Source: an uncultured Prevotella sp. (GTDB taxonomy: Bacteria; Bacteroidota; Bacteroidia; Bacteroidales; Bacteroidaceae). Taken from it: a stretch of 51,747 nt of DNA. The stretch is taken from contig CAMJWJ010000005.1 of the NCBI GenBank assembly GCA_946409435.1, positions 1 through 51,747 of the forward strand, given 5' to 3'. Position 1 is the stretch's first letter. Each line of letters starts with the position of its first letter. A model generated the notes under the pieces. The model made no database searches, was not told the origin of the DNA, and saw only the letters and a program-made list of their open reading frames with translations. A program made the position numbers and the translations under genes. This document shows, piece by piece, positions 1-51,747 of this stretch.

Positions 1-1
1 A

Positions 2-37
2 GTGGAGCAGGCCATGAAGCACCTTGAAGAACTATGA
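2..37 (+). CDS. C-terminal tail of an upstream gene (partial)
   Basis: One frame is open from the window edge to a TGA at 35-37 and reads VEQAMKHLEEL, an acidic helical-looking end. It lies on the same strand as the kinase that follows and stops 56 nt before it. Nothing can be said about function from 11 residues; it may be chance read-through of intergenic sequence. Confidence 0.35.
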   Translation: MEQAMKHLEEL

Positions 38-93
38 TTAAGGAAATACGCTTTTTTCAATTCTGTTTTCATTGATACGCCAGAGGCATAGCA

Positions 94-1362
94 ATGACGC
101 ATCATTACGACTCTTCCGCATCGGGCTATATCTCGGATTCGTTCGAGGGCATCAGCCAGACGTTTACTGATGTGGAGATTCTGAGCACATCGGAAGTTAA
201 CGTCGTGGCTAAGGCTAAACGCTATGGGCGCTGGTGGCTGCTGAAAGGACTGCGCAAAGAGGTAGCAGCAGAAGCGGGCTATCAACAACGGCTACGCAAG
301 GAACTGGAGATACTGATGCTGCTGCAACATCCGAATGTGGTGGCGGCTTACGGCATAGAGGTTGTTGAAGGGCTGGGACGCTGCATCGTGATGGAGTATG
401 TCGATGGCGTGACACTCAAGGAGTGGCTGGCAGAAAAGCCTTCGCGCCGGATGAGGCTCAGGGTGATGCAGGAGATTGCGGATGCTGTGGCATATATCCA
501 TACGAAAGGCATCGTCCACCGCGACTTGAAACCCACGAACATCATCGTTACGGGCAACGGCAGGCATATGAAGCTGATTGACTTCGGACTGGCAGATACG
601 GACAGCCACACTATCCTGAAACAGCCCGCAGGGACGCCAGACTATATGTCGCCCGAACAGAGGCTAACGGCTGTGGCAGATAGTCGCAACGATATCTACA
701 GCATGGGCGTCATCATGCAGCAAATGGATTTAGGATGGCGTTACCGGTATATTATAAAAAGGTGTACGCTACCCATTGACCGCCGTTATCAGCAGGTGGA
801 GGAACTGCAACAGGCTATCGTATCGACGGAAGGACGTTTCAAGAGATTGATAGCTTGGTTAGGGGGGGTGCTGATCATGCTTCTCCTACTGCTGATAGGC
901 CTGCAAATGCAGCGAAGCAAGGAGCAAGACGAGAGACTGGAGCAGCTGAAAGCATCCTACCAGCAGGAGCAGAGGGAGCAACGCCAGCAAATCAGACAGC
1001 TGACGGACTCGACAACGGTGCTGGGCAACTACAACCAACAACTGAGAGAGAAGGAAGCGGCAATAGTGGCGAAAAGGCGGAAAGTTCAAGATGCCATTGT
1101 AAAGGGCAAAGTCATCATAGACCGCACTATGAGGCAGACGAACATCGACCAGCACCTGGACACGCTGACCAACATGCTCTATATGTGGAGTGACTTTTCA
1201 TACAGAAGTCAGTCGGGCGAAAGAGCCATTGAGCGCTATATGCAGCAAATCAACGCCTCGTTCAGCGAATCCGAGAAGGACGAAATAAGAAGCGCCCTGG
1301 CTCAACATAATAGTGATATCGTCACCCAATGGAGAAACAAAATAGTCAATCTATGCAAATGA
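94..1362 (+). CDS. membrane-anchored Ser/Thr protein kinase (Hanks type)
   Basis: The first 245 residues form a eukaryotic-like kinase domain that should face the cytoplasm. Visible motifs are the likely ATP-anchoring Lys51 (WWLLKGL), the catalytic loop HRDLKPTN at 142-149, DFG at 163-165 and SPE near 186 in place of APE. The glycine-rich loop is not recognisable: the segment before Lys51 has no GxGxxG, so nucleotide binding may be unusual. One transmembrane helix lies at about 251-271 (LIAWLGGVLIMLLLLLIG), followed by a Gln/Glu/Arg-rich coiled coil to about 340 and a short C-terminal domain without PASTA repeats. Its end overlaps the next gene, so the two are probably translated together. 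Substrate and signal are unknown; coupling to the downstream DNA-binding-like protein is inference. Confidence 0.88.
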   Translation: MTHHYDSSASGYISDSFEGISQTFTDVEILSTSEVNVVAKAKRYGRWWLLKGLRKEVAAEAGYQQRLRKELEILMLLQHPNVVAAYGIEVVEGLGRCIVMEYVDGVTLKEWLAEKPSRRMRLRVMQEIADAVAYIHTKGIVHRDLKPTNIIVTGNGRHMKLIDFGLADTDSHTILKQPAGTPDYMSPEQRLTAVADSRNDIYSMGVIMQQMDLGWRYRYIIKRCTLPIDRRYQQVEELQQAIVSTEGRFKRLIAWLGGVLIMLLLLLIGLQMQRSKEQDERLEQLKASYQQEQREQRQQIRQLTDSTTVLGNYNQQLREKEAAIVAKRRKVQDAIVKGKVIIDRTMRQTNIDQHLDTLTNMLYMWSDFSYRSQSGERAIERYMQQINASFSESEKDEIRSALAQHNSDIVTQWRNKIVNLCK

Positions 1363-1919
1363 TACCCTACGGACAGCTACGCACCGATATTGAGACAGCC
1401 CTGAAGAAGAAGCTTCAGACGCCGAAGGACTTTGAATTCCTGCGAGAGCGCATCTATGCACGACTGCACATCCTGGTCAGCCGCACCACGCTGATGCGAC
1501 TGTGGGGATATGTCGATGAAGACGTGAAGCCCAGAAAGGCAACGCTCGACATCCTGTCGCATTTCTTAGGCTATGAGGATTGGGACGCATACTGCCAGAA
1601 CAGCCGCCTGCCCAAGGAGCAGCAGAGTGCCCCTGTCATGAGCCGACGCCTGAGTGTTGCCAACGAGTTGGTGAGCGGCGACCGGCTGCGACTGACATGG
1701 CAGCCCGACAGAACCTGCGACGTCAAATACTTAGGCGATCAGCGTTTTGTCGTAACGGCATCGGAGAACACGCGGTTGCGTGAGGGCGACACCTTTGAGT
1801 GCAGCCTCATCATAGAAGGCGAGCCTTTGTATCTCGACAACCTGAAACAGGGCGAGCAACCAGCCATTGCCTACGTCTGCGGAAAGAAGACAGGGGTATT
1901 CTTTGAATACAAAAGGTGA
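1329..1919 (+). CDS. putative DNA-binding protein paired with the kinase
   Basis: A 196-aa soluble protein without a signal peptide. Residues of about 10-95 are helical, with a segment (VSRTTLMRLWGYVDED, then a TLDILSHFLGYEDW stretch) resembling helix-turn-helix N-termini of uncharacterised Bacteroidales proteins. The last 80 residues look like a small beta domain. The longest ORF overlaps the kinase by 34 nt. A second start at 1359, in the form ATGA sharing the kinase stop, gives a protein beginning MIPYGQL and is equally plausible. The tight overlap argues for a functional pair, possibly kinase and transcriptional effector. The regulatory role is inference and no ligand or target is visible. 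Confidence 0.75.
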   Translation: MEKQNSQSMQMIPYGQLRTDIETALKKKLQTPKDFEFLRERIYARLHILVSRTTLMRLWGYVDEDVKPRKATLDILSHFLGYEDWDAYCQNSRLPKEQQSAPVMSRRLSVANELVSGDRLRLTWQPDRTCDVKYLGDQRFVVTASENTRLREGDTFECSLIIEGEPLYLDNLKQGEQPAIAYVCGKKTGVFFEYKR

Positions 1920-2125
1920 AACACGGGCAATTCGGCAAATAATTTGCCTCACTGGGAAATGTAAGGTTTTCTTCTGACGAGCCGTACTCTCGAAGGTGCG
2001 AGGATATGTGAGCGCTAGTTTAGTATGTCTGCAGAAAGTGTTATTGTGCAATCTGCGCCTCCTGCTCACGTACTTGTTCGCGCCATTTTTTACGAGCATC
2101 TATCATCTGCTGGAAAGCTTTAGTC
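1920..2125. other. intergenic segment with a possible minus-strand gene remnant
   Basis: Between the plus-strand kinase pair and the convergent barrel gene there is no full ORF. On the minus strand from about 2124 to 2043 one frame reads a charged helical peptide ending REQVREQEAQIAQ before a stop. It has protein-like composition but no usable upstream start, because it emerges directly from the terminator hairpin. It may be the decayed C-terminus of a lost gene, or chance. Confidence 0.25.
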
Positions 2126-2161
2126 AAAAAAGGAACGGGCCAAATGGCTCGTTCCTTTTTT
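2126..2161. terminator. bidirectional intrinsic terminator
   Basis: Two 16-nt arms (AAAAAAGGAACGGGCC and GGCTCGTTCCTTTTTT) surround an AAAT loop with a single G-T wobble. The A-tract on one side and T-tract on the other make it work in both directions. It lies 20 nt beyond the stop of the minus-strand barrel gene and about 200 nt after the kinase pair, so it separates the convergent units. Confidence 0.85.
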
Positions 2162-2181
2162 GATTGTTGTTGTGAGCTGGC

Positions 2182-2805
2182 TTAGAAGAGGTAGGCAGCA
2201 GAGATCTGCCATGAGTTCGTCTTCATCTTGCCAGTAAAGATGTCGGTAGCTGTGCTGGTAACAGCGCCTACTCCGAAGTCACCTGTCTTGCCGAGGGCGA
2301 AGTTATAGTTGACGGTGGCCTGGAGATGACCGAGGATGGTAGCACCGATACCTACGTTGGCACTCAGGTTGCTGCTCTTCAGCGTCCATCCACCAACAAC
2401 ATTCTGGGCGTTGTTGAAGGTAAACGACTTGTCCTTGCTGCCCAGATTGAAGCCAAACTGCGGACCGGCAAAGGCGAACAGGTTGACCACGCTGCTGAGA
2501 CCTATGCCATAACGGACGTTGATAGGAACCTGAATCGACTGAACCTTAATGCTCTTGTCGGCACCTTCTACATCCATGTTACGCTGGTCGTACAGCGCAG
2601 AAGCGTCAAAGCTGAGACCTACTACAGGAAGTGTGTATTTCACCGTAGGGCCAACAAAGAAACCGGCCTTGTTCTTCAAGGCATCCTTGGCGTTGCCAGT
2701 CACTTTGGTCAGGTTGAGACCACCCTTCAAGCCAAACTGAAACTGGGCCTGTGAGGGTATTGCCATGGCAGCCATCATCACGAAAAGCACAAAAATCTTC
2801 TTCAT
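2182..2805 (-). CDS. outer-membrane beta-barrel protein (PorT-like family)
   Basis: A 207-aa exported protein. The start is set at 2805, giving a classic signal peptide (MKKIFVLFVMMAAMAIPSQAQ). The longer track ORF adds 28 residues that run across the predicted promoter box, so they are rejected. The mature part begins FQFGLKGGLNLTKV and consists of alternating polar and hydrophobic strands ending in an aromatic residue (ISAAYLF), typical of small porin-like or PorT-like eight-stranded barrels of Bacteroidetes. It should sit in the outer membrane; substrate or binding partner is unknown. It is monocistronic, with its own promoter and the strong terminator at 2126-2161. A second protein of the same general type is at 35869-36528. 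Confidence 0.88.
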   Translation of the reverse strand: MKKIFVLFVMMAAMAIPSQAQFQFGLKGGLNLTKVTGNAKDALKNKAGFFVGPTVKYTLPVVGLSFDASALYDQRNMDVEGADKSIKVQSIQVPINVRYGIGLSSVVNLFAFAGPQFGFNLGSKDKSFTFNNAQNVVGGWTLKSSNLSANVGIGATILGHLQATVNYNFALGKTGDFGVGAVTSTATDIFTGKMKTNSWQISAAYLF

Positions 2806-2846
2806 AATTCTATCTTTTAGTGTGTTAATACTTTGTTTTCTGTTGG

Positions 2847-2878
2847 CAAATTTACAAATAATAATTGAAATAACCAAC
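2847..2878 (-). promoter_or_regulatory. Bacteroidetes-type promoter of the barrel gene
   Basis: On the minus strand TAAATTTG (2847-2854) matches the -7 box TAnnTTTG. A GTTG lies about 20 nt upstream as a weak -33 element. The box lies inside the extended track ORF, which supports starting translation at 2805. Confidence 0.6.
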
Positions 2879-2930
2879 GATTCTGACACATTTTTTTATA
2901 ATTCGCACCACTTTTTAACTTTTAGCGCGA

Positions 2931-4097
2931 TTAATGGCGCTCTCGGCGCACGGAAATACGACCGCTGCCAGACGACGAACTGCTGCGCTGGCGCACCCGC
3001 TTGGGCTTCTTGGCCTTGGTGGCCTTCTGCTCGACGGCCTCCTCGTTGGCGGCATTGTCCTGAGCGTCTTCAGCCTGCTCGCCCTTGCCCTTACGGCTGC
3101 GGCGTGACTTCTTGCCCGACTTGGCAGCCTGAGCCTTCTTGGCAGCGGCAGCTATGGAGTCCTTGCGCTCTTGGTCACCGAAGAGGTTCTTCTCAAAGGC
3201 GGTTAGCTCGTTCTCTATCTTCTGCTGCTCCTTGGCCATGGCAGAGTCGGTAGGACAGTACTGGGCCAGCGTACGGCCGAGCATGTTGTTGGTCTTGTAG
3301 ATCTTACCCTCGTAGCGGTTCAGCGTGAAGAAGTCCTCCATCGACATGGTGGCGGCATTGTTCAGGTTAGACGTCATGACCGTCTGCCGACCGAGGTATG
3401 GAGCCAGGTCGCTGTACTTTACCCAGAAGAGTGGGTACTTCGAGGCCTCGCCGCCAAAGTCATCCTCGCGCATCATGACGGGACAGACGGCCAGCACCTT
3501 GCGGCGGAACGACGAGTTCGCCTGGTCGTAATAGGCACTCTCCTTCAGGTAGTACAGCTTGACCTCTGCAGAAGGGATGTCGCTGTTGTCGACACGCAGC
3601 TTGCCGTCCTTCTCTTCGTAGTAGATGTGGAAGTTGTCGAGGATGGTCTTGATCTGCACGCGGGCTGAGTCGGTGAACGACTCGTTGCCGTCAAGGCGGT
3701 ATTCATAGACGGGGATGTAGTTGTTCAGGGCCAGCTTGAAGACGTAGGTGAACAGGTTCACCTGACGGTCCATCGGCTCCACGGGATAGTAGAGGCCGCC
3801 ATTGGCATCCTGGCTCAGGTCTATCTCGCGGTAGATGTCGCGTCGCCATACCACGTCCTCGGGCATGTCGAGCGATGTGGGAAACATCAGCTTGGCACGC
3901 ATCGACACACCCTGGTTCTGGTTCTGTGTCTGCTTCCGCTGCTGAGCCTGCTGCTGAGCCTGCTGGCGACGAGCTTTCGGCTGAGCCTGTACGGCAGAAA
4001 TGAAGAATAAAGAATGAAGAATGAAGAATGCTGCGCACAGTAACATCCTTGACACACTCAGACATTCATTCTTTCGCTTATCGATATTCGTTGTCAT
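2931..4097 (-). CDS. gldN: type IX secretion system protein GldN/PorN
   Basis: A 388-aa periplasmic component of the T9SS core; GldN/PorN forms a ring with the lipoprotein GldK under the outer membrane. The family's central region is clear (DVVWRRDIYREIDL, then NLFTYVFKLALNNYIPVYEY and KYPLFWVKYSDLAPYL). It follows gldM on the same strand and is last in the operon. Two oddities stand out. The signal peptide core FFILHSLFFI is encoded by a 7-nt tandem repeat of the kind found between genes in this window. The C-terminal 90 residues are a low-complexity Lys/Arg/Ala/Ser tail (SGKKSRRSRKGKG, RQRSSSSSGSGR). The start at 4097 gives 17 residues before a second Met at position 18, which would also leave a signal peptide. 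Confidence 0.95.
   Translation of the reverse strand: MTTNIDKRKNECLSVSRMLLCAAFFILHSLFFISAVQAQPKARRQQAQQQAQQRKQTQNQNQGVSMRAKLMFPTSLDMPEDVVWRRDIYREIDLSQDANGGLYYPVEPMDRQVNLFTYVFKLALNNYIPVYEYRLDGNESFTDSARVQIKTILDNFHIYYEEKDGKLRVDNSDIPSAEVKLYYLKESAYYDQANSSFRRKVLAVCPVMMREDDFGGEASKYPLFWVKYSDLAPYLGRQTVMTSNLNNAATMSMEDFFTLNRYEGKIYKTNNMLGRTLAQYCPTDSAMAKEQQKIENELTAFEKNLFGDQERKDSIAAAAKKAQAAKSGKKSRRSRKGKGEQAEDAQDNAANEEAVEQKATKAKKPKRVRQRSSSSSGSGRISVRRERH
3997..4030 (-). repeat. heptanucleotide repeat inside the gldN signal-peptide codons
   Basis: The plus strand reads AGAATAA, AGAATGA, AGAATGA, AGAATGC after a degenerate first unit, an exact 7-nt period. It is translated on the minus strand as part of the hydrophobic core of the GldN signal peptide. 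The same unit occurs in the gldM-gldN gap at 4176-4200. Confidence 0.85.
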
Positions 4098-4175
4098 AGT
4101 CTCGTATATTATATTTTATAATAGTTTCGTATATTATAATTGTTGTTTCTTTTCTGTTTAGAATGGCAGAAGCAA

Positions 4176-4200
4176 ATTCTTCATTCTTCATTCTTCATTT
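4176..4200 (-). repeat. heptanucleotide array across the gldM stop codon
   Basis: Three ATTCTTC units plus a degenerate fourth lie in exact 7-nt register. The TGA stop of gldM (4195-4197 on the minus strand) falls inside the first transcribed unit. The rest of the gldM-gldN gap holds two copies of TCGTATATTATA about 27 nt apart. Confidence 0.85.
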
Positions 4201-5760
4201 CACGATGACCTCCATCGAGGTGTTCAGCTTACGCTGTATGCCGTCGGGGCCGGTGGCCGTTACGCGGGTGATGTAGAAGCGCTTGTTGCGTTGCAGCTTG
4301 CGGAAGGTGTCCTTCTGGCGGGCCGAGAAATTGGCACCGTCGCTGACCATGGGTACGGCATTACCCATGTTGTCGAAGAAGACGGTCTCGAAGCTATGTA
4401 CCTTGAAGGCAATGTCGAGAATGCCGTCGTCGATGGCAGCACCGATGCCGTCGATGACCATCAGCTGGGCCTTCGACAGACCGCCACCCTTGTAGCGAAG
4501 CGGGTTGCCCTGCTCATCCTTCATGGCGATGTATGGAGTGGGGTCGGGCAGACGGCGCACACGGAACGTGAACTGACCCATCTGCTGGGCACGGCCCGTG
4601 TTGGTGCTGGTCACCGTGATGGTGACGTTCTGCCCTACAGCCGTCGGACGGGCGATGTAGCGGCCGGGGCCTACGGGCTGCAACGTGCCGCCGGTCATGG
4701 TGGCCTGTACCTTGTTGACAGGTACGCCCGGCACCGAGACGCTCAGCGGGTTGGAGTAGCCGGCATACAGCACGTTCATGAGGTCGGCCGATACAGTGGC
4801 CGACGGGTCTACCACGGTGTATTTCTGCTCAAACTCGCGCTTCAGTAGTTCACCGTTACCATTCTCTACCTGTATGTAGCCTGTCAGCGTGAAGTCGCCC
4901 GTACGTCCTGTGACGGTCTCGTAGAGCCCGTCGGGCAGGTTCATCTCCTTGCCGCCGATGAATATCTGCGGCTGTTGAGTGGTGTCGACAGCAGCCATGA
5001 CGATGCGTGCCGAGAACTTGTCGCCACGTACGATGGTCTGCGAGTTGGGAATGACGAAGGCATTCAGCGCGTTGACACGGATATCCTTCACGTCGATGTT
5101 GCTCACCAGTGTGTGAAGTACGGCACCTTCGGCATAGCGCACGTCGTTCTGCAACTTAGAGAGCAGGGTGACTGCGGCTGCCGTAGGCATCGACTCGAAC
5201 AGGTATTCCTGCCAGTTCTTGCCCATGGCCTGAGCGTCCTTGGGTATTTCGGTAGTCAGGTTCGAGGCTATCAGCTTCTTCTGGTTGTAGTCGGTCACCA
5301 TGCCGAGCAGCGCTACCCTGTACTTGTTGATGGCGTCGTACAGCTCCTTGCCACGGCCGCGACCGGGAGCCAGCATCACCTGTGTGGCAGCCTCCAGGTC
5401 CTCCTTGTTGCGGATGTTGCGCACGTCGCCGTCCTTTCCGTCAGCCTCCTTTACGATAGCCAGTTTCAGCTCGTCGGCCAGATTGTAGAGGTGGTTGCTC
5501 ATCTCTTTCACCTTCTGCGACTTGTCGTACCATTGTTTCACCTTCTGAGGGTTCTTCTTCATCTGTACGGCAAAGTCGTCATATATGGCCAGGTTCTCCT
5601 TGGTGGCGTTGACGGTAGTACGCTTCAGGCTTTCCTCAACCAGCGAGAAACCATTGAGCACCTCGGTCGAGACGTTCAATGCCAGCATGGCCATCAGTAC
5701 GACGTACATCAGGTTGATCATCTTCTGGCGGGGAGAAACCGGTCTTTTCTTGATTGCCAT
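4195..5760 (-). CDS. gldM: type IX secretion motor protein GldM/PorM
   Basis: This 521-aa inner-membrane protein forms, with GldL, the proton-driven motor of the T9SS and reaches through the periplasm to the GldK/GldN ring. The N-terminus is diagnostic: a cytoplasmic MAIKKRPVSPRQKMINLMYV followed by one transmembrane helix (VVLMAMLALNVSTEVLNGF). The long periplasmic part (about 40-521) matches the family's tandem beta-domain architecture in length. It begins 57 nt after gldL and its stop lies inside a 7-nt tandem repeat. No truncation or unusual composition was seen in the protein. Confidence 0.96.
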   Translation of the reverse strand: MAIKKRPVSPRQKMINLMYVVLMAMLALNVSTEVLNGFSLVEESLKRTTVNATKENLAIYDDFAVQMKKNPQKVKQWYDKSQKVKEMSNHLYNLADELKLAIVKEADGKDGDVRNIRNKEDLEAATQVMLAPGRGRGKELYDAINKYRVALLGMVTDYNQKKLIASNLTTEIPKDAQAMGKNWQEYLFESMPTAAAVTLLSKLQNDVRYAEGAVLHTLVSNIDVKDIRVNALNAFVIPNSQTIVRGDKFSARIVMAAVDTTQQPQIFIGGKEMNLPDGLYETVTGRTGDFTLTGYIQVENGNGELLKREFEQKYTVVDPSATVSADLMNVLYAGYSNPLSVSVPGVPVNKVQATMTGGTLQPVGPGRYIARPTAVGQNVTITVTSTNTGRAQQMGQFTFRVRRLPDPTPYIAMKDEQGNPLRYKGGGLSKAQLMVIDGIGAAIDDGILDIAFKVHSFETVFFDNMGNAVPMVSDGANFSARQKDTFRKLQRNKRFYITRVTATGPDGIQRKLNTSMEVIVK

Positions 5761-5765
5761 CTTGG

Positions 5766-5803
5766 TATTTTACAATTTGACGATTTACTATTTGGATTTG
5801 TTT
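5766..5803. repeat. degenerate 7-8-nt ATTT-phased repeat between gldL and gldM
   Basis: ATTTTACA, ATTTGACG, ATTTACT, ATTTGG and ATTTGTTT follow one another with 6-8-nt spacing, filling most of the 57-nt gap downstream of the gldL stop. It is less regular than the other arrays but of the same kind and position. Confidence 0.5.
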
Positions 5804-5817
5804 ACCGATAAGAGAAA

Positions 5818-6777
5818 CTAAGGATTCTGTGGAGCGACGGGCATGCGTACTTGCATGGCCTCTATCATACGGGCATATATCCTGTTCAGTTCCTGTATCT
5901 GCTCGGCCATGTGGCGCGTCTGTTCGTTGATCTCGTCGATGGTGGAGATTTGCGACGAGGCACTCTTCAGCTGCATCTCGTAGACGCGGCTAATGCCTGT
6001 CAGCGTACGGTTCAGGTTCTCCATCTCCTCGGAGTCGCGCGTCAGCCGCTGACTCTGCTCGGACACCTGTGTCAGCATCTCGGTCAGACGGTTCAGCTCG
6101 TCGATATAGTTCGAGGTAGCCTCCTTCAGCTCCTCGCCCATGGGCAGCGTCTCGGGCTGCTGGACAGCTTGCTCGCCGCCGGCAACACCTGCGACCACAG
6201 GTCCGCCAATGACTCCGCCGCCGAAGCTGATGGTACCACCGGCAGGAACCTCGCCACCTTCCGTGGCAACAGCCTCACCGTCAGTGCCTGCACCACCGCC
6301 AATGACAATGGTTCCGCCACCTCCGCCGATGACACCGCCTCCGCCGATGACTCCGCCACCGCCGATGACACCGCCACCGCCGATAACTCCGCCGCCACTG
6401 ACAGCAGCACCGTCGCCGATGACATCCCCGTCACCGCTTACCGATTCACCTCCGCCGATGACAGGAGCACCGCCGCCAACAACTACCGGGGCAACATGGG
6501 CGCCCTCTTCGCCGACATGGATGTCGAGGTCCATGCCGTCGGTCGTCTTGTCGAACGGACGGTCGAAGGCCGACAGGAAGAACACAAATACCTCGGTGCC
6601 CATTCCTAAGAACAGGAAGAAGTTAGCACCAGGCAGGTGGGTCAGCTTGAAGAGCGTACCCAGAATCACAATAGAGGCACCCCATGAGTAGGCATAGTTC
6701 AGGAACGTCTGTCCGGGGACACTGTCCATCCACTTCTGCAAGCGATAGACGACATTCAGTTTGCTGTATCGAGTCAT
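5818..6777 (-). CDS. gldL: type IX secretion motor protein GldL/PorL with expanded Gly-rich linker
   Basis: GldL is the inner-membrane stator-like partner of GldM. The first 75 residues are typical: MTRYSKLNVVYRLQKWMDSV followed by two transmembrane helices (about 29-46 and 50-70), the second carrying Glu62, a likely proton-relay position by analogy with the family. Residues 205-310 form the usual cytoplasmic coiled-coil-prone tail (MGEELKEATSNYIDELNRL). In between, about 101-192, lies a glycine/valine linker with tandem GGGVIG units. The family linker is normally ordinary low-complexity sequence, so this looks like local repeat expansion. The frame is intact. The gene sits between gldK and gldM as in other T9SS operons. 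Confidence 0.95.
   Translation of the reverse strand: MTRYSKLNVVYRLQKWMDSVPGQTFLNYAYSWGASIVILGTLFKLTHLPGANFFLFLGMGTEVFVFFLSAFDRPFDKTTDGMDLDIHVGEEGAHVAPVVVGGGAPVIGGGESVSGDGDVIGDGAAVSGGGVIGGGGVIGGGGVIGGGGVIGGGGGTIVIGGGAGTDGEAVATEGGEVPAGGTISFGGGVIGGPVVAGVAGGEQAVQQPETLPMGEELKEATSNYIDELNRLTEMLTQVSEQSQRLTRDSEEMENLNRTLTGISRVYEMQLKSASSQISTIDEINEQTRHMAEQIQELNRIYARMIEAMQVRMPVAPQNP
6313..6396 (-). repeat. 18-bp in-frame tandem repeat encoding GGGVIG in gldL
   Basis: About four and a half copies of an 18-bp unit (plus strand CCGCCGATGACACCGCCA with third-position variation) encode GGGVIG repeats. The unit is a multiple of three, so copy-number change keeps the frame. The antisense strand reads as a Pro/Thr-rich ORF, a by-product of the repeat. 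Confidence 0.85.
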
Positions 6778-6778
6778 T

Positions 6779-6850
6779 GTTGTTATTCGGTTTTACGATG
6801 TTTCGTTATTTCGTGTTATCGACATTCCCGTGTTACGGCATGTCGTGTCA
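6779..6850. repeat. octanucleotide array in the gldK-gldL gap
   Basis: The plus strand divides into 8-nt units with a CG-leading register: CGGTTTTA, CGATGTTT, CGTTATTT, CGTGTTAT, CGACATTC, CCGTGTTA, CGGCATGT, CGTGTCAC. The last unit carries the gldK stop codon (TGA on the minus strand, 6848-6850). A similar CG-led octamer array lies after truB at 30869-30952. Confidence 0.65.
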
Positions 6851-8341
6851 CTTTTTCTTTCCCTTCTTGGTCTTCACCTTGTCACTCGTGGTGTTGGCCA
6901 GCGAACGTACACAGCGGAAACCAATGTACGAACGGGGCTGGTTCTGATACTCGTACGAGCGCCAGGCAGAGCGGATATACGACTCAGGGTCTTTCCACGA
7001 ACCGCCACGTACGCTCTTCTTCTTCAGCCTGTAGGGGTCTTCCTTGGCGGCGTTGTAGCTCAGCTGTGGGTTGATGTCGTTCATGGCCTGCACACCAGCC
7101 TCGGTATAGATGGTGCTGCACCACTCAGCCACGTTGCCGGCCATGTCGTATAGTCCGTTGCTGTTGGCACTGTAGATGCCTGTGCGGCTGGTGATGAGGT
7201 TGCCGTCTTTGGTGTAGTTGCCGTTGTCGGGCTTGAAGTTGGCGTAGAAACAGCCGTTGCCGCTGGCCACGTCTTCATTGTCCCAAGGGAACTCGTTCTG
7301 GTCCTTGCCGCGGGCAGCATACTCCCACTCTGCCTCTGTCGGCAGGCGGTAGCGCTGCACATAGCGTGCTGCCGGACCCAGACCGCGCAGCAGGTACTCC
7401 GTGCGCCAGGCGCAGAAGGCGTTGGCCTGCTCCCACGTCACACCCACTACAGGATAGTCGTTATAGGATGCGTTAGAGAAGTAGTAGCGCATATAGCCCT
7501 CGTTCTCTGCATTGGGGAAGTCGTTCACCCAACAGGTCGTGTCGGGATAGATGTTTACGATGTAGGTGTTCAGGAAGTCATACGGACCAGTGTACTGACG
7601 GTTGATCGTCTCGCGGACAATCTTGCCTTCGTCGTTGATGTACGCCGTATCCTTGGAAATCCATATCTCCTCGTTGGGGTTAGGGCGTATGTCGGTATTG
7701 AGGATACGCTCTTCGGGGTCAGGGCGGTATTTGCGCTTGGCAGCCTCGGTGTAGTCGTAAATCTCGTAGCGGAAGTTCATCTGACGCCAGTCAAGCATCT
7801 TCTCGCCAGTGACGGGATTGGTGACATACAGGCTCTCGAAAGCACGCTGCTCGTCCTCGTTGGGCTTCTTGGGTAGCGCTTTCTTCCAGTTCAGGTGAGG
7901 CTTGATAGGGTCGCCGTTCTTGTCTTCTTCAATTTTGTAGGTCTCGTCGCCGCCGTATGCGGGGTCAGCCAGACGCTCGCGGAGAATGGAGTCGCGGACG
8001 TAGTTGACGAACTGGCGGTACATCGAGTTGGTCACCTCATGCTCGTCCATCCAGAATCCCTCGACGGAGATGTCACGTACGGGTGTCTGTTTGCCCCACA
8101 GCGAGTCCTGCTGCTCAATACCCATTTTCAAGTGGCCGCGCTTGATGAGCGTCATGCCGTAGGGTGCCGGTTCGCTGAAGGCACGACCGCTGACACCCGT
8201 TACCTCGCCGCCTGCAGACGACACATGCTTGCCGCCGAAACAGCTTGTCAGGAGAACGGTAACCAGGACCCACCCCCAAACCCTTCCGCACAGGAAGGGG
8301 CTATGGTTGGCCCCTGTCGTTGTTGCTATACTTCGCATCAT
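6848..8341 (-). CDS. gldK: type IX secretion lipoprotein GldK/PorK (SUMF1 fold)
   Basis: A 497-aa outer-membrane lipoprotein that forms the periplasmic T9SS ring with GldN. It has a long N-region and lipobox ending LLTSC (Cys34). The body is a formylglycine-generating-enzyme (SUMF1) fold, recognisable from EGFWMDEHEVTNSMYRQFV, RLPTEAEWEYAARG, NGLYDMAGNVAEWCST, SVRGGSWKDPESYIR and the terminal GFRCVRS. In GldK this fold is structural rather than catalytic. The start is placed at 8341 because GAGG lies 10 nt upstream; ATGs at 8362 and 8338 are alternatives. The C-terminus is a Lys-rich KTKKGKKK. It lies 50 nt after porP and 70 nt before gldL. Confidence 0.95.
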   Translation of the reverse strand: MMRSIATTTGANHSPFLCGRVWGWVLVTVLLTSCFGGKHVSSAGGEVTGVSGRAFSEPAPYGMTLIKRGHLKMGIEQQDSLWGKQTPVRDISVEGFWMDEHEVTNSMYRQFVNYVRDSILRERLADPAYGGDETYKIEEDKNGDPIKPHLNWKKALPKKPNEDEQRAFESLYVTNPVTGEKMLDWRQMNFRYEIYDYTEAAKRKYRPDPEERILNTDIRPNPNEEIWISKDTAYINDEGKIVRETINRQYTGPYDFLNTYIVNIYPDTTCWVNDFPNAENEGYMRYYFSNASYNDYPVVGVTWEQANAFCAWRTEYLLRGLGPAARYVQRYRLPTEAEWEYAARGKDQNEFPWDNEDVASGNGCFYANFKPDNGNYTKDGNLITSRTGIYSANSNGLYDMAGNVAEWCSTIYTEAGVQAMNDINPQLSYNAAKEDPYRLKKKSVRGGSWKDPESYIRSAWRSYEYQNQPRSYIGFRCVRSLANTTSDKVKTKKGKKK

Positions 8342-8391
8342 ATTACTTATCCTCATATACATATATATATTATCAGTACTATTCTTCTTCT

Positions 8392-9348
8392 TTAGAGCAG
8401 TCTTACGCTCTGGTGACGGTTACGCCCTTTCTTCTGAAAGTTCAGCTCTGTCTGGTAGCCCACAAACAGTTCGTGAGAACCGTTGCCAATCTTCAGCACC
8501 GAGGTGTAAAACTCGTAGCTGTAGCCCAGTGTCACGCCGTGGAAGTTGCCGCCGATGATTGCTGTCACGCTGTTAGTCGGACTGTAGGCCACGCCACCGT
8601 ACAGCATCTTGTTGTCGTGCGTGTACTTCAGCCGAGCTGTCACGTCAACCCTATAGGCCGTGCCGTCGTAGTGCGCCAACACAGAGGGATGTATTGTAAG
8701 AAACGGATTTCTCAGCTTAATATTGTATCCACCCGTCAAATAATACACTCGGCTGATGTCGTAGATGGTGCGGTCGCCAAGTTCCACGGTAGGTGCTGTG
8801 GCGTGCAGCACCGAGAATCCGGCATACCAGTTGCGGCGCTTGTAGTAGACACCGGCAGAGAGGTCGACCGTCATGCCCGTCTCGTCACCCTGTCCAAAGG
8901 CAGGGTCGCTTGACTGCTCCAGATCAAGGCCTGAGCCTTTGAACTTCTCGCTGAGCATACCGAGCTGTATGCCTACGCTGATAGTTCCCCCCAGCAGGTT
9001 GTGCTTGTAGGCGTACTGTAATGCCAGTTTCTGATGGGTGAAAAGACCTATCTGGTCGTTCATGAGCTGTAAACCCACGCCGTGATAGTTGTTCAGGAAG
9101 AAAAGCGGCATGTCGGCGCCGATGTACATGGTGCGTGGATTGTGCTCAAAGCCCGTCAGCGTCATGTCGTAGGCTCCAGTGATGTTAATCATCGATTCCT
9201 TTCCGACAGCAGCAGGGTTGAACGAAGGCTCCATTGCCCAGTAGTGGGCAAAGGACGGCTCTTGCTGGGCTTTTGCGCTGACAAGCACCTGCAAGGCAAT
9301 GACTAATATGGCGATTCTATGTTTAAACACTTTGTATATAACGGACAA
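8392..9348 (-). CDS. porP: type IX secretion outer-membrane protein PorP/SprF
   Basis: An approximately 315-aa outer-membrane beta-barrel of the PorP/SprF family, which associates with the GldK/N ring and with some secreted proteins. Family signature AQQEPSFAHYWAMEPSFNPAAVG follows the signal peptide; later strands (GLQLMNDQIGLFTHQKLALQYAYK, SAGVYYKRRNWYAGFSVLHAT) and the C-terminal strand VGYQTELNF also fit. There is no ATG start: the longest frame begins TTG at 9348, and GTG at 9330 leaves a compact signal peptide (FKHRIAILVIALQVLVSAKA). It lies only 26 nt after the DUF1537 kinase gene, leaving little room for its own promoter, so read-through from the sugar-acid genes is likely. Confidence 0.93.
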   Translation of the reverse strand: MSVIYKVFKHRIAILVIALQVLVSAKAQQEPSFAHYWAMEPSFNPAAVGKESMINITGAYDMTLTGFEHNPRTMYIGADMPLFFLNNYHGVGLQLMNDQIGLFTHQKLALQYAYKHNLLGGTISVGIQLGMLSEKFKGSGLDLEQSSDPAFGQGDETGMTVDLSAGVYYKRRNWYAGFSVLHATAPTVELGDRTIYDISRVYYLTGGYNIKLRNPFLTIHPSVLAHYDGTAYRVDVTARLKYTHDNKMLYGGVAYSPTNSVTAIIGGNFHGVTLGYSYEFYTSVLKIGNGSHELFVGYQTELNFQKKGRNRHQSVRLL

Positions 9349-9374
9349 CTGGCAATTTTATTGTGTCAATATGT

Positions 9375-10691
9375 TCAGAACTGTCCATTCCATGCATAGC
9401 TCCCAGGTTTCAGCGTCACTAAAGTACCGTTGTAGGCACTCATCTGTACCACGCCGGGGGCTATTTGGCACACGATATTAAACTGTGTCCAGCCGAGGGC
9501 GTGCAGCGTAGCCCATGCCGTGGCGCCACCCTCAATGATGAGGTGGTCTGGCAGTCGCTGTGCCATCAGTTGCTTGGTCTTTCGGGCCATGACGGAGCGC
9601 AGGTAGACGGCAGCATCCTTTCCTGTGCGGTGGCTATATGGCATCGTGAGAATCAGGCTATGCTTCTCCGGATAGGTGCTGGTGTCCCATAGGCTGATGT
9701 CCTCATTGCCGTCGTATATCTCGCGTGGCATCGGGGCTACGGGGATTCCCAGGTCAAGGAACTTGCTCTGTGTGCTGCCACAGAGAATGAGTGTGGACTG
9801 CGCCTTGTTGAAAAGGGGAGAGGGACTTCCCTGTCCGGCAGGAGAGGCACTTTCCTTTCTAAAAGGAGTGTGGTGCGAGGGTAACCTTTGCTCCAGTAAG
9901 GCAGCAAACAGGTCTGCGGCACCAGCGAAGAGCGTCTCTCCGTCGTCGTATGTAGCCACGACACGGCGTATGTCGTCGGCACACTCGACATCGGGCATGA
10001 TAATGCCTTTTGACTCGGCATCAGGGAAACGCTCGCGTAGCACCGACGTGGTGGCAGGGTATTCTGGATCGTAGCTGAATGCCGTCTGATGGAGTGGGAG
10101 AATCGTCCCCTCTCGCTGTGTAATATAATAGGTACCTGCGCGAATGATACGACCCTTTGAGGGGTTGGCTGGCAGGAATACTGTGCGCCTGAAACCTGCC
10201 CACTCCATGAGTGCTGTCAGTTCTGCAACGACATGGCCACGCAGGGCAGAGTCGGTCTTCTTGAAAATAAACAATGAGGAGTGAGAAATGAGAAATGCCA
10301 GGTGCTTCGTATAGGCAACGGCCTCGGATTCGGTCATGGAGCGGGTGTCGGTAGCTATGACGGTAGCGCGGGCGGTTGCGGTGGGTGGTGTGCCCGTGTT
10401 AGGGGCTAGAGCATTTGTGGGGGTTGCGACGGAGCCGCAACCTACGGCAAAACCACAGGTGAGAGAAGACTGCAGGCCTCGCTCAAAGGCGATGCCTGCT
10501 ATCTCGGCAGCTCCCGTGATGTCGTCGGCTATGACTATAATACTTTCTGCTTGTTGCTTACTTTTCACGGTTGGTTTTGTGCCTTCAGGTTGTTTACTTT
10601 TCACGGTTGGTTTTGTGCCTTCTGCCGGTTGTTTACTTTTCGCGGTTGTTCTTTCCTTTTCTGTAGATAGCCATGCGGGTGGCGTAGTCAA
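9375..10691 (-). CDS. four-carbon acid sugar kinase (DUF1537 family)
   Basis: A cytoplasmic kinase of the DtnK/OtnK family, which phosphorylates C4 sugar acids such as threonate or 2-oxo-tetronate. Visible are the N-terminal IIVIADDITGAAEIAG motif, RTVFLPANPSKGRIIRAGTYYI, STLILCGSTQSK and the C-terminal GGATAWATLHALGW nucleotide site. Family proteins normally begin at the IADD motif. Here the maximal ORF adds about 48 residues of KSKQ(P)EGTKPTV tandem repeat, starts with TTG and overlaps pdxA by 59 nt. GTG codons at 10604 and 10568 are alternative starts and there is no ATG. Further loops look inserted: one Pro/Thr/Ala-rich around 10366-10460, one encoded by 7-nt repeats at 10272-10297 (FLISHSSLFIF), one at about 9805-9880 (FRKESASPAGQGSPSPLF). 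The frame is intact. Confidence 0.88.
   Translation of the reverse strand: MTTPPAWLSTEKERTTAKSKQPAEGTKPTVKSKQPEGTKPTVKSKQQAESIIVIADDITGAAEIAGIAFERGLQSSLTCGFAVGCGSVATPTNALAPNTGTPPTATARATVIATDTRSMTESEAVAYTKHLAFLISHSSLFIFKKTDSALRGHVVAELTALMEWAGFRRTVFLPANPSKGRIIRAGTYYITQREGTILPLHQTAFSYDPEYPATTSVLRERFPDAESKGIIMPDVECADDIRRVVATYDDGETLFAGAADLFAALLEQRLPSHHTPFRKESASPAGQGSPSPLFNKAQSTLILCGSTQSKFLDLGIPVAPMPREIYDGNEDISLWDTSTYPEKHSLILTMPYSHRTGKDAAVYLRSVMARKTKQLMAQRLPDHLIIEGGATAWATLHALGWTQFNIVCQIAPGVVQMSAYNGTLVTLKPGSYAWNGQF
10272..10297 (-). repeat. in-frame heptanucleotide repeat within the DUF1537 kinase
   Basis: CAATGAG, GAGTGAG, AAATGAG, AAATGCC in 7-nt register on the plus strand, resembling GAATGAG/AAATGAT units of the nrdD-nrdG spacer. 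On the minus strand it is translated as FLISHSSL inside the kinase. Confidence 0.7.
10422..10442. repeat. small perfect hairpin inside the DUF1537 coding sequence
   Basis: GGTTGCG and CGCAACC are perfect inverted arms around a 7-nt loop, within the Pro/Thr/Ala-rich segment that lacks an obvious place in the kinase fold. It may mark an inserted palindromic repeat. Confidence 0.5.
10551..10640 (-). repeat. 39-bp tandem repeat at the pdxA/DUF1537 kinase junction
   Basis: About 2.3 copies of a 39-bp unit (core TTACTTTTCACGGTTGGTTT) cover the 5' end of the kinase ORF and reach the 3' end of pdxA. The length is a multiple of three, so the kinase frame reads through as KSKQP(A)EGTKPTV repeats. Confidence 0.85.
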
Positions 10692-11679
10692 TCGACAGCG
10701 TCATGGCTGAGTCGTTGGCAATGTCCTTGCCTGCAACGTCGAAGGCGGTGCCGTGGTCTACAGAGACACGGATGATGGGTAGTCCTAACGTGATGTTCAC
10801 ACCACTGGCAGAATCCATCTTGCCCGTCTCCTTGTTCCAATTGAAGGCACACACCTTCAAGGGAATATGTCCCTGGTCGTGATACATGGCGACACAGCCG
10901 TCGAACTGTCCGCACTTGGCTTTGGCAAAGATACTGTCAGGTGGCACGGGGCCGTCGACGTTGAAGCCACGCTGACGAAGTTCGTCAATGGCAGGTATAA
11001 TCTCCTGTGCCTCCTCCCAGCCAAACATGCCGTTCTCACTGCTGTGAGGGTTTAGACCAGCCACTCCGATGTGCGGATGCTCTATGCCAAACTGCCGGCA
11101 TGCATCGTCGATGAGTTCCACACACTCGATGACGCGGTCTTTCTTCACCAAGTCACAGGCTTTCCTCAGTGGTACGTGGGTAGAGACGTGGATGACGCGG
11201 ATGTTCTCGTCGGCCAGCATCATGGCATACTTCTTCGTATTCGTGAAGGTGGCATAGATTTCCGTATGTCCGTCGTAGTGGTGTCCGGCGAGGTTCAGTG
11301 CTTCCTTGTTTAATGGTGCCGTCACTGTGCCGTCTACCTCGTCGGCCATGGCCAGTTCGATGGCTTTCTTGATATACTGGAACGCCGCATTGCCGCATTG
11401 TGCCTGTACTTTACCAAACTCAAACGTCGCAAGGTCCACGCATTTGAGATCGATGACGTCGATGGTGCCATGTTCAAACTTGGCATCCTTGACCTGCTGT
11501 ATGGCATTTACCTGCAGGCTGAAGCCTAACAGCTGAATGGCCTGCTGCATGATGGCAGCGTCGCCCGTAACGACGGGGCGGCATTTCTCGTAAGTCTCTT
11601 TGCGGTTGAGGGCGCGCACCGTAATTTCTGGGCCTATGCCAGCGGGGTCGCCCATGGTGATGGCTAATATGGGTTTCAT
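10633..11679 (-). CDS. pdxA: PdxA-type 4-phospho-hydroxyacid dehydrogenase
   Basis: A 348-aa NAD-dependent dehydrogenase/decarboxylase of the PdxA family. Motifs: ITMGDPAGIGPEI at the N-terminus, metal-ligand regions HYDGHTEIYA, MYHDQGHIPLKV and SVDHGTAFDVAGK. True PdxA oxidises 4-phosphohydroxy-threonine in vitamin B6 synthesis; PdxA2 paralogues act on D-threonate-4-phosphate or related C4 acid phosphates. The neighbour is a DUF1537 kinase and no other B6 gene is in the window, so the catabolic role is the better inference, though sequence alone does not separate the two. It lies 51 nt after the iron alcohol dehydrogenase on the same strand, and its C-terminus runs into a 39-bp tandem repeat. 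Confidence 0.9.
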   Translation of the reverse strand: MKPILAITMGDPAGIGPEITVRALNRKETYEKCRPVVTGDAAIMQQAIQLLGFSLQVNAIQQVKDAKFEHGTIDVIDLKCVDLATFEFGKVQAQCGNAAFQYIKKAIELAMADEVDGTVTAPLNKEALNLAGHHYDGHTEIYATFTNTKKYAMMLADENIRVIHVSTHVPLRKACDLVKKDRVIECVELIDDACRQFGIEHPHIGVAGLNPHSSENGMFGWEEAQEIIPAIDELRQRGFNVDGPVPPDSIFAKAKCGQFDGCVAMYHDQGHIPLKVCAFNWNKETGKMDSASGVNITLGLPIIRVSVDHGTAFDVAGKDIANDSAMTLSIDYATRMAIYRKGKNNREK

Positions 11680-11730
11680 GTTCCTTTATTTCTTTATGAT
11701 GTTTGTGCTATCGCTATATCGTTATGCCGG

Positions 11731-12876
11731 TTAATATAATGAATTATAGATATCGCGAGCATCTTGCTCGGTGACTGGTCTCGGGTTGTTTTTCAGTAGG
11801 CGTTGCACCTCCATGGCAGCCTTGGCCATGTCGTCGACGGCTGTCTGAGGGATGCCCAGGTTGGCCAGTCTCTTGGGTATGCCGACGGTGTCGGCCAACT
11901 GGTAGATGAAGTTGATACCGGCAGCAGCCGTCTCGTCGGCACTGCTGCCTGGCGTCACGCCACAGGCCACGGCCACGTCGGCGTAACGCTCCGGACAGGC
12001 TGGTTGGTTGAACTTCATGACCGGTGGCAGCAGGATGGCGTTTGACAGACCATGAGGTATGTGGAACTCACCGCCGAGTGGGTAAGACAGGGCGTGAACG
12101 GCTGCCGTGTTGACAGGTCCGAGGCACAGTCCGCCGTATAGCGAGCCTAATGCCAGAGCCTCGCGGGCATCCCGGTCGTCGCCGTTCTTGACGGCACGCA
12201 CCAAATTGGCAGCAATCAGCTGAATGCCCTTCAGTGCATAGATGTCCACGGCCGGGTGGGCAAATCGGTTGGTGTAGGCTTCAATGCAGTGTGTCAGTGC
12301 ATCCATGCCTGTGTCGGCCGTCACCTTGGCGGGTACCGTCCATGTCAGTTTTGGGTCGACGTATGCAGCGTCGGCTATCAGGTAGGGTGATACGATGCCT
12401 TTCTTCAGGTGGTCGCGCTCGTCCAGGAGTATGGCGTTGGGCGACACCTCGCTGCCCGTGCCAGCTGTTGTGGGCAGACAAGCAAACCAAAGGCCCTTCT
12501 GTCTTACGAAACCTGTACCGAAGCAGTCCTCGGCCTCTTGGTCGCTGTTGATGAAGGCTGCCACAAGCTTAGTGACGTCGAGCACACTGCCGCCTCCTAT
12601 GCCCACCACGCTGTCGGCGCCGAAGGTGCGAGCCATCTCCAGGATGGCCTTGAAGTCACCTACCGTCGGTTCGGCAAGGATGTTCTGGCATGTCTCAATG
12701 GCGACGCCGCTTTCCTTTAGCCTTGTCAGGGCTGGTTCGATGAGTGGTACGATGGGAGGTGCTGTCAGCACAAACAGCCGCTGATGGCCTGACATCTTAT
12801 AGTCTTCAACTAACGTGTCTATGCAGCCTGTTCCGAAGACAATTTTCTGGGGCTGCAGGAGTGTGATTGCTTTCAT
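11731..12876 (-). CDS. iron-containing alcohol dehydrogenase (group III)
   Basis: A 381-aa NAD(P)-dependent cytoplasmic dehydrogenase. Features: N-terminal Rossmann-like half with the GIGGGSVLDVTK pyrophosphate loop (about 92-103), PTTAGTGSEVSPNAI, then the helical half with metal-binding DALTHCIEAYTN and HALSYPLGGEFHIPHG. Length is normal. It is the first gene of the minus-strand run into pdxA and the DUF1537 kinase, so a role in oxidising or reducing a C4 sugar-acid or hydroxy-acid intermediate is likely, but the substrate cannot be read from sequence. It is only distantly similar to the BDH-type enzyme at 26440-27627. Confidence 0.92.
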   Translation of the reverse strand: MKAITLLQPQKIVFGTGCIDTLVEDYKMSGHQRLFVLTAPPIVPLIEPALTRLKESGVAIETCQNILAEPTVGDFKAILEMARTFGADSVVGIGGGSVLDVTKLVAAFINSDQEAEDCFGTGFVRQKGLWFACLPTTAGTGSEVSPNAILLDERDHLKKGIVSPYLIADAAYVDPKLTWTVPAKVTADTGMDALTHCIEAYTNRFAHPAVDIYALKGIQLIAANLVRAVKNGDDRDAREALALGSLYGGLCLGPVNTAAVHALSYPLGGEFHIPHGLSNAILLPPVMKFNQPACPERYADVAVACGVTPGSSADETAAAGINFIYQLADTVGIPKRLANLGIPQTAVDDMAKAAMEVQRLLKNNPRPVTEQDARDIYNSLY

Positions 12877-12984
12877 AATATTTACCTATTATTATATTTA
12901 ATGACGTTTCTCCTCCCGTTTTGTCATCTTCTGCCGACAATCTTCTATTGATATTACATCCCTGTTAAAAAAAATGTCTAAATA

Positions 12985-13016
12985 TTTGGAAGAAATAGAA
13001 TTATTGCTTACCTTTG
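12985..13016 (+). promoter_or_regulatory. Bacteroidetes-type promoter of the caspase/CsgG-like operon
   Basis: TTTG at 12985-12988 and TACCTTTG at 13009-13016, 20 nt apart, match the consensus well. A start near 13023 leaves a leader of about 27 nt before the ATG at 13050. Confidence 0.8.
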
Positions 13017-13049
13017 CCCATTATTACCTTTCGTCAACAATATTAGGAA

Positions 13050-14018
13050 ATGAATAGATTACTACTTTTGCTAATCCTTGTAAGTGTGGCTGTGCTTGGA
13101 AAAGCCCAGGAAAATTTGGATACTTACGTGCCAGTGACTGACGAGCAAGCGTCGGACACATATGCCGTCATCATTGCCAACGAACACTATGAGTTTGAGG
13201 TTCCTGTGCCCTATGCACTCAACGATGGCGCTATCTTCAAGCGCTATTTGGAGAAGACATTGGGCGTGCCCGACAAGAACATCCGCTTCGTGCCTGATGC
13301 TACGCTTAACAAGATGCGACGCAACCTTCAGTGGCTCAGCGATATGGTGAGTGTGACCGATGGCCATTCGCGAGTCATCGTCTACTACAGTGGCCACGGC
13401 ATGCCTGACGAGGAAAGCAAGAGTGCCTACCTGTTGCCAGTCGATGGGTACAGCACTGATACACGCAGCGGTGTGAGCACTTCTGACTTCTACAAGTTGC
13501 TTGGCAGCATGAAGACTCGTCAGACGCTGGTGTTCCTCGATGCCTGTTTCAGTGGTGCCAAGCGTGAGGGCGGCATGATGCAGCAGGCGCGAGGTGTGGC
13601 CATCAAGGTGAAGAATACGCCTGTGGCTTCCGACAACATGGTCGTGTTCTCGGCAGCAACAGGCGACGAGACCGCCTGGCCCCTGAAGGATAAAGAGCAT
13701 GGTTTGTTCACCTATTACGTGCTACAGCAGCTTAACGAGCATAACGGTTGTGTGTCACTTGGTGACCTGACCGACAAGGTGATGGCTGAGGTGAAGCTGG
13801 TGTCTATGCGTGAGAATGGCAAGATGCAGACCCCCACCGTTGTTGCACCTCAGGGGTCGACGGGCTGGCGCGACTGGATGTTTGTGTCGGAGCCCGCCAA
13901 GTGCTACGAGACGATGCCGAAACCTAAGTTCACTACGGTTGCCCCTGCCGCAGCTGGCTCTGAGAAGGAGGATACTCAAGGCAAGCCTCACCCTAAAACG
14001 TTCCTAAGACGCAGATAA
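13050..14018 (+). CDS. secreted caspase-fold peptidase (C14 family)
   Basis: A 322-aa protein with a signal peptide (MNRLLLLLILVSVAVLGKAQ), so it acts outside the cytoplasm. The metacaspase/caspase fold is clear: YAVIIANEHYEFEVPVPYALNDG, the His motif VYYSGHG (His116), FLDACFSGA with the Cys nucleophile (Cys166), and a later FSAATGDETAWPLKDKEHGLFTYYVL segment typical of bacterial C14 peptidases. Both catalytic residues are present, so it should be an active cysteine peptidase, probably with Arg/Lys or Asp preference (unknown). The C-terminal 40 residues are low complexity. The stop is 26 nt before a CsgG-like gene, indicating one operon with its own promoter, placed inside a sugar-acid gene region on the opposite strand. 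Confidence 0.92.
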   Translation: MNRLLLLLILVSVAVLGKAQENLDTYVPVTDEQASDTYAVIIANEHYEFEVPVPYALNDGAIFKRYLEKTLGVPDKNIRFVPDATLNKMRRNLQWLSDMVSVTDGHSRVIVYYSGHGMPDEESKSAYLLPVDGYSTDTRSGVSTSDFYKLLGSMKTRQTLVFLDACFSGAKREGGMMQQARGVAIKVKNTPVASDNMVVFSAATGDETAWPLKDKEHGLFTYYVLQQLNEHNGCVSLGDLTDKVMAEVKLVSMRENGKMQTPTVVAPQGSTGWRDWMFVSEPAKCYETMPKPKFTTVAPAAAGSEKEDTQGKPHPKTFLRRR

Positions 14019-14044
14019 CAAGAATAACATTAAGTAATCAAAAA

Positions 14045-14887
14045 ATGAGAAAAATGATGATTGTGGCAGCACTATTGCTGTCGGTGCTACCTATTGTGGC
14101 ACAAGAAGACAAGCCCAACGTGTTGGTTGAGGCTTTTGTGAACAAGAGTAATGCCAGTAATGTGGCCTGTAACAACCTCAGACAAGAGATTATGGCTGGA
14201 CTGACCGACACTGAGCGACTCACCATAGTAGATGCTTCGCTCGTCAGCGATCTGCCGGCGGCAAAGAACGACCGCTTGGTAGCGTTGGGTGATATGGGCA
14301 TTCAGTACTATATTGAAGGAACACTCAACTCGATTGATACGAAGAAGACGCAGTCGACCAGTGGTGGAAAGACCACTACGCAGTATGAGGCCACCATCAA
14401 TTACACGCTCACCGTCATTGACGTTGCATCTGGTGTCATCAAGACGACGGAAACCTACAAGGACTCCTACTTGGTAGGTGCCACACAGGATGAGGCCATC
14501 CTCAAGTCTATCGAGTATGCCAAGAAGCGCATGAAGCGCTTTGTCGACGAGAACTTCAAGGTGGAAGCCGTCATCAAGGCGCTTGACGAGGTTGACAAGA
14601 AGGGCGTAAAGAGCTGCTATATTTCTGTTGGTTCCAATCTTGGCATTATCAAGGGGCAGATCTTCGAGGTGTTCAGCAAGATTGAGATTGCAGGCGAGAT
14701 GATCGACAAGAAGATTGCCGAGCTGAAGGCCGAGGAGGTGCTGAGTGGCACGCTGACGAAGTGCTCGGTCAAGAGCGGTGGTGCTGAGATCAAGTCTTGC
14801 TTCGAGAAGAAGATAGTGATGAAGGTAGTCACACGCGCCAAGAAGCCCGGTGCTCTTGAGCGACTGAACAATGCCTTGGGCATTTAG
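14045..14887 (+). CDS. CsgG-like periplasmic protein
   Basis: A 280-aa protein with signal peptide (MRKMMIVAALLLSVLPIVAQ) and no lipobox Cys. The first half resembles the CsgG/LpoB-type alpha-beta fold: KPNVLVEAFVNKSNASNV, a LRQEIMAGLTDTERLTIVDAS helix-strand, then YYIEGTLNSI and TINYTLTVIDVASGVIKTTETY. The C-terminal third (VGSNLGIIKGQIFEVF, KIAELKAEEVLSGTLTKCSVKSGG) looks like a small beta domain that recurs at the end of such Bacteroidetes proteins. No pore-forming residues can be identified. It is co-transcribed with the caspase-fold peptidase, so the two may act together in the envelope; partner and substrate are unknown. Confidence 0.8.
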   Translation: MRKMMIVAALLLSVLPIVAQEDKPNVLVEAFVNKSNASNVACNNLRQEIMAGLTDTERLTIVDASLVSDLPAAKNDRLVALGDMGIQYYIEGTLNSIDTKKTQSTSGGKTTTQYEATINYTLTVIDVASGVIKTTETYKDSYLVGATQDEAILKSIEYAKKRMKRFVDENFKVEAVIKALDEVDKKGVKSCYISVGSNLGIIKGQIFEVFSKIEIAGEMIDKKIAELKAEEVLSGTLTKCSVKSGGAEIKSCFEKKIVMKVVTRAKKPGALERLNNALGI

Positions 14888-14908
14888 CAATACATAGGTA
14901 ACACACAG

Positions 14909-14948
14909 CATAAGCGGGTCATTCATGAAGTTGAGTGACCCGCTTATG
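14909..14948. terminator. hairpin terminator after the CsgG-like gene
   Basis: Perfect 13-bp arms CATAAGCGGGTCA and TGACCCGCTTATG with a 14-nt loop. No long T tract follows, but the stem is strong and placed 21 nt after the stop. Confidence 0.7.
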
Positions 14949-14955
14949 ATATAGT

Positions 14956-15017
14956 GAATTATGAACTATGAATTATGAACTATGAACTATGAACTGTGAA
15001 CTATGAACTGTGAACTA
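14956..15017. repeat. heptanucleotide array GAAYTRT downstream of the symporter gene
   Basis: Eight clean 7-nt units (GAATTAT, GAACTAT, GAACTGT variants) and a partial ninth, without any register slip. It ends 5 nt before the symporter stop (minus strand, 15023) and touches the terminator hairpin on the other side. The reverse complement of the same unit forms the metH-metF array at 45169-45273. Confidence 0.92.
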
Positions 15018-15022
15018 AACCA

Positions 15023-16570
15023 TCACTTTCTGTCTTCCAGGTATCCCCAGACGGTCAGCTCCTTGTCGGCCAGTGGGGTTTTGAATAGGAAACTGGCCAG
15101 ATAGCCTACGACGAGGACGATGAGGTGAGAGTAGACACCTAACATGTATTTGTGGTGAGTGAAGTTCCATTCGCCCAGGTCGAGCAGCGTCTCCTTGACT
15201 CCCGTGCCGTGGATGTCGACCTTGGTGGATGTCAGCACGGCGTAGGCGGTAAACAGTACTGCGGCGGCAATGCCGATGTACAGTCCCTGCCAGTTGGCAC
15301 GTAGTGAAAACAGTCCCAGCATGAAGATACCCACGATGCCTGCCGAGAAGATGGCATAGAGCGAGAACAGTGCTCCCAGTACACCCTCGCCGCCCCATGT
15401 GATGTACAGGCAGGCCACGCCGATGGCTCCCACGCCTGCCAGTACCACCATCCATCGTCCGAAGCGTAGCTGCTGGCTGTCGGTAGTATGCTTGTTGAAG
15501 CGCATATAGTAGTCCTGCACGGCAATAGCCGACAGACAGTTCAGGTCGCTGTCCAGCGACGATATGGCGGCAGCGGCGAGTGCTGCGATGATGAGTCCGC
15601 GGATGCCTACAGGCAACTCGTGTGCGATGAAGTAGGGGAATACCTCGTCAGCCTTGATGCCTTCGGGCAGCAAGGGAGCTCCCGGTGCATGATAGTAGGC
15701 AAAGAGTGCTGTGCCGATGAACATGAACAGTGCCCAGATGGGTACCGACATCAGCACACCGATGTATGCCGCCTTCTTGGCCTCATGGTCGTTCTTGGCC
15801 GCAAGGTAGCGCTGTACGATGGTCTGGTCGGTGCCGTACTTCTGCAGTGCATAGAAGATGCCGTTGAGTACCATGACCAGGAAGCATAGCTCCGACAGGC
15901 TCCAATCGTACGGTCCGAAGTCTATCTTGTTGTACTCCGATGCTATGCGGAACGTCTCTGTCGGTCCGCCCTCGATGCCGAACAGGAGGATGCAGATACA
16001 GATGATGCCGCCTCCGATGAGCAGGAATCCTTGCGCTACATCCATCCAAACGATGGCCTCCATGCCGCCGAACAGTGTCAGGATGATGATGGTGACGCCG
16101 AGAATAATCACGATGGTGTAGATGTTGATGTCGAGGAATGTGGCCAACGCCATGGAGACGAGGAAGAACACCGTGCCGGCTTTGGAGAAATGCCCTAAGG
16201 TAAAGGCCAGCGAGGAGTAAAGCCGTGCGAAGACGCCGAAGCGGCGCTCGAAATATTCGTATGTCGACAGTCGGATGACCTTACGGAACAGTGGCACGAT
16301 GACGCCAATCAGCAGCACGAGCACGATGGGCACCATCAGTCCCTGCACCAGCAGTATCCAGTTGCCAGCATAGGCTGCTCCGGGGTAGGCAAGGAACGTG
16401 ACACTGGAGATGAGCGTGGCAAAGATGCTAATGCCTACTGCCCATGCCGGTATCTTGCCGCCTCCGGCGAAGTACTGCGACGTGTCTTTCTGCTTGTGGG
16501 CGAAAACGATACCTGTCCCTATGGCTGCGAGTATCGACAGCAGGACGATGATGTAGTCAATCCAGTGCAT
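15023..16570 (-). CDS. sodium:solute symporter (SSS family)
   Basis: A 515-aa inner-membrane transporter with about 13 predicted helices. It begins MHWIDYIIVLLSILAAIGTGIVFAHKQKDTSQYFAGG, the usual SSS opening. Later features include AGAAYAGNWILLVQG, QKYGTDQTIVQRYLAAKN and ALAAAAISSLDSDLNCLSAI, the SSLDS-type stretch that contributes to the Na+ site in this family. It lies 105 nt after the DHDPS-like aldolase on the same strand, across a repeat-rich spacer, so the two are probably co-expressed. By context it could import a sugar acid or sialic-acid-like substrate for the aldolase; the actual solute is unknown. Confidence 0.92.
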   Translation of the reverse strand: MHWIDYIIVLLSILAAIGTGIVFAHKQKDTSQYFAGGGKIPAWAVGISIFATLISSVTFLAYPGAAYAGNWILLVQGLMVPIVLVLLIGVIVPLFRKVIRLSTYEYFERRFGVFARLYSSLAFTLGHFSKAGTVFFLVSMALATFLDINIYTIVIILGVTIIILTLFGGMEAIVWMDVAQGFLLIGGGIICICILLFGIEGGPTETFRIASEYNKIDFGPYDWSLSELCFLVMVLNGIFYALQKYGTDQTIVQRYLAAKNDHEAKKAAYIGVLMSVPIWALFMFIGTALFAYYHAPGAPLLPEGIKADEVFPYFIAHELPVGIRGLIIAALAAAAISSLDSDLNCLSAIAVQDYYMRFNKHTTDSQQLRFGRWMVVLAGVGAIGVACLYITWGGEGVLGALFSLYAIFSAGIVGIFMLGLFSLRANWQGLYIGIAAAVLFTAYAVLTSTKVDIHGTGVKETLLDLGEWNFTHHKYMLGVYSHLIVLVVGYLASFLFKTPLADKELTVWGYLEDRK

Positions 16571-16582
16571 AAGCCTTGTTTT

Positions 16583-16675
16583 TGATGAGTAATTAGTAAT
16601 TAGAAATTAGTAATTATGATTAGTAACTCCACAGGAGTGAAGCGACAGGAAGTGGACTGTATGAGGTAATCATAA
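16583..16675. repeat. heptanucleotide array with inverted arms between aldolase and symporter genes
   Basis: TGATGAG, TAATTAG, TAATTAG, AAATTAG, TAATTAT, GATTAG, TAACTCC follow one another. After about 40 nt of unique sequence the inverse (TAATCATAATTA) returns and runs into the stop codon of the aldolase gene at 16676-16678. The core TAATTATGATTAG is shared with the nrdD-nrdG spacer. Confidence 0.88.
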
Positions 16676-17575
16676 TTAGCCGTTACTCATTACTGATTTG
16701 ATAATGAGCTGTTCTTCTTCGGCCGACAGCCGGGTGAGCGGCATGAGCATCCACGGCTCGCACAGTCCTTTCGTGCTCATCATCACCTTTAGGGCGGTGA
16801 GGCTCTGCCCGAGCGTACGGTCTTTCTGGTAGATCTTAGCTACCTTGTCCGTCTCTTCCTGCAGCCGGTTAGCCTCCTCGGTGTCACCATGCACGGCAGC
16901 CTCGAAAAGCTGGCTGAACATGCCGGGCACGTAGTTGCCCGTTGATGGCACGATGCCGTTGCCACCGAGCTCCAGCGAGTGTGCACTCTGTGCTGCCCAA
17001 CCGCAGAAGTATGCGAAGTCGTCGCGTCCCTGGGCTATTTCGATGCACTGGGCCATACGCTCCATGTCGCGCTCAGAGTCCTTTAGTCCTACGATGTTGG
17101 GATGGTCGGCCAACTGGCGTATGATGTCTACAGGTATCGACATGTGTGTCGTTGCCAGGATGTTGTAGAGCATCAGCGGGCCGGTGATGCAGTCGGCCAG
17201 CGTCTTGTAGTAGTCGTACATCTGCGCTTCTGTCAGCGCATAGTATGTCGGCAGCGTAGCCACGATGACGTCGGCCCCCAGGGCTGTGTACACCTCCGCC
17301 TGCCTTACCTGTTCTGTGAAGCAGTTGCCTGTCAGTCCGGCATAGATGAGCATCTGTCCGCTGCGGGCTGCCACCGCCGTCTCGACCAGTAGCTGGCCGT
17401 CGGCCTGCGACACGGAGTTGCCCTCTCCGGTAGTTCCCATGAGCAGTGGCGACACGTTGTGTTCGCCAAAGAAAGTGATTATACGCTTCACGGCTTCCAC
17501 GTCGAGCCGCCCGTCCTGTGTGACGGGTGTCACCATTGGCACCACAACGCCACGATACTTACTGTTGTTCATCAT
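16676..17575 (-). CDS. DHDPS/N-acetylneuraminate lyase family aldolase
   Basis: A 299-aa class I aldolase of the DapA/NanA superfamily (TIM barrel). Seen: VPMVTPVTQDGRLDVEAVKR at the start, PLLMGTTGEGNSVS phosphate/carboxylate-binding loop, catalytic Tyr137 (LMLYNIL) and Schiff-base Lys165 (IVGLKDSE). The residues after the loop differ from true DapA, and the neighbours are not lysine-pathway genes, so a 2-keto-3-deoxy acid or sialic-acid-type substrate is more likely. It precedes an SSS symporter on the same strand and lies beyond the caspase pair from the C4 sugar-acid genes. The last codons (KSVMSNG and stop) coincide with a 7-nt repeat array. Confidence 0.88.
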   Translation of the reverse strand: MMNNSKYRGVVVPMVTPVTQDGRLDVEAVKRIITFFGEHNVSPLLMGTTGEGNSVSQADGQLLVETAVAARSGQMLIYAGLTGNCFTEQVRQAEVYTALGADVIVATLPTYYALTEAQMYDYYKTLADCITGPLMLYNILATTHMSIPVDIIRQLADHPNIVGLKDSERDMERMAQCIEIAQGRDDFAYFCGWAAQSAHSLELGGNGIVPSTGNYVPGMFSQLFEAAVHGDTEEANRLQEETDKVAKIYQKDRTLGQSLTALKVMMSTKGLCEPWMLMPLTRLSAEEEQLIIKSVMSNG

Positions 17576-17760
17576 CTTGTTTGTTTACCTTATTATAATA
17601 TAGACGCACAGGATGTGAAAACGTCATCATTATGTCACGCTCTTCAAGTAATACCGCATTGTTTTTACCGTAACATGCGCTCGCTGTGGAGGTTGCGGCG
17701 GCTCTTGACGACGGAAGGCGTGACTTTAACTATTTTTTGCAAACTTTTCTTGCAGTTTTT

Positions 17761-17792
17761 TTCGTATAGTTCTGGTATATTTCGTATCTTTG
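17761..17792 (+). promoter_or_regulatory. Bacteroidetes-type promoter of nrdD
   Basis: TATCTTTG at 17785-17792 is a perfect -7 box. TTCG at 17761-17764, 20 nt upstream, is a one-mismatch -33 element. TTCGTAT occurs twice around it. Transcription should begin near 17799, giving a leader of about 120 nt. Confidence 0.7.
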
Positions 17793-17803
17793 CAGTCGCT
17801 AAG

Positions 17804-17867
17804 AGTTTCCCAAAACGGGAAACTTTTTGTGGGAAAAAATCAAAAAAGTTTTCCAAAACGGATAACT
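17804..17867 (+). promoter_or_regulatory. paired palindromic operator-like sites in the nrdD leader
   Basis: Site 1 (17804-17824) is a perfect palindrome, AGTTTCCC-AAAAC-GGGAAACT. Site 2 (17847-17867) is AGTTTTCC-AAAAC-GGATAACT with one mismatch. The identical 5-nt centre AAAAC and the 43-bp spacing (about four helical turns) suggest two binding sites for a dimeric regulator just after the transcription start. The sequence does not resemble the NrdR box. Regulator unknown; an RNA hairpin role is the alternative. Confidence 0.6.
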
Positions 17868-17918
17868 TTTGACGATAGAAAGAGCACACAGCAACTAAAG
17901 ATATAGAGATATAAAGCA

Positions 17919-20012
17919 ATGGAAATCAAGAATTTTACCATTACGAAGCGTGACGGTAGCAAAGACCGTTTCTCGTTAGACAAGATTATGAACGCAATTG
18001 TAAAAGCGTTCGAGAGTGTAGGAGAGCCAGCCGACTTGAGCACCGTGTCGAAGATACTGAGCCATCTCGACATGCACGACGACATCAAGGTGGAGGACAT
18101 CCAGAACCAGGTGGAAGAGGCGCTGATGCGTGAGGGCTTCTACAAGGTTGCCAAGTCGTTCATCCTCTATCGCCAGCAGCACACCGAAGACCGTGAGACG
18201 CTGGAGAAGATGACGTTCCTGTCGGAGTACATGGAGTCGGTGAATGCCGCCACTGGTTCCAAGTACGACGCCAACGCCAATGTGGAGCACAAGAATATTG
18301 CCACGCTCATCGGCGAGCTGCCGAAGTCGAACTTCATCCGGCTGAACCGCCGTCTGCTTACCGACCGCATCAAGAAGATGTACGGCAAGCAGCTGGCCGA
18401 CAAGTACATCGACATGCTGACCCACCACTTCATCTACAAGAACGACGAGACGTCGCTGGCCAACTACTGCGCCAGCATCACGATGTACCCCTGGCTCATC
18501 GGTGGTACGACGTCAATCGGCGGTAACTCGACGGCTCCCACCAACCTGAAGTCGTTTGCCGGCGGTTTCGTCAACATGGTGTTCATGGTCTCGTCGATGC
18601 TCAGCGGTGCCTGTGCCACCCCCGAGTTTCTGATGTACATGAACTACTTCATCGGCAAGGAGTGGGGCCTCGACTACTGGAAGCACCCCGAGCAGCAGGC
18701 TGACCTCTCGCTGAAGAAGCGCACCATCGACAAGATCATCACCGACTACTTCGAGCAGATTGTCTATACGCTGAACCAGCCCACCGGTGCCCGCAACTAC
18801 CAGGCTGTGTTCTGGAATGTGGCCTACTACGACAAGTACTACTTCCAGAGCATCTTCGGCGAGTTCTACTTCCCTGACGGCTCACAGCCCGACTGGGACG
18901 GACTGTCGTGGTTGCAGAAACGTTTCATGAAATGGTTCAACCAGGAGCGCACCAAGACCCTGCTGACGTTCCCCGTCGAGACGATGGCCTTGTTGGTCGA
19001 CGAGAACGGCGAGTGCAAGGACAAGGAGTGGGGCGACTTCACTGCCGAGATGTACAGCGAGGGCCACTCGTTCTTCACCTACATGAGCGACAATGCCGAT
19101 TCGCTCAGTTCGTGCTGCCGTCTGCGCAACGAGATTACCGACAACGGCTTCAGCTACACGTTAGGTGCCGGTGGTGTCAGCACGGGTTCTAAGTCTGTGC
19201 TCACCATCAACCTGAACCGCTGCATCCAGTATGCCGTCAATCACAAGATGGACTATCTTGAGTATTTAGGCGACGTCATCGACCTCTGCCACAAGGTGCA
19301 GCTGGCCTACAACGAGAACCTGAAGGAGCTGCAGGCCCACGGCATGCTGCCGTTGTTTGACGCCGGTTACATCAACATCTCCCGTCAGTATCTGACCATC
19401 GGCATCAACGGACTGGTTGAGGCAGCCGAGTTTATGGGACTGAAGATCACACCTAATGACGACTACAAGAAGTTCGTGCAAGGCATCCTCGGCCTTATCG
19501 AGCAGTACAACAAGCAGTACCGCACAAAGGATGTCATGTTCAACTGCGAGATGATTCCTGCCGAGAATGTCGGTGTGAAACATGCCAAGTGGGACCGCGA
19601 GGACGGCTACTTCGTGCCGCGCGACTGCTACAACTCCTATTTCTATGTGGTGGAAGACGACTCGCTGAGCGTCATCGACAAGTTCAAGCTGCACGGCACT
19701 CCCTACATCGAGCATCTCACCGGTGGTTCTGCTCTTCACATGAACCTCGACGAGCACCTGTCGAAGCAGCAGTACCTGCAGCTGCTGAAGGTTGCTGCAC
19801 AGGAGGGTTGCAACTACTTTACGTTCAACATTCCCAACACTGTATGCAACGACTGTGGCTATATCGACAAGCGTTACCTGAAAGAGTGTCCGCACTGCCA
19901 CTCCAAGAATGTGGACTACATGACTCGCATCATTGGTTACCTGAAGCGCGTCAGCAACTTCTCGCAGGCCCGCCAGGAGGAAGCATCAAGGAGATATTAC
20001 GCTCATGCCTAA
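17919..20012 (+). CDS. nrdD: anaerobic ribonucleoside-triphosphate reductase (class III)
   Basis: This 697-aa glycyl-radical enzyme reduces ribonucleotides without oxygen, supplying dNTPs for DNA synthesis. An ATP-cone allosteric domain covers about residues 3-92 (ITKRDGSKDRFSLDKIMNAI). The catalytic barrel contains SSCCRLRNEI and the C-terminal zinc site CNDCGYIDKRYLKECPHCHSK. The glycyl radical motif is RIIGYLKRVSNFSQ with Gly at about 673, 24 residues from the end. Length and motifs are complete. Its activase NrdG follows about 200 nt downstream beyond a repeat-filled spacer. The long leader carries two palindromes that may control expression. Confidence 0.97.
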   Translation: MEIKNFTITKRDGSKDRFSLDKIMNAIVKAFESVGEPADLSTVSKILSHLDMHDDIKVEDIQNQVEEALMREGFYKVAKSFILYRQQHTEDRETLEKMTFLSEYMESVNAATGSKYDANANVEHKNIATLIGELPKSNFIRLNRRLLTDRIKKMYGKQLADKYIDMLTHHFIYKNDETSLANYCASITMYPWLIGGTTSIGGNSTAPTNLKSFAGGFVNMVFMVSSMLSGACATPEFLMYMNYFIGKEWGLDYWKHPEQQADLSLKKRTIDKIITDYFEQIVYTLNQPTGARNYQAVFWNVAYYDKYYFQSIFGEFYFPDGSQPDWDGLSWLQKRFMKWFNQERTKTLLTFPVETMALLVDENGECKDKEWGDFTAEMYSEGHSFFTYMSDNADSLSSCCRLRNEITDNGFSYTLGAGGVSTGSKSVLTINLNRCIQYAVNHKMDYLEYLGDVIDLCHKVQLAYNENLKELQAHGMLPLFDAGYINISRQYLTIGINGLVEAAEFMGLKITPNDDYKKFVQGILGLIEQYNKQYRTKDVMFNCEMIPAENVGVKHAKWDREDGYFVPRDCYNSYFYVVEDDSLSVIDKFKLHGTPYIEHLTGGSALHMNLDEHLSKQQYLQLLKVAAQEGCNYFTFNIPNTVCNDCGYIDKRYLKECPHCHSKNVDYMTRIIGYLKRVSNFSQARQEEASRRYYAHA

Positions 20013-20020
20013 CTAATTTG

Positions 20021-20202
20021 TAATGAGTAATGAGTAATTAGTAATTATGATTAGTAATGAGTGATGAGGAATGAGTAGTGGGTGATGAGGAATGAGAAAT
20101 GATGATTACATTTCGTCGTGAAAGAGACCCTTGAAAACAACGACATTTGCAGCACACAGACTAATCATAATTACTCATTACTCATTATTCATTACTAATT
20201 GG
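20021..20202. repeat. inverted heptanucleotide arrays between nrdD and nrdG
   Basis: The left arm (20021-20107) reads TAATGAG, TAATGAG, TAATTAG, TAATTAT, GATTAG, TAATGAG, TGATGAG, GAATGAG and further variants. The right arm (20161-20202) is its inverse (CTAATC, ATAATTA, CTCATTA, CTCATTA, TTCATTA, CTAATTG). About 53 nt of unique sequence lies between. A transcript could fold into a long A/U-rich hairpin separating the two cistrons. Confidence 0.9.
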
Positions 20203-20214
20203 ATTATCAGCAGT

Positions 20215-20697
20215 ATGCTCAAGTACGTAAACACCGGTATTGTATTCCAGGAGATACCCGACGAGGTGACGCTGGCCATCAACATCTCGAACTGTCCGTG
20301 CCGTTGTCCGGGATGTCACAGCCATTACCTGTGGGAGGACATCGGCTTGCCGTTGAATACCGATGCACTCGACGATTTCGTCTCGCAGTATGGTACCGAC
20401 ATCACCTGCATCGCATTCATGGGCGGTGATGCCGACCCCGTCAGTGTCAACCAGCTGGCCCAGTATATCCACGAGTATCACCCGCAGTTCCATGTCGCAT
20501 GGTACAGCGGGCGAATCCGTGTTCCCTCCGTCGTCAACAAGCTTGATTTCGACTATATCAAGATTGGCCCGTATATTCGCCACTTGGGTCCTCTCAAGTC
20601 CGTCACTACCAACCAGCGTCTGTACCGCCAAAACATCAACGGCGAGTTCGAGGACATCACCTACCGTTTCTGGCGCAAGACCGACATTGCCATTTAG
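20215..20697 (+). CDS. nrdG: anaerobic ribonucleotide reductase activating protein
   Basis: A 160-aa radical SAM activase that generates the glycyl radical on NrdD. The [4Fe-4S] motif is CPCRCPGC, that is CX3CX2C with Cys27, Cys31 and Cys34. FMGGDADPVSVNQLAQYI fits the SAM-binding GGE-like stretch, and DYIKIGPYIRHLGPL and the C-terminal YRFWRK are typical of short NrdG proteins. The start is placed at the internal ATG at 20215 (MLKYVNTGIVFQEIPDEV). The longer track ORF reads the tandem-repeat spacer and is not supported. It follows nrdD and precedes a DUF3857 gene by 19 nt. Confidence 0.94.
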   Translation: MLKYVNTGIVFQEIPDEVTLAINISNCPCRCPGCHSHYLWEDIGLPLNTDALDDFVSQYGTDITCIAFMGGDADPVSVNQLAQYIHEYHPQFHVAWYSGRIRVPSVVNKLDFDYIKIGPYIRHLGPLKSVTTNQRLYRQNINGEFEDITYRFWRKTDIAI

Positions 20698-20716
20698 AAC
20701 TAACTAACAATAAGAG

Positions 20717-22744
20717 ATGAAACAGAACTGGCTATCACTATTCGTACTGATGATGATTCCCTGGCTGACCGTCACAGCCCAGGGAGAAGTGAACATGAAG
20801 TTTGGCAAGCCCACCAAGGAGGAGATGCAGATGACGGTATATGCTCCCGAGCCCGATGCCGACGCCGTGGTGCTGTGCAGGCTGACCGACGTCAGCTATA
20901 CCATCCAAAGCAGCGGCTATTTTGTCGACTATCGCGAGAAAATCCGCATCAAGGTGCTGCGTCCCTCCGGTGTGCGCCATGCCACCGTTACCGTACCTTG
21001 TATCATCAATGAGCAGCAGAAGGGCACCGTCTCCGTGGTGAAGCGCCGGCTGACGCTCAACGCTTTCGGTGGTGGCGATATGTTCAACGACGACGAGACG
21101 GGTTCTTCGACGAGCACCCTCTCCGACAATTATATCGACGAGAGTGTCGAGGACCTGAAGGCCACAGCCTACAACCTGGTTGACGGCAAGGTGGTGAAGA
21201 GCAGGCTCAAGAGCAGCGATGTCGTCAACGAGAAGGTGAGCGACGAGTTGCGCCTGGTGCGCTTCACCGTTCCCGACGTCAGGGAGGGCACCGTCATTGA
21301 GTACGAGTACTGTCTGCATAGCGAGCTGTTCTATCAGCTGCACGACTGGTATGCACAGTGCGAGATACCTGTCGCTTTCGCCCGTCTTGACATGGTTATC
21401 CCTACGTACCTTATATATAATATAGAGGAGCAGGGCATCCAGCGGCTGACGGGCACCTGTGTCACCAACTCCATGCGCTACAAGCTGGAGAGTGACCCGC
21501 TGGCAGCCCCCAAGGTGGTCAACACCAACCACTACACCTACGTAGGCCGCCAACTGAAAGGCCTGCCCAAGGACGACTACGTATGGACAATCAACAACTA
21601 CTGCGCCGGTATCACTGCCGAACTGAAGACCTTCTGTCTGCCTACTACCATGCACATGCCGTATGTCACGACATGGGAGCAGGTTGACCGCATCCTGCTC
21701 GAAGACCCCGACCTGGGTGGTCAGCAGGCCGACCACAGCCCGTTGCGCGACGAGTTGACCGCCGCCAAGGTGGCCGACATCGCCGACGAGCAGCAGCGCG
21801 CTGCCGCCGTCTGCCAGGTGGTCTTGGGCAAGATGAAGTGGAACGGCAAGTACAGCCTGTGGCCGCAAAGCACCAAGGAGACCATGAAGGCCGGCGGTGG
21901 CTCGAATGCCGACATCAACATGCTGCTCATCCAGTCGCTGCGCGATGCCGGTCTGAAGGCTGCCCCCGTGGTGCTGCGTGAGCGCGACAAGGGCATGCTG
22001 CCCTATAATTTCGCTTCCATCCACAAGCTCACCACCTTCGTTGTAGGTATCACGCTGTCGAATGGCAAGACCTGCTGCGTCGATGCCTCGTCGGGTGGTG
22101 GCTACCTGAACGTGCTGCCCGAGGTGCTGCTCGTCGACCGTGCCCGTCTGGTGAGCAAGGAGCGCGTCAGTCCATGGGTGAATCTGCAACAGCTGTCACG
22201 CTCGCAGATTACCACTGTCGTGGACGGTACGCTGACAGCCGACGGCATGTTCAAGGGCACGCAGACCACACTTCTCAAGGGTAATGCCGCCCTGGCTTAC
22301 AACCAGCAGAAAGGCCAGACGCAGGCCTTCGTCGCCGAAGTGAAGGATGAGGGTACCTTCGAGCACCAGTGCGAGGTGAGTGGCGGTACCATCAGCATGC
22401 TGCCGTTCGTCACGCCGCCCTTGCCTGAGAATCCCTTTACGGCCGAGAAGCGCACGATGCCCGTGGAGTTCCCGTCGCAGAAGACCCATCAGATTGTTGT
22501 CAACATCACGCTGCCTGACGGCTACCAGCTGGTCGAACAGCCTGAGCAGGTGTCGGCAACGACCCCCGACAAGGGTGTCAGCGGCCGCATGATGGTCTCC
22601 GGTCTCAGTGGTAAGGTACAGGTGAAATACGAGCTTAGCATCAACAAGGTGGCCCATGCCGACAAGAACTACGACGAGCTGCGCGGCATCTTCGACCTGC
22701 TGTCGAAGCGCAGCCAGCAGAAACTGACGTTCAGGAAGCAGTAG
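20717..22744 (+). CDS. secreted DUF3857/transglutaminase-like protein
   Basis: A 675-aa exported protein with signal peptide (MKQNWLSLFVLMMIPWLTVTAQG). The N-terminal third matches DUF3857: QSSGYFVDYREKIRIKVLRPSGVRHATVTV and LRLVRFTVPDVREGTVIEYEY. The middle has a transglutaminase-like region (CQVVLGKMKWNGKYSLWPQSTKETMKAGGGSNADINMLLIQSLRDAGLKAAPVVL), although the catalytic Cys position appears replaced by Ala/Asn (GGGSNADIN), so it may be a non-catalytic fold. The C-terminal beta region resembles DUF3858. Likely periplasmic or surface-associated. It is 19 nt after nrdG and so may be co-transcribed, but there is no clear functional link to ribonucleotide reduction. Confidence 0.85.
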   Translation: MKQNWLSLFVLMMIPWLTVTAQGEVNMKFGKPTKEEMQMTVYAPEPDADAVVLCRLTDVSYTIQSSGYFVDYREKIRIKVLRPSGVRHATVTVPCIINEQQKGTVSVVKRRLTLNAFGGGDMFNDDETGSSTSTLSDNYIDESVEDLKATAYNLVDGKVVKSRLKSSDVVNEKVSDELRLVRFTVPDVREGTVIEYEYCLHSELFYQLHDWYAQCEIPVAFARLDMVIPTYLIYNIEEQGIQRLTGTCVTNSMRYKLESDPLAAPKVVNTNHYTYVGRQLKGLPKDDYVWTINNYCAGITAELKTFCLPTTMHMPYVTTWEQVDRILLEDPDLGGQQADHSPLRDELTAAKVADIADEQQRAAAVCQVVLGKMKWNGKYSLWPQSTKETMKAGGGSNADINMLLIQSLRDAGLKAAPVVLRERDKGMLPYNFASIHKLTTFVVGITLSNGKTCCVDASSGGGYLNVLPEVLLVDRARLVSKERVSPWVNLQQLSRSQITTVVDGTLTADGMFKGTQTTLLKGNAALAYNQQKGQTQAFVAEVKDEGTFEHQCEVSGGTISMLPFVTPPLPENPFTAEKRTMPVEFPSQKTHQIVVNITLPDGYQLVEQPEQVSATTPDKGVSGRMMVSGLSGKVQVKYELSINKVAHADKNYDELRGIFDLLSKRSQQKLTFRKQ

Positions 22745-22793
22745 CCCTCCGTGCGTGCTACAGGCAATAACCCTCCAAACATTTTAGCCAGAC

Positions 22794-23804
22794 ATGAAGA
22801 TACTCATCACAGGAGCCAGCGGATTTATCGGCTCGTTTATCGTGGAAGAGGCCCTGCGCCGGGGCATGGAAACGTGGGCCGCCGTGCGCAGGAGCAGCTC
22901 GAAGGAGTTTCTGCGCGACGAGCGCATCCACTTCATCGAGCTGAACCTCTCGTCGGAGGAGCAGCTGAGGAAGCAGCTGAAGGACTGCCAGTTCGACTAT
23001 GTGGTGCATGCCGCCGGCGTGACGAAGTGTCTGGACAAGCGTGACTTCCGTCGTATCAATACCGAAGGGACGCGTAACCTGGTACGTGCCATCAGGGCGT
23101 TGCAGATGCCCATCCGCCGCTTCGTCTTTATCAGCAGCCTGAGTATCATGGGAGCCATACGCGAGCAGCAGCCCTATACCGAGATTCAGGAGGACGACAC
23201 CCCTCAGCCCAACACGGCCTACGGGCGTAGCAAGCTCGAGGCCGAGCAGGTGCTGGCAACGCTCACTCCCTTGCCATCTTCTCCCGCCTTCCCCTACGTC
23301 ATCCTGCGGCCGACGGGGGTCTACGGTCCGCGTGAGCGCGACTACTACATGATGGCCAAGAGCATCAAGGCTCACACCGACTTCGCCGTAGGCTTTAAAA
23401 AGCAGGACATCACCTTCGTCTACGTGACCGATGTCGTACAGGCCGTTTTCCTCGCCTTGGAGAAGGGGCAGACAGGCCGCCGCTATTTTCTCAGCGATGG
23501 CGAAGTGTACCAGTCGTCTACGTTCAGCGACCTCATCCGCAGCGAGTTGGACAACCCCTGGTGGATACGCATCACGGCACCGCTGTGGCTGCTGCGCATC
23601 ATCACCTGCTGTGGCGAGTACATCGGCCGGCTGACGGGTAGGGTGACGGCGCTGAACAACGACAAGTACCACATCATGAAGCAGCGCAACTGGCGGTGCG
23701 ACATCCGGCCGGCACAGGAGGAGCTGGGCTACCAGCCGCAGGTCAAGCTGGCTGAGGGTGTGCGGCGCAGCATCCAGTGGTACAAGGAGCAGGGGTGGCT
23801 GTAG
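22794..23804 (+). CDS. NAD-dependent epimerase/dehydratase (extended SDR)
   Basis: A 336-aa cytoplasmic enzyme of the extended short-chain dehydrogenase family. The NAD-binding GASGFIG lies at 7-13, the catalytic Tyr143/Lys147 pair in NTAYGRSK and the nearby FISSLSIMG. It resembles the nucleoside-diphosphate-sugar epimerases or hydroxysteroid-type dehydrogenases found beside membrane phosphatases in Bacteroidales, so lipid or polysaccharide metabolism is plausible; the substrate cannot be assigned. A Pro/Ser-rich loop (TLTPLPSSPAFPY, about 155-167) lies between YGRSK and the YVILRPTGVYGP motif and may be a small insertion. It begins 49 nt after the DUF3857 gene and is followed by a PAP2 phosphatase. 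Confidence 0.88.
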   Translation: MKILITGASGFIGSFIVEEALRRGMETWAAVRRSSSKEFLRDERIHFIELNLSSEEQLRKQLKDCQFDYVVHAAGVTKCLDKRDFRRINTEGTRNLVRAIRALQMPIRRFVFISSLSIMGAIREQQPYTEIQEDDTPQPNTAYGRSKLEAEQVLATLTPLPSSPAFPYVILRPTGVYGPRERDYYMMAKSIKAHTDFAVGFKKQDITFVYVTDVVQAVFLALEKGQTGRRYFLSDGEVYQSSTFSDLIRSELDNPWWIRITAPLWLLRIITCCGEYIGRLTGRVTALNNDKYHIMKQRNWRCDIRPAQEELGYQPQVKLAEGVRRSIQWYKEQGWL

Positions 23805-23862
23805 GATGCTGCGTGTTGAGATGTGCAAGAAAACAACAGGAATTTGAATTGAACGTATAGCA

Positions 23863-24861
23863 TTGAGCAAGACAACGAAGAAACATAACGGCAGGGCCTT
23901 CAAGGTCGCCGACCTCTTCATCCGCGAGAAGGATGCCACGAAGGGGCTGCTCACCGTCGAGTGGGTGGCCATGGGTTACCTGTTGCTCACCGTGGTCATG
24001 ATGGCTTTCCTGTGGGACAAGTTGCCCAACACTGGCGAGATGATACGTGGCCGCCTGCAGTTCCTCGTCGTGACGCTGGCCGTATGGGGCGTCTACATAC
24101 TGTGGCCTTGTCGGCTGACCATGTTCGGGCGCATCCTGGTCCAGATGCTGTTCCTCGGCTGGTGGTACCCCGACACCTACGAGCTGAACCGTGCGCTGCC
24201 CAACCTCGACCATGTCTTCGCCTCCTGCGAACAGTGGCTGTTTGGCTGTCAGCCGGCCCTCGTCTTCTCGCAGCGGGTGCCCTACGGGTGGTTCTCCGAA
24301 CTGATGTGTCTCGGCTACGTCAGCTACTTCCCGCTGATGCTCCTTGTCTACCTCTACTACTTCTTCCGCCGCTACGATGAGTTCCAGCAGACGGCTTTCG
24401 TCATCCTGACCACGTTCTTTGCCTACTATGTCGTCTTCGTGTTGCTGCCCGTTACCGGTCCGCAGTTCTACTACCTCGCTGCCGGTACCGAGCAGATAGC
24501 CGACGGAGTGTTCCCGTCGTTGGGCGATTGGTTCCTCACCCATTCCGAGCGCATGGCCGCACCTGGGTGGGCCGACGGTTTCTGGTACCACATGCTCGAC
24601 CTGACCCACGATGCCGGCGAGCGTCCCACGGCCGCTTTCCCCAGCAGCCATGTCGGTGTGACGACCGTCGTGCTGCTCTTGGCGCTGCGCACCCGCTGCC
24701 GCCCGCTTTACCTCACCGTCTTGGTCTTCTATCTGCTGATGTGCCTGTCCACGGTATATATCCTGGCCCACTATGCCATCGACGCCATGGCCGGCCTCGT
24801 CACCGGTGTCGTGCTCTACTACTGTCTGCTGTTCGTTTACGGCCGTTTCATCGGCAAGTAG
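23863..24861 (+). CDS. PAP2-family integral membrane phosphatase
   Basis: A 332-aa inner-membrane protein with about eight helices. The PAP2 motifs are ERPTAAFPSSHVGVTT (PSSH motif with the first catalytic His) and a final TVYILAHYAIDAMAG (HYxxD, nucleophile region). The N-terminal KX6RP motif is less clear. The arrangement resembles inositol-phosphorylceramide-synthase-like or lipid phosphatase proteins. The only in-frame start before the first helix is TTG at 23863; the first ATG would cut into the helix near residue 37. It lies 58 nt after the epimerase gene, suggesting joint action on a lipid or sugar-lipid. A terminator follows at 24895. Confidence 0.82.
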   Translation: MSKTTKKHNGRAFKVADLFIREKDATKGLLTVEWVAMGYLLLTVVMMAFLWDKLPNTGEMIRGRLQFLVVTLAVWGVYILWPCRLTMFGRILVQMLFLGWWYPDTYELNRALPNLDHVFASCEQWLFGCQPALVFSQRVPYGWFSELMCLGYVSYFPLMLLVYLYYFFRRYDEFQQTAFVILTTFFAYYVVFVLLPVTGPQFYYLAAGTEQIADGVFPSLGDWFLTHSERMAAPGWADGFWYHMLDLTHDAGERPTAAFPSSHVGVTTVVLLLALRTRCRPLYLTVLVFYLLMCLSTVYILAHYAIDAMAGLVTGVVLYYCLLFVYGRFIGK

Positions 24862-24894
24862 CGGCGGTTATAGCGTCGCTTGCCCGTAAAGGCT

Positions 24895-24929
24895 ATTCTT
24901 TTCTTCTACTTTATTGGGAAGAAAGGAAT
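24895..24929 (+). terminator. hairpin terminator after the PAP2 gene
   Basis: ATTCTTTTCTTC and GAAGAAAGGAAT form 12-bp arms with one G-U pair and an 11-nt loop, followed by ATTTTAC. It ends the nrdD-to-PAP2 gene run. Confidence 0.6.
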
Positions 24930-24998
24930 ATTTTACTGTTCTTTGCAGCTGACTACCAGTACGCAATGCAGATAATCAATTGTTGATAATATAAAACG

Positions 24999-25421
24999 AA
25001 AAACCCTTCACCAACGCTGTAATATGTTGCACGACAATGGTTTGCGGTGAAGGGTATCGGTGGGACAACGTGAAGGGTGTCGGTGTGGCAATGTGAAGAG
25101 TTGACGGGATAACGCCCTTCGCAAGTTCTTCCAATCATTTTCAGCTCTGTGAGTGGCCTTCTCAGCTCAGTGAGTGGCCCTCTCACGATCGTGAGTGGCC
25201 TACTTATTGCAATTAGTAGGCCACTAACTGAAATTACCCATAGAGTAAATCCGGAAATGCAATGAGTAAATGCAAAGACCAGCGATGGTGCACTCACCTC
25301 TTCCATCATCCATCATCCATCTTCCATCATCCATCACACATCATCCATCACACATCACACATCCAACCCTTCACCTTATCTTGTTGTATCATAGTGTGTT
25401 ACCCGTCTGGTGAAGGGTTTT
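24999..25421. mobile_element. MITE-like element built from inverted ACCCTTCACC modules
   Basis: A 423-bp gene-free segment whose two ends are inverted versions of one module. Left: AAACCCTTCACC (25001-25012), 33 nt, GGTGAAGGGT (25046-25055). Right: AACCCTTCACC (25365-25375), 33 nt, GGTGAAGGGTTTT (25409-25421). The 33-nt insides are recognisably similar as reverse complements. Between them lie more GTGAAGGG copies, three GTGAGTGGCC direct repeats (25149-25200) and a 7-nt array. The two track ORFs here, on opposite strands, both read a similar ending (VGEGFFVLYY, SGEGFCCMT), as expected of inverted ends. No transposase; mobility is inference. Confidence 0.65.
25301..25364. repeat. heptanucleotide CCATCAT/CCATCAC array
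   Basis: Nine consecutive 7-nt units (CCATCAT, CCATCTT, CCATCAC, ACATCAT, ACATCAC) in perfect register, located inside the MITE-like element and abutting its right inverted module. Confidence 0.9.
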
Positions 25422-25481
25422 GTTGCATGACAATCTCTCCTTTATTATAACAGATTTGTGCCTTTTGGCTGCTCCTTTCTG

Positions 25482-26027
25482 CTACTGCAGCTTAGTATAT
25501 TTCCTGATTTTCTCCAGCATCTCATTGCACCACGCCACAGAGCCTGGTTTCTGATAGCGGTCGTTGCCTGTGGCCGACGGTGAAAAGACGGTCCCGATTG
25601 CAGGGGTGAGGCTGACGATGCCACGCTCAGAGAGTGAGAAGACGGCATCGCCCTCTACGGCATTGATGACGGTCAGCGGATCCCACATCTTTTGCCCTGT
25701 GTTGCAGTCGTATTTCATATAGACCTGCTTGATGGGGTGAATGTCCGTCCAGTTGATGTCGCTGATTACTGTTTCAGGCTTGTATTCGATCTCGTTGCCC
25801 ACTTCCATCGGTGAGTATACGACATCGACATCGCGAGGCCACAGTTCATAGAACAACTGGGCTCGTGTGGGATCCTGAAGGAAATTATATTCGGGTTCAT
25901 CAGAGGATGTGAATATACCAGCCATCAGGTAAAGGCATTTCACCTTGCTACGCACCAGTTCTACACCCGAGAGCGGTGAGATGTCGTCGGGCTCTGAGGC
26001 CAGCAGTTGGGCCAGCAAATACTGTTA
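25482..26027 (-). pseudogene. 5'-truncated nucleoside hydrolase
   Basis: The frame is open for about 180 codons after an upstream stop and matches only the C-terminal half of inosine-uridine-type nucleoside hydrolases (ISPLSGVELVRSKVKCLYLMAG, FLQDPTRAQLFYELWPRDVDVV, YMKYDCNTGQKMWDPLTVINAV, GTVFSPSATGNDRYQKPG). Intact members have about 300-350 residues and an N-terminal DxDxxxDD calcium-binding motif, which is absent here; the reading begins immediately before the LSGVELV region with only TTG as start. It is best read as the remnant of a gene cut by deletion or insertion. The cut end faces a second remnant-like ORF at 26091, and the repeat element lies beyond its 3' end. Confidence 0.75.
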
Positions 26028-26090
26028 ACATTCTATAATAAGCCGGCTGGCCGTTAAACTATTGCATGGTTTTCCGTCTAACGTGATGTT

Positions 26091-26405
26091 ATGCATAACC
26101 ATAAAATACTTATTTTATTCTTTTTGCTGTTAGTCAGCGTCGGCCTGCAAGCGCAGGACAACGACCGGCGGCTGACCGTCAGCGGACAGTTCCTGGTGAG
26201 ACTGCCCTACAACTTCGAGGTCAGTATGAACCTCCACGAGCGCTGGGTTAATGCATCGGGGCGTAGCGACACACAGTACAATAGCGTCAACTCGTATGCC
26301 ATGCTCCACGTACGCTACCGTCTGAACATCTTCGGAGGAAAAGCCGACACTGAGGGCCGCTACGACAAGAAGTGGGGCGGCCGCGACCAGCAGTGGAGAA
26401 GATAA
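26091..26405 (+). CDS. short outer-membrane-type protein, probable deletion remnant
   Basis: A 104-aa ORF with a convincing signal peptide (ILILFFLLLVSVGLQAQ) joined almost directly to what looks like the last strands of a large outer-membrane barrel (YNSVNSYAMLHVRYRLNIFGGKA followed by an Arg/Gly/Trp-rich tail), as at the C-terminus of TonB-dependent or OMP-type receptors in Bacteroidales. Complete receptors have 700 or more residues, so the gene may be an internal deletion that kept both ends in frame. It may still yield a small exported protein. It is 34 nt before the alcohol dehydrogenase and faces the truncated hydrolase. Confidence 0.55.
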   Translation: MHNHKILILFFLLLVSVGLQAQDNDRRLTVSGQFLVRLPYNFEVSMNLHERWVNASGRSDTQYNSVNSYAMLHVRYRLNIFGGKADTEGRYDKKWGGRDQQWRR

Positions 26406-26439
26406 ACGACAACATCATGTAACATCAACAGATACGACA

Positions 26440-27627
26440 ATGAAAGACTTTAATTACTATGCGCCGACGGAAGTAGTGTTCGGCGAACATTCAGAAGAGC
26501 AGGTGGCTCGACTGGTGAAGAAATACGGTGGCACGAAGGTGTTGGTACATTACGGCGGACAGAGTGCCGTGCGCTCAGGACTGCTCGACAAGGTGTGCAA
26601 CCTGCTCAACGAGGGCGGCGTGGGCTATGTCACGCTGGGTGGCGTAGTGCCAAACCCGCGGCTGTCGCTGGCCCGGCAGGGTATTGAGCTGTGCCGCCGC
26701 GAGGGGGTAGACTTCATACTCGCTGTAGGTGGCGGTAGCGTCATCGACTCGGCAAAGTGCATCGCCTACGGCGTCTGCATGGAGGGCGACGTATGGGACC
26801 TCTACCTCGGCAAGGCCGAAGCTCCGACGACGATGCTGCCCGTGGCTTCGGTGCTCACTATCCCCGCTGCTGGCAGTGAGATGAGCGAGGCCAGTGTCAT
26901 CACCAACGAGGATGGTGATGTGAAGTTAGGCTACGGCAACAATATGTCGCGCCCGAAGTTTGCCATCATGAACCCACGCCGTACCATGACGCTGCCGCCA
27001 TACCAGACAGCGGCTGGCGTGACGGACATGATGATGCACACCATGGAGCGTTACTTTACAAAGGATGATGATATGGATCTGACCACTGAGGTGGCCGAGG
27101 CCGTGCTGCGTAGCATGATGACTGCCGTCTTTGAGGTGCTGCGCCGTCCCGACGACTACCGCTATCGTGCACAGATCATGTGGGGTGGCAGCATAGCACA
27201 CAACGGACTGACTGGCTGTGGCGTCAGCGACGACTGGGCCACCCACCAGCTGGAGCACGAGCTGAGCGGAATGTTCGACGTGACGCATGGTGCAGGACTG
27301 GCAGCCGTCTGGCCCAGCTGGGCACGCTACGTGATGCACGAGAATCTCTCGCGCTTCGTTCGCTTCGCCGTCAATGTGATGGATGTACCTAACGACTTCA
27401 CCGACCCCGAGGCTACAGCTCTTCGCGGCATCGAGGCCATGGAGCGCTTCTACCATGCCATCGGTATGCCTGTCAACATCCGCGAGCTGATTGGCCGAGA
27501 CATCACCGACGACGAAATCCGCGAGATGGCTCGTAAGTGCAGCCGCAACCATACTGCCACCTGCGGATGCCTGAAGGTGCTCACGGCCGACGACATGGAA
27601 GCCATCTACCGCATGGCAAGGGGATAG
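26440..27627 (+). CDS. iron-containing alcohol dehydrogenase (BDH/YqhD type)
   Basis: A 395-aa NAD(P)H-dependent butanol/aldehyde reductase-type enzyme. Evidence: MKDFNYYAPTEVVFGEHSEEQVARLVKKYG start typical of the BDH branch, GGGSVIDSAKCIAYG cofactor loop (about 97-111), PAAGSEMSEASVI, and the metal-binding region with D208-like VTDMMMHTMERYF, HQLEHELSGMFDVTHGAGLA. Reduction of fermentation aldehydes in the cytoplasm is the usual role. It is a different branch from the group III enzyme at 11731. No promoter was identified; transcription may come from upstream of the short OMP-like gene. A strong bidirectional terminator follows. Confidence 0.93.
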   Translation: MKDFNYYAPTEVVFGEHSEEQVARLVKKYGGTKVLVHYGGQSAVRSGLLDKVCNLLNEGGVGYVTLGGVVPNPRLSLARQGIELCRREGVDFILAVGGGSVIDSAKCIAYGVCMEGDVWDLYLGKAEAPTTMLPVASVLTIPAAGSEMSEASVITNEDGDVKLGYGNNMSRPKFAIMNPRRTMTLPPYQTAAGVTDMMMHTMERYFTKDDDMDLTTEVAEAVLRSMMTAVFEVLRRPDDYRYRAQIMWGGSIAHNGLTGCGVSDDWATHQLEHELSGMFDVTHGAGLAAVWPSWARYVMHENLSRFVRFAVNVMDVPNDFTDPEATALRGIEAMERFYHAIGMPVNIRELIGRDITDDEIREMARKCSRNHTATCGCLKVLTADDMEAIYRMARG

Positions 27628-27668
27628 GACACTATGCACCGTAAGGCGCTTTGCTTGGAAGCATACAA

Positions 27669-27707
27669 AACAAACTGTCGTGAGTGGATTGCTCACGACA
27701 GTTTGTT
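27669..27707. terminator. bidirectional terminator between alcohol dehydrogenase and GH28 genes
   Basis: Perfect 16-bp inverted arms (AACAAACTGTCGTGAG and CTCACGACAGTTTGTT) with a 7-nt loop, located between convergent genes. The A/T-rich edges allow termination in both directions. Confidence 0.88.
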
Positions 27708-27732
27708 ATATGTAGAATGCAGGCAGCAACAA

Positions 27733-29196
27733 CTACTCCACGGTAATGTGGACATTACGCTGCTTGATGTTCTGGCAGTTGTTGAAGACGGCATCGCTCT
27801 TGGCCTTGATCTGGATGTTCTGCAGACGGATGCCGTTGATGGGCATCTCAGGCAGTCCGTTGAACTCCATGGCACGGCCGGCACCGTTGCAGACGATGTT
27901 TTGGATGTCGATGTTGCGGAAGATGGGAGTCTCTTCGGTGACTGGCTGCTTGGTGACGTTGTCAGGGTTGTCGCCGTCAGCCAGCATCTCGGCCACCGAC
28001 TTGCCGCCGTAGTACATATTGAATGTGATGGCATCGGTCTTGATGTCGGTCATCGAGACTTTGTTGACGAAGATGTTCTCGACGATGCCGCCACGGCCAC
28101 GCGTCGACTTGAAGCGAAGACCCACGTCGGTGCCTAAGAACTGGCAGTTCTCAACCAGGATGTTACGCACACCACCGCTCATCTCGGAGCCTACGACGAA
28201 GCCACCATGTCCGGCGAAGACGGTACAGCCGTCAACGACGACATTCTCGCAGGGGCGACCGCGACGGCGTCCGTCGGCATCCTTGCCACTCTTGATGCAG
28301 ATGCCGTCGTCGCCTGCATCAAACTTCGAGTTGACTATCAGCGCGTTCTTGCAAGACTCCAGGTCCAGTGCGTCGCCGTTCTGGGCATAGGCGGGGTTGC
28401 GGGCCAGCACGTCGTCGATGATGATGTTCTCGCACATCAGCGGGTGGAGATTCCATGCCGGCGAGTTCTGGAAGATGACACCCTGCAGCAGCACGTTCTT
28501 GCAGTTGACGAGGCTGACCATCACGGGGCGAAGGAAACGGCGGATGGCGTTCCACTCGGCATCGGTCGTCGCCTTGGGCACGTTCATGTTGGCATTCTTC
28601 TCAGCGTCGGCATAGGCCTGGTTGGGTACCCAGTAGCCCTTCTTCGACTCCACACCACCGGGGCGGTCCAGCACTTCCTTCCACTGGCTGTCGGTCATCT
28701 TCGACTTCTTCACCGGGCGCCAGAACTGACCGTTGCCGTCGATGACGCCACGGCCGGTGATGGCGATGTTATCGCAGCCGACAGCCGACAGCGGTGACTG
28801 ACAGCGCCGCGTGTCGAGGCCTTCGAAGGAGGTTCTGATGACGGGGTACAGCGACTCGTCGCCAGAGAACTGAATGACGGCACCCACCTCCAGGTGCAGC
28901 TCGATGTTCGAGTGGAGCACGATGGGGCCTGTGAACCACACACCGGCAGGTACCACAAGGCGGCCGCCGCCTTTCTTGGTCAAGGCGGCAATAGCCTTCT
29001 CGAAAGCCTTCGTGTTCAGTGTCACACCGTCGGGAACGGCACCGAACTTCTTCAGGTTCACCGTGTAGTTGGGAATAACGGGAGCAGCAACCTCAGCCAT
29101 CTGGAAGGGCAGATTGTCGGTGTACTTCTTGTACGGGTTCTGTGCCTGTACCGTTACAGCGACGGCCAGCAGCAGCATGCAGATCATTTTCTTCAT
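27733..29196 (-). CDS. secreted polygalacturonase-type glycosidase (GH28)
   Basis: A 487-aa exported enzyme acting on pectin galacturonan, probably in the periplasm. Signal peptide MKKMICMLLLAVAVTVQAQ. Opening KKFGAVPDGVTLNTKAFEKAIAAL is typical of GH28 right-handed beta-helices. Catalytic motifs are visible: NGDALDLES, DAGDDGICIKSG, GHGGFVVGSEMSGG and RFKSTRGRGG. Length is normal for exo-type or rhamnogalacturonan-related members; the precise specificity cannot be assigned. No susC/susD genes or other pectin enzymes are adjacent, so it stands outside a visible utilisation locus. Its 5' side borders a 7-nt repeat array after folK. Confidence 0.94.
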   Translation of the reverse strand: MKKMICMLLLAVAVTVQAQNPYKKYTDNLPFQMAEVAAPVIPNYTVNLKKFGAVPDGVTLNTKAFEKAIAALTKKGGGRLVVPAGVWFTGPIVLHSNIELHLEVGAVIQFSGDESLYPVIRTSFEGLDTRRCQSPLSAVGCDNIAITGRGVIDGNGQFWRPVKKSKMTDSQWKEVLDRPGGVESKKGYWVPNQAYADAEKNANMNVPKATTDAEWNAIRRFLRPVMVSLVNCKNVLLQGVIFQNSPAWNLHPLMCENIIIDDVLARNPAYAQNGDALDLESCKNALIVNSKFDAGDDGICIKSGKDADGRRRGRPCENVVVDGCTVFAGHGGFVVGSEMSGGVRNILVENCQFLGTDVGLRFKSTRGRGGIVENIFVNKVSMTDIKTDAITFNMYYGGKSVAEMLADGDNPDNVTKQPVTEETPIFRNIDIQNIVCNGAGRAMEFNGLPEMPINGIRLQNIQIKAKSDAVFNNCQNIKQRNVHITVE

Positions 29197-29223
29197 AAGC
29201 AGTTTGTTTTTGTTTTTTTTATT

Positions 29224-29275
29224 CTTATTTCTTATCTCTTACATCTCTTACCTCTTACCTCTTACCTCTTACCTC
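29224..29275. repeat. heptanucleotide CTTACCT array across the folK stop codon
   Basis: CTTA recurs at 7, 7, 9, 7, 7 and 7-nt intervals. The folK stop (TAA on the minus strand, 29255-29257) and its last codons (VRGKR) lie inside the array, which continues about 30 nt beyond the stop. Confidence 0.88.
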
Positions 29276-29716
29276 TCCAAGCGGTATCATGACGAAGTCG
29301 CGCTGGTGCATCATCGGATGGGGTATCTTCAGACCTGGTTCGTCTACCGTGAGGTCGTCGTAGAGCAGGATGTCAATGTCTATCGGACGGTCTTTGTAGC
29401 TTGATACTTCATGCCCGGTAATGGTTGAATGGCTGCGCACGGTGGCGTGGCGCTGGTTTTTGCCCATGTCGCGCTCTATCTGCTGAGTAGTCGCTAAAAG
29501 CTGGCGAGGAGACAGGGAGGTCTTACAGAAGATGACGGCGTTCAGGAACTTGTTGGCAGTCTCGAAGCCCCATGGCTCCGTCTCGATGACTGACGACTGG
29601 CGCACCACGCGGCCTACCCGCTCGCCGACGAGACGGATGGCCTGTCGGATGTGCTCCTCCCTGTTGCCCAGGTTTGTGCCCAGTCCCAGATACACGTCGT
29701 GTGTCCCGTCGCTCAT
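29255..29716 (-). CDS. folK: 2-amino-4-hydroxy-6-hydroxymethyldihydropteridine diphosphokinase
   Basis: HPPK transfers pyrophosphate from ATP to the pterin in folate synthesis. The 153-aa protein shows VYLGLGTNLGNREEHIRQAI, the substrate-binding SSVIETEPWGFETANKFLNAVI and the metal/ATP motif DRPIDIDILLYDD followed by LKIPHPMMHQRDFVMIPL. A loop before DRPIDID (RHATVRSHSTITGHEVSSYK) is longer than usual. The last residues (VRGKR) are encoded by a tandem 7-nt repeat, so the normal C-terminus may have been replaced. It begins 7 nt after queA and is the last gene of the ftsX operon. Confidence 0.93.
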   Translation of the reverse strand: MSDGTHDVYLGLGTNLGNREEHIRQAIRLVGERVGRVVRQSSVIETEPWGFETANKFLNAVIFCKTSLSPRQLLATTQQIERDMGKNQRHATVRSHSTITGHEVSSYKDRPIDIDILLYDDLTVDEPGLKIPHPMMHQRDFVMIPLGEVRGKR

Positions 29717-29723
29717 ATCCTTG

Positions 29724-30866
29724 CTAATCGTCCAGTATCAGCATGCAGTCGCCATAGCATCCGAACTTGTAGCCGTTGTCGATAGCCTGCTGGTAAGCAC
29801 CCATCACGAGGTCGTAGCCACCGAAGGCTGCCGTAGCCATGAGCATCGTCGACTCGGGATGGTAGAAGTTAGCCACGAGGGCATCAGCCAGCCCGAAATC
29901 GTAGGGAGGGAAGATAAACTTGTTGGTCCAGCCGGTATACTCCTTCAGCATGCCGTCGGTGCTGACGGCAGACTCGGCAGCTCGTAGCGAGCTGACACCG
30001 ATGGTGCACACGCGGTGGCCTTCAGCCTTAGCGCGGTTGACGATGTCGCAAGCCTCGGGAGTGACGGTCATCTGCTCGGAACCCATCTTGTGCTTTGTCA
30101 GGTCCTCCACCTCGATGGGGTCGAAGCAACCCAGGCCGAGGTGCAAGGTGACGTAGGCAAAGTTGATGCCGAGTATCTCAAGACGCTTCATCAGCTCGCG
30201 GCTGAAGTGCAGTCCAGAGGCAGGCACCGTGACGGCTCCCTCGTGGCGGGCATAGATGGTCTGGAAGTTCTCGTTGTCGTCGGGGGTAGACTCGCGGCGG
30301 TTCACGATGTAGCGGGGCAGCGGGGCAGAACCCAGTCCGAAAAGCTCGCGCTTGAACTCGTCGTGGGGACAATCATAGAGGAAACGCAGCGTACGGCCGC
30401 GGCTCGTCGTGTTGTCGATGACCTCGGCAACCATCGGACCGTCGTCCTCGAAGAACAGCTTGTTGCCGATGCGTATCTTGCGGGCCGGCTCCACCAGCAC
30501 ATCCCACAGGCGCAGCTCTTCGTTCAGCTCGCGCAGCAGGAATACCTCTATCTGGGCATCGGTCTTCTCCTTCGTACCAAAGAGCCTGGCAGGAAACACC
30601 TTCGTGTCGTTGAGCACCATGACATCGCCCTCGTCGAAGTAGTTGATGATGTCGCGGAAGGTGATGAAGCGGTCGGTGTCCTTCCCGTCATCATCCTTGG
30701 CGTACATGTCGATGGTCTGGCTCTTGCGGTGAATCACCATCATGCGGGCCTCGTCGCGGCGATAAACCTTCTCGACGGTGCCGTCCTCGTTCTCAAATAC
30801 CTTGTGCGGTGGCTCCAGGGCCACCGACTCGTCAGGTAACCTGAATTTGAATTGTGACAGTTTCAT
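29724..30866 (-). CDS. queA: S-adenosylmethionine:tRNA ribosyltransferase-isomerase
   Basis: QueA adds the cyclopentene ring precursor to preQ1-tRNA in queuosine synthesis. The 380-aa protein has the typical [19 protein letters not shown] start, [53 protein letters not shown] and [32 protein letters not shown]. It is somewhat longer than Escherichia coli QueA because of an expanded segment near residues 35-70 ([20 protein letters not shown]), common in Bacteroidetes. It follows truB across an 8-nt repeat array and precedes folK by 7 nt. Confidence 0.96.
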
Positions 30867-30868
30867 TT

Positions 30869-30952
30869 GTTATTTCGATGTTTCGTTGTTTCGGTGTGGT
30901 ATTGTTTTGGTTTCTCGTTGTCTCGTTATCACGATATTACGTTGTCACGAAA
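30869..30952. repeat. octanucleotide array between truB and queA
   Basis: On the minus strand the spacer divides into 8-nt units with CG first: CGTGACAA, CGTAATAT, CGTGATAA, CGAGACAA, CGAGAAAC, CAAAACAA, TACCACAC, CGAAACAA, CGAAACAT, CGAAATAA. It starts within a few nt of the truB stop and ends just before the queA ATG. Confidence 0.7.
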
Positions 30953-30955
30953 GAA

Positions 30956-31657
30956 TTATCTCTCAATCTCCTGCTGTTCCAGCCAGGCGGGGAAGTCGTC
31001 GATGGTGATGCAGTCCTCGATATGCACGTTGCCGAGGCGTGTGCGACAGAGAGCCGTCAGATAGGCACCGCTGTTCAGCGCACGTCCAATGTCACGGGCC
31101 AGTGAGCGGATGTAGGTGCCCTTGCCGCAGCTGACGCGGATGCTCAGCTGCATCGTAGCGGGGTCGAAGGCGGTCAGCGCTATCTCGTCGATGTGTATCG
31201 TCTTGGCCTGTAGCTTCACATCGATGCCCTTACGCTTCAGGTCGTAGGCACGGTCGCCGGCAATCTTGCACGCAGAATACTGTGGAGGCACCTGCTGGAT
31301 GTCGCCGACGAAGTCTTTCAGCACGTCGAGTATCAGTTCGCGGGTGATGTGTTCAGTAGGGTATGTCTGGTCCACCTCGTGCTCCATGTCGTAGCTGGGC
31401 GTCGTGGCACCGAGCTGTAGCGTGGCGGTATATTCCTTGGAGTCAAGCTGCAGGCGCTCTATCTCCTTGGTCTTTTTGCCGGTACACAGTATCAGTACAC
31501 CAGTAGCCAGAGGGTCGAGCGTACCGGCATGGCCTATCTTCACACGGCGTACGCCGATTTTCCGCGACACCCTTGTGCGGACAAAGGCCAGCGCACCGAA
31601 CGACGTCATGCCGTAGGGCTTGTTGATGTATATGTACTCGCCTTCTGTGAAATTCAT
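30956..31657 (-). CDS. truB: tRNA pseudouridine(55) synthase
   Basis: A 233-aa enzyme that isomerises U55 in the tRNA T-loop. The catalytic motif HAGTLDPLATGVL places the nucleophilic Asp at residue 48; YINKPYGMTSF at the start, KEYTATLQLGATTPSYDMEHEV and VPPQYSACKIAGDRAYDLKRKG complete the family pattern. The C-terminal PUA-like tail is short, as in many Bacteroidetes. The start codon directly follows the uppP stop (TAA then ATG), indicating translational coupling. Confidence 0.96.
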   Translation of the reverse strand: MNFTEGEYIYINKPYGMTSFGALAFVRTRVSRKIGVRRVKIGHAGTLDPLATGVLILCTGKKTKEIERLQLDSKEYTATLQLGATTPSYDMEHEVDQTYPTEHITRELILDVLKDFVGDIQQVPPQYSACKIAGDRAYDLKRKGIDVKLQAKTIHIDEIALTAFDPATMQLSIRVSCGKGTYIRSLARDIGRALNSGAYLTALCRTRLGNVHIEDCITIDDFPAWLEQQEIER

Positions 31658-32515
31658 TTAGTCTACCATAGCAAGTGAGTGGCCTGTCAGCAACAGCAGG
31701 ATGATGATGCTGCCGACGATGATGCGATAGATGCCAAAAGCCTTGAAGCCGTACTTGGTCAGGAAGGATACAAACCACTTCATGGCCAGCAGGGCTACAA
31801 TGAAGGCCACGGCACATCCCAGCAGCAGCATGGTGATGTTGTGGGTGGTGGCCCATGCCGTGTCTTCCTTCAGCAAGTCCAGCAGGTCGAGTAGGGTGGC
31901 ACCGGCCATGGTGGGCACGGCCAGGAAGAACGAGAACTCGGCAGCACGCTGGCGTGTCAGTCCTTGTGTCATGCCGCCTACGATGGTTGCCATAGAGCGC
32001 GACACGCCCGGTATGACCGAGATGCACTGATAGAGTCCGATGTTGAAGGCACGCCGCTCGTTCAACTTGTTGGCGTCAGTGCCTTTATTGAACAGCTTGT
32101 CGCAGTAGAGCATGAAGATACCACCGACGACAAGCATGATGGCTACGACCTCCACACTGTCGAGCAGCCAGTCGAGCAGTCCCGACTTCTTGGCCAGCAG
32201 TCCGATGACCACGGCAGGCAACACGCCAATGATGAGCAACCAGTAGAAATAAAAACGGTGCTTCAGTCGGCCGAACAGTGAACTGCCTTCGGGAGCCGGC
32301 GTGTTGTCAAAGTGGAAGAAGCGCTTCCAGTAGAGGCATACCACCGACAGGATGGCACCGAACTGGATGATAAATGTGAAGGCATGAACGAACGGGTCGC
32401 CCTGCTGTATGCCTAACAGGTTCTGTGTAATAATCATGTGGCCGGTGGACGATACGGGCAGAAACTCCGTCAGTCCCTCGACAATGGCGATGATAACCGT
32501 CTCTAACCATGTCAT
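31658..32515 (-). CDS. uppP: undecaprenyl-diphosphatase (BacA family)
   Basis: An inner-membrane enzyme of 285 aa that recycles the lipid carrier of peptidoglycan and other polymers by removing one phosphate from undecaprenyl diphosphate. Active-site motifs are EGLTEFLPVSSTGHM (about 13-27) and the PGVSRSMATIVGG loop. About eight transmembrane helices are visible. The start overlaps the DUF3098 stop by 4 nt (ATGA) and the stop abuts truB, so the operon is tightly coupled. Confidence 0.96.
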   Translation of the reverse strand: MTWLETVIIAIVEGLTEFLPVSSTGHMIITQNLLGIQQGDPFVHAFTFIIQFGAILSVVCLYWKRFFHFDNTPAPEGSSLFGRLKHRFYFYWLLIIGVLPAVVIGLLAKKSGLLDWLLDSVEVVAIMLVVGGIFMLYCDKLFNKGTDANKLNERRAFNIGLYQCISVIPGVSRSMATIVGGMTQGLTRQRAAEFSFFLAVPTMAGATLLDLLDLLKEDTAWATTHNITMLLLGCAVAFIVALLAMKWFVSFLTKYGFKAFGIYRIIVGSIIILLLLTGHSLAMVD

Positions 32516-32757
32516 GCCTGTTCCTCCTTTTCGTTACTTTTCGGACGACGCACGACGGCATATATCATTGACACGAAGCCTGCCAGACAAACCAGCGGAG
32601 CCACCTTGATGCGACGGGCACTGAAGATGTCGGGGTTGTAGGCCGTATCCGTAGAACCAGAACCGCTCATTAGCAGGAAACCGATGATGACAACTACCAT
32701 GCCGACAGCCAGCAGGATGTAGTTCAAACGGTCGAATGCAAAATCTTTCTTTTCCAT
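32512..32757 (-). CDS. small two-helix membrane protein (DUF3098)
   Basis: An 81-aa protein with two transmembrane helices (LNYILLAVGMVVVIIGFLLM and VAPLVCLAGFVSMIYAVV) separated by a short loop (AYNPDIFSARRIKVAP), matching DUF3098. It is conserved between ftsX and uppP in Bacteroidetes and is of unknown function; position suggests envelope biogenesis or division. Its stop overlaps the uppP start by 4 nt. Several Lys/Glu residues end the protein on the cytoplasmic side. Confidence 0.88.
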   Translation of the reverse strand: MEKKDFAFDRLNYILLAVGMVVVIIGFLLMSGSGSTDTAYNPDIFSARRIKVAPLVCLAGFVSMIYAVVRRPKSNEKEEQA

Positions 32758-32817
32758 ATCTCTTTTCTCTCTTTTCTGTAAGGTTGCAGATTGTTTCTTT
32801 TTACTATTCCTTTTGCC

Positions 32818-33696
32818 TTATATTTTATACAGTTCTCCAGCTGTCATGCGCAGGAACTTGTTGACAGCCAACCATGCACAAAGCAGCGTGATGACGATGC
32901 CGAACACGACGATGCTGGCTGCAGTCAGCACCAGCACCTCCCATGTGATGATGTCGAGTATGGCTGGTTCGGTCAGATAAAGACCGTAGATGCATGCAGC
33001 CAGTACGCCACAGGCCAGCACGGCAGCTATCAGACCTACCGTGACGGCCTGACGAAGGAACGGACGGCGGATGAATCCCCACGATGCTCCTACTAACTTC
33101 ATGGTGTGGATAACGAAACGGCGGGCATAGACGCTCAGCCGTACCGTGTTGCTGATCAGTGAGAACGATACGAATGTCAGCAACACTGCCAAGCCAAGGA
33201 GCAACAGACTGATGCGGCTCAGGTTCGTGTTTACCTTGTCCATCAGGTCCTCTTGATAGGCCAAGTCGCTCACTCGCTTGTCTTTTCTTATCTCGCTGGC
33301 TATCACCTTGAGCGAATCGCTGTTGACGTAGTCCGCTTTCAGCTGCACCTCCAGGGTGGCAGGGAAGGGGTTGAAACCAAGGAATTCAGAAGGGTCGCTG
33401 CCCAGCTCCTTGCTTTGCTCGCGCTGGGCCTGCTCTTTGCTGATGTAGTCGATGTTACGACTGTAAGGGCGGTGGTATAGGTCACGGCAGAAACGGTGGG
33501 CGTCGTTGACTGTTACCGTGTCTTTCAGCATGATTGTCACAGTCAGGTTCTCCTTCATGTGGGCTGACAGGTTACGAGCCGACAGCACGAAGAATACCAC
33601 CATACCCAACAATATCAGCACCATCATGGTGCTAATACATAGCGTAACAACCTGCATGCCACCTCGACTGCGGGGTTTGTTTTTCTTTTTACTCAT
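32818..33696 (-). CDS. ftsX: cell-division ABC transporter permease FtsX
   Basis: A 292-aa inner-membrane protein that with FtsE regulates peptidoglycan hydrolases at the septum. There is one helix after a basic N-terminus (VVTLCISTMMVLILLGMVVFFVL), a periplasmic domain (NLSAHMKENLTVTIMLKDTV to YQEDLMDKVNTNL) and three C-terminal helices, with the FtsX-typical VRLSVYARRFVIHTMKLVGASWGFIRRPF. The start is set at the ATG at 33696; the track start at 33708 is a GTG four codons earlier. ftsE is not in the window. It is the first gene of the operon, with a promoter about 60 nt upstream. Confidence 0.93.
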   Translation of the reverse strand: MSKKKNKPRSRGGMQVVTLCISTMMVLILLGMVVFFVLSARNLSAHMKENLTVTIMLKDTVTVNDAHRFCRDLYHRPYSRNIDYISKEQAQREQSKELGSDPSEFLGFNPFPATLEVQLKADYVNSDSLKVIASEIRKDKRVSDLAYQEDLMDKVNTNLSRISLLLLGLAVLLTFVSFSLISNTVRLSVYARRFVIHTMKLVGASWGFIRRPFLRQAVTVGLIAAVLACGVLAACIYGLYLTEPAILDIITWEVLVLTAASIVVFGIVITLLCAWLAVNKFLRMTAGELYKI

Positions 33697-33754
33697 TGTT
33701 GTGTACACCTAACCGACAGAGAGTTCAATCTGCCAGTTTTTTACCAATTTCGTG

Positions 33755-33762
33755 CAAAGGTA
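33755..33762 (-). promoter_or_regulatory. -7 box of the ftsX operon promoter
   Basis: TACCTTTG on the minus strand matches TAnnTTTG. A clear -33 TTTG was not seen at the expected distance. It lies back to back with the radical SAM gene promoter. Confidence 0.55.
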
Positions 33763-33802
33763 CGAAATAAATAAGAAATAAGGCATAAAAATACAAAAAT
33801 AT

Positions 33803-33833
33803 TTTGGTTTCTTACTTTTTCTTCTTACTTTTG
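33803..33833 (+). promoter_or_regulatory. Bacteroidetes-type promoter of the radical SAM gene
   Basis: TTTG at 33803-33806 and TACTTTTG at 33826-33833 are separated by 19 nt. The ATG at 33843 is only 10 nt downstream, so the mRNA is nearly leaderless and the longer track ORF, which starts inside the promoter, cannot be right. Confidence 0.8.
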
Positions 33834-33842
33834 CTCCTCGTT

Positions 33843-34646
33843 ATGAGTACAGTAATCTATCCTTCGCCCATTTTCGGCCCGGTTCATAGCCGCCGTCTGG
33901 GCATCTCGTTAGGTATTAACCTGCAGCCAGGAGACGGCAAGGTATGTACGTTTGACTGCATCTATTGTGAGTGTGGCTTCAACGGCGACCGCTTGCCCTG
34001 GGAGCAGCGCCCCTCGCGGAAGGAGGTTGCCAGCCGCCTGGAGCAGCAACTGCAGCAGATGACTGTCGAGGGGCAGCTGCCTGACGTGCTGACCTTTGCA
34101 GGTAATGGCGAACCGACGACTCATCCTCACTTTGCCGAGATTATCGGCGACACCATCCGTCTGCGCGACCAGTATTGTCCGAAGGCGAAAGTCTGTGTGC
34201 TGAGCAATTCTACGATGATACACCGTCAGTCAGTACGCGATGCGCTCATGCTGGTTGACGACAACATCCTGAAACTGGATACTGTCGACGAGGAGTATAT
34301 CCGTACCGTCGACCGTCCTGCGGGCCACTACCATGTCAGCAACATCATTGAGGACATGAAGGCCTTCAACGGGCATGTCATCATCCAGACTATGTTTATG
34401 CGGGGCACGGTGCAACAGACGACTGAGTCGGGCGAATGCAGGGAGGTGAGCGTCGACAATACCGGCGAACAGTATGTCGGCCCGTGGCTGGAGGCTGTCA
34501 AGGACATCAAGCCGCAGCAGGTCATGGTGTATACCATCGATCGGGAGACACCGGCCAAGGGGCTGGAAAAAGCCAGTCACGAACAGCTTGATGCCATTCG
34601 CGACCGGGTGATTGCTGCCGGCATTCCCTGCACGGCCAGTTATTAG
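33843..34646 (+). CDS. radical SAM protein
   Basis: A 267-aa protein with the radical SAM cluster motif CTFDCIYC (Cys35, Cys39, Cys42) preceded by FGPVHSRRLGISLGINLQPG. The SAM-binding GNGEPTTHP and the TVDRPAGHYHVSNIIEDMKAF stretch match the MoaA-like, Wyosine-type family of uncharacterised proteins widespread in anaerobes. No auxiliary Cys cluster is evident and there is no informative neighbour, so the substrate is unknown. The start at 33843 was chosen because the upstream residues (a run of Leu/Phe) derive from promoter DNA. Confidence 0.88.
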   Translation: MSTVIYPSPIFGPVHSRRLGISLGINLQPGDGKVCTFDCIYCECGFNGDRLPWEQRPSRKEVASRLEQQLQQMTVEGQLPDVLTFAGNGEPTTHPHFAEIIGDTIRLRDQYCPKAKVCVLSNSTMIHRQSVRDALMLVDDNILKLDTVDEEYIRTVDRPAGHYHVSNIIEDMKAFNGHVIIQTMFMRGTVQQTTESGECREVSVDNTGEQYVGPWLEAVKDIKPQQVMVYTIDRETPAKGLEKASHEQLDAIRDRVIAAGIPCTASY

Positions 34647-34694
34647 TCTCAGCTAATGATGCGCCTGACACCGATGGTGTTGAGTGCAGTACGC

Positions 34695-35855
34695 TTAGTT
34701 TTCCTTCACGAGCAGGTCTTTGGTCACCGTGTGCTGGCGCCCATCCTTGAAGAACAGCGTCACCTTGTGAATCTTCAGGTCGGTAGCTGTGGAGGGTACC
34801 GTCTTCTGCTCCTCGTTCCACGACCATTTCTGAGTGTGGAAAGGTTCCAGCGGTGTCGTGCTGCGCAGGTGGTTGACCTTGAGCACCTTGCCGGTGGCGT
34901 CTAACAGTTTGTAGGATACGTCGACAGACTTGATGGGCCGTGCCGTTGTGTTGGTATAGGCAAAGTCGAGCACCACGTGTCCGTCCTGGATGTCGTAGCC
35001 CCAGCTCTCCACATAGCCGTAAGGTATCTGTTCGCTCAGCGTCTTGAGGTATTCAGCGAAGGCGCGTTCGTTCTCGGCTATCGCGTATTCATAACATAGG
35101 TATTTGGGCGACGACAAGCTGTCGGCAAACACACGGGTGTGGTACTGGTATTCTTCGACATTGTTCAGCTGGCGGTTGTACATGCTGACGTGGATGACGG
35201 GATAGACATCCTTGTTGATGCCTATTGCTTCCTCCTGATAGTAAATGCTATCACGGACGATACCCAGACAGTACACGGTCTCGTCAATGGCATGGTGGCC
35301 GCAGATGGTACATACCAGCGGAGTGTTGCGCGTAGGCAGCTGGTGCCAGTCTGTCTCTCGACGGTATTGCAGCAGCTGGTTGTGTTCCAGTACACGCTGG
35401 ATAGAGTCGTGGCGCACCCTGGCAATGGAGTCGTCACGCACCTTCTTGGCAGCGTCGTCAATAGCTTTCTGACGCTCGTCGTTCAAGGCCTGATAGCGCT
35501 TGGCCAGTATTTCGGAGTTTTGTCTGATCATGTCTTCCAACACCTGACCCTCTACGATGGGAGCCAGCTTGCTACTCTTGTAGATTTTGGCAAACTCCTT
35601 GGTAAGCACAATCTGATAATTGGCATCGTCGGTTCGTACGTACGCACAACCGGTCTTCTTCTCAAAAGCATAGACATTGCCGCCTTCGTCTATCTTGTCT
35701 ACCAGCACGTCTTCGACAGAATGCCAGAAACCCTTGCTGTCCTTGCTGTATGAAACAAGGGCTTTGCGCACCAGCGAGTTCTGACCGTCGAATTGTGCCA
35801 AAGCGACAAGACACGGTACGGCCAGCAGCACAGTAAGTAATAATCTTTTTATCAT
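34695..35855 (-). CDS. exported protein of unknown function
   Basis: A 386-aa protein with a signal peptide (MIKRLLLTVLLAVPCLVALAQ). Residues of about 100-165 are a charged helical segment (QALNDERQKAIDDAAKKVRDDSIARVRHDSIQ), followed by a lone CTICGHH motif that could bind metal and a C-terminal beta-rich domain with an ARPIKSVDVSYKLLDATGKVL stretch, reminiscent of Ig-like or FxLD-type domains. I do not recognise a named family. It lies 13 nt after the barrel protein gene on the same strand, suggesting an envelope role. Confidence 0.8.
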   Translation of the reverse strand: MIKRLLLTVLLAVPCLVALAQFDGQNSLVRKALVSYSKDSKGFWHSVEDVLVDKIDEGGNVYAFEKKTGCAYVRTDDANYQIVLTKEFAKIYKSSKLAPIVEGQVLEDMIRQNSEILAKRYQALNDERQKAIDDAAKKVRDDSIARVRHDSIQRVLEHNQLLQYRRETDWHQLPTRNTPLVCTICGHHAIDETVYCLGIVRDSIYYQEEAIGINKDVYPVIHVSMYNRQLNNVEEYQYHTRVFADSLSSPKYLCYEYAIAENERAFAEYLKTLSEQIPYGYVESWGYDIQDGHVVLDFAYTNTTARPIKSVDVSYKLLDATGKVLKVNHLRSTTPLEPFHTQKWSWNEEQKTVPSTATDLKIHKVTLFFKDGRQHTVTKDLLVKEN

Positions 35856-35868
35856 TTGAACTTACCTT

Positions 35869-36528
35869 TTAGAAGTTGACACCGGCGTTGATGAAGAAGT
35901 TGCGAGTGTGAACGGCATCGAAGTCGCCCTTGTTGATATTGGCCAGACCGAAGTCAAAGCCCAACTCGGCATATACCATTTTATATTCGGCACCACAACC
36001 CAGGCGCAGGCCGCTGTCAAAGCGGTTGAAATTGTTGAAACTTTTCTCTGAAATGCGCTCGCCGTAGTATTTTGTCTTACCGCCAATGCCCAGAGAGAGG
36101 TAGCCGCCTAAGAACGGCTGGACAGTAAATTCGTCGGCCAATTCAAATGCATATTTCACCACGACAGGCAGCTGCAGGTAGCACAGGCGGGTGGTCACCT
36201 TTTGACTCCGCTCTAAGTTGGGGTTCAATGGGTCGGCATACAGCACATGTGTCTTTCCACCCTTCTCCGAGTAGTACAGGCCCGTCTCCAACCATAGCGG
36301 CATGTTGTTAGCCAGCTGGAAACCAAAGATGCCGCCGATGGCCAGCCCTGTGCGTGAGTCCATGTCGAAGTCGACGGTCTCGCTGCTCAGTGATGCTATG
36401 TTCAAACCTAATCGGATGCCGTAGTAGTGCTCCATATTGAAGTGGCTGAATTTGCTGTGCGTCTTGTTCTGTGCGAAGACTGGTACGGTCAGTACAACCG
36501 ACAATATCAGTGTGATTAGTTTTTTCAT
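35869..36528 (-). CDS. outer-membrane beta-barrel protein (porin-like/PorT-like)
   Basis: A 219-aa exported protein with signal peptide MKKLITLILSVVLTVPVFAQ. The mature part has alternating strands beginning YGIRLGLNIASLSS and ending with a C-terminal aromatic (FFINAGVNF), with FQLANNMPLWLETGLYYSEKGGK and YLQLPVVVKYAFE typical of the PorT-like outer-membrane family. Function unknown. It heads a two-gene unit with the exported protein at 34695. A -7 box (TACCTTTG) is at 36565-36572 on the minus strand. Confidence 0.87.
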   Translation of the reverse strand: MKKLITLILSVVLTVPVFAQNKTHSKFSHFNMEHYYGIRLGLNIASLSSETVDFDMDSRTGLAIGGIFGFQLANNMPLWLETGLYYSEKGGKTHVLYADPLNPNLERSQKVTTRLCYLQLPVVVKYAFELADEFTVQPFLGGYLSLGIGGKTKYYGERISEKSFNNFNRFDSGLRLGCGAEYKMVYAELGFDFGLANINKGDFDAVHTRNFFINAGVNF

Positions 36529-36564
36529 ATTGCTTGAATGTTACAATGTTGTTGTTTTCGGCGG

Positions 36565-36572
36565 CAAAGGTA
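36565..36572 (-). promoter_or_regulatory. -7 box upstream of the barrel protein gene
   Basis: TACCTTTG on the minus strand fits the -7 consensus, 37 nt before the start codon. No good -33 element was found in the A-rich sequence upstream. Confidence 0.5.
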
Positions 36573-36632
36573 AGTATTTTTAATGAAATAAAAAAAGGAA
36601 AAGTAAAGAAAAACAAGTGTGAGTTGTTTTTT

Positions 36633-37496
36633 TTAGTCATTTAGCATCTGTTGAACCTGATTGGTCAAATCCACAAACTCAGCTATCGTCAGCTGTTCGG
36701 GACGACGCGTCATGACGGGCAGCTGGTAGAAACTGTCGGTGGCAGGATGCTGGCTGTCGAATATCTGGCGCAGCGAGACGCGCAGCATCTTGCGTCGCTG
36801 GTTGAACACCGTCTTGACGACACGCCGGAACAGCTGTTCGTCGCAGTCTAAGTGCTGTACGCTGTTGCGTGTCATGCGGATGACGGCACTCTGCACCTTG
36901 GGCGGCGGATTGAATACCGACGGCTCGACGGTGAACAGGTATTCCACGTCGTACCATGCCTGGATGAGTACCGACAGGATGCCGTACTGCTTGTTGCCTG
37001 GCTTGGCAGCCATACGAATGGCCACCTCGTGCTGTATCATGCCCGTACAGCAGGGGATGAGGTCGCGGTTGTCGAGCATCTTGAAGAAAATTTGCGACGA
37101 GATGTCGTAGGGGTAGTTGCCGGTCAGCACAAAGGGCTGTCCGCCGAACACCGTCGTCAGGTCCATCCGTAGGAAGTCACCTTCAATAATCACGTCGCTG
37201 CCGCTGTTGCGTGGCGTCGCTGTCGGCACAGATTCATCCGGCGTCTGCTCTTGCCCAACTGGTCTTTCTGCAAACAGCGTCTTCTTCAGGTAGGCCACGC
37301 TCTCGCGGTCTATCTCCACCACCTTCAGCGGGCGTGGCTTGCCGACTAAGAACTGTGTCATGACACCCATGCCAGGCCCTACCTCCAATACGGGCAGGTC
37401 CGGGCATGCGTCCACCGTGTCGGCTATGCGGCGTGCTATCGTCAGGTCGGTCAGGAAGTGCTGGCCGAGATTCTTTTTAGGTCGTACTTGTTTCAT
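36633..37496 (-). CDS. rsmA: 16S rRNA dimethyladenosine transferase
   Basis: KsgA/RsmA dimethylates two adenosines of the 16S rRNA 3' hairpin during 30S maturation. The 287-aa protein shows KKNLGQHFL, the SAM-binding VLEVGPGMGVMTQFL, and the catalytic motif GNYPYDIS (NLPF-type, with Tyr at position 2 as in Bacteroidetes). A segment ERPVGQEQTPDESVPTATPRNSGSDV (about 78-103) sits between the two SAM-site elements and is low in complexity, absent from typical members. The start is 3 nt after the end of the large BspA-like gene upstream on the same strand, an unusual tight junction for a housekeeping gene. Confidence 0.95.
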   Translation of the reverse strand: MKQVRPKKNLGQHFLTDLTIARRIADTVDACPDLPVLEVGPGMGVMTQFLVGKPRPLKVVEIDRESVAYLKKTLFAERPVGQEQTPDESVPTATPRNSGSDVIIEGDFLRMDLTTVFGGQPFVLTGNYPYDISSQIFFKMLDNRDLIPCCTGMIQHEVAIRMAAKPGNKQYGILSVLIQAWYDVEYLFTVEPSVFNPPPKVQSAVIRMTRNSVQHLDCDEQLFRRVVKTVFNQRRKMLRVSLRQIFDSQHPATDSFYQLPVMTRRPEQLTIAEFVDLTNQVQQMLND

Positions 37497-37499
37497 TCT

Positions 37500-40400
37500 T
37501 CAGTCATCTTTTAGTTCAAATCTTCTGGCTTCCGTTGCGGCTGCAATATTAATGACCTCTTGAATATCCAAAGCATTTATCTTGCCGTCACCGTTGATGT
37601 CATACTTGCTTTCTGCTGATTCGACTACGGCAGCATTGATGATTTCCTGAACATCCAGTGCATTGACGATGCCGTTGCAGTTGACATCACCTTTTTGCAA
37701 TATCATGGCTGCACAATTTTCTGTGACGTCTGCAGGTCCATAAGTATTATTAGTCGAATCATAGCTCCATACACCGCGAGGTGTCGACCCATCATAAGTT
37801 TGGCTTCCTACAATAAGTACGACATCAGGAGTATAGAAATTATTCGAACATATACTTGATCCGATAGACCAACCTATAACACCTGCTCCAAAACTGCTTG
37901 ACCCCGAACCTATAGTACTATTTATGGTGCAACCAGAAACCATATTGTCACATATAATTGTAGACGGATATGTATTACTTCCGAAAATGCCGCCAACGTC
38001 ATACGGACCTGTGACATCACCCTGATTCTGACAATTCTTGACGGAGCTATTTTGTCCTGTTATCAGTCCGACAATACCTCCAATCCAAAAGCCGTCAGAG
38101 ACAACGTTACCATAATTTTCGCAATTCAGTATATTACCTGCATCAAGGTCACCGGCAATACCACCTGTCATTCCATTCTCCGATTCGCAAGTAATTGCAC
38201 CATAGTTCTTGCAATTACTGATAGTACCCATGTTATCTCCGCATATACCTGCGACATGATACTTTGTGCATGAAACAGCGGCGAAATTGACACAATTGTC
38301 AATAGTTCCCTTATTTGATCCGGCAATACCTGCAACATTACTCGTGTAACCATTAATCTTGCAGCTCTCATCAATGGTGACGTTAGCTACTAAGCCATTC
38401 TTACCGATATAGCCAAACAGAGCCTTGTCTGTCGACAAGTTCATGATGCTGACCCCGTTACCGTCAAAATTGCCAGAGAAACCAATGACCACTTCATTAC
38501 CATTTGTATCGTATTCACCTCTTCCTATGGCCGTATAAGTAATGCCGCTGAAATCTATTTCAGCCTTGCCTACCTTAAAGTATGTGCCACTGTACGAATT
38601 TCCGTTATTGACATCTCTTGCCAACACCTTGAAATCTCCTATAGTATTAATGATGTATGGTGAATCGGCTGTCCCATCTCCTCCGCTAAACATTTCTGGG
38701 TCTGAGATCTGCTTGATACACAGGAAATCCTTCCAAACGTCAGCTTTCAAATAGAGATCAACACATCCTTCTGGTACGTATAAATACATGTTTTCAACAT
38801 TCGTAAATGTTGACGAACTGATTATAACTGGCTCAGCCATTCCTACCTTTACCTTCTCCATGTTCGAGCAACCGCTAAAACACCATTCGCCGATAGAGGT
38901 GATGCTTTGCGGAAGACTAATCTCTACGAGATTCGAAATGTTACTAAAAGCTCCTGGGGAAACGGATATAGTACCCTCGTCAATGGTAATAGCACTTCGT
39001 TCGGGCATTTCTCCCTTATATTTATAGGCTATTTTCCCAACATAGACGATGCCGTCTTCTTTGTCATTATACCACTGGGTATAATCAAAAGCCTGACTTC
39101 CAATATAATTGATAGTACTTGGGAAATCAATAGAAGCCAGATTTGTGCAGATAGAGAAAGCTGCCGCTCCTATTGAATGTACATTCTCTGGGATAACTAT
39201 AGACGTAAGACTGGTACATCCGCTAAACGAAGAATCTTCTATCTTGTCAATGGCTGAGGGAATAGTAAAAGATGTCAACGCTGTGCAGTTGGCAAATGCT
39301 GAACTGCCTATATAAGTAACGGTTTGTGGCAATGAGATAGTTGTAATACTGCTACATCCGGAAAATGTTCCCCATCCTATGGATTCGATACTATTGGGGA
39401 TGTCGACAGTTACCAAGTTCGAACAGCCTTCAAACATTGAACTACCTGTCTTTGTGAATCCATCTTTCAAAATAACAGTCCGTAGTTGTGAACAATTCTT
39501 GAAAACTTCGCTATAAATAGTTCTAACGCTACCGGCGATTTCTACGCTTTCCAAACCGGTACACTTCTTGAAAGCCTCATCGTATATTTCTGTTACACCA
39601 TCAGGAATAATTGCGGAAGTCAGTTTGTAGCATTGCTCAAAAGCCTCGGTTCCAATTGCATCTATTGATGAGGGTATTACTACGGAAGTGATATTAGTCC
39701 TTCTAAACGATCTATAACCGATACTTATAACTCTATAGCCATAAACAACAGACGGAATGGTCACATTACCTTCATAACTTGTAGAAATAGCTGCCGAGGA
39801 GCCATTACCAACCATACAAGTTCTTTCCGTGTTGCTTATGACTTTAAATGTCATGTCAATATCTTCTAAAGTCTTTGCTGAAAATGTATCTCCGTCCTGG
39901 AGCTGTGAAGGCATTTCAATGATCTCCATAAACTCCTTCCAGTAGTCGGCAGCCTCGTAGGCTGCCTTGCAGCCTGCGGGAACATAGAGCGTAGCGTTAG
40001 CACGATTGGAGAAAGTGAAAGAAGTGATTGCTATTGGCTCTGTTGCCTCGACAGTTACAGCACTTAGGTTGCTACAACCCCAGAAAGCAGAACTGCCAAT
40101 AAAGATCACACTACTTGGTATGACCACCGATTCTAAACTCTCCAATTCATAAAAAGCATAAATGCCTACAGTGGTGATATCGTCTGGAATCACCAAATGC
40201 CTGATGGCAGAGATGTTACCATCTGAAGTCTGCAGTAATAAGCTCTTAGCAAAAGATAACGGATTAGAACGAGTATAAGAAAATGAGGATTTGCACCAGG
40301 CACTGACGTCAGTGATGACTACTTGCTTCAATGCGTTACAATCTCGAAATGCATCTTCTCCGCTGAAATAGCATTTCGTTCCATCAAAAGTAATAGAAGT

Positions 40401-40892
40401 CAATCCTATACAATCTCGAAATACGTTTTTGCCAAATACCACAGAGTTCCGCCCTATCTTGACACTTTCCAATGAAGTACAATTGCGGACTGCACTGTTC
40501 CCGATGGAGGTCACATTGTCAGGAAATACCAAGTTTTTGAAACCAGAGTTATATAATGCATATCTATCAATGGTCGTCAGACTCGAAGGGAATTCTATAG
40601 TAGCCAGGTTAGTACAGCCAGATAATGCATATTGGTCGATAGCAGTCACACCAGTAAAGTACTTGAACTCGCTGAAGCTTGAAATCTCTGTATTGTTTTG
40701 GAATACGGTCCCTATACTTGTAACGGCTGCCGCTTCCTCTTCGCTGAGTTCACCATCACTGTTGCTGTCCCAGTTTGCTACACATATTGCTTTCACGTTG
40801 TCGTCTGCAAAGGTGACATTCTGTGCAAAAACATTTGTTGTAATCATGCTGATGATTACTGCATACAGGAACGTTAATCTTACTTGTTTCAT
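37500..40892 (-). CDS. BspA-like leucine-rich-repeat surface protein with dockerin-like C-terminus
   Basis: A 1130-aa exported protein (signal peptide MKQVRLTFLYAVIISMITTNVFAQ). An EF-hand-like segment follows (WDSNSDGELSEEEAAAV), then two blocks of BspA/LRR_5 repeats (about 60-330 and 375-720, for example CTSLESVKIG, SAFWGCSNLSAVTV), a GLUG-type repeat region (about 830-1050, NVAGIAGSNKGTIDNC) and two dockerin-like calcium loops (GDVNCNGIVNALDVQEIINA, YDINGDGKINALDIQEVINI). No T9SS C-terminal sorting domain is seen, so surface attachment is unexplained. BspA proteins bind host or microbial surfaces. Base composition is visibly more A+T-rich than neighbouring genes, suggesting acquisition. 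The stop is 3 nt before rsmA. Confidence 0.92.
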   Translation of the reverse strand: MKQVRLTFLYAVIISMITTNVFAQNVTFADDNVKAICVANWDSNSDGELSEEEAAAVTSIGTVFQNNTEISSFSEFKYFTGVTAIDQYALSGCTNLATIEFPSSLTTIDRYALYNSGFKNLVFPDNVTSIGNSAVRNCTSLESVKIGRNSVVFGKNVFRDCIGLTSITFDGTKCYFSGEDAFRDCNALKQVVITDVSAWCKSSFSYTRSNPLSFAKSLLLQTSDGNISAIRHLVIPDDITTVGIYAFYELESLESVVIPSSVIFIGSSAFWGCSNLSAVTVEATEPIAITSFTFSNRANATLYVPAGCKAAYEAADYWKEFMEIIEMPSQLQDGDTFSAKTLEDIDMTFKVISNTERTCMVGNGSSAAISTSYEGNVTIPSVVYGYRVISIGYRSFRRTNITSVVIPSSIDAIGTEAFEQCYKLTSAIIPDGVTEIYDEAFKKCTGLESVEIAGSVRTIYSEVFKNCSQLRTVILKDGFTKTGSSMFEGCSNLVTVDIPNSIESIGWGTFSGCSSITTISLPQTVTYIGSSAFANCTALTSFTIPSAIDKIEDSSFSGCTSLTSIVIPENVHSIGAAAFSICTNLASIDFPSTINYIGSQAFDYTQWYNDKEDGIVYVGKIAYKYKGEMPERSAITIDEGTISVSPGAFSNISNLVEISLPQSITSIGEWCFSGCSNMEKVKVGMAEPVIISSSTFTNVENMYLYVPEGCVDLYLKADVWKDFLCIKQISDPEMFSGGDGTADSPYIINTIGDFKVLARDVNNGNSYSGTYFKVGKAEIDFSGITYTAIGRGEYDTNGNEVVIGFSGNFDGNGVSIMNLSTDKALFGYIGKNGLVANVTIDESCKINGYTSNVAGIAGSNKGTIDNCVNFAAVSCTKYHVAGICGDNMGTISNCKNYGAITCESENGMTGGIAGDLDAGNILNCENYGNVVSDGFWIGGIVGLITGQNSSVKNCQNQGDVTGPYDVGGIFGSNTYPSTIICDNMVSGCTINSTIGSGSSSFGAGVIGWSIGSSICSNNFYTPDVVLIVGSQTYDGSTPRGVWSYDSTNNTYGPADVTENCAAMILQKGDVNCNGIVNALDVQEIINAAVVESAESKYDINGDGKINALDIQEVINIAAATEARRFELKDD

Positions 40893-40978
40893 ATCAATTG
40901 TTTTTTATATCTCTAAATTCTATGTCAGAGTTTCCACTTTCCTTGGTGTATTATAGGACAAAAACATCAATGACATGG

Positions 40979-40986
40979 CAAAGGTA
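40979..40986 (-). promoter_or_regulatory. -7 box of the BspA-like gene
   Basis: TACCTTTG on the minus strand, about 87 nt before the ATG, with only a weak ATTG upstream as -33. It implies a leader of about 80 nt. Confidence 0.5.
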
Positions 40987-41186
40987 AGCATTAAATCTGA
41001 AACAATCACTCTTTTCGGAAGTTTTTTTTGTATTTGCGTGGTTGAAATGTCTTCAGTAAATTTTGTTTCTGTCACAGAAACACTCTGTTTCTGTGGCAGA
41101 AATTCCAGTAAGTTCGCATCGTACTGAAAGACATTGTCACCCTCTGCCGTTTCAGATTGACATGAAACCGTAATGAAAAGCACTAC

Positions 41187-41357
41187 TACGCGCGTATAGT
41201 TGTCTTTTGCACTTTTTGACCCTCACCCGACGCACCCGCAGCACCTAAACTTTATCTGATGTAACATGCCGGATGTTACGCCACGCAAAGTATAGGTGCT
41301 GCGGGTGCGTCGGGTGAGGGCTGTTTTCCCCTTTCGCTATTATAATACGCGCGCGTA
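41187..41357. repeat. 171-bp palindromic element with 28-bp perfect arms and CG palindromes at both ends
   Basis: Arms at 41220-41247 (starting CCCTCACCCGACGCACC) and 41293-41320 are perfect 28-bp inverted repeats. One mismatch further in, ACTTT/AAAGT continues the stem, and a nested hairpin GTAACAT-GCCGG-ATGTTAC (41261-41279) fills the centre. The outer edges are self-complementary TACGCGCGTA (41187-41196) and TACGCGCGCGTA (41346-41357). No gene inside. It could be a non-autonomous element, a cruciform binding site or a strong RNA hairpin. Confidence 0.85.
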
Positions 41358-41437
41358 CAGACATCGCCTTTGTCGGGCTAAACCTTTGAATATCTCTTTG
41401 AATATCCGGTGCGATACAAACAAAAAGCCGTTTTCCT

Positions 41438-41468
41438 TTTGTATTTCTCTCACTTTTTCGTATCTTTG
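41438..41468 (+). promoter_or_regulatory. Bacteroidetes-type promoter of metH
   Basis: TTTG at 41438-41441 and TATCTTTG at 41461-41468 with a 19-nt spacer match the consensus fully. Transcription near 41475 leaves a leader of about 33 nt, too short for a cobalamin or SAM riboswitch. Confidence 0.82.
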
Positions 41469-41507
41469 CACGCAAAAACCAATAGACACATTGAAGGCTA
41501 AACGACC

Positions 41508-44500
41508 ATGAATATAGACGAACTGTTAAGTCAGCGGATTCTAATACTCGACGGTGCCATGGGTACAAAGATACAGTCGCTCGGACTGTCAACCGATGCT
41601 TACCACCGCGGACGCTTTACACAGTGGCCGGTATCGCTGACGGGCAACAACGACGTGCTGTGCCTGACGGCTCCCGATGTCATTGCCGACATCCACCGGC
41701 TGTATATCGAGGCAGGTGCCGACATCATCACCACCAACACCTTCTCGGCTAATCGTATCAGTCAGCATGAGTACGGCTGTGAACAGTTGGCCCGTGAGAT
41801 GGCCCGAGAGGGCGCGCGCATTGCCCGAAAGGTTGCCGACAGCTATTCTCTCGCCTCTAAAAAGATTTGGGTTGCTGGCTCCATGGGACCGACGTCGAAG
41901 TCGCTGTCGTTGGCCTCCGACATGAACGACCCTGCCTCGCGCAGCATCGGCTTCGACGAGATGGCGACAGCATACGGCGAACAGGCTGAGGCGCTAATGG
42001 ACGGTGGTGCCGACATGTTGCTGCTGGAGACCTGCTTCGATGCCCTCAATGCCAAGGCCGCGCTCTATGCTATTCAGCAACTGAACGAGCGGCTACACAC
42101 GGAGATACCTGTCATGGTGTCGGCCACCATCAACGACCGTAGCGGCCGCACGCTGACGGGTCAGACCCTGGAAGCCTTCTTTGTCAGCATCGCCCACTAT
42201 CCGCGGCTGCTCAGCTTCGGACTGAACTGCTCGTTTGGTGTCACCGAGCTGCGGCCCTTCGTGGAACAGCTGTCTGAGCGCATTCCTGTCAACCTGTCGC
42301 TGTACCCTAATGCCGGACTGCCTAACGAGATGGGCGAGTACGAAGAACTGCCGGAGTTTACCGCCAGCCACCTGCGCCAGATGGGCGAGGCCGGTTTGCT
42401 GAACATAGCCGGAGGCTGTTGTGGCACTGACGAGCATCACATCCGTGCCATCAGCACCGCCCTCCGTGGACTGCCGCCCCGTCGGTTGCCTGCAGTTGAC
42501 CGCCGCCTTTGGCTGAGCGGACTGGAGCCGTTGCTCGTCGACCGTGAAACCCAGAACTTCACCAATATCGGCGAGCGTACCAACGTGGCCGGCTCACGCA
42601 AGTTTGCCCGCCTCATTGTCTCCAAGCAGTACGACGAGGCCCTCGCCGTGGCCCGTCACCAGATAGAGGGTGGGGCGGCCATTATCGATATCAATATGGA
42701 TGATGCCATGCTCGACAGTCGCCAGGAGATGCAGACTTTCTGCCGCTGCGTCAGCAACGACCCTGCCGTCTGCCGCTCCGTGCTGATGGTTGACTCCAGC
42801 GACTGGTCCACCGTGCTGGCTGGTCTGAAGAACGCACAGGGTAAGTGCATCGTCAACTCCATCAGTCTGAAAAACGGAGCCGACGACTTCCTCCTCAAGG
42901 CCCGCGAGCTGCGCCGACTGGGTGCTGCCGTTGTCGTGATGGCCTTCGACGAGGAAGGTCAGGCGACGACTTACGAGCGCAAGACGGCCATTGCCAAGCG
43001 TGCTTACGACCTGCTGACCGGCATCGGTTTCCCACCGCAGGATATCATCTTCGATGTCAACATCCTCTCTGTCGGTACAGGTCTCAGAGAGCATCAAGCC
43101 TACGCCGTCGACTTCATCCGTGCCGTTGCATGGATCAAGCAGCACCTGCCGTTGGCTAAGACCAGTGGCGGCGTCAGTAACCTGTCGTTTAGCTTCCGTG
43201 GTAATAATAAGGTACGCGAGGCCATGCACTCCGTGTTCCTCTATCATGCCATCCGAGCCGGTCTCGACATGGCCATCGTCAACCCTACCATGCTACAGGT
43301 CTACGACGACATTGACCCGCAGTTGCTGAAGGCCGTTGAGGACGTTGTGCTCAACAGCGACGACGAGGCCACCGAGCGACTTATCTCACTGGCCGCCGAA
43401 TACAATAACTCCCAAAGCACTCAGACAGCCACCCTAACACCCACCCCCTGTTCCTCCCGAGGGGAGGAGGTGAGTGATCGCCTTGCTGCCGCCCTGATCA
43501 AGGGTGTCAGCGACCACCTGGCAGTTGACATACCAGAAGCCCTGCAGAAGTACGGGCGCCCCATCGACGTCATCGAGGGACCGCTCATGCAGGCCATGGA
43601 GCACATCGGCCAGCTGTTTGGCGAAGGTAAGATGTTCCTGCCCCAGGTAGTCAAGTCGGCGAAGGTCATGAAGGATGCCGTGGCCCTGTTGCAGCCCTAC
43701 ATTGATGCCGAGGGTACTGCGGCCACCGACCGTCCCTGCGTGGTGATGGCGACGGCCAACGGCGACGTTCACGACATCGGCAAGAATATTGTCAGCATCG
43801 TGCTGGGCTGTAACGGCTTCGATGTCGTCGACCTCGGCGTGATGGTGCCCTGCGAGACCATCCTGCAGGAGACCCTCAGCAGGCACCCCAGTCTGGTGGG
43901 CATCAGCGGACTTATCACGCCGTCGCTGAAGGAGATGGAGCAGCTATGCCGTCTCTTCCAGCAGCATGCCTTGCAAGTACCCATCGTGGTGGGTGGAGCC
44001 ACCACGTCGGCCGTGCATACCGCTGTCAAGCTGGCTCCGCTCTACGACGGCTGTGTAGTCTATGGCGGCGATGCCTCGCAGACGTCGCTGCTGGCCAAGC
44101 GCCTGCAGATGGATGCTGCGGCCACTATCGCCCAGATCAAGGACGAACAGGCCCGACTGCGTAGTGCCTACGAGGGACATCATGCTGAAATAGTCAGTTA
44201 TGAGGAGGCGAATAAGAAACGGCTGTTGCAGCGGCCCCACGCCCAACACCCAATTTATACGGAGGGGAGTGGTTACACTCAAGGGGCGAGTATGTCGCAA
44301 CATGAGAAATCAGACGGTGTAGCTCTGTCGAGGTATGGGCAGCTGTATGGAGCGCCTAAACTATATACTCCTCTCCCCACAAAGGGTGGGACGGGGGATG
44401 GTCTTCTTTCCCACATCGACTGGCGTATGTTCTTGCTGTTCTGGGGTTTCAAGGGAGAGACGCTACAGCAGCTGCTGGTTAATCCCGAGGCAGAGCGCAC

Positions 44501-45191
44501 GCTGGCCGAAGGTAAGCAGTATCTGCAAGACGCTATTGCACGTGGCACCATCCAGGTGCAGGCCCTCTGTCACTATGAGCCGGCTACGAGTCGTGGCAAC
44601 GACATCGTGCTCAGCGACGGCACCGTGTTGCCCATGCTGCGGAGTCAGAGTGCAGCAGGTCATTTCCTTTGTCTTTCCGACTACTACGACGAGCAGCAGC
44701 CGTCGCCCATAGGCCTGTTTACCGTTGTGGCACGTCCCATTGTACAGCCTGCCGACGAAGCCGAACGGCTGATGTGTCATGCCATCTGTGCCCGACTCGC
44801 TGAGGCTGCGGCAGTATGGTTGCAAAGCCTGCCCTCATCCCCTCAAAAAGAGACAGGAGACTGTTGCCAGCCTTGTTGTGCCAACGATGGTGAGCGGGTA
44901 GGACCGTGTCTCCGTGTGGCCTTTGGCTATGCCACCTGCCCAGACCACTCGCTGAAGCGCATTGTCTTCGACCGTCTTGATGCCGAGCGGCAGTTAGGCA
45001 TCACGCTCACCGACCACTATTCCATTCAGCCTTCTACGTCGGTCTGTGGTCTCTTCATCTGCCATCCCGAGGCGCGCTACTTCCCAGTCGGACGCATCGA
45101 CCAGGCTCAGTTTGCCGACTACTGCCGCCGTCGTGGCATTACGCAGGATGAGGGGGAGAAGCTGTTACAGTTCATAGTTCATAATTCATAG
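41508..45191 (+). CDS. metH: cobalamin-dependent methionine synthase
   Basis: A 1227-aa modular enzyme moving a methyl group from methyltetrahydrofolate through cobalamin to homocysteine. Modules: homocysteine-binding barrel (about 1-325, zinc Cys in FGLNCSFG and GGCCGTDEHH), pterin barrel (about 340-600, NFTNIGERTNVAGSRKFA), B12 module with DVHDIGKNIVSIVLG and the Gly/Ser-rich SGLITPSLKEM, and reactivation domain with RVAFGYATCPDHS. Three low-complexity insertions interrupt linkers: about 638-658 (TATLTPTPCSSRGEE), 908-968 and 1107-1130. The last residues (QFIVHNS) and stop lie in a 7-nt array. metF follows. Confidence 0.97.
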   Translation: MNIDELLSQRILILDGAMGTKIQSLGLSTDAYHRGRFTQWPVSLTGNNDVLCLTAPDVIADIHRLYIEAGADIITTNTFSANRISQHEYGCEQLAREMAREGARIARKVADSYSLASKKIWVAGSMGPTSKSLSLASDMNDPASRSIGFDEMATAYGEQAEALMDGGADMLLLETCFDALNAKAALYAIQQLNERLHTEIPVMVSATINDRSGRTLTGQTLEAFFVSIAHYPRLLSFGLNCSFGVTELRPFVEQLSERIPVNLSLYPNAGLPNEMGEYEELPEFTASHLRQMGEAGLLNIAGGCCGTDEHHIRAISTALRGLPPRRLPAVDRRLWLSGLEPLLVDRETQNFTNIGERTNVAGSRKFARLIVSKQYDEALAVARHQIEGGAAIIDINMDDAMLDSRQEMQTFCRCVSNDPAVCRSVLMVDSSDWSTVLAGLKNAQGKCIVNSISLKNGADDFLLKARELRRLGAAVVVMAFDEEGQATTYERKTAIAKRAYDLLTGIGFPPQDIIFDVNILSVGTGLREHQAYAVDFIRAVAWIKQHLPLAKTSGGVSNLSFSFRGNNKVREAMHSVFLYHAIRAGLDMAIVNPTMLQVYDDIDPQLLKAVEDVVLNSDDEATERLISLAAEYNNSQSTQTATLTPTPCSSRGEEVSDRLAAALIKGVSDHLAVDIPEALQKYGRPIDVIEGPLMQAMEHIGQLFGEGKMFLPQVVKSAKVMKDAVALLQPYIDAEGTAATDRPCVVMATANGDVHDIGKNIVSIVLGCNGFDVVDLGVMVPCETILQETLSRHPSLVGISGLITPSLKEMEQLCRLFQQHALQVPIVVGGATTSAVHTAVKLAPLYDGCVVYGGDASQTSLLAKRLQMDAAATIAQIKDEQARLRSAYEGHHAEIVSYEEANKKRLLQRPHAQHPIYTEGSGYTQGASMSQHEKSDGVALSRYGQLYGAPKLYTPLPTKGGTGDGLLSHIDWRMFLLFWGFKGETLQQLLVNPEAERTLAEGKQYLQDAIARGTIQVQALCHYEPATSRGNDIVLSDGTVLPMLRSQSAAGHFLCLSDYYDEQQPSPIGLFTVVARPIVQPADEAERLMCHAICARLAEAAAVWLQSLPSSPQKETGDCCQPCCANDGERVGPCLRVAFGYATCPDHSLKRIVFDRLDAERQLGITLTDHYSIQPSTSVCGLFICHPEARYFPVGRIDQAQFADYCRRRGITQDEGEKLLQFIVHNS

Positions 45192-45273
45192 TTCATAATT
45201 CATAGTTCACAGTTCATAGTTCACAGTTCATAGTTCATAATTCATAGTTCAAAGTTCATAGTTCATAATACAT
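45169..45273. repeat. heptanucleotide AGTTCAT array spanning the metH stop and the metH-metF gap
   Basis: Fourteen consecutive 7-nt units (AGTTCAT, AATTCAT, AGTTCAC, AGTTCAA) plus a degenerate fifteenth, with no register slip over 105 nt. The first three units encode the metH C-terminus and stop (45189-45191); the remainder separates metH from metF. The reverse-complement unit forms the array at 14956-15017. Confidence 0.95.
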
Positions 45274-45281
45274 ATATTATC

Positions 45282-46238
45282 ATGAAAGTCATCGACATCC
45301 TGAACAATAGCCAGCGACCATTTGCCAGTTTCGAGTTGGTGCCACCCCTGAAGGGCAGCGACGTCACACGGCTGTACGACAGCATCGACCCGCTGATGGA
45401 GTTTGTACCGCCCTTCATCAATGTTACGTGCCACCGCGACGAGGTGGAGTACGTGCTGAATGCCGACGGTACCTACACCAAGATGACGCTTGCCAAGCGA
45501 CCGGGCACCGTAGCCATCGTGGCAGCCATCATGCGCCGCTATCCCACGCTGGAGATCGTGCCGCACGTCATCTGTGGCGGTGCCTCGCGCTCCAAGGTAG
45601 AGAGTGAGCTGCTCGACCTGCACTTTCTCGGTGTGCAGAACGTGGTAGCCCTGCGTGGCGATGCCATTCCCGGCCAGCGTTTCTTCATCGCCGAGCCCGA
45701 CGGCTTCAGCCACAGCTCCGAGCTGGTGGCCATGATCAGCAGTCTTAACCGCGGCCAGTATCTTGACCCCACAGTGAAGAACGGCTTGTCCACCGACTTC
45801 TGCGTCGGTGTGGCTGCCTACCCTGAGAAGCACTACGAGGCAGCCAATCTCGACACTGACATACAGTATCTCAAGCAGAAGGTGGAGGCCGGAGCCGACT
45901 ACATCGTCACCCAGATGTTCTTCGACAACAGCCAGTACTTCCGTTTCGTCGACCGGCTGCGCGAGGCTGGCATCAAGGTACCTGTCATCCCTGGCTTGAA
46001 GCCCATCTCCAGTCAGCGACAGATTGACCTGCTGCCCCGCTCCTTCCACATCGACATTCCGCAGCCGCTGGTCAGCGAGCTCCGTAAGGCGAAGAGTGCT
46101 GATGCTGCCTACCAGATCGGTATCGAGTGGGCCATCCAGCAGAGCCGTGAACTGCTGGCTCACGGTGCTCCTGCCGTTCACTACTATACGATGGCCAAGA
46201 CCGACAACGTACGTCAGATTGTCAAGGCTGTCTTCTGA
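45282..46238 (+). CDS. metF: methylenetetrahydrofolate reductase
   Basis: A 318-aa FAD-dependent TIM-barrel enzyme making the methyltetrahydrofolate used by MetH. Features: FASFELVPPLKG at the start, PFINVTCHRDEVEYV, HVICGGASRSKVESELLDLHFLGVQNVVALRGDAIPG, VEAGADYIVTQMFFDNSQYFRFVDR and VPVIPGLKPISSQRQ. The pathway neighbour metH lies 90 nt upstream across a repeat array, so co-transcription is likely, though no terminator is evident in the gap. Length is normal. Confidence 0.97.
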   Translation: MKVIDILNNSQRPFASFELVPPLKGSDVTRLYDSIDPLMEFVPPFINVTCHRDEVEYVLNADGTYTKMTLAKRPGTVAIVAAIMRRYPTLEIVPHVICGGASRSKVESELLDLHFLGVQNVVALRGDAIPGQRFFIAEPDGFSHSSELVAMISSLNRGQYLDPTVKNGLSTDFCVGVAAYPEKHYEAANLDTDIQYLKQKVEAGADYIVTQMFFDNSQYFRFVDRLREAGIKVPVIPGLKPISSQRQIDLLPRSFHIDIPQPLVSELRKAKSADAAYQIGIEWAIQQSRELLAHGAPAVHYYTMAKTDNVRQIVKAVF

Positions 46239-46284
46239 CCTATCGAACACACATTATTATCTAACTTACCAATTATCAATATTT

Positions 46285-48960
46285 ATGAAAAAACAACGCA
46301 TCCAAATGCTTGCCGTAAGCCTCTTACTGGCAGCCAGTAGTATCACCCTCTCTGCCCAGACCACCTATCTGTGGCAGGATCCTAAACAGCCCATCGACCA
46401 GCGTGTGGAAAACCTGCTGCAGATGCTGACACCCGAAGAGAAAGTAGGGCTGATGATGAACAAGTCAGTCTCTATCGACCGGCTGGGCATCCCGTCGTAC
46501 AACTGGTGGAGCGAGGCCTGCCATGGTGTCCGCCAGGGAGGCTATACGGTTTATCCCCAGCCTATCGGCATGGCGGCAGCCTTCAACGCCCAGCAGGTGT
46601 ACGATGTCTTCTCGCAGGTGTCTGACGAGGCCCGTGCCAACTGGAACCGCACCGACCACAGCGACCCCAAGCTGTTCAATGTCCCCATGGGTGTCACCTA
46701 CTATCCCGGCAACCCCGAGCTGACGTTCTGGTGCCCGAATGTCAACATCTTCCGTGACCCCCGCTGGGGGCGTGGCCAGGAGACGTGCGGCGAGGACCCC
46801 TACATGAATGCCGTGCTGGGTGTGCAGACAGTATTGGGCATGCAGGAGCCTGCCAGTTCCAGTCTTTCATTATCTGGTTCCCAGCAGTACTTTAAGACTC
46901 ATGCCTGTGCCAAGCACTATGCTGTACACAGTGGTCCGGAGCCTCTGCGCCACTCGATGAACGTAGACCCCACGAACCGTGACCTCTGGGAGACCTACTT
47001 GCCAGCCTTCAAGGCATTGGTGAAAAAGGCCAATGTCCGCGAGGTGATGTGTGCCTACCAGCGTTTCGAGGGTAAGCCCTGCTGTACCAGCGACCGCCTG
47101 CTCATCGACATCCTGCGCAACAAGTGGGGCTACGATGGTATTGTATTGACTGACTGCGATGCTATCAACAACTTCTTCAACCGTGGCCAACACGAGACCC
47201 ACAAGGACGGCCTCTCCGCTTCGGTGGATGCCGTGCTGAATGGTACCGACCTGGAGTGCGGCAAGGTGTTCATGTCGCTCGTCGAAGGACTGAAACGTGG
47301 ACTCATCACTGAGGACGAGCTGGACAAACACCTGCGCAAGACGCTGAAAGGACGCTTTGAACTAGGCATGTTCGACCCTGCCGACATGCTGCCGTGGGCC
47401 AAGATACCTGCGTCGACCATTTCCTGCGAGAAACACGATGCCCTCGCCACGCAGGCAGCCCGCGAATCAATGGTGCTGCTGGAGAACAAGCAGACTGTCG
47501 TGAATGGCTCGGCGAAGCCGGTACTTCCACTCTCGAAGAACCTGAGAAAGCTGGCCGTCGTCGGCCCGAACATCGCTGACGTGGAACTGCTCAACGGCAA
47601 CTATGGCGGCACGCCTACTGAGGCCCACCAGCACTCGCTTGTCGAGGGCATCCGGAACGCCTTCCAGGGCACTGAGCTGGTCAGCGAGAAGGCCTGCGAG
47701 CTGAACGACGAGTACGAGACCATCCATCACCTGCAGGACTTCAATGGCGGCAAGGGCGTACAGGTGGAGTTCTATAATAATAAGGAGTTGAGCGGCGACC
47801 CCGTCAAGACAGCCTACTATAACGAGCTGAACTTCTCGACCTTTGGAGCCTGGGGCTTTGCCGAGGGCGTCAGCAACGACAACCTGTCGGTGCGCATCAG
47901 CGGCAAGTACACCGCCACGTTTACCGGCGAGATGAAGTACACGCTTTCGACCGACAACGGCTACGTGCTGAAGGTCAACGGCGCGGTGGTGGAAGAAAAC
48001 CATGGCGGCGACCGCCGCAGAGGCTTCGGCTTTGGCCGCAGGGTGGAGTACAAGTCGTTCCCCGTTGAGGCAGGCCGTGACTACGATGTCGTCATCGAGT
48101 ACCGTCGCGGCAACGGCAACTTCGCCATGCTGCGTGGCGACATCTGCGAGCGCAAGCTGGTCGATTTCACCGAACTGGCCAGTAAGGTTGCTGATGCCGA
48201 TGCCATCATCATCATTGGTGGCATCTCGGCCCGTATGGAGGGCGAGGGCGGCGACAAGCAGACCATCGAACTTCCCAAGGTACAGCAGATGCTGGTTAAG
48301 GCCATGCACCAGACCGGTCGCCCCGTCATCTTCGTCAACTGCTCCGGCTCGGCCATTGCCTTTGGCAGTGTCGAGGGTCAGTACGACGCCCTGCTGCAGG
48401 CCTGGTATCCCGGTCAGGGTGGTGCCAAGGCGCTGGCTGAAGTGCTCTTTGGCGACTACAATCCCGGCGGCAAGCTGCCCGTCACCTTCTATCGCTCGAA
48501 CGACGACCTGCCTGACTTCCTCGACTACTCGATGAAGAACCGCACCTACCGCTATTTCACGGGTGTTCCCCAGTATGCTTTCGGCTATGGTCTGAGCTAT
48601 ACCACCTTCCGTGTCGGACAGGCTAAGCTCTCAAAGAAGTCGATGAAGAAGAATGGCACCGTCACGCTGACCGTTCCTGTCACCAACACCGGACAGCGAG
48701 AGGGTACCGAAACCGTACAAGTGTACGTCAAGGCACTCGACGATGCCGGTGCACCCATCAAGTCGTTGAAGGGATTCCAGAAGCTGGCGCTCAAGGCCGG
48801 CGAGACGCAGACGGCCACCATCCAGCTCGACGGTGAGGCCTTTGAGTACTACGATGAGGCTATCGACGAGCTGTCTGTCAAGGCTGGACGCTACCAGATA
48901 CTCTACGGCACCTCGTCGCTCGACAGTGACCTACAGCGTCTTGACTTCACCGTCAAATAG
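46285..48960 (+). CDS. secreted GH3 beta-glycosidase with PA14 domain (xylosidase-type)
   Basis: An 891-aa exported enzyme (signal peptide MKKQRIQMLAVSLLLAASSITLSAQ). Start at 46285; the longer track ORF overlaps metF and is not real. The N-terminal barrel has NWWSEACHGVRQ, the GRGQETCGEDPYM stretch, and KHYAVHSGPEPLRHS. The nucleophile is in GIVLTDCDAI (Asp about 289). A PA14 domain (about 490-610, VEFYNNKEL to RRGNGNFAMLRGD) is inserted in the second domain, followed by a fibronectin type III-like C-terminus (about 790-870). This architecture is shared with beta-xylosidases of rumen Prevotella, so cleavage of xylo-oligosaccharides is likely, but glucosidase cannot be excluded. It is 46 nt after metF, and a strong terminator follows. 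Confidence 0.94.
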   Translation: MKKQRIQMLAVSLLLAASSITLSAQTTYLWQDPKQPIDQRVENLLQMLTPEEKVGLMMNKSVSIDRLGIPSYNWWSEACHGVRQGGYTVYPQPIGMAAAFNAQQVYDVFSQVSDEARANWNRTDHSDPKLFNVPMGVTYYPGNPELTFWCPNVNIFRDPRWGRGQETCGEDPYMNAVLGVQTVLGMQEPASSSLSLSGSQQYFKTHACAKHYAVHSGPEPLRHSMNVDPTNRDLWETYLPAFKALVKKANVREVMCAYQRFEGKPCCTSDRLLIDILRNKWGYDGIVLTDCDAINNFFNRGQHETHKDGLSASVDAVLNGTDLECGKVFMSLVEGLKRGLITEDELDKHLRKTLKGRFELGMFDPADMLPWAKIPASTISCEKHDALATQAARESMVLLENKQTVVNGSAKPVLPLSKNLRKLAVVGPNIADVELLNGNYGGTPTEAHQHSLVEGIRNAFQGTELVSEKACELNDEYETIHHLQDFNGGKGVQVEFYNNKELSGDPVKTAYYNELNFSTFGAWGFAEGVSNDNLSVRISGKYTATFTGEMKYTLSTDNGYVLKVNGAVVEENHGGDRRRGFGFGRRVEYKSFPVEAGRDYDVVIEYRRGNGNFAMLRGDICERKLVDFTELASKVADADAIIIIGGISARMEGEGGDKQTIELPKVQQMLVKAMHQTGRPVIFVNCSGSAIAFGSVEGQYDALLQAWYPGQGGAKALAEVLFGDYNPGGKLPVTFYRSNDDLPDFLDYSMKNRTYRYFTGVPQYAFGYGLSYTTFRVGQAKLSKKSMKKNGTVTLTVPVTNTGQREGTETVQVYVKALDDAGAPIKSLKGFQKLALKAGETQTATIQLDGEAFEYYDEAIDELSVKAGRYQILYGTSSLDSDLQRLDFTVK

Positions 48961-48995
48961 TCTGCATGCCTCATTAAAAGAATAAGCAGGAAAAT

Positions 48996-49033
48996 GTACA
49001 TTGATCTGTGCGCTACAGCACAAATCAATGTAC
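48996..49033. terminator. hairpin terminator between GH3 and DUF4384 genes
   Basis: Arms GTACATTGAT(c)TGTGC and GCACA(a)ATCAATGTAC with one internal mismatch and a 6-nt loop, between convergent genes, followed on the plus strand by CTATTT. Confidence 0.75.
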
Positions 49034-49051
49034 CTATTTAGTCAGAAACCT

Positions 49052-49933
49052 TTAGGGTTTAATCTTGAGCCGCAGCACCTTGCGGCTCATTTTCTTGTCG
49101 CGTGCATATACCTTCCGCATCCAACTCGAAAAGTCCTTTAGGCTGAGCTGGCGCGGCAGCATCAGGTTGTCGTGACCCAGCGACACCATGCCCTGGTCGA
49201 CAGGCTTCACAAAGGGGTTGGCCGAGAAGATGACGTAGATGCGGTTCATCTCAACACGTTCGTCACTGCACGTGATGACGAGGCCCTCCTCGTTGCTGTT
49301 GCTGAAGGCAGCATCGGCTTTCGAGAAGAAGACGTACTCCTGGTTGTGCTTGACGGGCTGCAGACCGTCGGCACTGCTCTCGTGGGGCAGCAGACAGAAC
49401 ACCTGCTGCTGGTCGTCTATCAGGTAGGCGGCCACATAGCCGTCGGCCGGAGACTTGAAGTAGAGGTACAGCTTGTCGTCGGCCTGGAAGTCGGTGCTGG
49501 CAAAGCGGCGCTTGTCCGTTCCGTTGCGCAGCGCCAGTGCCTCAAACTCGGCAGCCTCGTTCTTCAGCGCCTGAGCCTTGCCTTTCACGGTAGCCTCGAT
49601 GACCAGCACACCCTCGGGTGTCGTGTCCACTATCCTTGCCTTTGGTTTCTCCGTGTCTTCTATCCATTCGCCCTTCACCTCTGAACCGCTCAGTTGCATG
49701 AAGTAGCTGTTCTCGTTGTCCTCCTGGCTGAGGATGTCTTGCGTAATCAGTGTGCCAAACTCCTTGCCGATAGCCGACACACGTGCCTGCTCGATGGCTG
49801 CCGCAGTAGCCTCCTTCGGCGATACGTTCGGGTCGCCGTAGTAGGTGATGGTGGCACTCACTTCTTTGGTCTGGGCTGTTGCAATCAGGCAGAAAGCACT
49901 CAACAGTATGATACCTACGTTTCTTTTCATCAT
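49052..49933 (-). CDS. exported DUF4384-domain protein
   Basis: A 293-aa protein with a signal peptide (MKRNVGIILLSAFCLIATAQ). Residues of about 25-125 form an alpha-beta N-domain (TITYYGDPNVSPKEATAAAIEQARVSAIGKEFG), related to N-domains in LPP20-like or CsgG-associated proteins. From about 145 a DUF4384 region follows (DKLYLYFKSPADGYVAAYLIDDQQQVFCLLPHESSADGLQPV, YVFFSKADAAFS), a domain often fused to or neighbouring kinases, caspases and CsgG-like proteins in Bacteroidetes. It would act in the periplasm or at the outer membrane; no partner is adjacent, though a caspase/CsgG-like pair occurs at 13-15 kb in the window. Confidence 0.85.
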   Translation of the reverse strand: MMKRNVGIILLSAFCLIATAQTKEVSATITYYGDPNVSPKEATAAAIEQARVSAIGKEFGTLITQDILSQEDNENSYFMQLSGSEVKGEWIEDTEKPKARIVDTTPEGVLVIEATVKGKAQALKNEAAEFEALALRNGTDKRRFASTDFQADDKLYLYFKSPADGYVAAYLIDDQQQVFCLLPHESSADGLQPVKHNQEYVFFSKADAAFSNSNEEGLVITCSDERVEMNRIYVIFSANPFVKPVDQGMVSLGHDNLMLPRQLSLKDFSSWMRKVYARDKKMSRKVLRLKIKP

Positions 49934-49968
49934 TTCTTCTTAGTTTGACGGTTTTAAGTATGCCCTGC

Positions 49969-49998
49969 AAAGGTAAGTACTTTTTGCGAAATATCAAA
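49969..49998 (-). promoter_or_regulatory. Bacteroidetes-type promoter of the DUF4384 gene
   Basis: On the minus strand TACCTTTG (49969-49976) with TTTG 18 nt upstream (49995-49998) fits the consensus with a slightly short spacer. Confidence 0.7.
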
Positions 49999-50020
49999 AC
50001 TTTCTGACGATAATGTGTCA

Positions 50021-51568
50021 TTACGGAGCAAAGACGAGTGAGAGGCCGACGCTGAAGATCAGGTTGGTGTTTGCCAGTGTTCCGCTTAGGTCCCAGTCGT
50101 TGTGATACTCGTCAGAGGGTTTGTGGTACCAAACGGGCATGGGGTATTTGTTTGGGCGGGTCGGATCTACGGGCTTCAGGCCGTTCTCCACCACGACAGC
50201 ACGTACACCCTTTTTCACAAAGTTATAATGGTCGGAACGAAAGAACCAGCCGTCGGAGTTGTCATCGTCGAAGAAGATCGTCCTGCCTTGAGCCGCAGCT
50301 GCCGCCACGTAATACTGGTCAAGGTCGGACGCTCCGCCACCTAAGATCACTACATCGTGGGTCAGCTCGGCAGGACCGATGCTCTCGAAGTTCAGACAGG
50401 CCGAGGTCTTCTCCATGGGAATGGCAGGATGGTTGCAGTAGTACTCTGAGCCGAAGAGTCCACTCTCCTCGGAAGAGGGGAAAAGGAAGATGACGCTGCG
50501 ACGGGGACGCTGAGGCAATGCCTTGAACTTCTTAGCCACCAGCAATGCGCTGGCCATACCTGAGGCATTATCGGCCGCACCGTTATAGATAGAGTCGCCA
50601 TGTTCATCGGGTTTGCCGATGCCGAGGTGATCCCAGTGTGCATTCATCACCACCACCTCGTCGGCTTTGTCTGTTCCTCGGAGGATAGCTCCCACATTGC
50701 GCGTCTGCTGAATATCATAGGAGACAGCCATCCTGACATCGCCTTTCACTTTGAGTGAGAAACCCTTAAACCCGGGACGTTTGGCAGCGGCCAGCGCCTC
50801 GGACATATTCATATCGGCAGCAGCAAACAGCTTGCTGGCACCTTCCTCACGCAGCCAACCCTTGATGGCCAGCTCGTCGGCATTACGGGTATCGGGGTTG
50901 TAGAGGGCGAGATTGTTCTCCAAATGACCATTCACACACACATGCCAGCCATAGCTGGCGGCCTCGGTGTTATGCAGCACCAGACAGCCTGCGGCTCCCT
51001 GACGATGAGCCTCCTCGAACTTATAGAGCCATCGCCCATAATAGGTCATGTTGCGACCTCGGAAGAGCTGGGCATTGTAGTAGCCAGGATCGTTTACCAT
51101 CGCAATCACAATCTTGCCCTTCACATCGATGTCGGCATAGTCATCCCAGCCATACTCAGGAGCATGAATGCCAAAGCCTACGAACACATATTCCGCCTTT
51201 GGCAGTACCACCTTGTCGGTAGCGCGAGCTGTCCACACCACCACATCGTCCGGATAGCGTAGCTCTGCCTGCCGTCTGCCTTTTACCGCCAGTTTGCTGC
51301 CTTGAGGCTTGGCAGTGACAGCAATCATGTCAAAGGGTTGGAACCAGCTGCCGTTGAAAGCAGGCTCCAGACCAATCTCTTCTAACTGCTGGGCCAGATA
51401 GTTCACCGTCTTATCCTCGAAAGGAGTCATCGGCTTTCGCCCACCAAACTCGTCGGAGGCAATCACCTTTATCCAGTCTCTCAACATCTGCTCATCGTTC
51501 TTCGACGAGGCTGCTGCTTCAGTAAACAGTGCCATCAACAGCCCTATCATCATGATTTGTTTTCTCAT
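50021..51568 (-). CDS. secreted M28-family aminopeptidase
   Basis: A 515-aa exported zinc peptidase. Start at 51568 gives the signal peptide MRKQIMMIGLLMALFTEAAA; the longer track ORF begins inside the promoter. The protein has an inserted PA-like domain (about 120-270, GFGIHAPEYGWDDYADIDVKGKIVIAMVND) and the M28 catalytic domain: NAHWDHLG (first zinc His and Asp), NGAADNASG, FLFPSSEESGLFGSEYY with the catalytic Glu pair and RSDHYNFVKKGV for the last His. The segment normally NxDMIG reads NFESIG here, so one zinc ligand is Glu or shifted. Probably a periplasmic aminopeptidase that supplies amino acids. Monocistronic, with its own promoter. Confidence 0.92.
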   Translation of the reverse strand: MRKQIMMIGLLMALFTEAAASSKNDEQMLRDWIKVIASDEFGGRKPMTPFEDKTVNYLAQQLEEIGLEPAFNGSWFQPFDMIAVTAKPQGSKLAVKGRRQAELRYPDDVVVWTARATDKVVLPKAEYVFVGFGIHAPEYGWDDYADIDVKGKIVIAMVNDPGYYNAQLFRGRNMTYYGRWLYKFEEAHRQGAAGCLVLHNTEAASYGWHVCVNGHLENNLALYNPDTRNADELAIKGWLREEGASKLFAAADMNMSEALAAAKRPGFKGFSLKVKGDVRMAVSYDIQQTRNVGAILRGTDKADEVVVMNAHWDHLGIGKPDEHGDSIYNGAADNASGMASALLVAKKFKALPQRPRRSVIFLFPSSEESGLFGSEYYCNHPAIPMEKTSACLNFESIGPAELTHDVVILGGGASDLDQYYVAAAAAQGRTIFFDDDNSDGWFFRSDHYNFVKKGVRAVVVENGLKPVDPTRPNKYPMPVWYHKPSDEYHNDWDLSGTLANTNLIFSVGLSLVFAP

Positions 51569-51598
51569 ATCTCTATAAATATGGTTTGTTCTCGGTTG

Positions 51599-51630
51599 CA
51601 AAGTTACGAAATAAGTGAGCGAAACACAAA
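51599..51630 (-). promoter_or_regulatory. Bacteroidetes-type promoter of the M28 peptidase gene
   Basis: On the minus strand TAACTTTG (51599-51606) and TTTG (51627-51630) with a 20-nt spacer match the consensus. The box overlaps the start of the extended track ORF, so translation must begin at 51568. Confidence 0.8.
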
Positions 51631-51721
51631 GAAAACACCTGTTTTCTTTTGCGTCCGAGCGAAAAGTAAGTTTGGCGCAGCCAAAGTTACACTACTCAAG
51701 TTTCCCACCTTTTATAATAAT

Positions 51722-51747
51722 CAAGAATTAGAGAATTAGAGAATTTC
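51722..51747. repeat. start of a GAATTAGA octanucleotide repeat at the window edge
   Basis: GAATTAGA occurs twice in register followed by GAATTTC. The array, if it is one, continues outside the window. Confidence 0.4.

Follow-up and report, generated by a model that had tools for sequence, protein, structure and literature searches.

At the end of the methionine synthase gene metH in an uncultured Prevotella sp., a tandem array of the heptamer AGTTCAT encodes the last six MetH residues (FIVHNS) and the stop codon, and occupies the spacer before a metF-like gene (Table 1; the window is the whole 51,747-nt stretch of contig CAMJWJ010000005.1 that was analysed). The 3′ end of the coding sequence reads CTG TTA CAG TTC ATA GTT CAT AAT TCA TAG, giving the terminus ..LLQFIVHNS, and bears out the preliminary description, in which the MetH stop and last residues were read as heptamer units. 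When C-termini are aligned, as that description had proposed, MetH in most relatives ends in ..EGEQLLSKYIAH or similar, followed by a short spacer and metF, and here in ..EGEKLLQFIVHNS; native metH codons have therefore been replaced by the array. The array lacks a partner facing it and does not fold as RNA (z +1.1).

The metH–metF junction in relatives is often a spacer of 5–20 nt with no array. In the congener G027 it holds a different heptamer array (AACTTGG) and MetH is shorter, and in L181, L182, L184, L185 and L198 it holds octamer-like CGATATAA/CGACATAA tracts that bear stops in the sense strand, with the CGATATAA-like tract of L184 supplying the end of MetH. In-frame heptamer arrays also apparently lie within metH of related Prevotella (L184, L185, L189, L194, L196, L198 and L199), the longest reaching 157 bp (L199:8510-8667).

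Table 1. Repeat features of the window and the genes at the metH–metF junction
Feature	Position	Strand	Basis
metH; tail partly array-encoded	41508..45191	+	Pfam activation domain intact up to residue 1210 of 1227
metH stop codon TAG, inside array	45189..45191	+	sequence
Heptamer array (AGTTCAT)n, family C, no inverted partner	45169..45267	+	TRF: period 7, 14.1 copies
metF-like gene, downstream; begins 14 nt past array	45282..46238	+	gene calls
Second family A array, opposite orientation, in start region of next gene; encodes FFILHSLFFI	3999..4030	+	TRF
Family A arm (AATGAAG)n, then TTGCTTCTGCC; holds GldM stop (4195-4197)	4176..4199	-	sequence
Family C array, flanked by convergent genes; 6 nt past one of their stops	14955..15017	-	TRF
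Family B palindromic element: TAATTAG arm, TATGATTA core, degenerate right arm	16588..16690	.	fold z -2.8
Family B inverted pair, cores AGTAATTATGATTA at 20040(+) and 20162(-)	20020..20200	.	fold z -7.4
GATGTGT/GATGGAT array, end of longer dispersed repeat, core CATCGCAGGTCTTTGCATTTACTC	25302..25363	-	TRF
GGTAAGA array encoding FolK tail ..EVRGKR and stop	29230..29276	-	TRF; CDS ends at 29255

Four further genes of the window had been described as ending in or at arrays. For three of them the reading holds: the gldM stop falls within a family A arm, the folK stop within a GGTAAGA array that also encodes the end of the protein, and the stop of the aldolase gene (17575-16676; TAA at 16676-16678) within a family B palindromic element. 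The C-terminal Pfam domain of GldM is complete to residue 521, so that the array contributes its stop only, whereas in FolK the HPPK domain (Pfam) runs to residue 149 of 153, about where the array starts, and protein alignments with relatives mostly end at residues 149–152. The fourth, gldK, is a weak case: its stop at 6848 does lie at the edge of an octamer-like tract, but the tract is degenerate and TRF calls no array there. The family B pair at 20020 begins 8 nt behind the stop at 20012.

Other repeats are also present. GATGTGT/GATGGAT arrays border a CATCGCAGGTCTTTGCATTTACTC-core intergenic repeat on C4, C11, C50, C61 and C62 as well as in the window, and the two together are apparently a separate dispersed element. 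The window end (51690-51747, CAAGTTTCCCACCTTTTATAATAATCAAGAATTAGAGAATTAGAGAATTTC) recurs within a family B element at C3:50540-50600 and is another dispersed repeat. No Rfam family matched the window, L239 or L281 at gathering threshold.

Heptamer arrays and the ends of genes

The assembly comprises 2.76 Mb in 190 contigs, and our genome survey covered 2.20 Mb, with 1,518 genes called by a simple hexamer gene finder and arrays listed from about three copies up. Period 7 is extreme, with 170 arrays compared with 0–11 for each other period from 4 to 12. After merging, there are 168 heptamer arrays, 145 extragenic and 23 within genes.

Measured against random placement, a check that the preliminary description had suggested, extragenic arrays are concentrated at stop codons: 44 of the 145 overlap a stop (13.5 expected) and 74 lie within −24 to +10 nt of one (19.4 expected). 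Start codons are overlapped by 9 of 145 (13.9 expected), a comparison that is rough because the simple gene caller places starts imprecisely (for example, 37500-38750 is called within a longer ORF); the stops are firm. Across 0.63 Mb around metF in related Prevotella assemblies, many of them from the rumen, period 7 is again dominant (50 versus at most 10) with differing units; of 27 extragenic arrays there, 11 run across a stop.

Moving each array or element within its own same-strand junction, up to 23 nt into the upstream gene, qualifies this concentration. In this slide test, 40 stop overlaps are observed and 45.4 expected. An excess does appear 0–8 nt behind the stop (22 observed, 8.6 expected) and is due chiefly to junctions in which no more than 30 nt is other sequence; among arrays in spacers longer than 100 nt, 4 of 28 overlap a stop (2.4 expected) and no array lies 0–8 nt behind one. 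A uniform stop-anchoring rule is ruled out by the conditional test together with the long spacers. What was first proposed thus stands in one half: arrays supply stops far beyond random placement, but the further suggestion that they are placed relative to translation termination is not supported, with no significant anchoring in the long spacers.

The composition of the units bears directly on these overlaps. Nearly all heptamer units contain a stop codon on at least one strand and, as 7 is not a multiple of 3, an array closes any reading frame that it enters; a stop-bearing unit does so in all three frames within 21 nt, so that a gene whose end is entered by an array necessarily takes its stop from it. 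A stop codon is present on the sense strand of the unit in 43 of the 44 stop-overlapping arrays and in 27 of the 30 that lie 0–10 nt behind a stop. Among distinct units of the genome and relatives, TGA/TCA is over-represented (14 of 24 versus 25% expected; p 5e-4 before correction, 32 classes).

Within genes, 15 of the 23 arrays have a stop-free unit in the sense strand and the remainder sit in an open frame. Arrays and palindromes persist in open frame in a TsaE loop, in MetH and in GltB/GltD-like genes. Family A copies in ORFs mostly carry, in the 5′ arm, the unit AATTAAG in place of AATGAAG, keeping one frame open (NEELRMKNEE). In TsaE (L020:13072-13578, C11), a palindromic insertion of ~35 residues (NEELRMKNEES..AAANSSFFILHSS) occupies the loop NEY-..-YHFDFYR; this palindrome is absent in most relatives, and others carry different heptamer or palindromic inserts at the same loop. 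In-frame palindromic insertions were found in TsaE and four other ORFs. Taken together, the in-gene and gene-end patterns fit a broad landing of repeats that are then filtered for harmlessness.

Inverted arms and PF05635 genes

First, the polarity of the arrays is fixed. Adjacent same-family arrays of opposite polarity less than 500 nt apart face inward in 28 of 28 cases, and their inner flanks are family-specific, family A ending in AATTTGCT[AG]CCGCC and family B in TAATTATGATTA. For family B, 51 core sites were counted in the genome; most form inward pairs with about 55–200 nt between them, and one pair (C45:5572/6057) encloses a gene for a 23S rRNA intervening-sequence protein (IVP). As RNA, most paired elements form strong folds (z about −6 to −18) and lone arrays do not; the degenerate element at 16588-16690 reaches only the value in Table 1. 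Among stop-proximal arrays of assigned families, only 18 of 67 have an inward-facing partner. Higher-order 14-bp patterns are present within arrays. Copying of whole family C arrays between loci was considered and rejected, mean unit-order sharing being 2.46 versus 2.71 when shuffled; unit order that is unshared beyond chance points to local slippage after seeding.

Second, genes of the four-helix-bundle family PF05635 (IVP, also named S23p) lie between such arms. PF05635 'four helix bundle' proteins are common and have, to our knowledge, no known function, and we know of no recombinase activity for IVP. The genome contains four IVP genes; both of those within the 2.20 Mb surveyed lie between inverted arms, one in a family E pair (C15:2507-2967) and one in a family B pair (C45:5540-6100), in elements with fold z of −5.5 and −7.3. 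In G027, an IVP gene is flanked on both sides by arms of AGTTCAT, the heptamer that also makes up the metH array. The IVP proteins of C15, C45 and G027 match a solved structure, 2rld (E 1e-48). For families A, D, T and L, no IVP-bearing copy was seen in the 2.20 Mb read.

Third, the association extends beyond Prevotella. We collected 26 IVP genes from Prevotella, Bernardetia, Cyanobacteriota, Treponema, Monoglobus, Chloroflexota, one IMG/VR contig and one phage, and ten of the tested proteins were confirmed as PF05635. Plasmid and viral records supplied homologues together with their flanking sequence. Flanking inverted repeats (score ≥18) were found at 22 of these 26 genes, in five phyla and in 21 of the 22 cases heptamer-periodic, with an effective sample nearer 23 than 26 because some loci are related (L282/L287/L288; L284/L290). 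Among controls, they occurred at 0 of 30 Nostoc plasmid coding sequences and 2 of 254 short genes of the genome itself, neither heptameric, so that heptameric flanking repeats were found at none of 284 genes. Each IVP locus or group has its own unit (TAATTCG, GAAGTCG, AAATTCA, GATTAGT and others). IVP homologues in viral contigs were found at one locus only.

Fourth, arms supply stop codons at IVP loci elsewhere. In L279 (a helicase, ..VIRNS), L281 (..QNNS), L277 (a Treponema transporter) and L292 (..MKDEG), the gene upstream terminates in the left arm, and such endings occur in Nostoc, Treponema and Chloroflexota plasmids; the stop of the IVP gene itself is often at the edge of the right arm. 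In three Nostoc plasmids that are ~91% alike (L282, L287 and L288), an IVP element sits inside a DNA cytosine methyltransferase gene and divides it, so that the N-terminal part of the gene ends in the arm (..QESIRNSQFAIRNY; ..QFAIIN in L288). The same gene is uninterrupted in L300 and L301, which lack the arm-encoded tail, and 328 nt of it is missing at the insertion site relative to intact homologues; the two halves may still work together or may be dead. An element between cas2 and cas1 gives cas1 a repeat-encoded tail, and the site is uninterrupted and without the tail in Nostoc UHCC 0870 and N. edaphicum. No clear target-site duplication was seen at the three homologous sites compared (at most 86% identity).

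As to gene neighbourhoods, IVP genes of cyanobacterial plasmids lie between cas2 and cas1 (L284, L290) or directly before cas1 (L294), and those of L279, L280, L291 and L292 adjoin helicase/methylase or HsdS/HsdR genes.

Origin of the arrays and relation to known systems

We lean towards the explanation that each heptamer array is an arm of a small palindromic (IVP-type) element, either one of its terminal inverted arms or a single arm left behind, and consider it probable. The anatomy of the elements, the association of IVP genes with heptamers, the stops supplied by arms and the homologous sites without an insertion are direct observations. A complete element consists of an arm, a PF05635 gene and an inverted arm, about 450–560 bp in all; most copies would be short non-coding, MITE-like derivatives or lone arrays. 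The elements would be mobile, presumably with a part played by IVP. Insertions elsewhere break genes, so the arms would be found where a gene terminates, between closely spaced operon genes and in protein loops that tolerate them, with selection probably filtering the insertion sites. With stop-bearing units of period 7, an arm lying across a gene end replaces the last codons and supplies the stop. Within a transcript, paired arms would fold together and might be substrates of RNase III, like rRNA intervening sequences (IVSs). A lone array may be what slippage has made of a former arm, or it may have no element in its history; that of metH would descend from an element arm and, as it is a lone array, this explanation is weakest for the very feature with which we began.

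The arrays might instead be slippage-born heptamer satellites that grew from chance seeds and survive where harmless, the IVP elements merely carrying or attracting repeats. The 14-bp patterns, the unshared unit order, the many lone arrays and the change of unit from species to species at one and the same junction agree with such an origin, as does the rank of heptamers as the commonest long SSR class in bacteria (PMC4679880). We nevertheless find it unlikely, because dozens of loci share whole arms together with their conserved cores, arm polarity is invariant, and in five phyla inverted arms enclose IVP genes while the controls are clean. Selection for the arrays as all-frame stop insulators, which would terminate translation in every frame and uncouple operon neighbours, would account for the stops in the sense strand of the units and for tight junctions being filled by arrays; it is quite improbable, however, given that stop overlap is in line with the geometric expectation in the slide test, that array orientation follows also from fixed arm polarity, that relatives often make do with a short array-free metH–metF junction and that arrays are present within genes. 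Least probable is insertion aimed at stop codons, with a protein or RNA sensing where a coding region terminates. In its favour are the excess 0–8 nt behind stops, the TAA directly flanking the G027 IVP element on both sides and the TGA/TCA bias of the units; against it stand the long spacers without anchoring and the in-gene insertions in TsaE, MetH and the methyltransferase.

In a wider form of the element explanation, which we advance tentatively and hold at a little less than even, the heptamers of Prevotella, cyanobacteria (STRR), Bernardetia, Treponema and others would be inverted arms or relics of one widespread mobile class with IVP as its sole protein, rRNA IVSs would be members that landed in rRNA, and host genes would routinely acquire new 3′ ends from the arms. 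Unrelated bacteria have been reported to carry heptamer repeats, with no account of where these came from, and the IVP link would give the repeats and the PF05635 proteins alike a shared, testable context; the elements so understood would rewrite gene ends, sit in proteins and operons and possibly undergo RNA processing like IVSs. For annotation, C-terminal tails such as VHSS, FIVHNS, NEK and VIRNS can be repeat DNA. In the literature searched, mostly non-subscription journals, we found nothing joining heptamer arrays generally to IVP genes, and novelty is provisional to that extent.

Several known repeats resemble these elements in part. REP/BIME elements and MITEs are short palindromic repeats, intergenic and near gene 3′ ends. 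Family B shares with MITEs its terminal inverted repeats and dispersed, mostly non-coding copies, one of them enclosing an IVP gene; unlike REP/BIME elements and MITEs, the elements here have tandem heptamer arms, and their apparent partner is IVP and no transposase such as RAYT. Rickettsia palindromic elements (RPE) are palindromes inserted in frame inside protein genes, as are those in the TsaE, GltB/GltD-like and MetG-like genes here, but heptamer arms, sequence and host all differ. STRR sequences, the heptanucleotide repeats of heterocystous cyanobacteria, are likewise heptamer arrays, for which we know of no element or protein link; here such arrays are arms of IVP elements in Nostoc and Anabaena plasmids.

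The TAACTGA heptamers of Beggiatoaceae, Cyanobacteria and some Bacteroidetes are also tandem and mainly intergenic, place stops in all frames in one orientation and in some cases overlap the upstream stop (PMC4679880), so that all-frame stops at gene ends were already known; as described there, they are direct repeats close upstream of start codons, with no inverted arms or IVP link. Also related are the 23S rRNA IVSs with S23p/IVP of Coxiella, Leptospira and Salmonella (PMC4990558). The Coxiella IVS, which is excised by RNase III, has a similar length (428 nt) and heptameric repeats (GACAGAT) before its S23p ORF (PMC4990558). The elements described here share with these IVSs a PF05635 protein in the full-length form and inverted, complementary ends able to form a stem, and differ in lying outside rRNA, between or in protein genes (C15, C45, G027, cas1/cas2 and the methyltransferase are all protein-gene sites), in having long heptamer arms on both sides and in their many non-coding copies.
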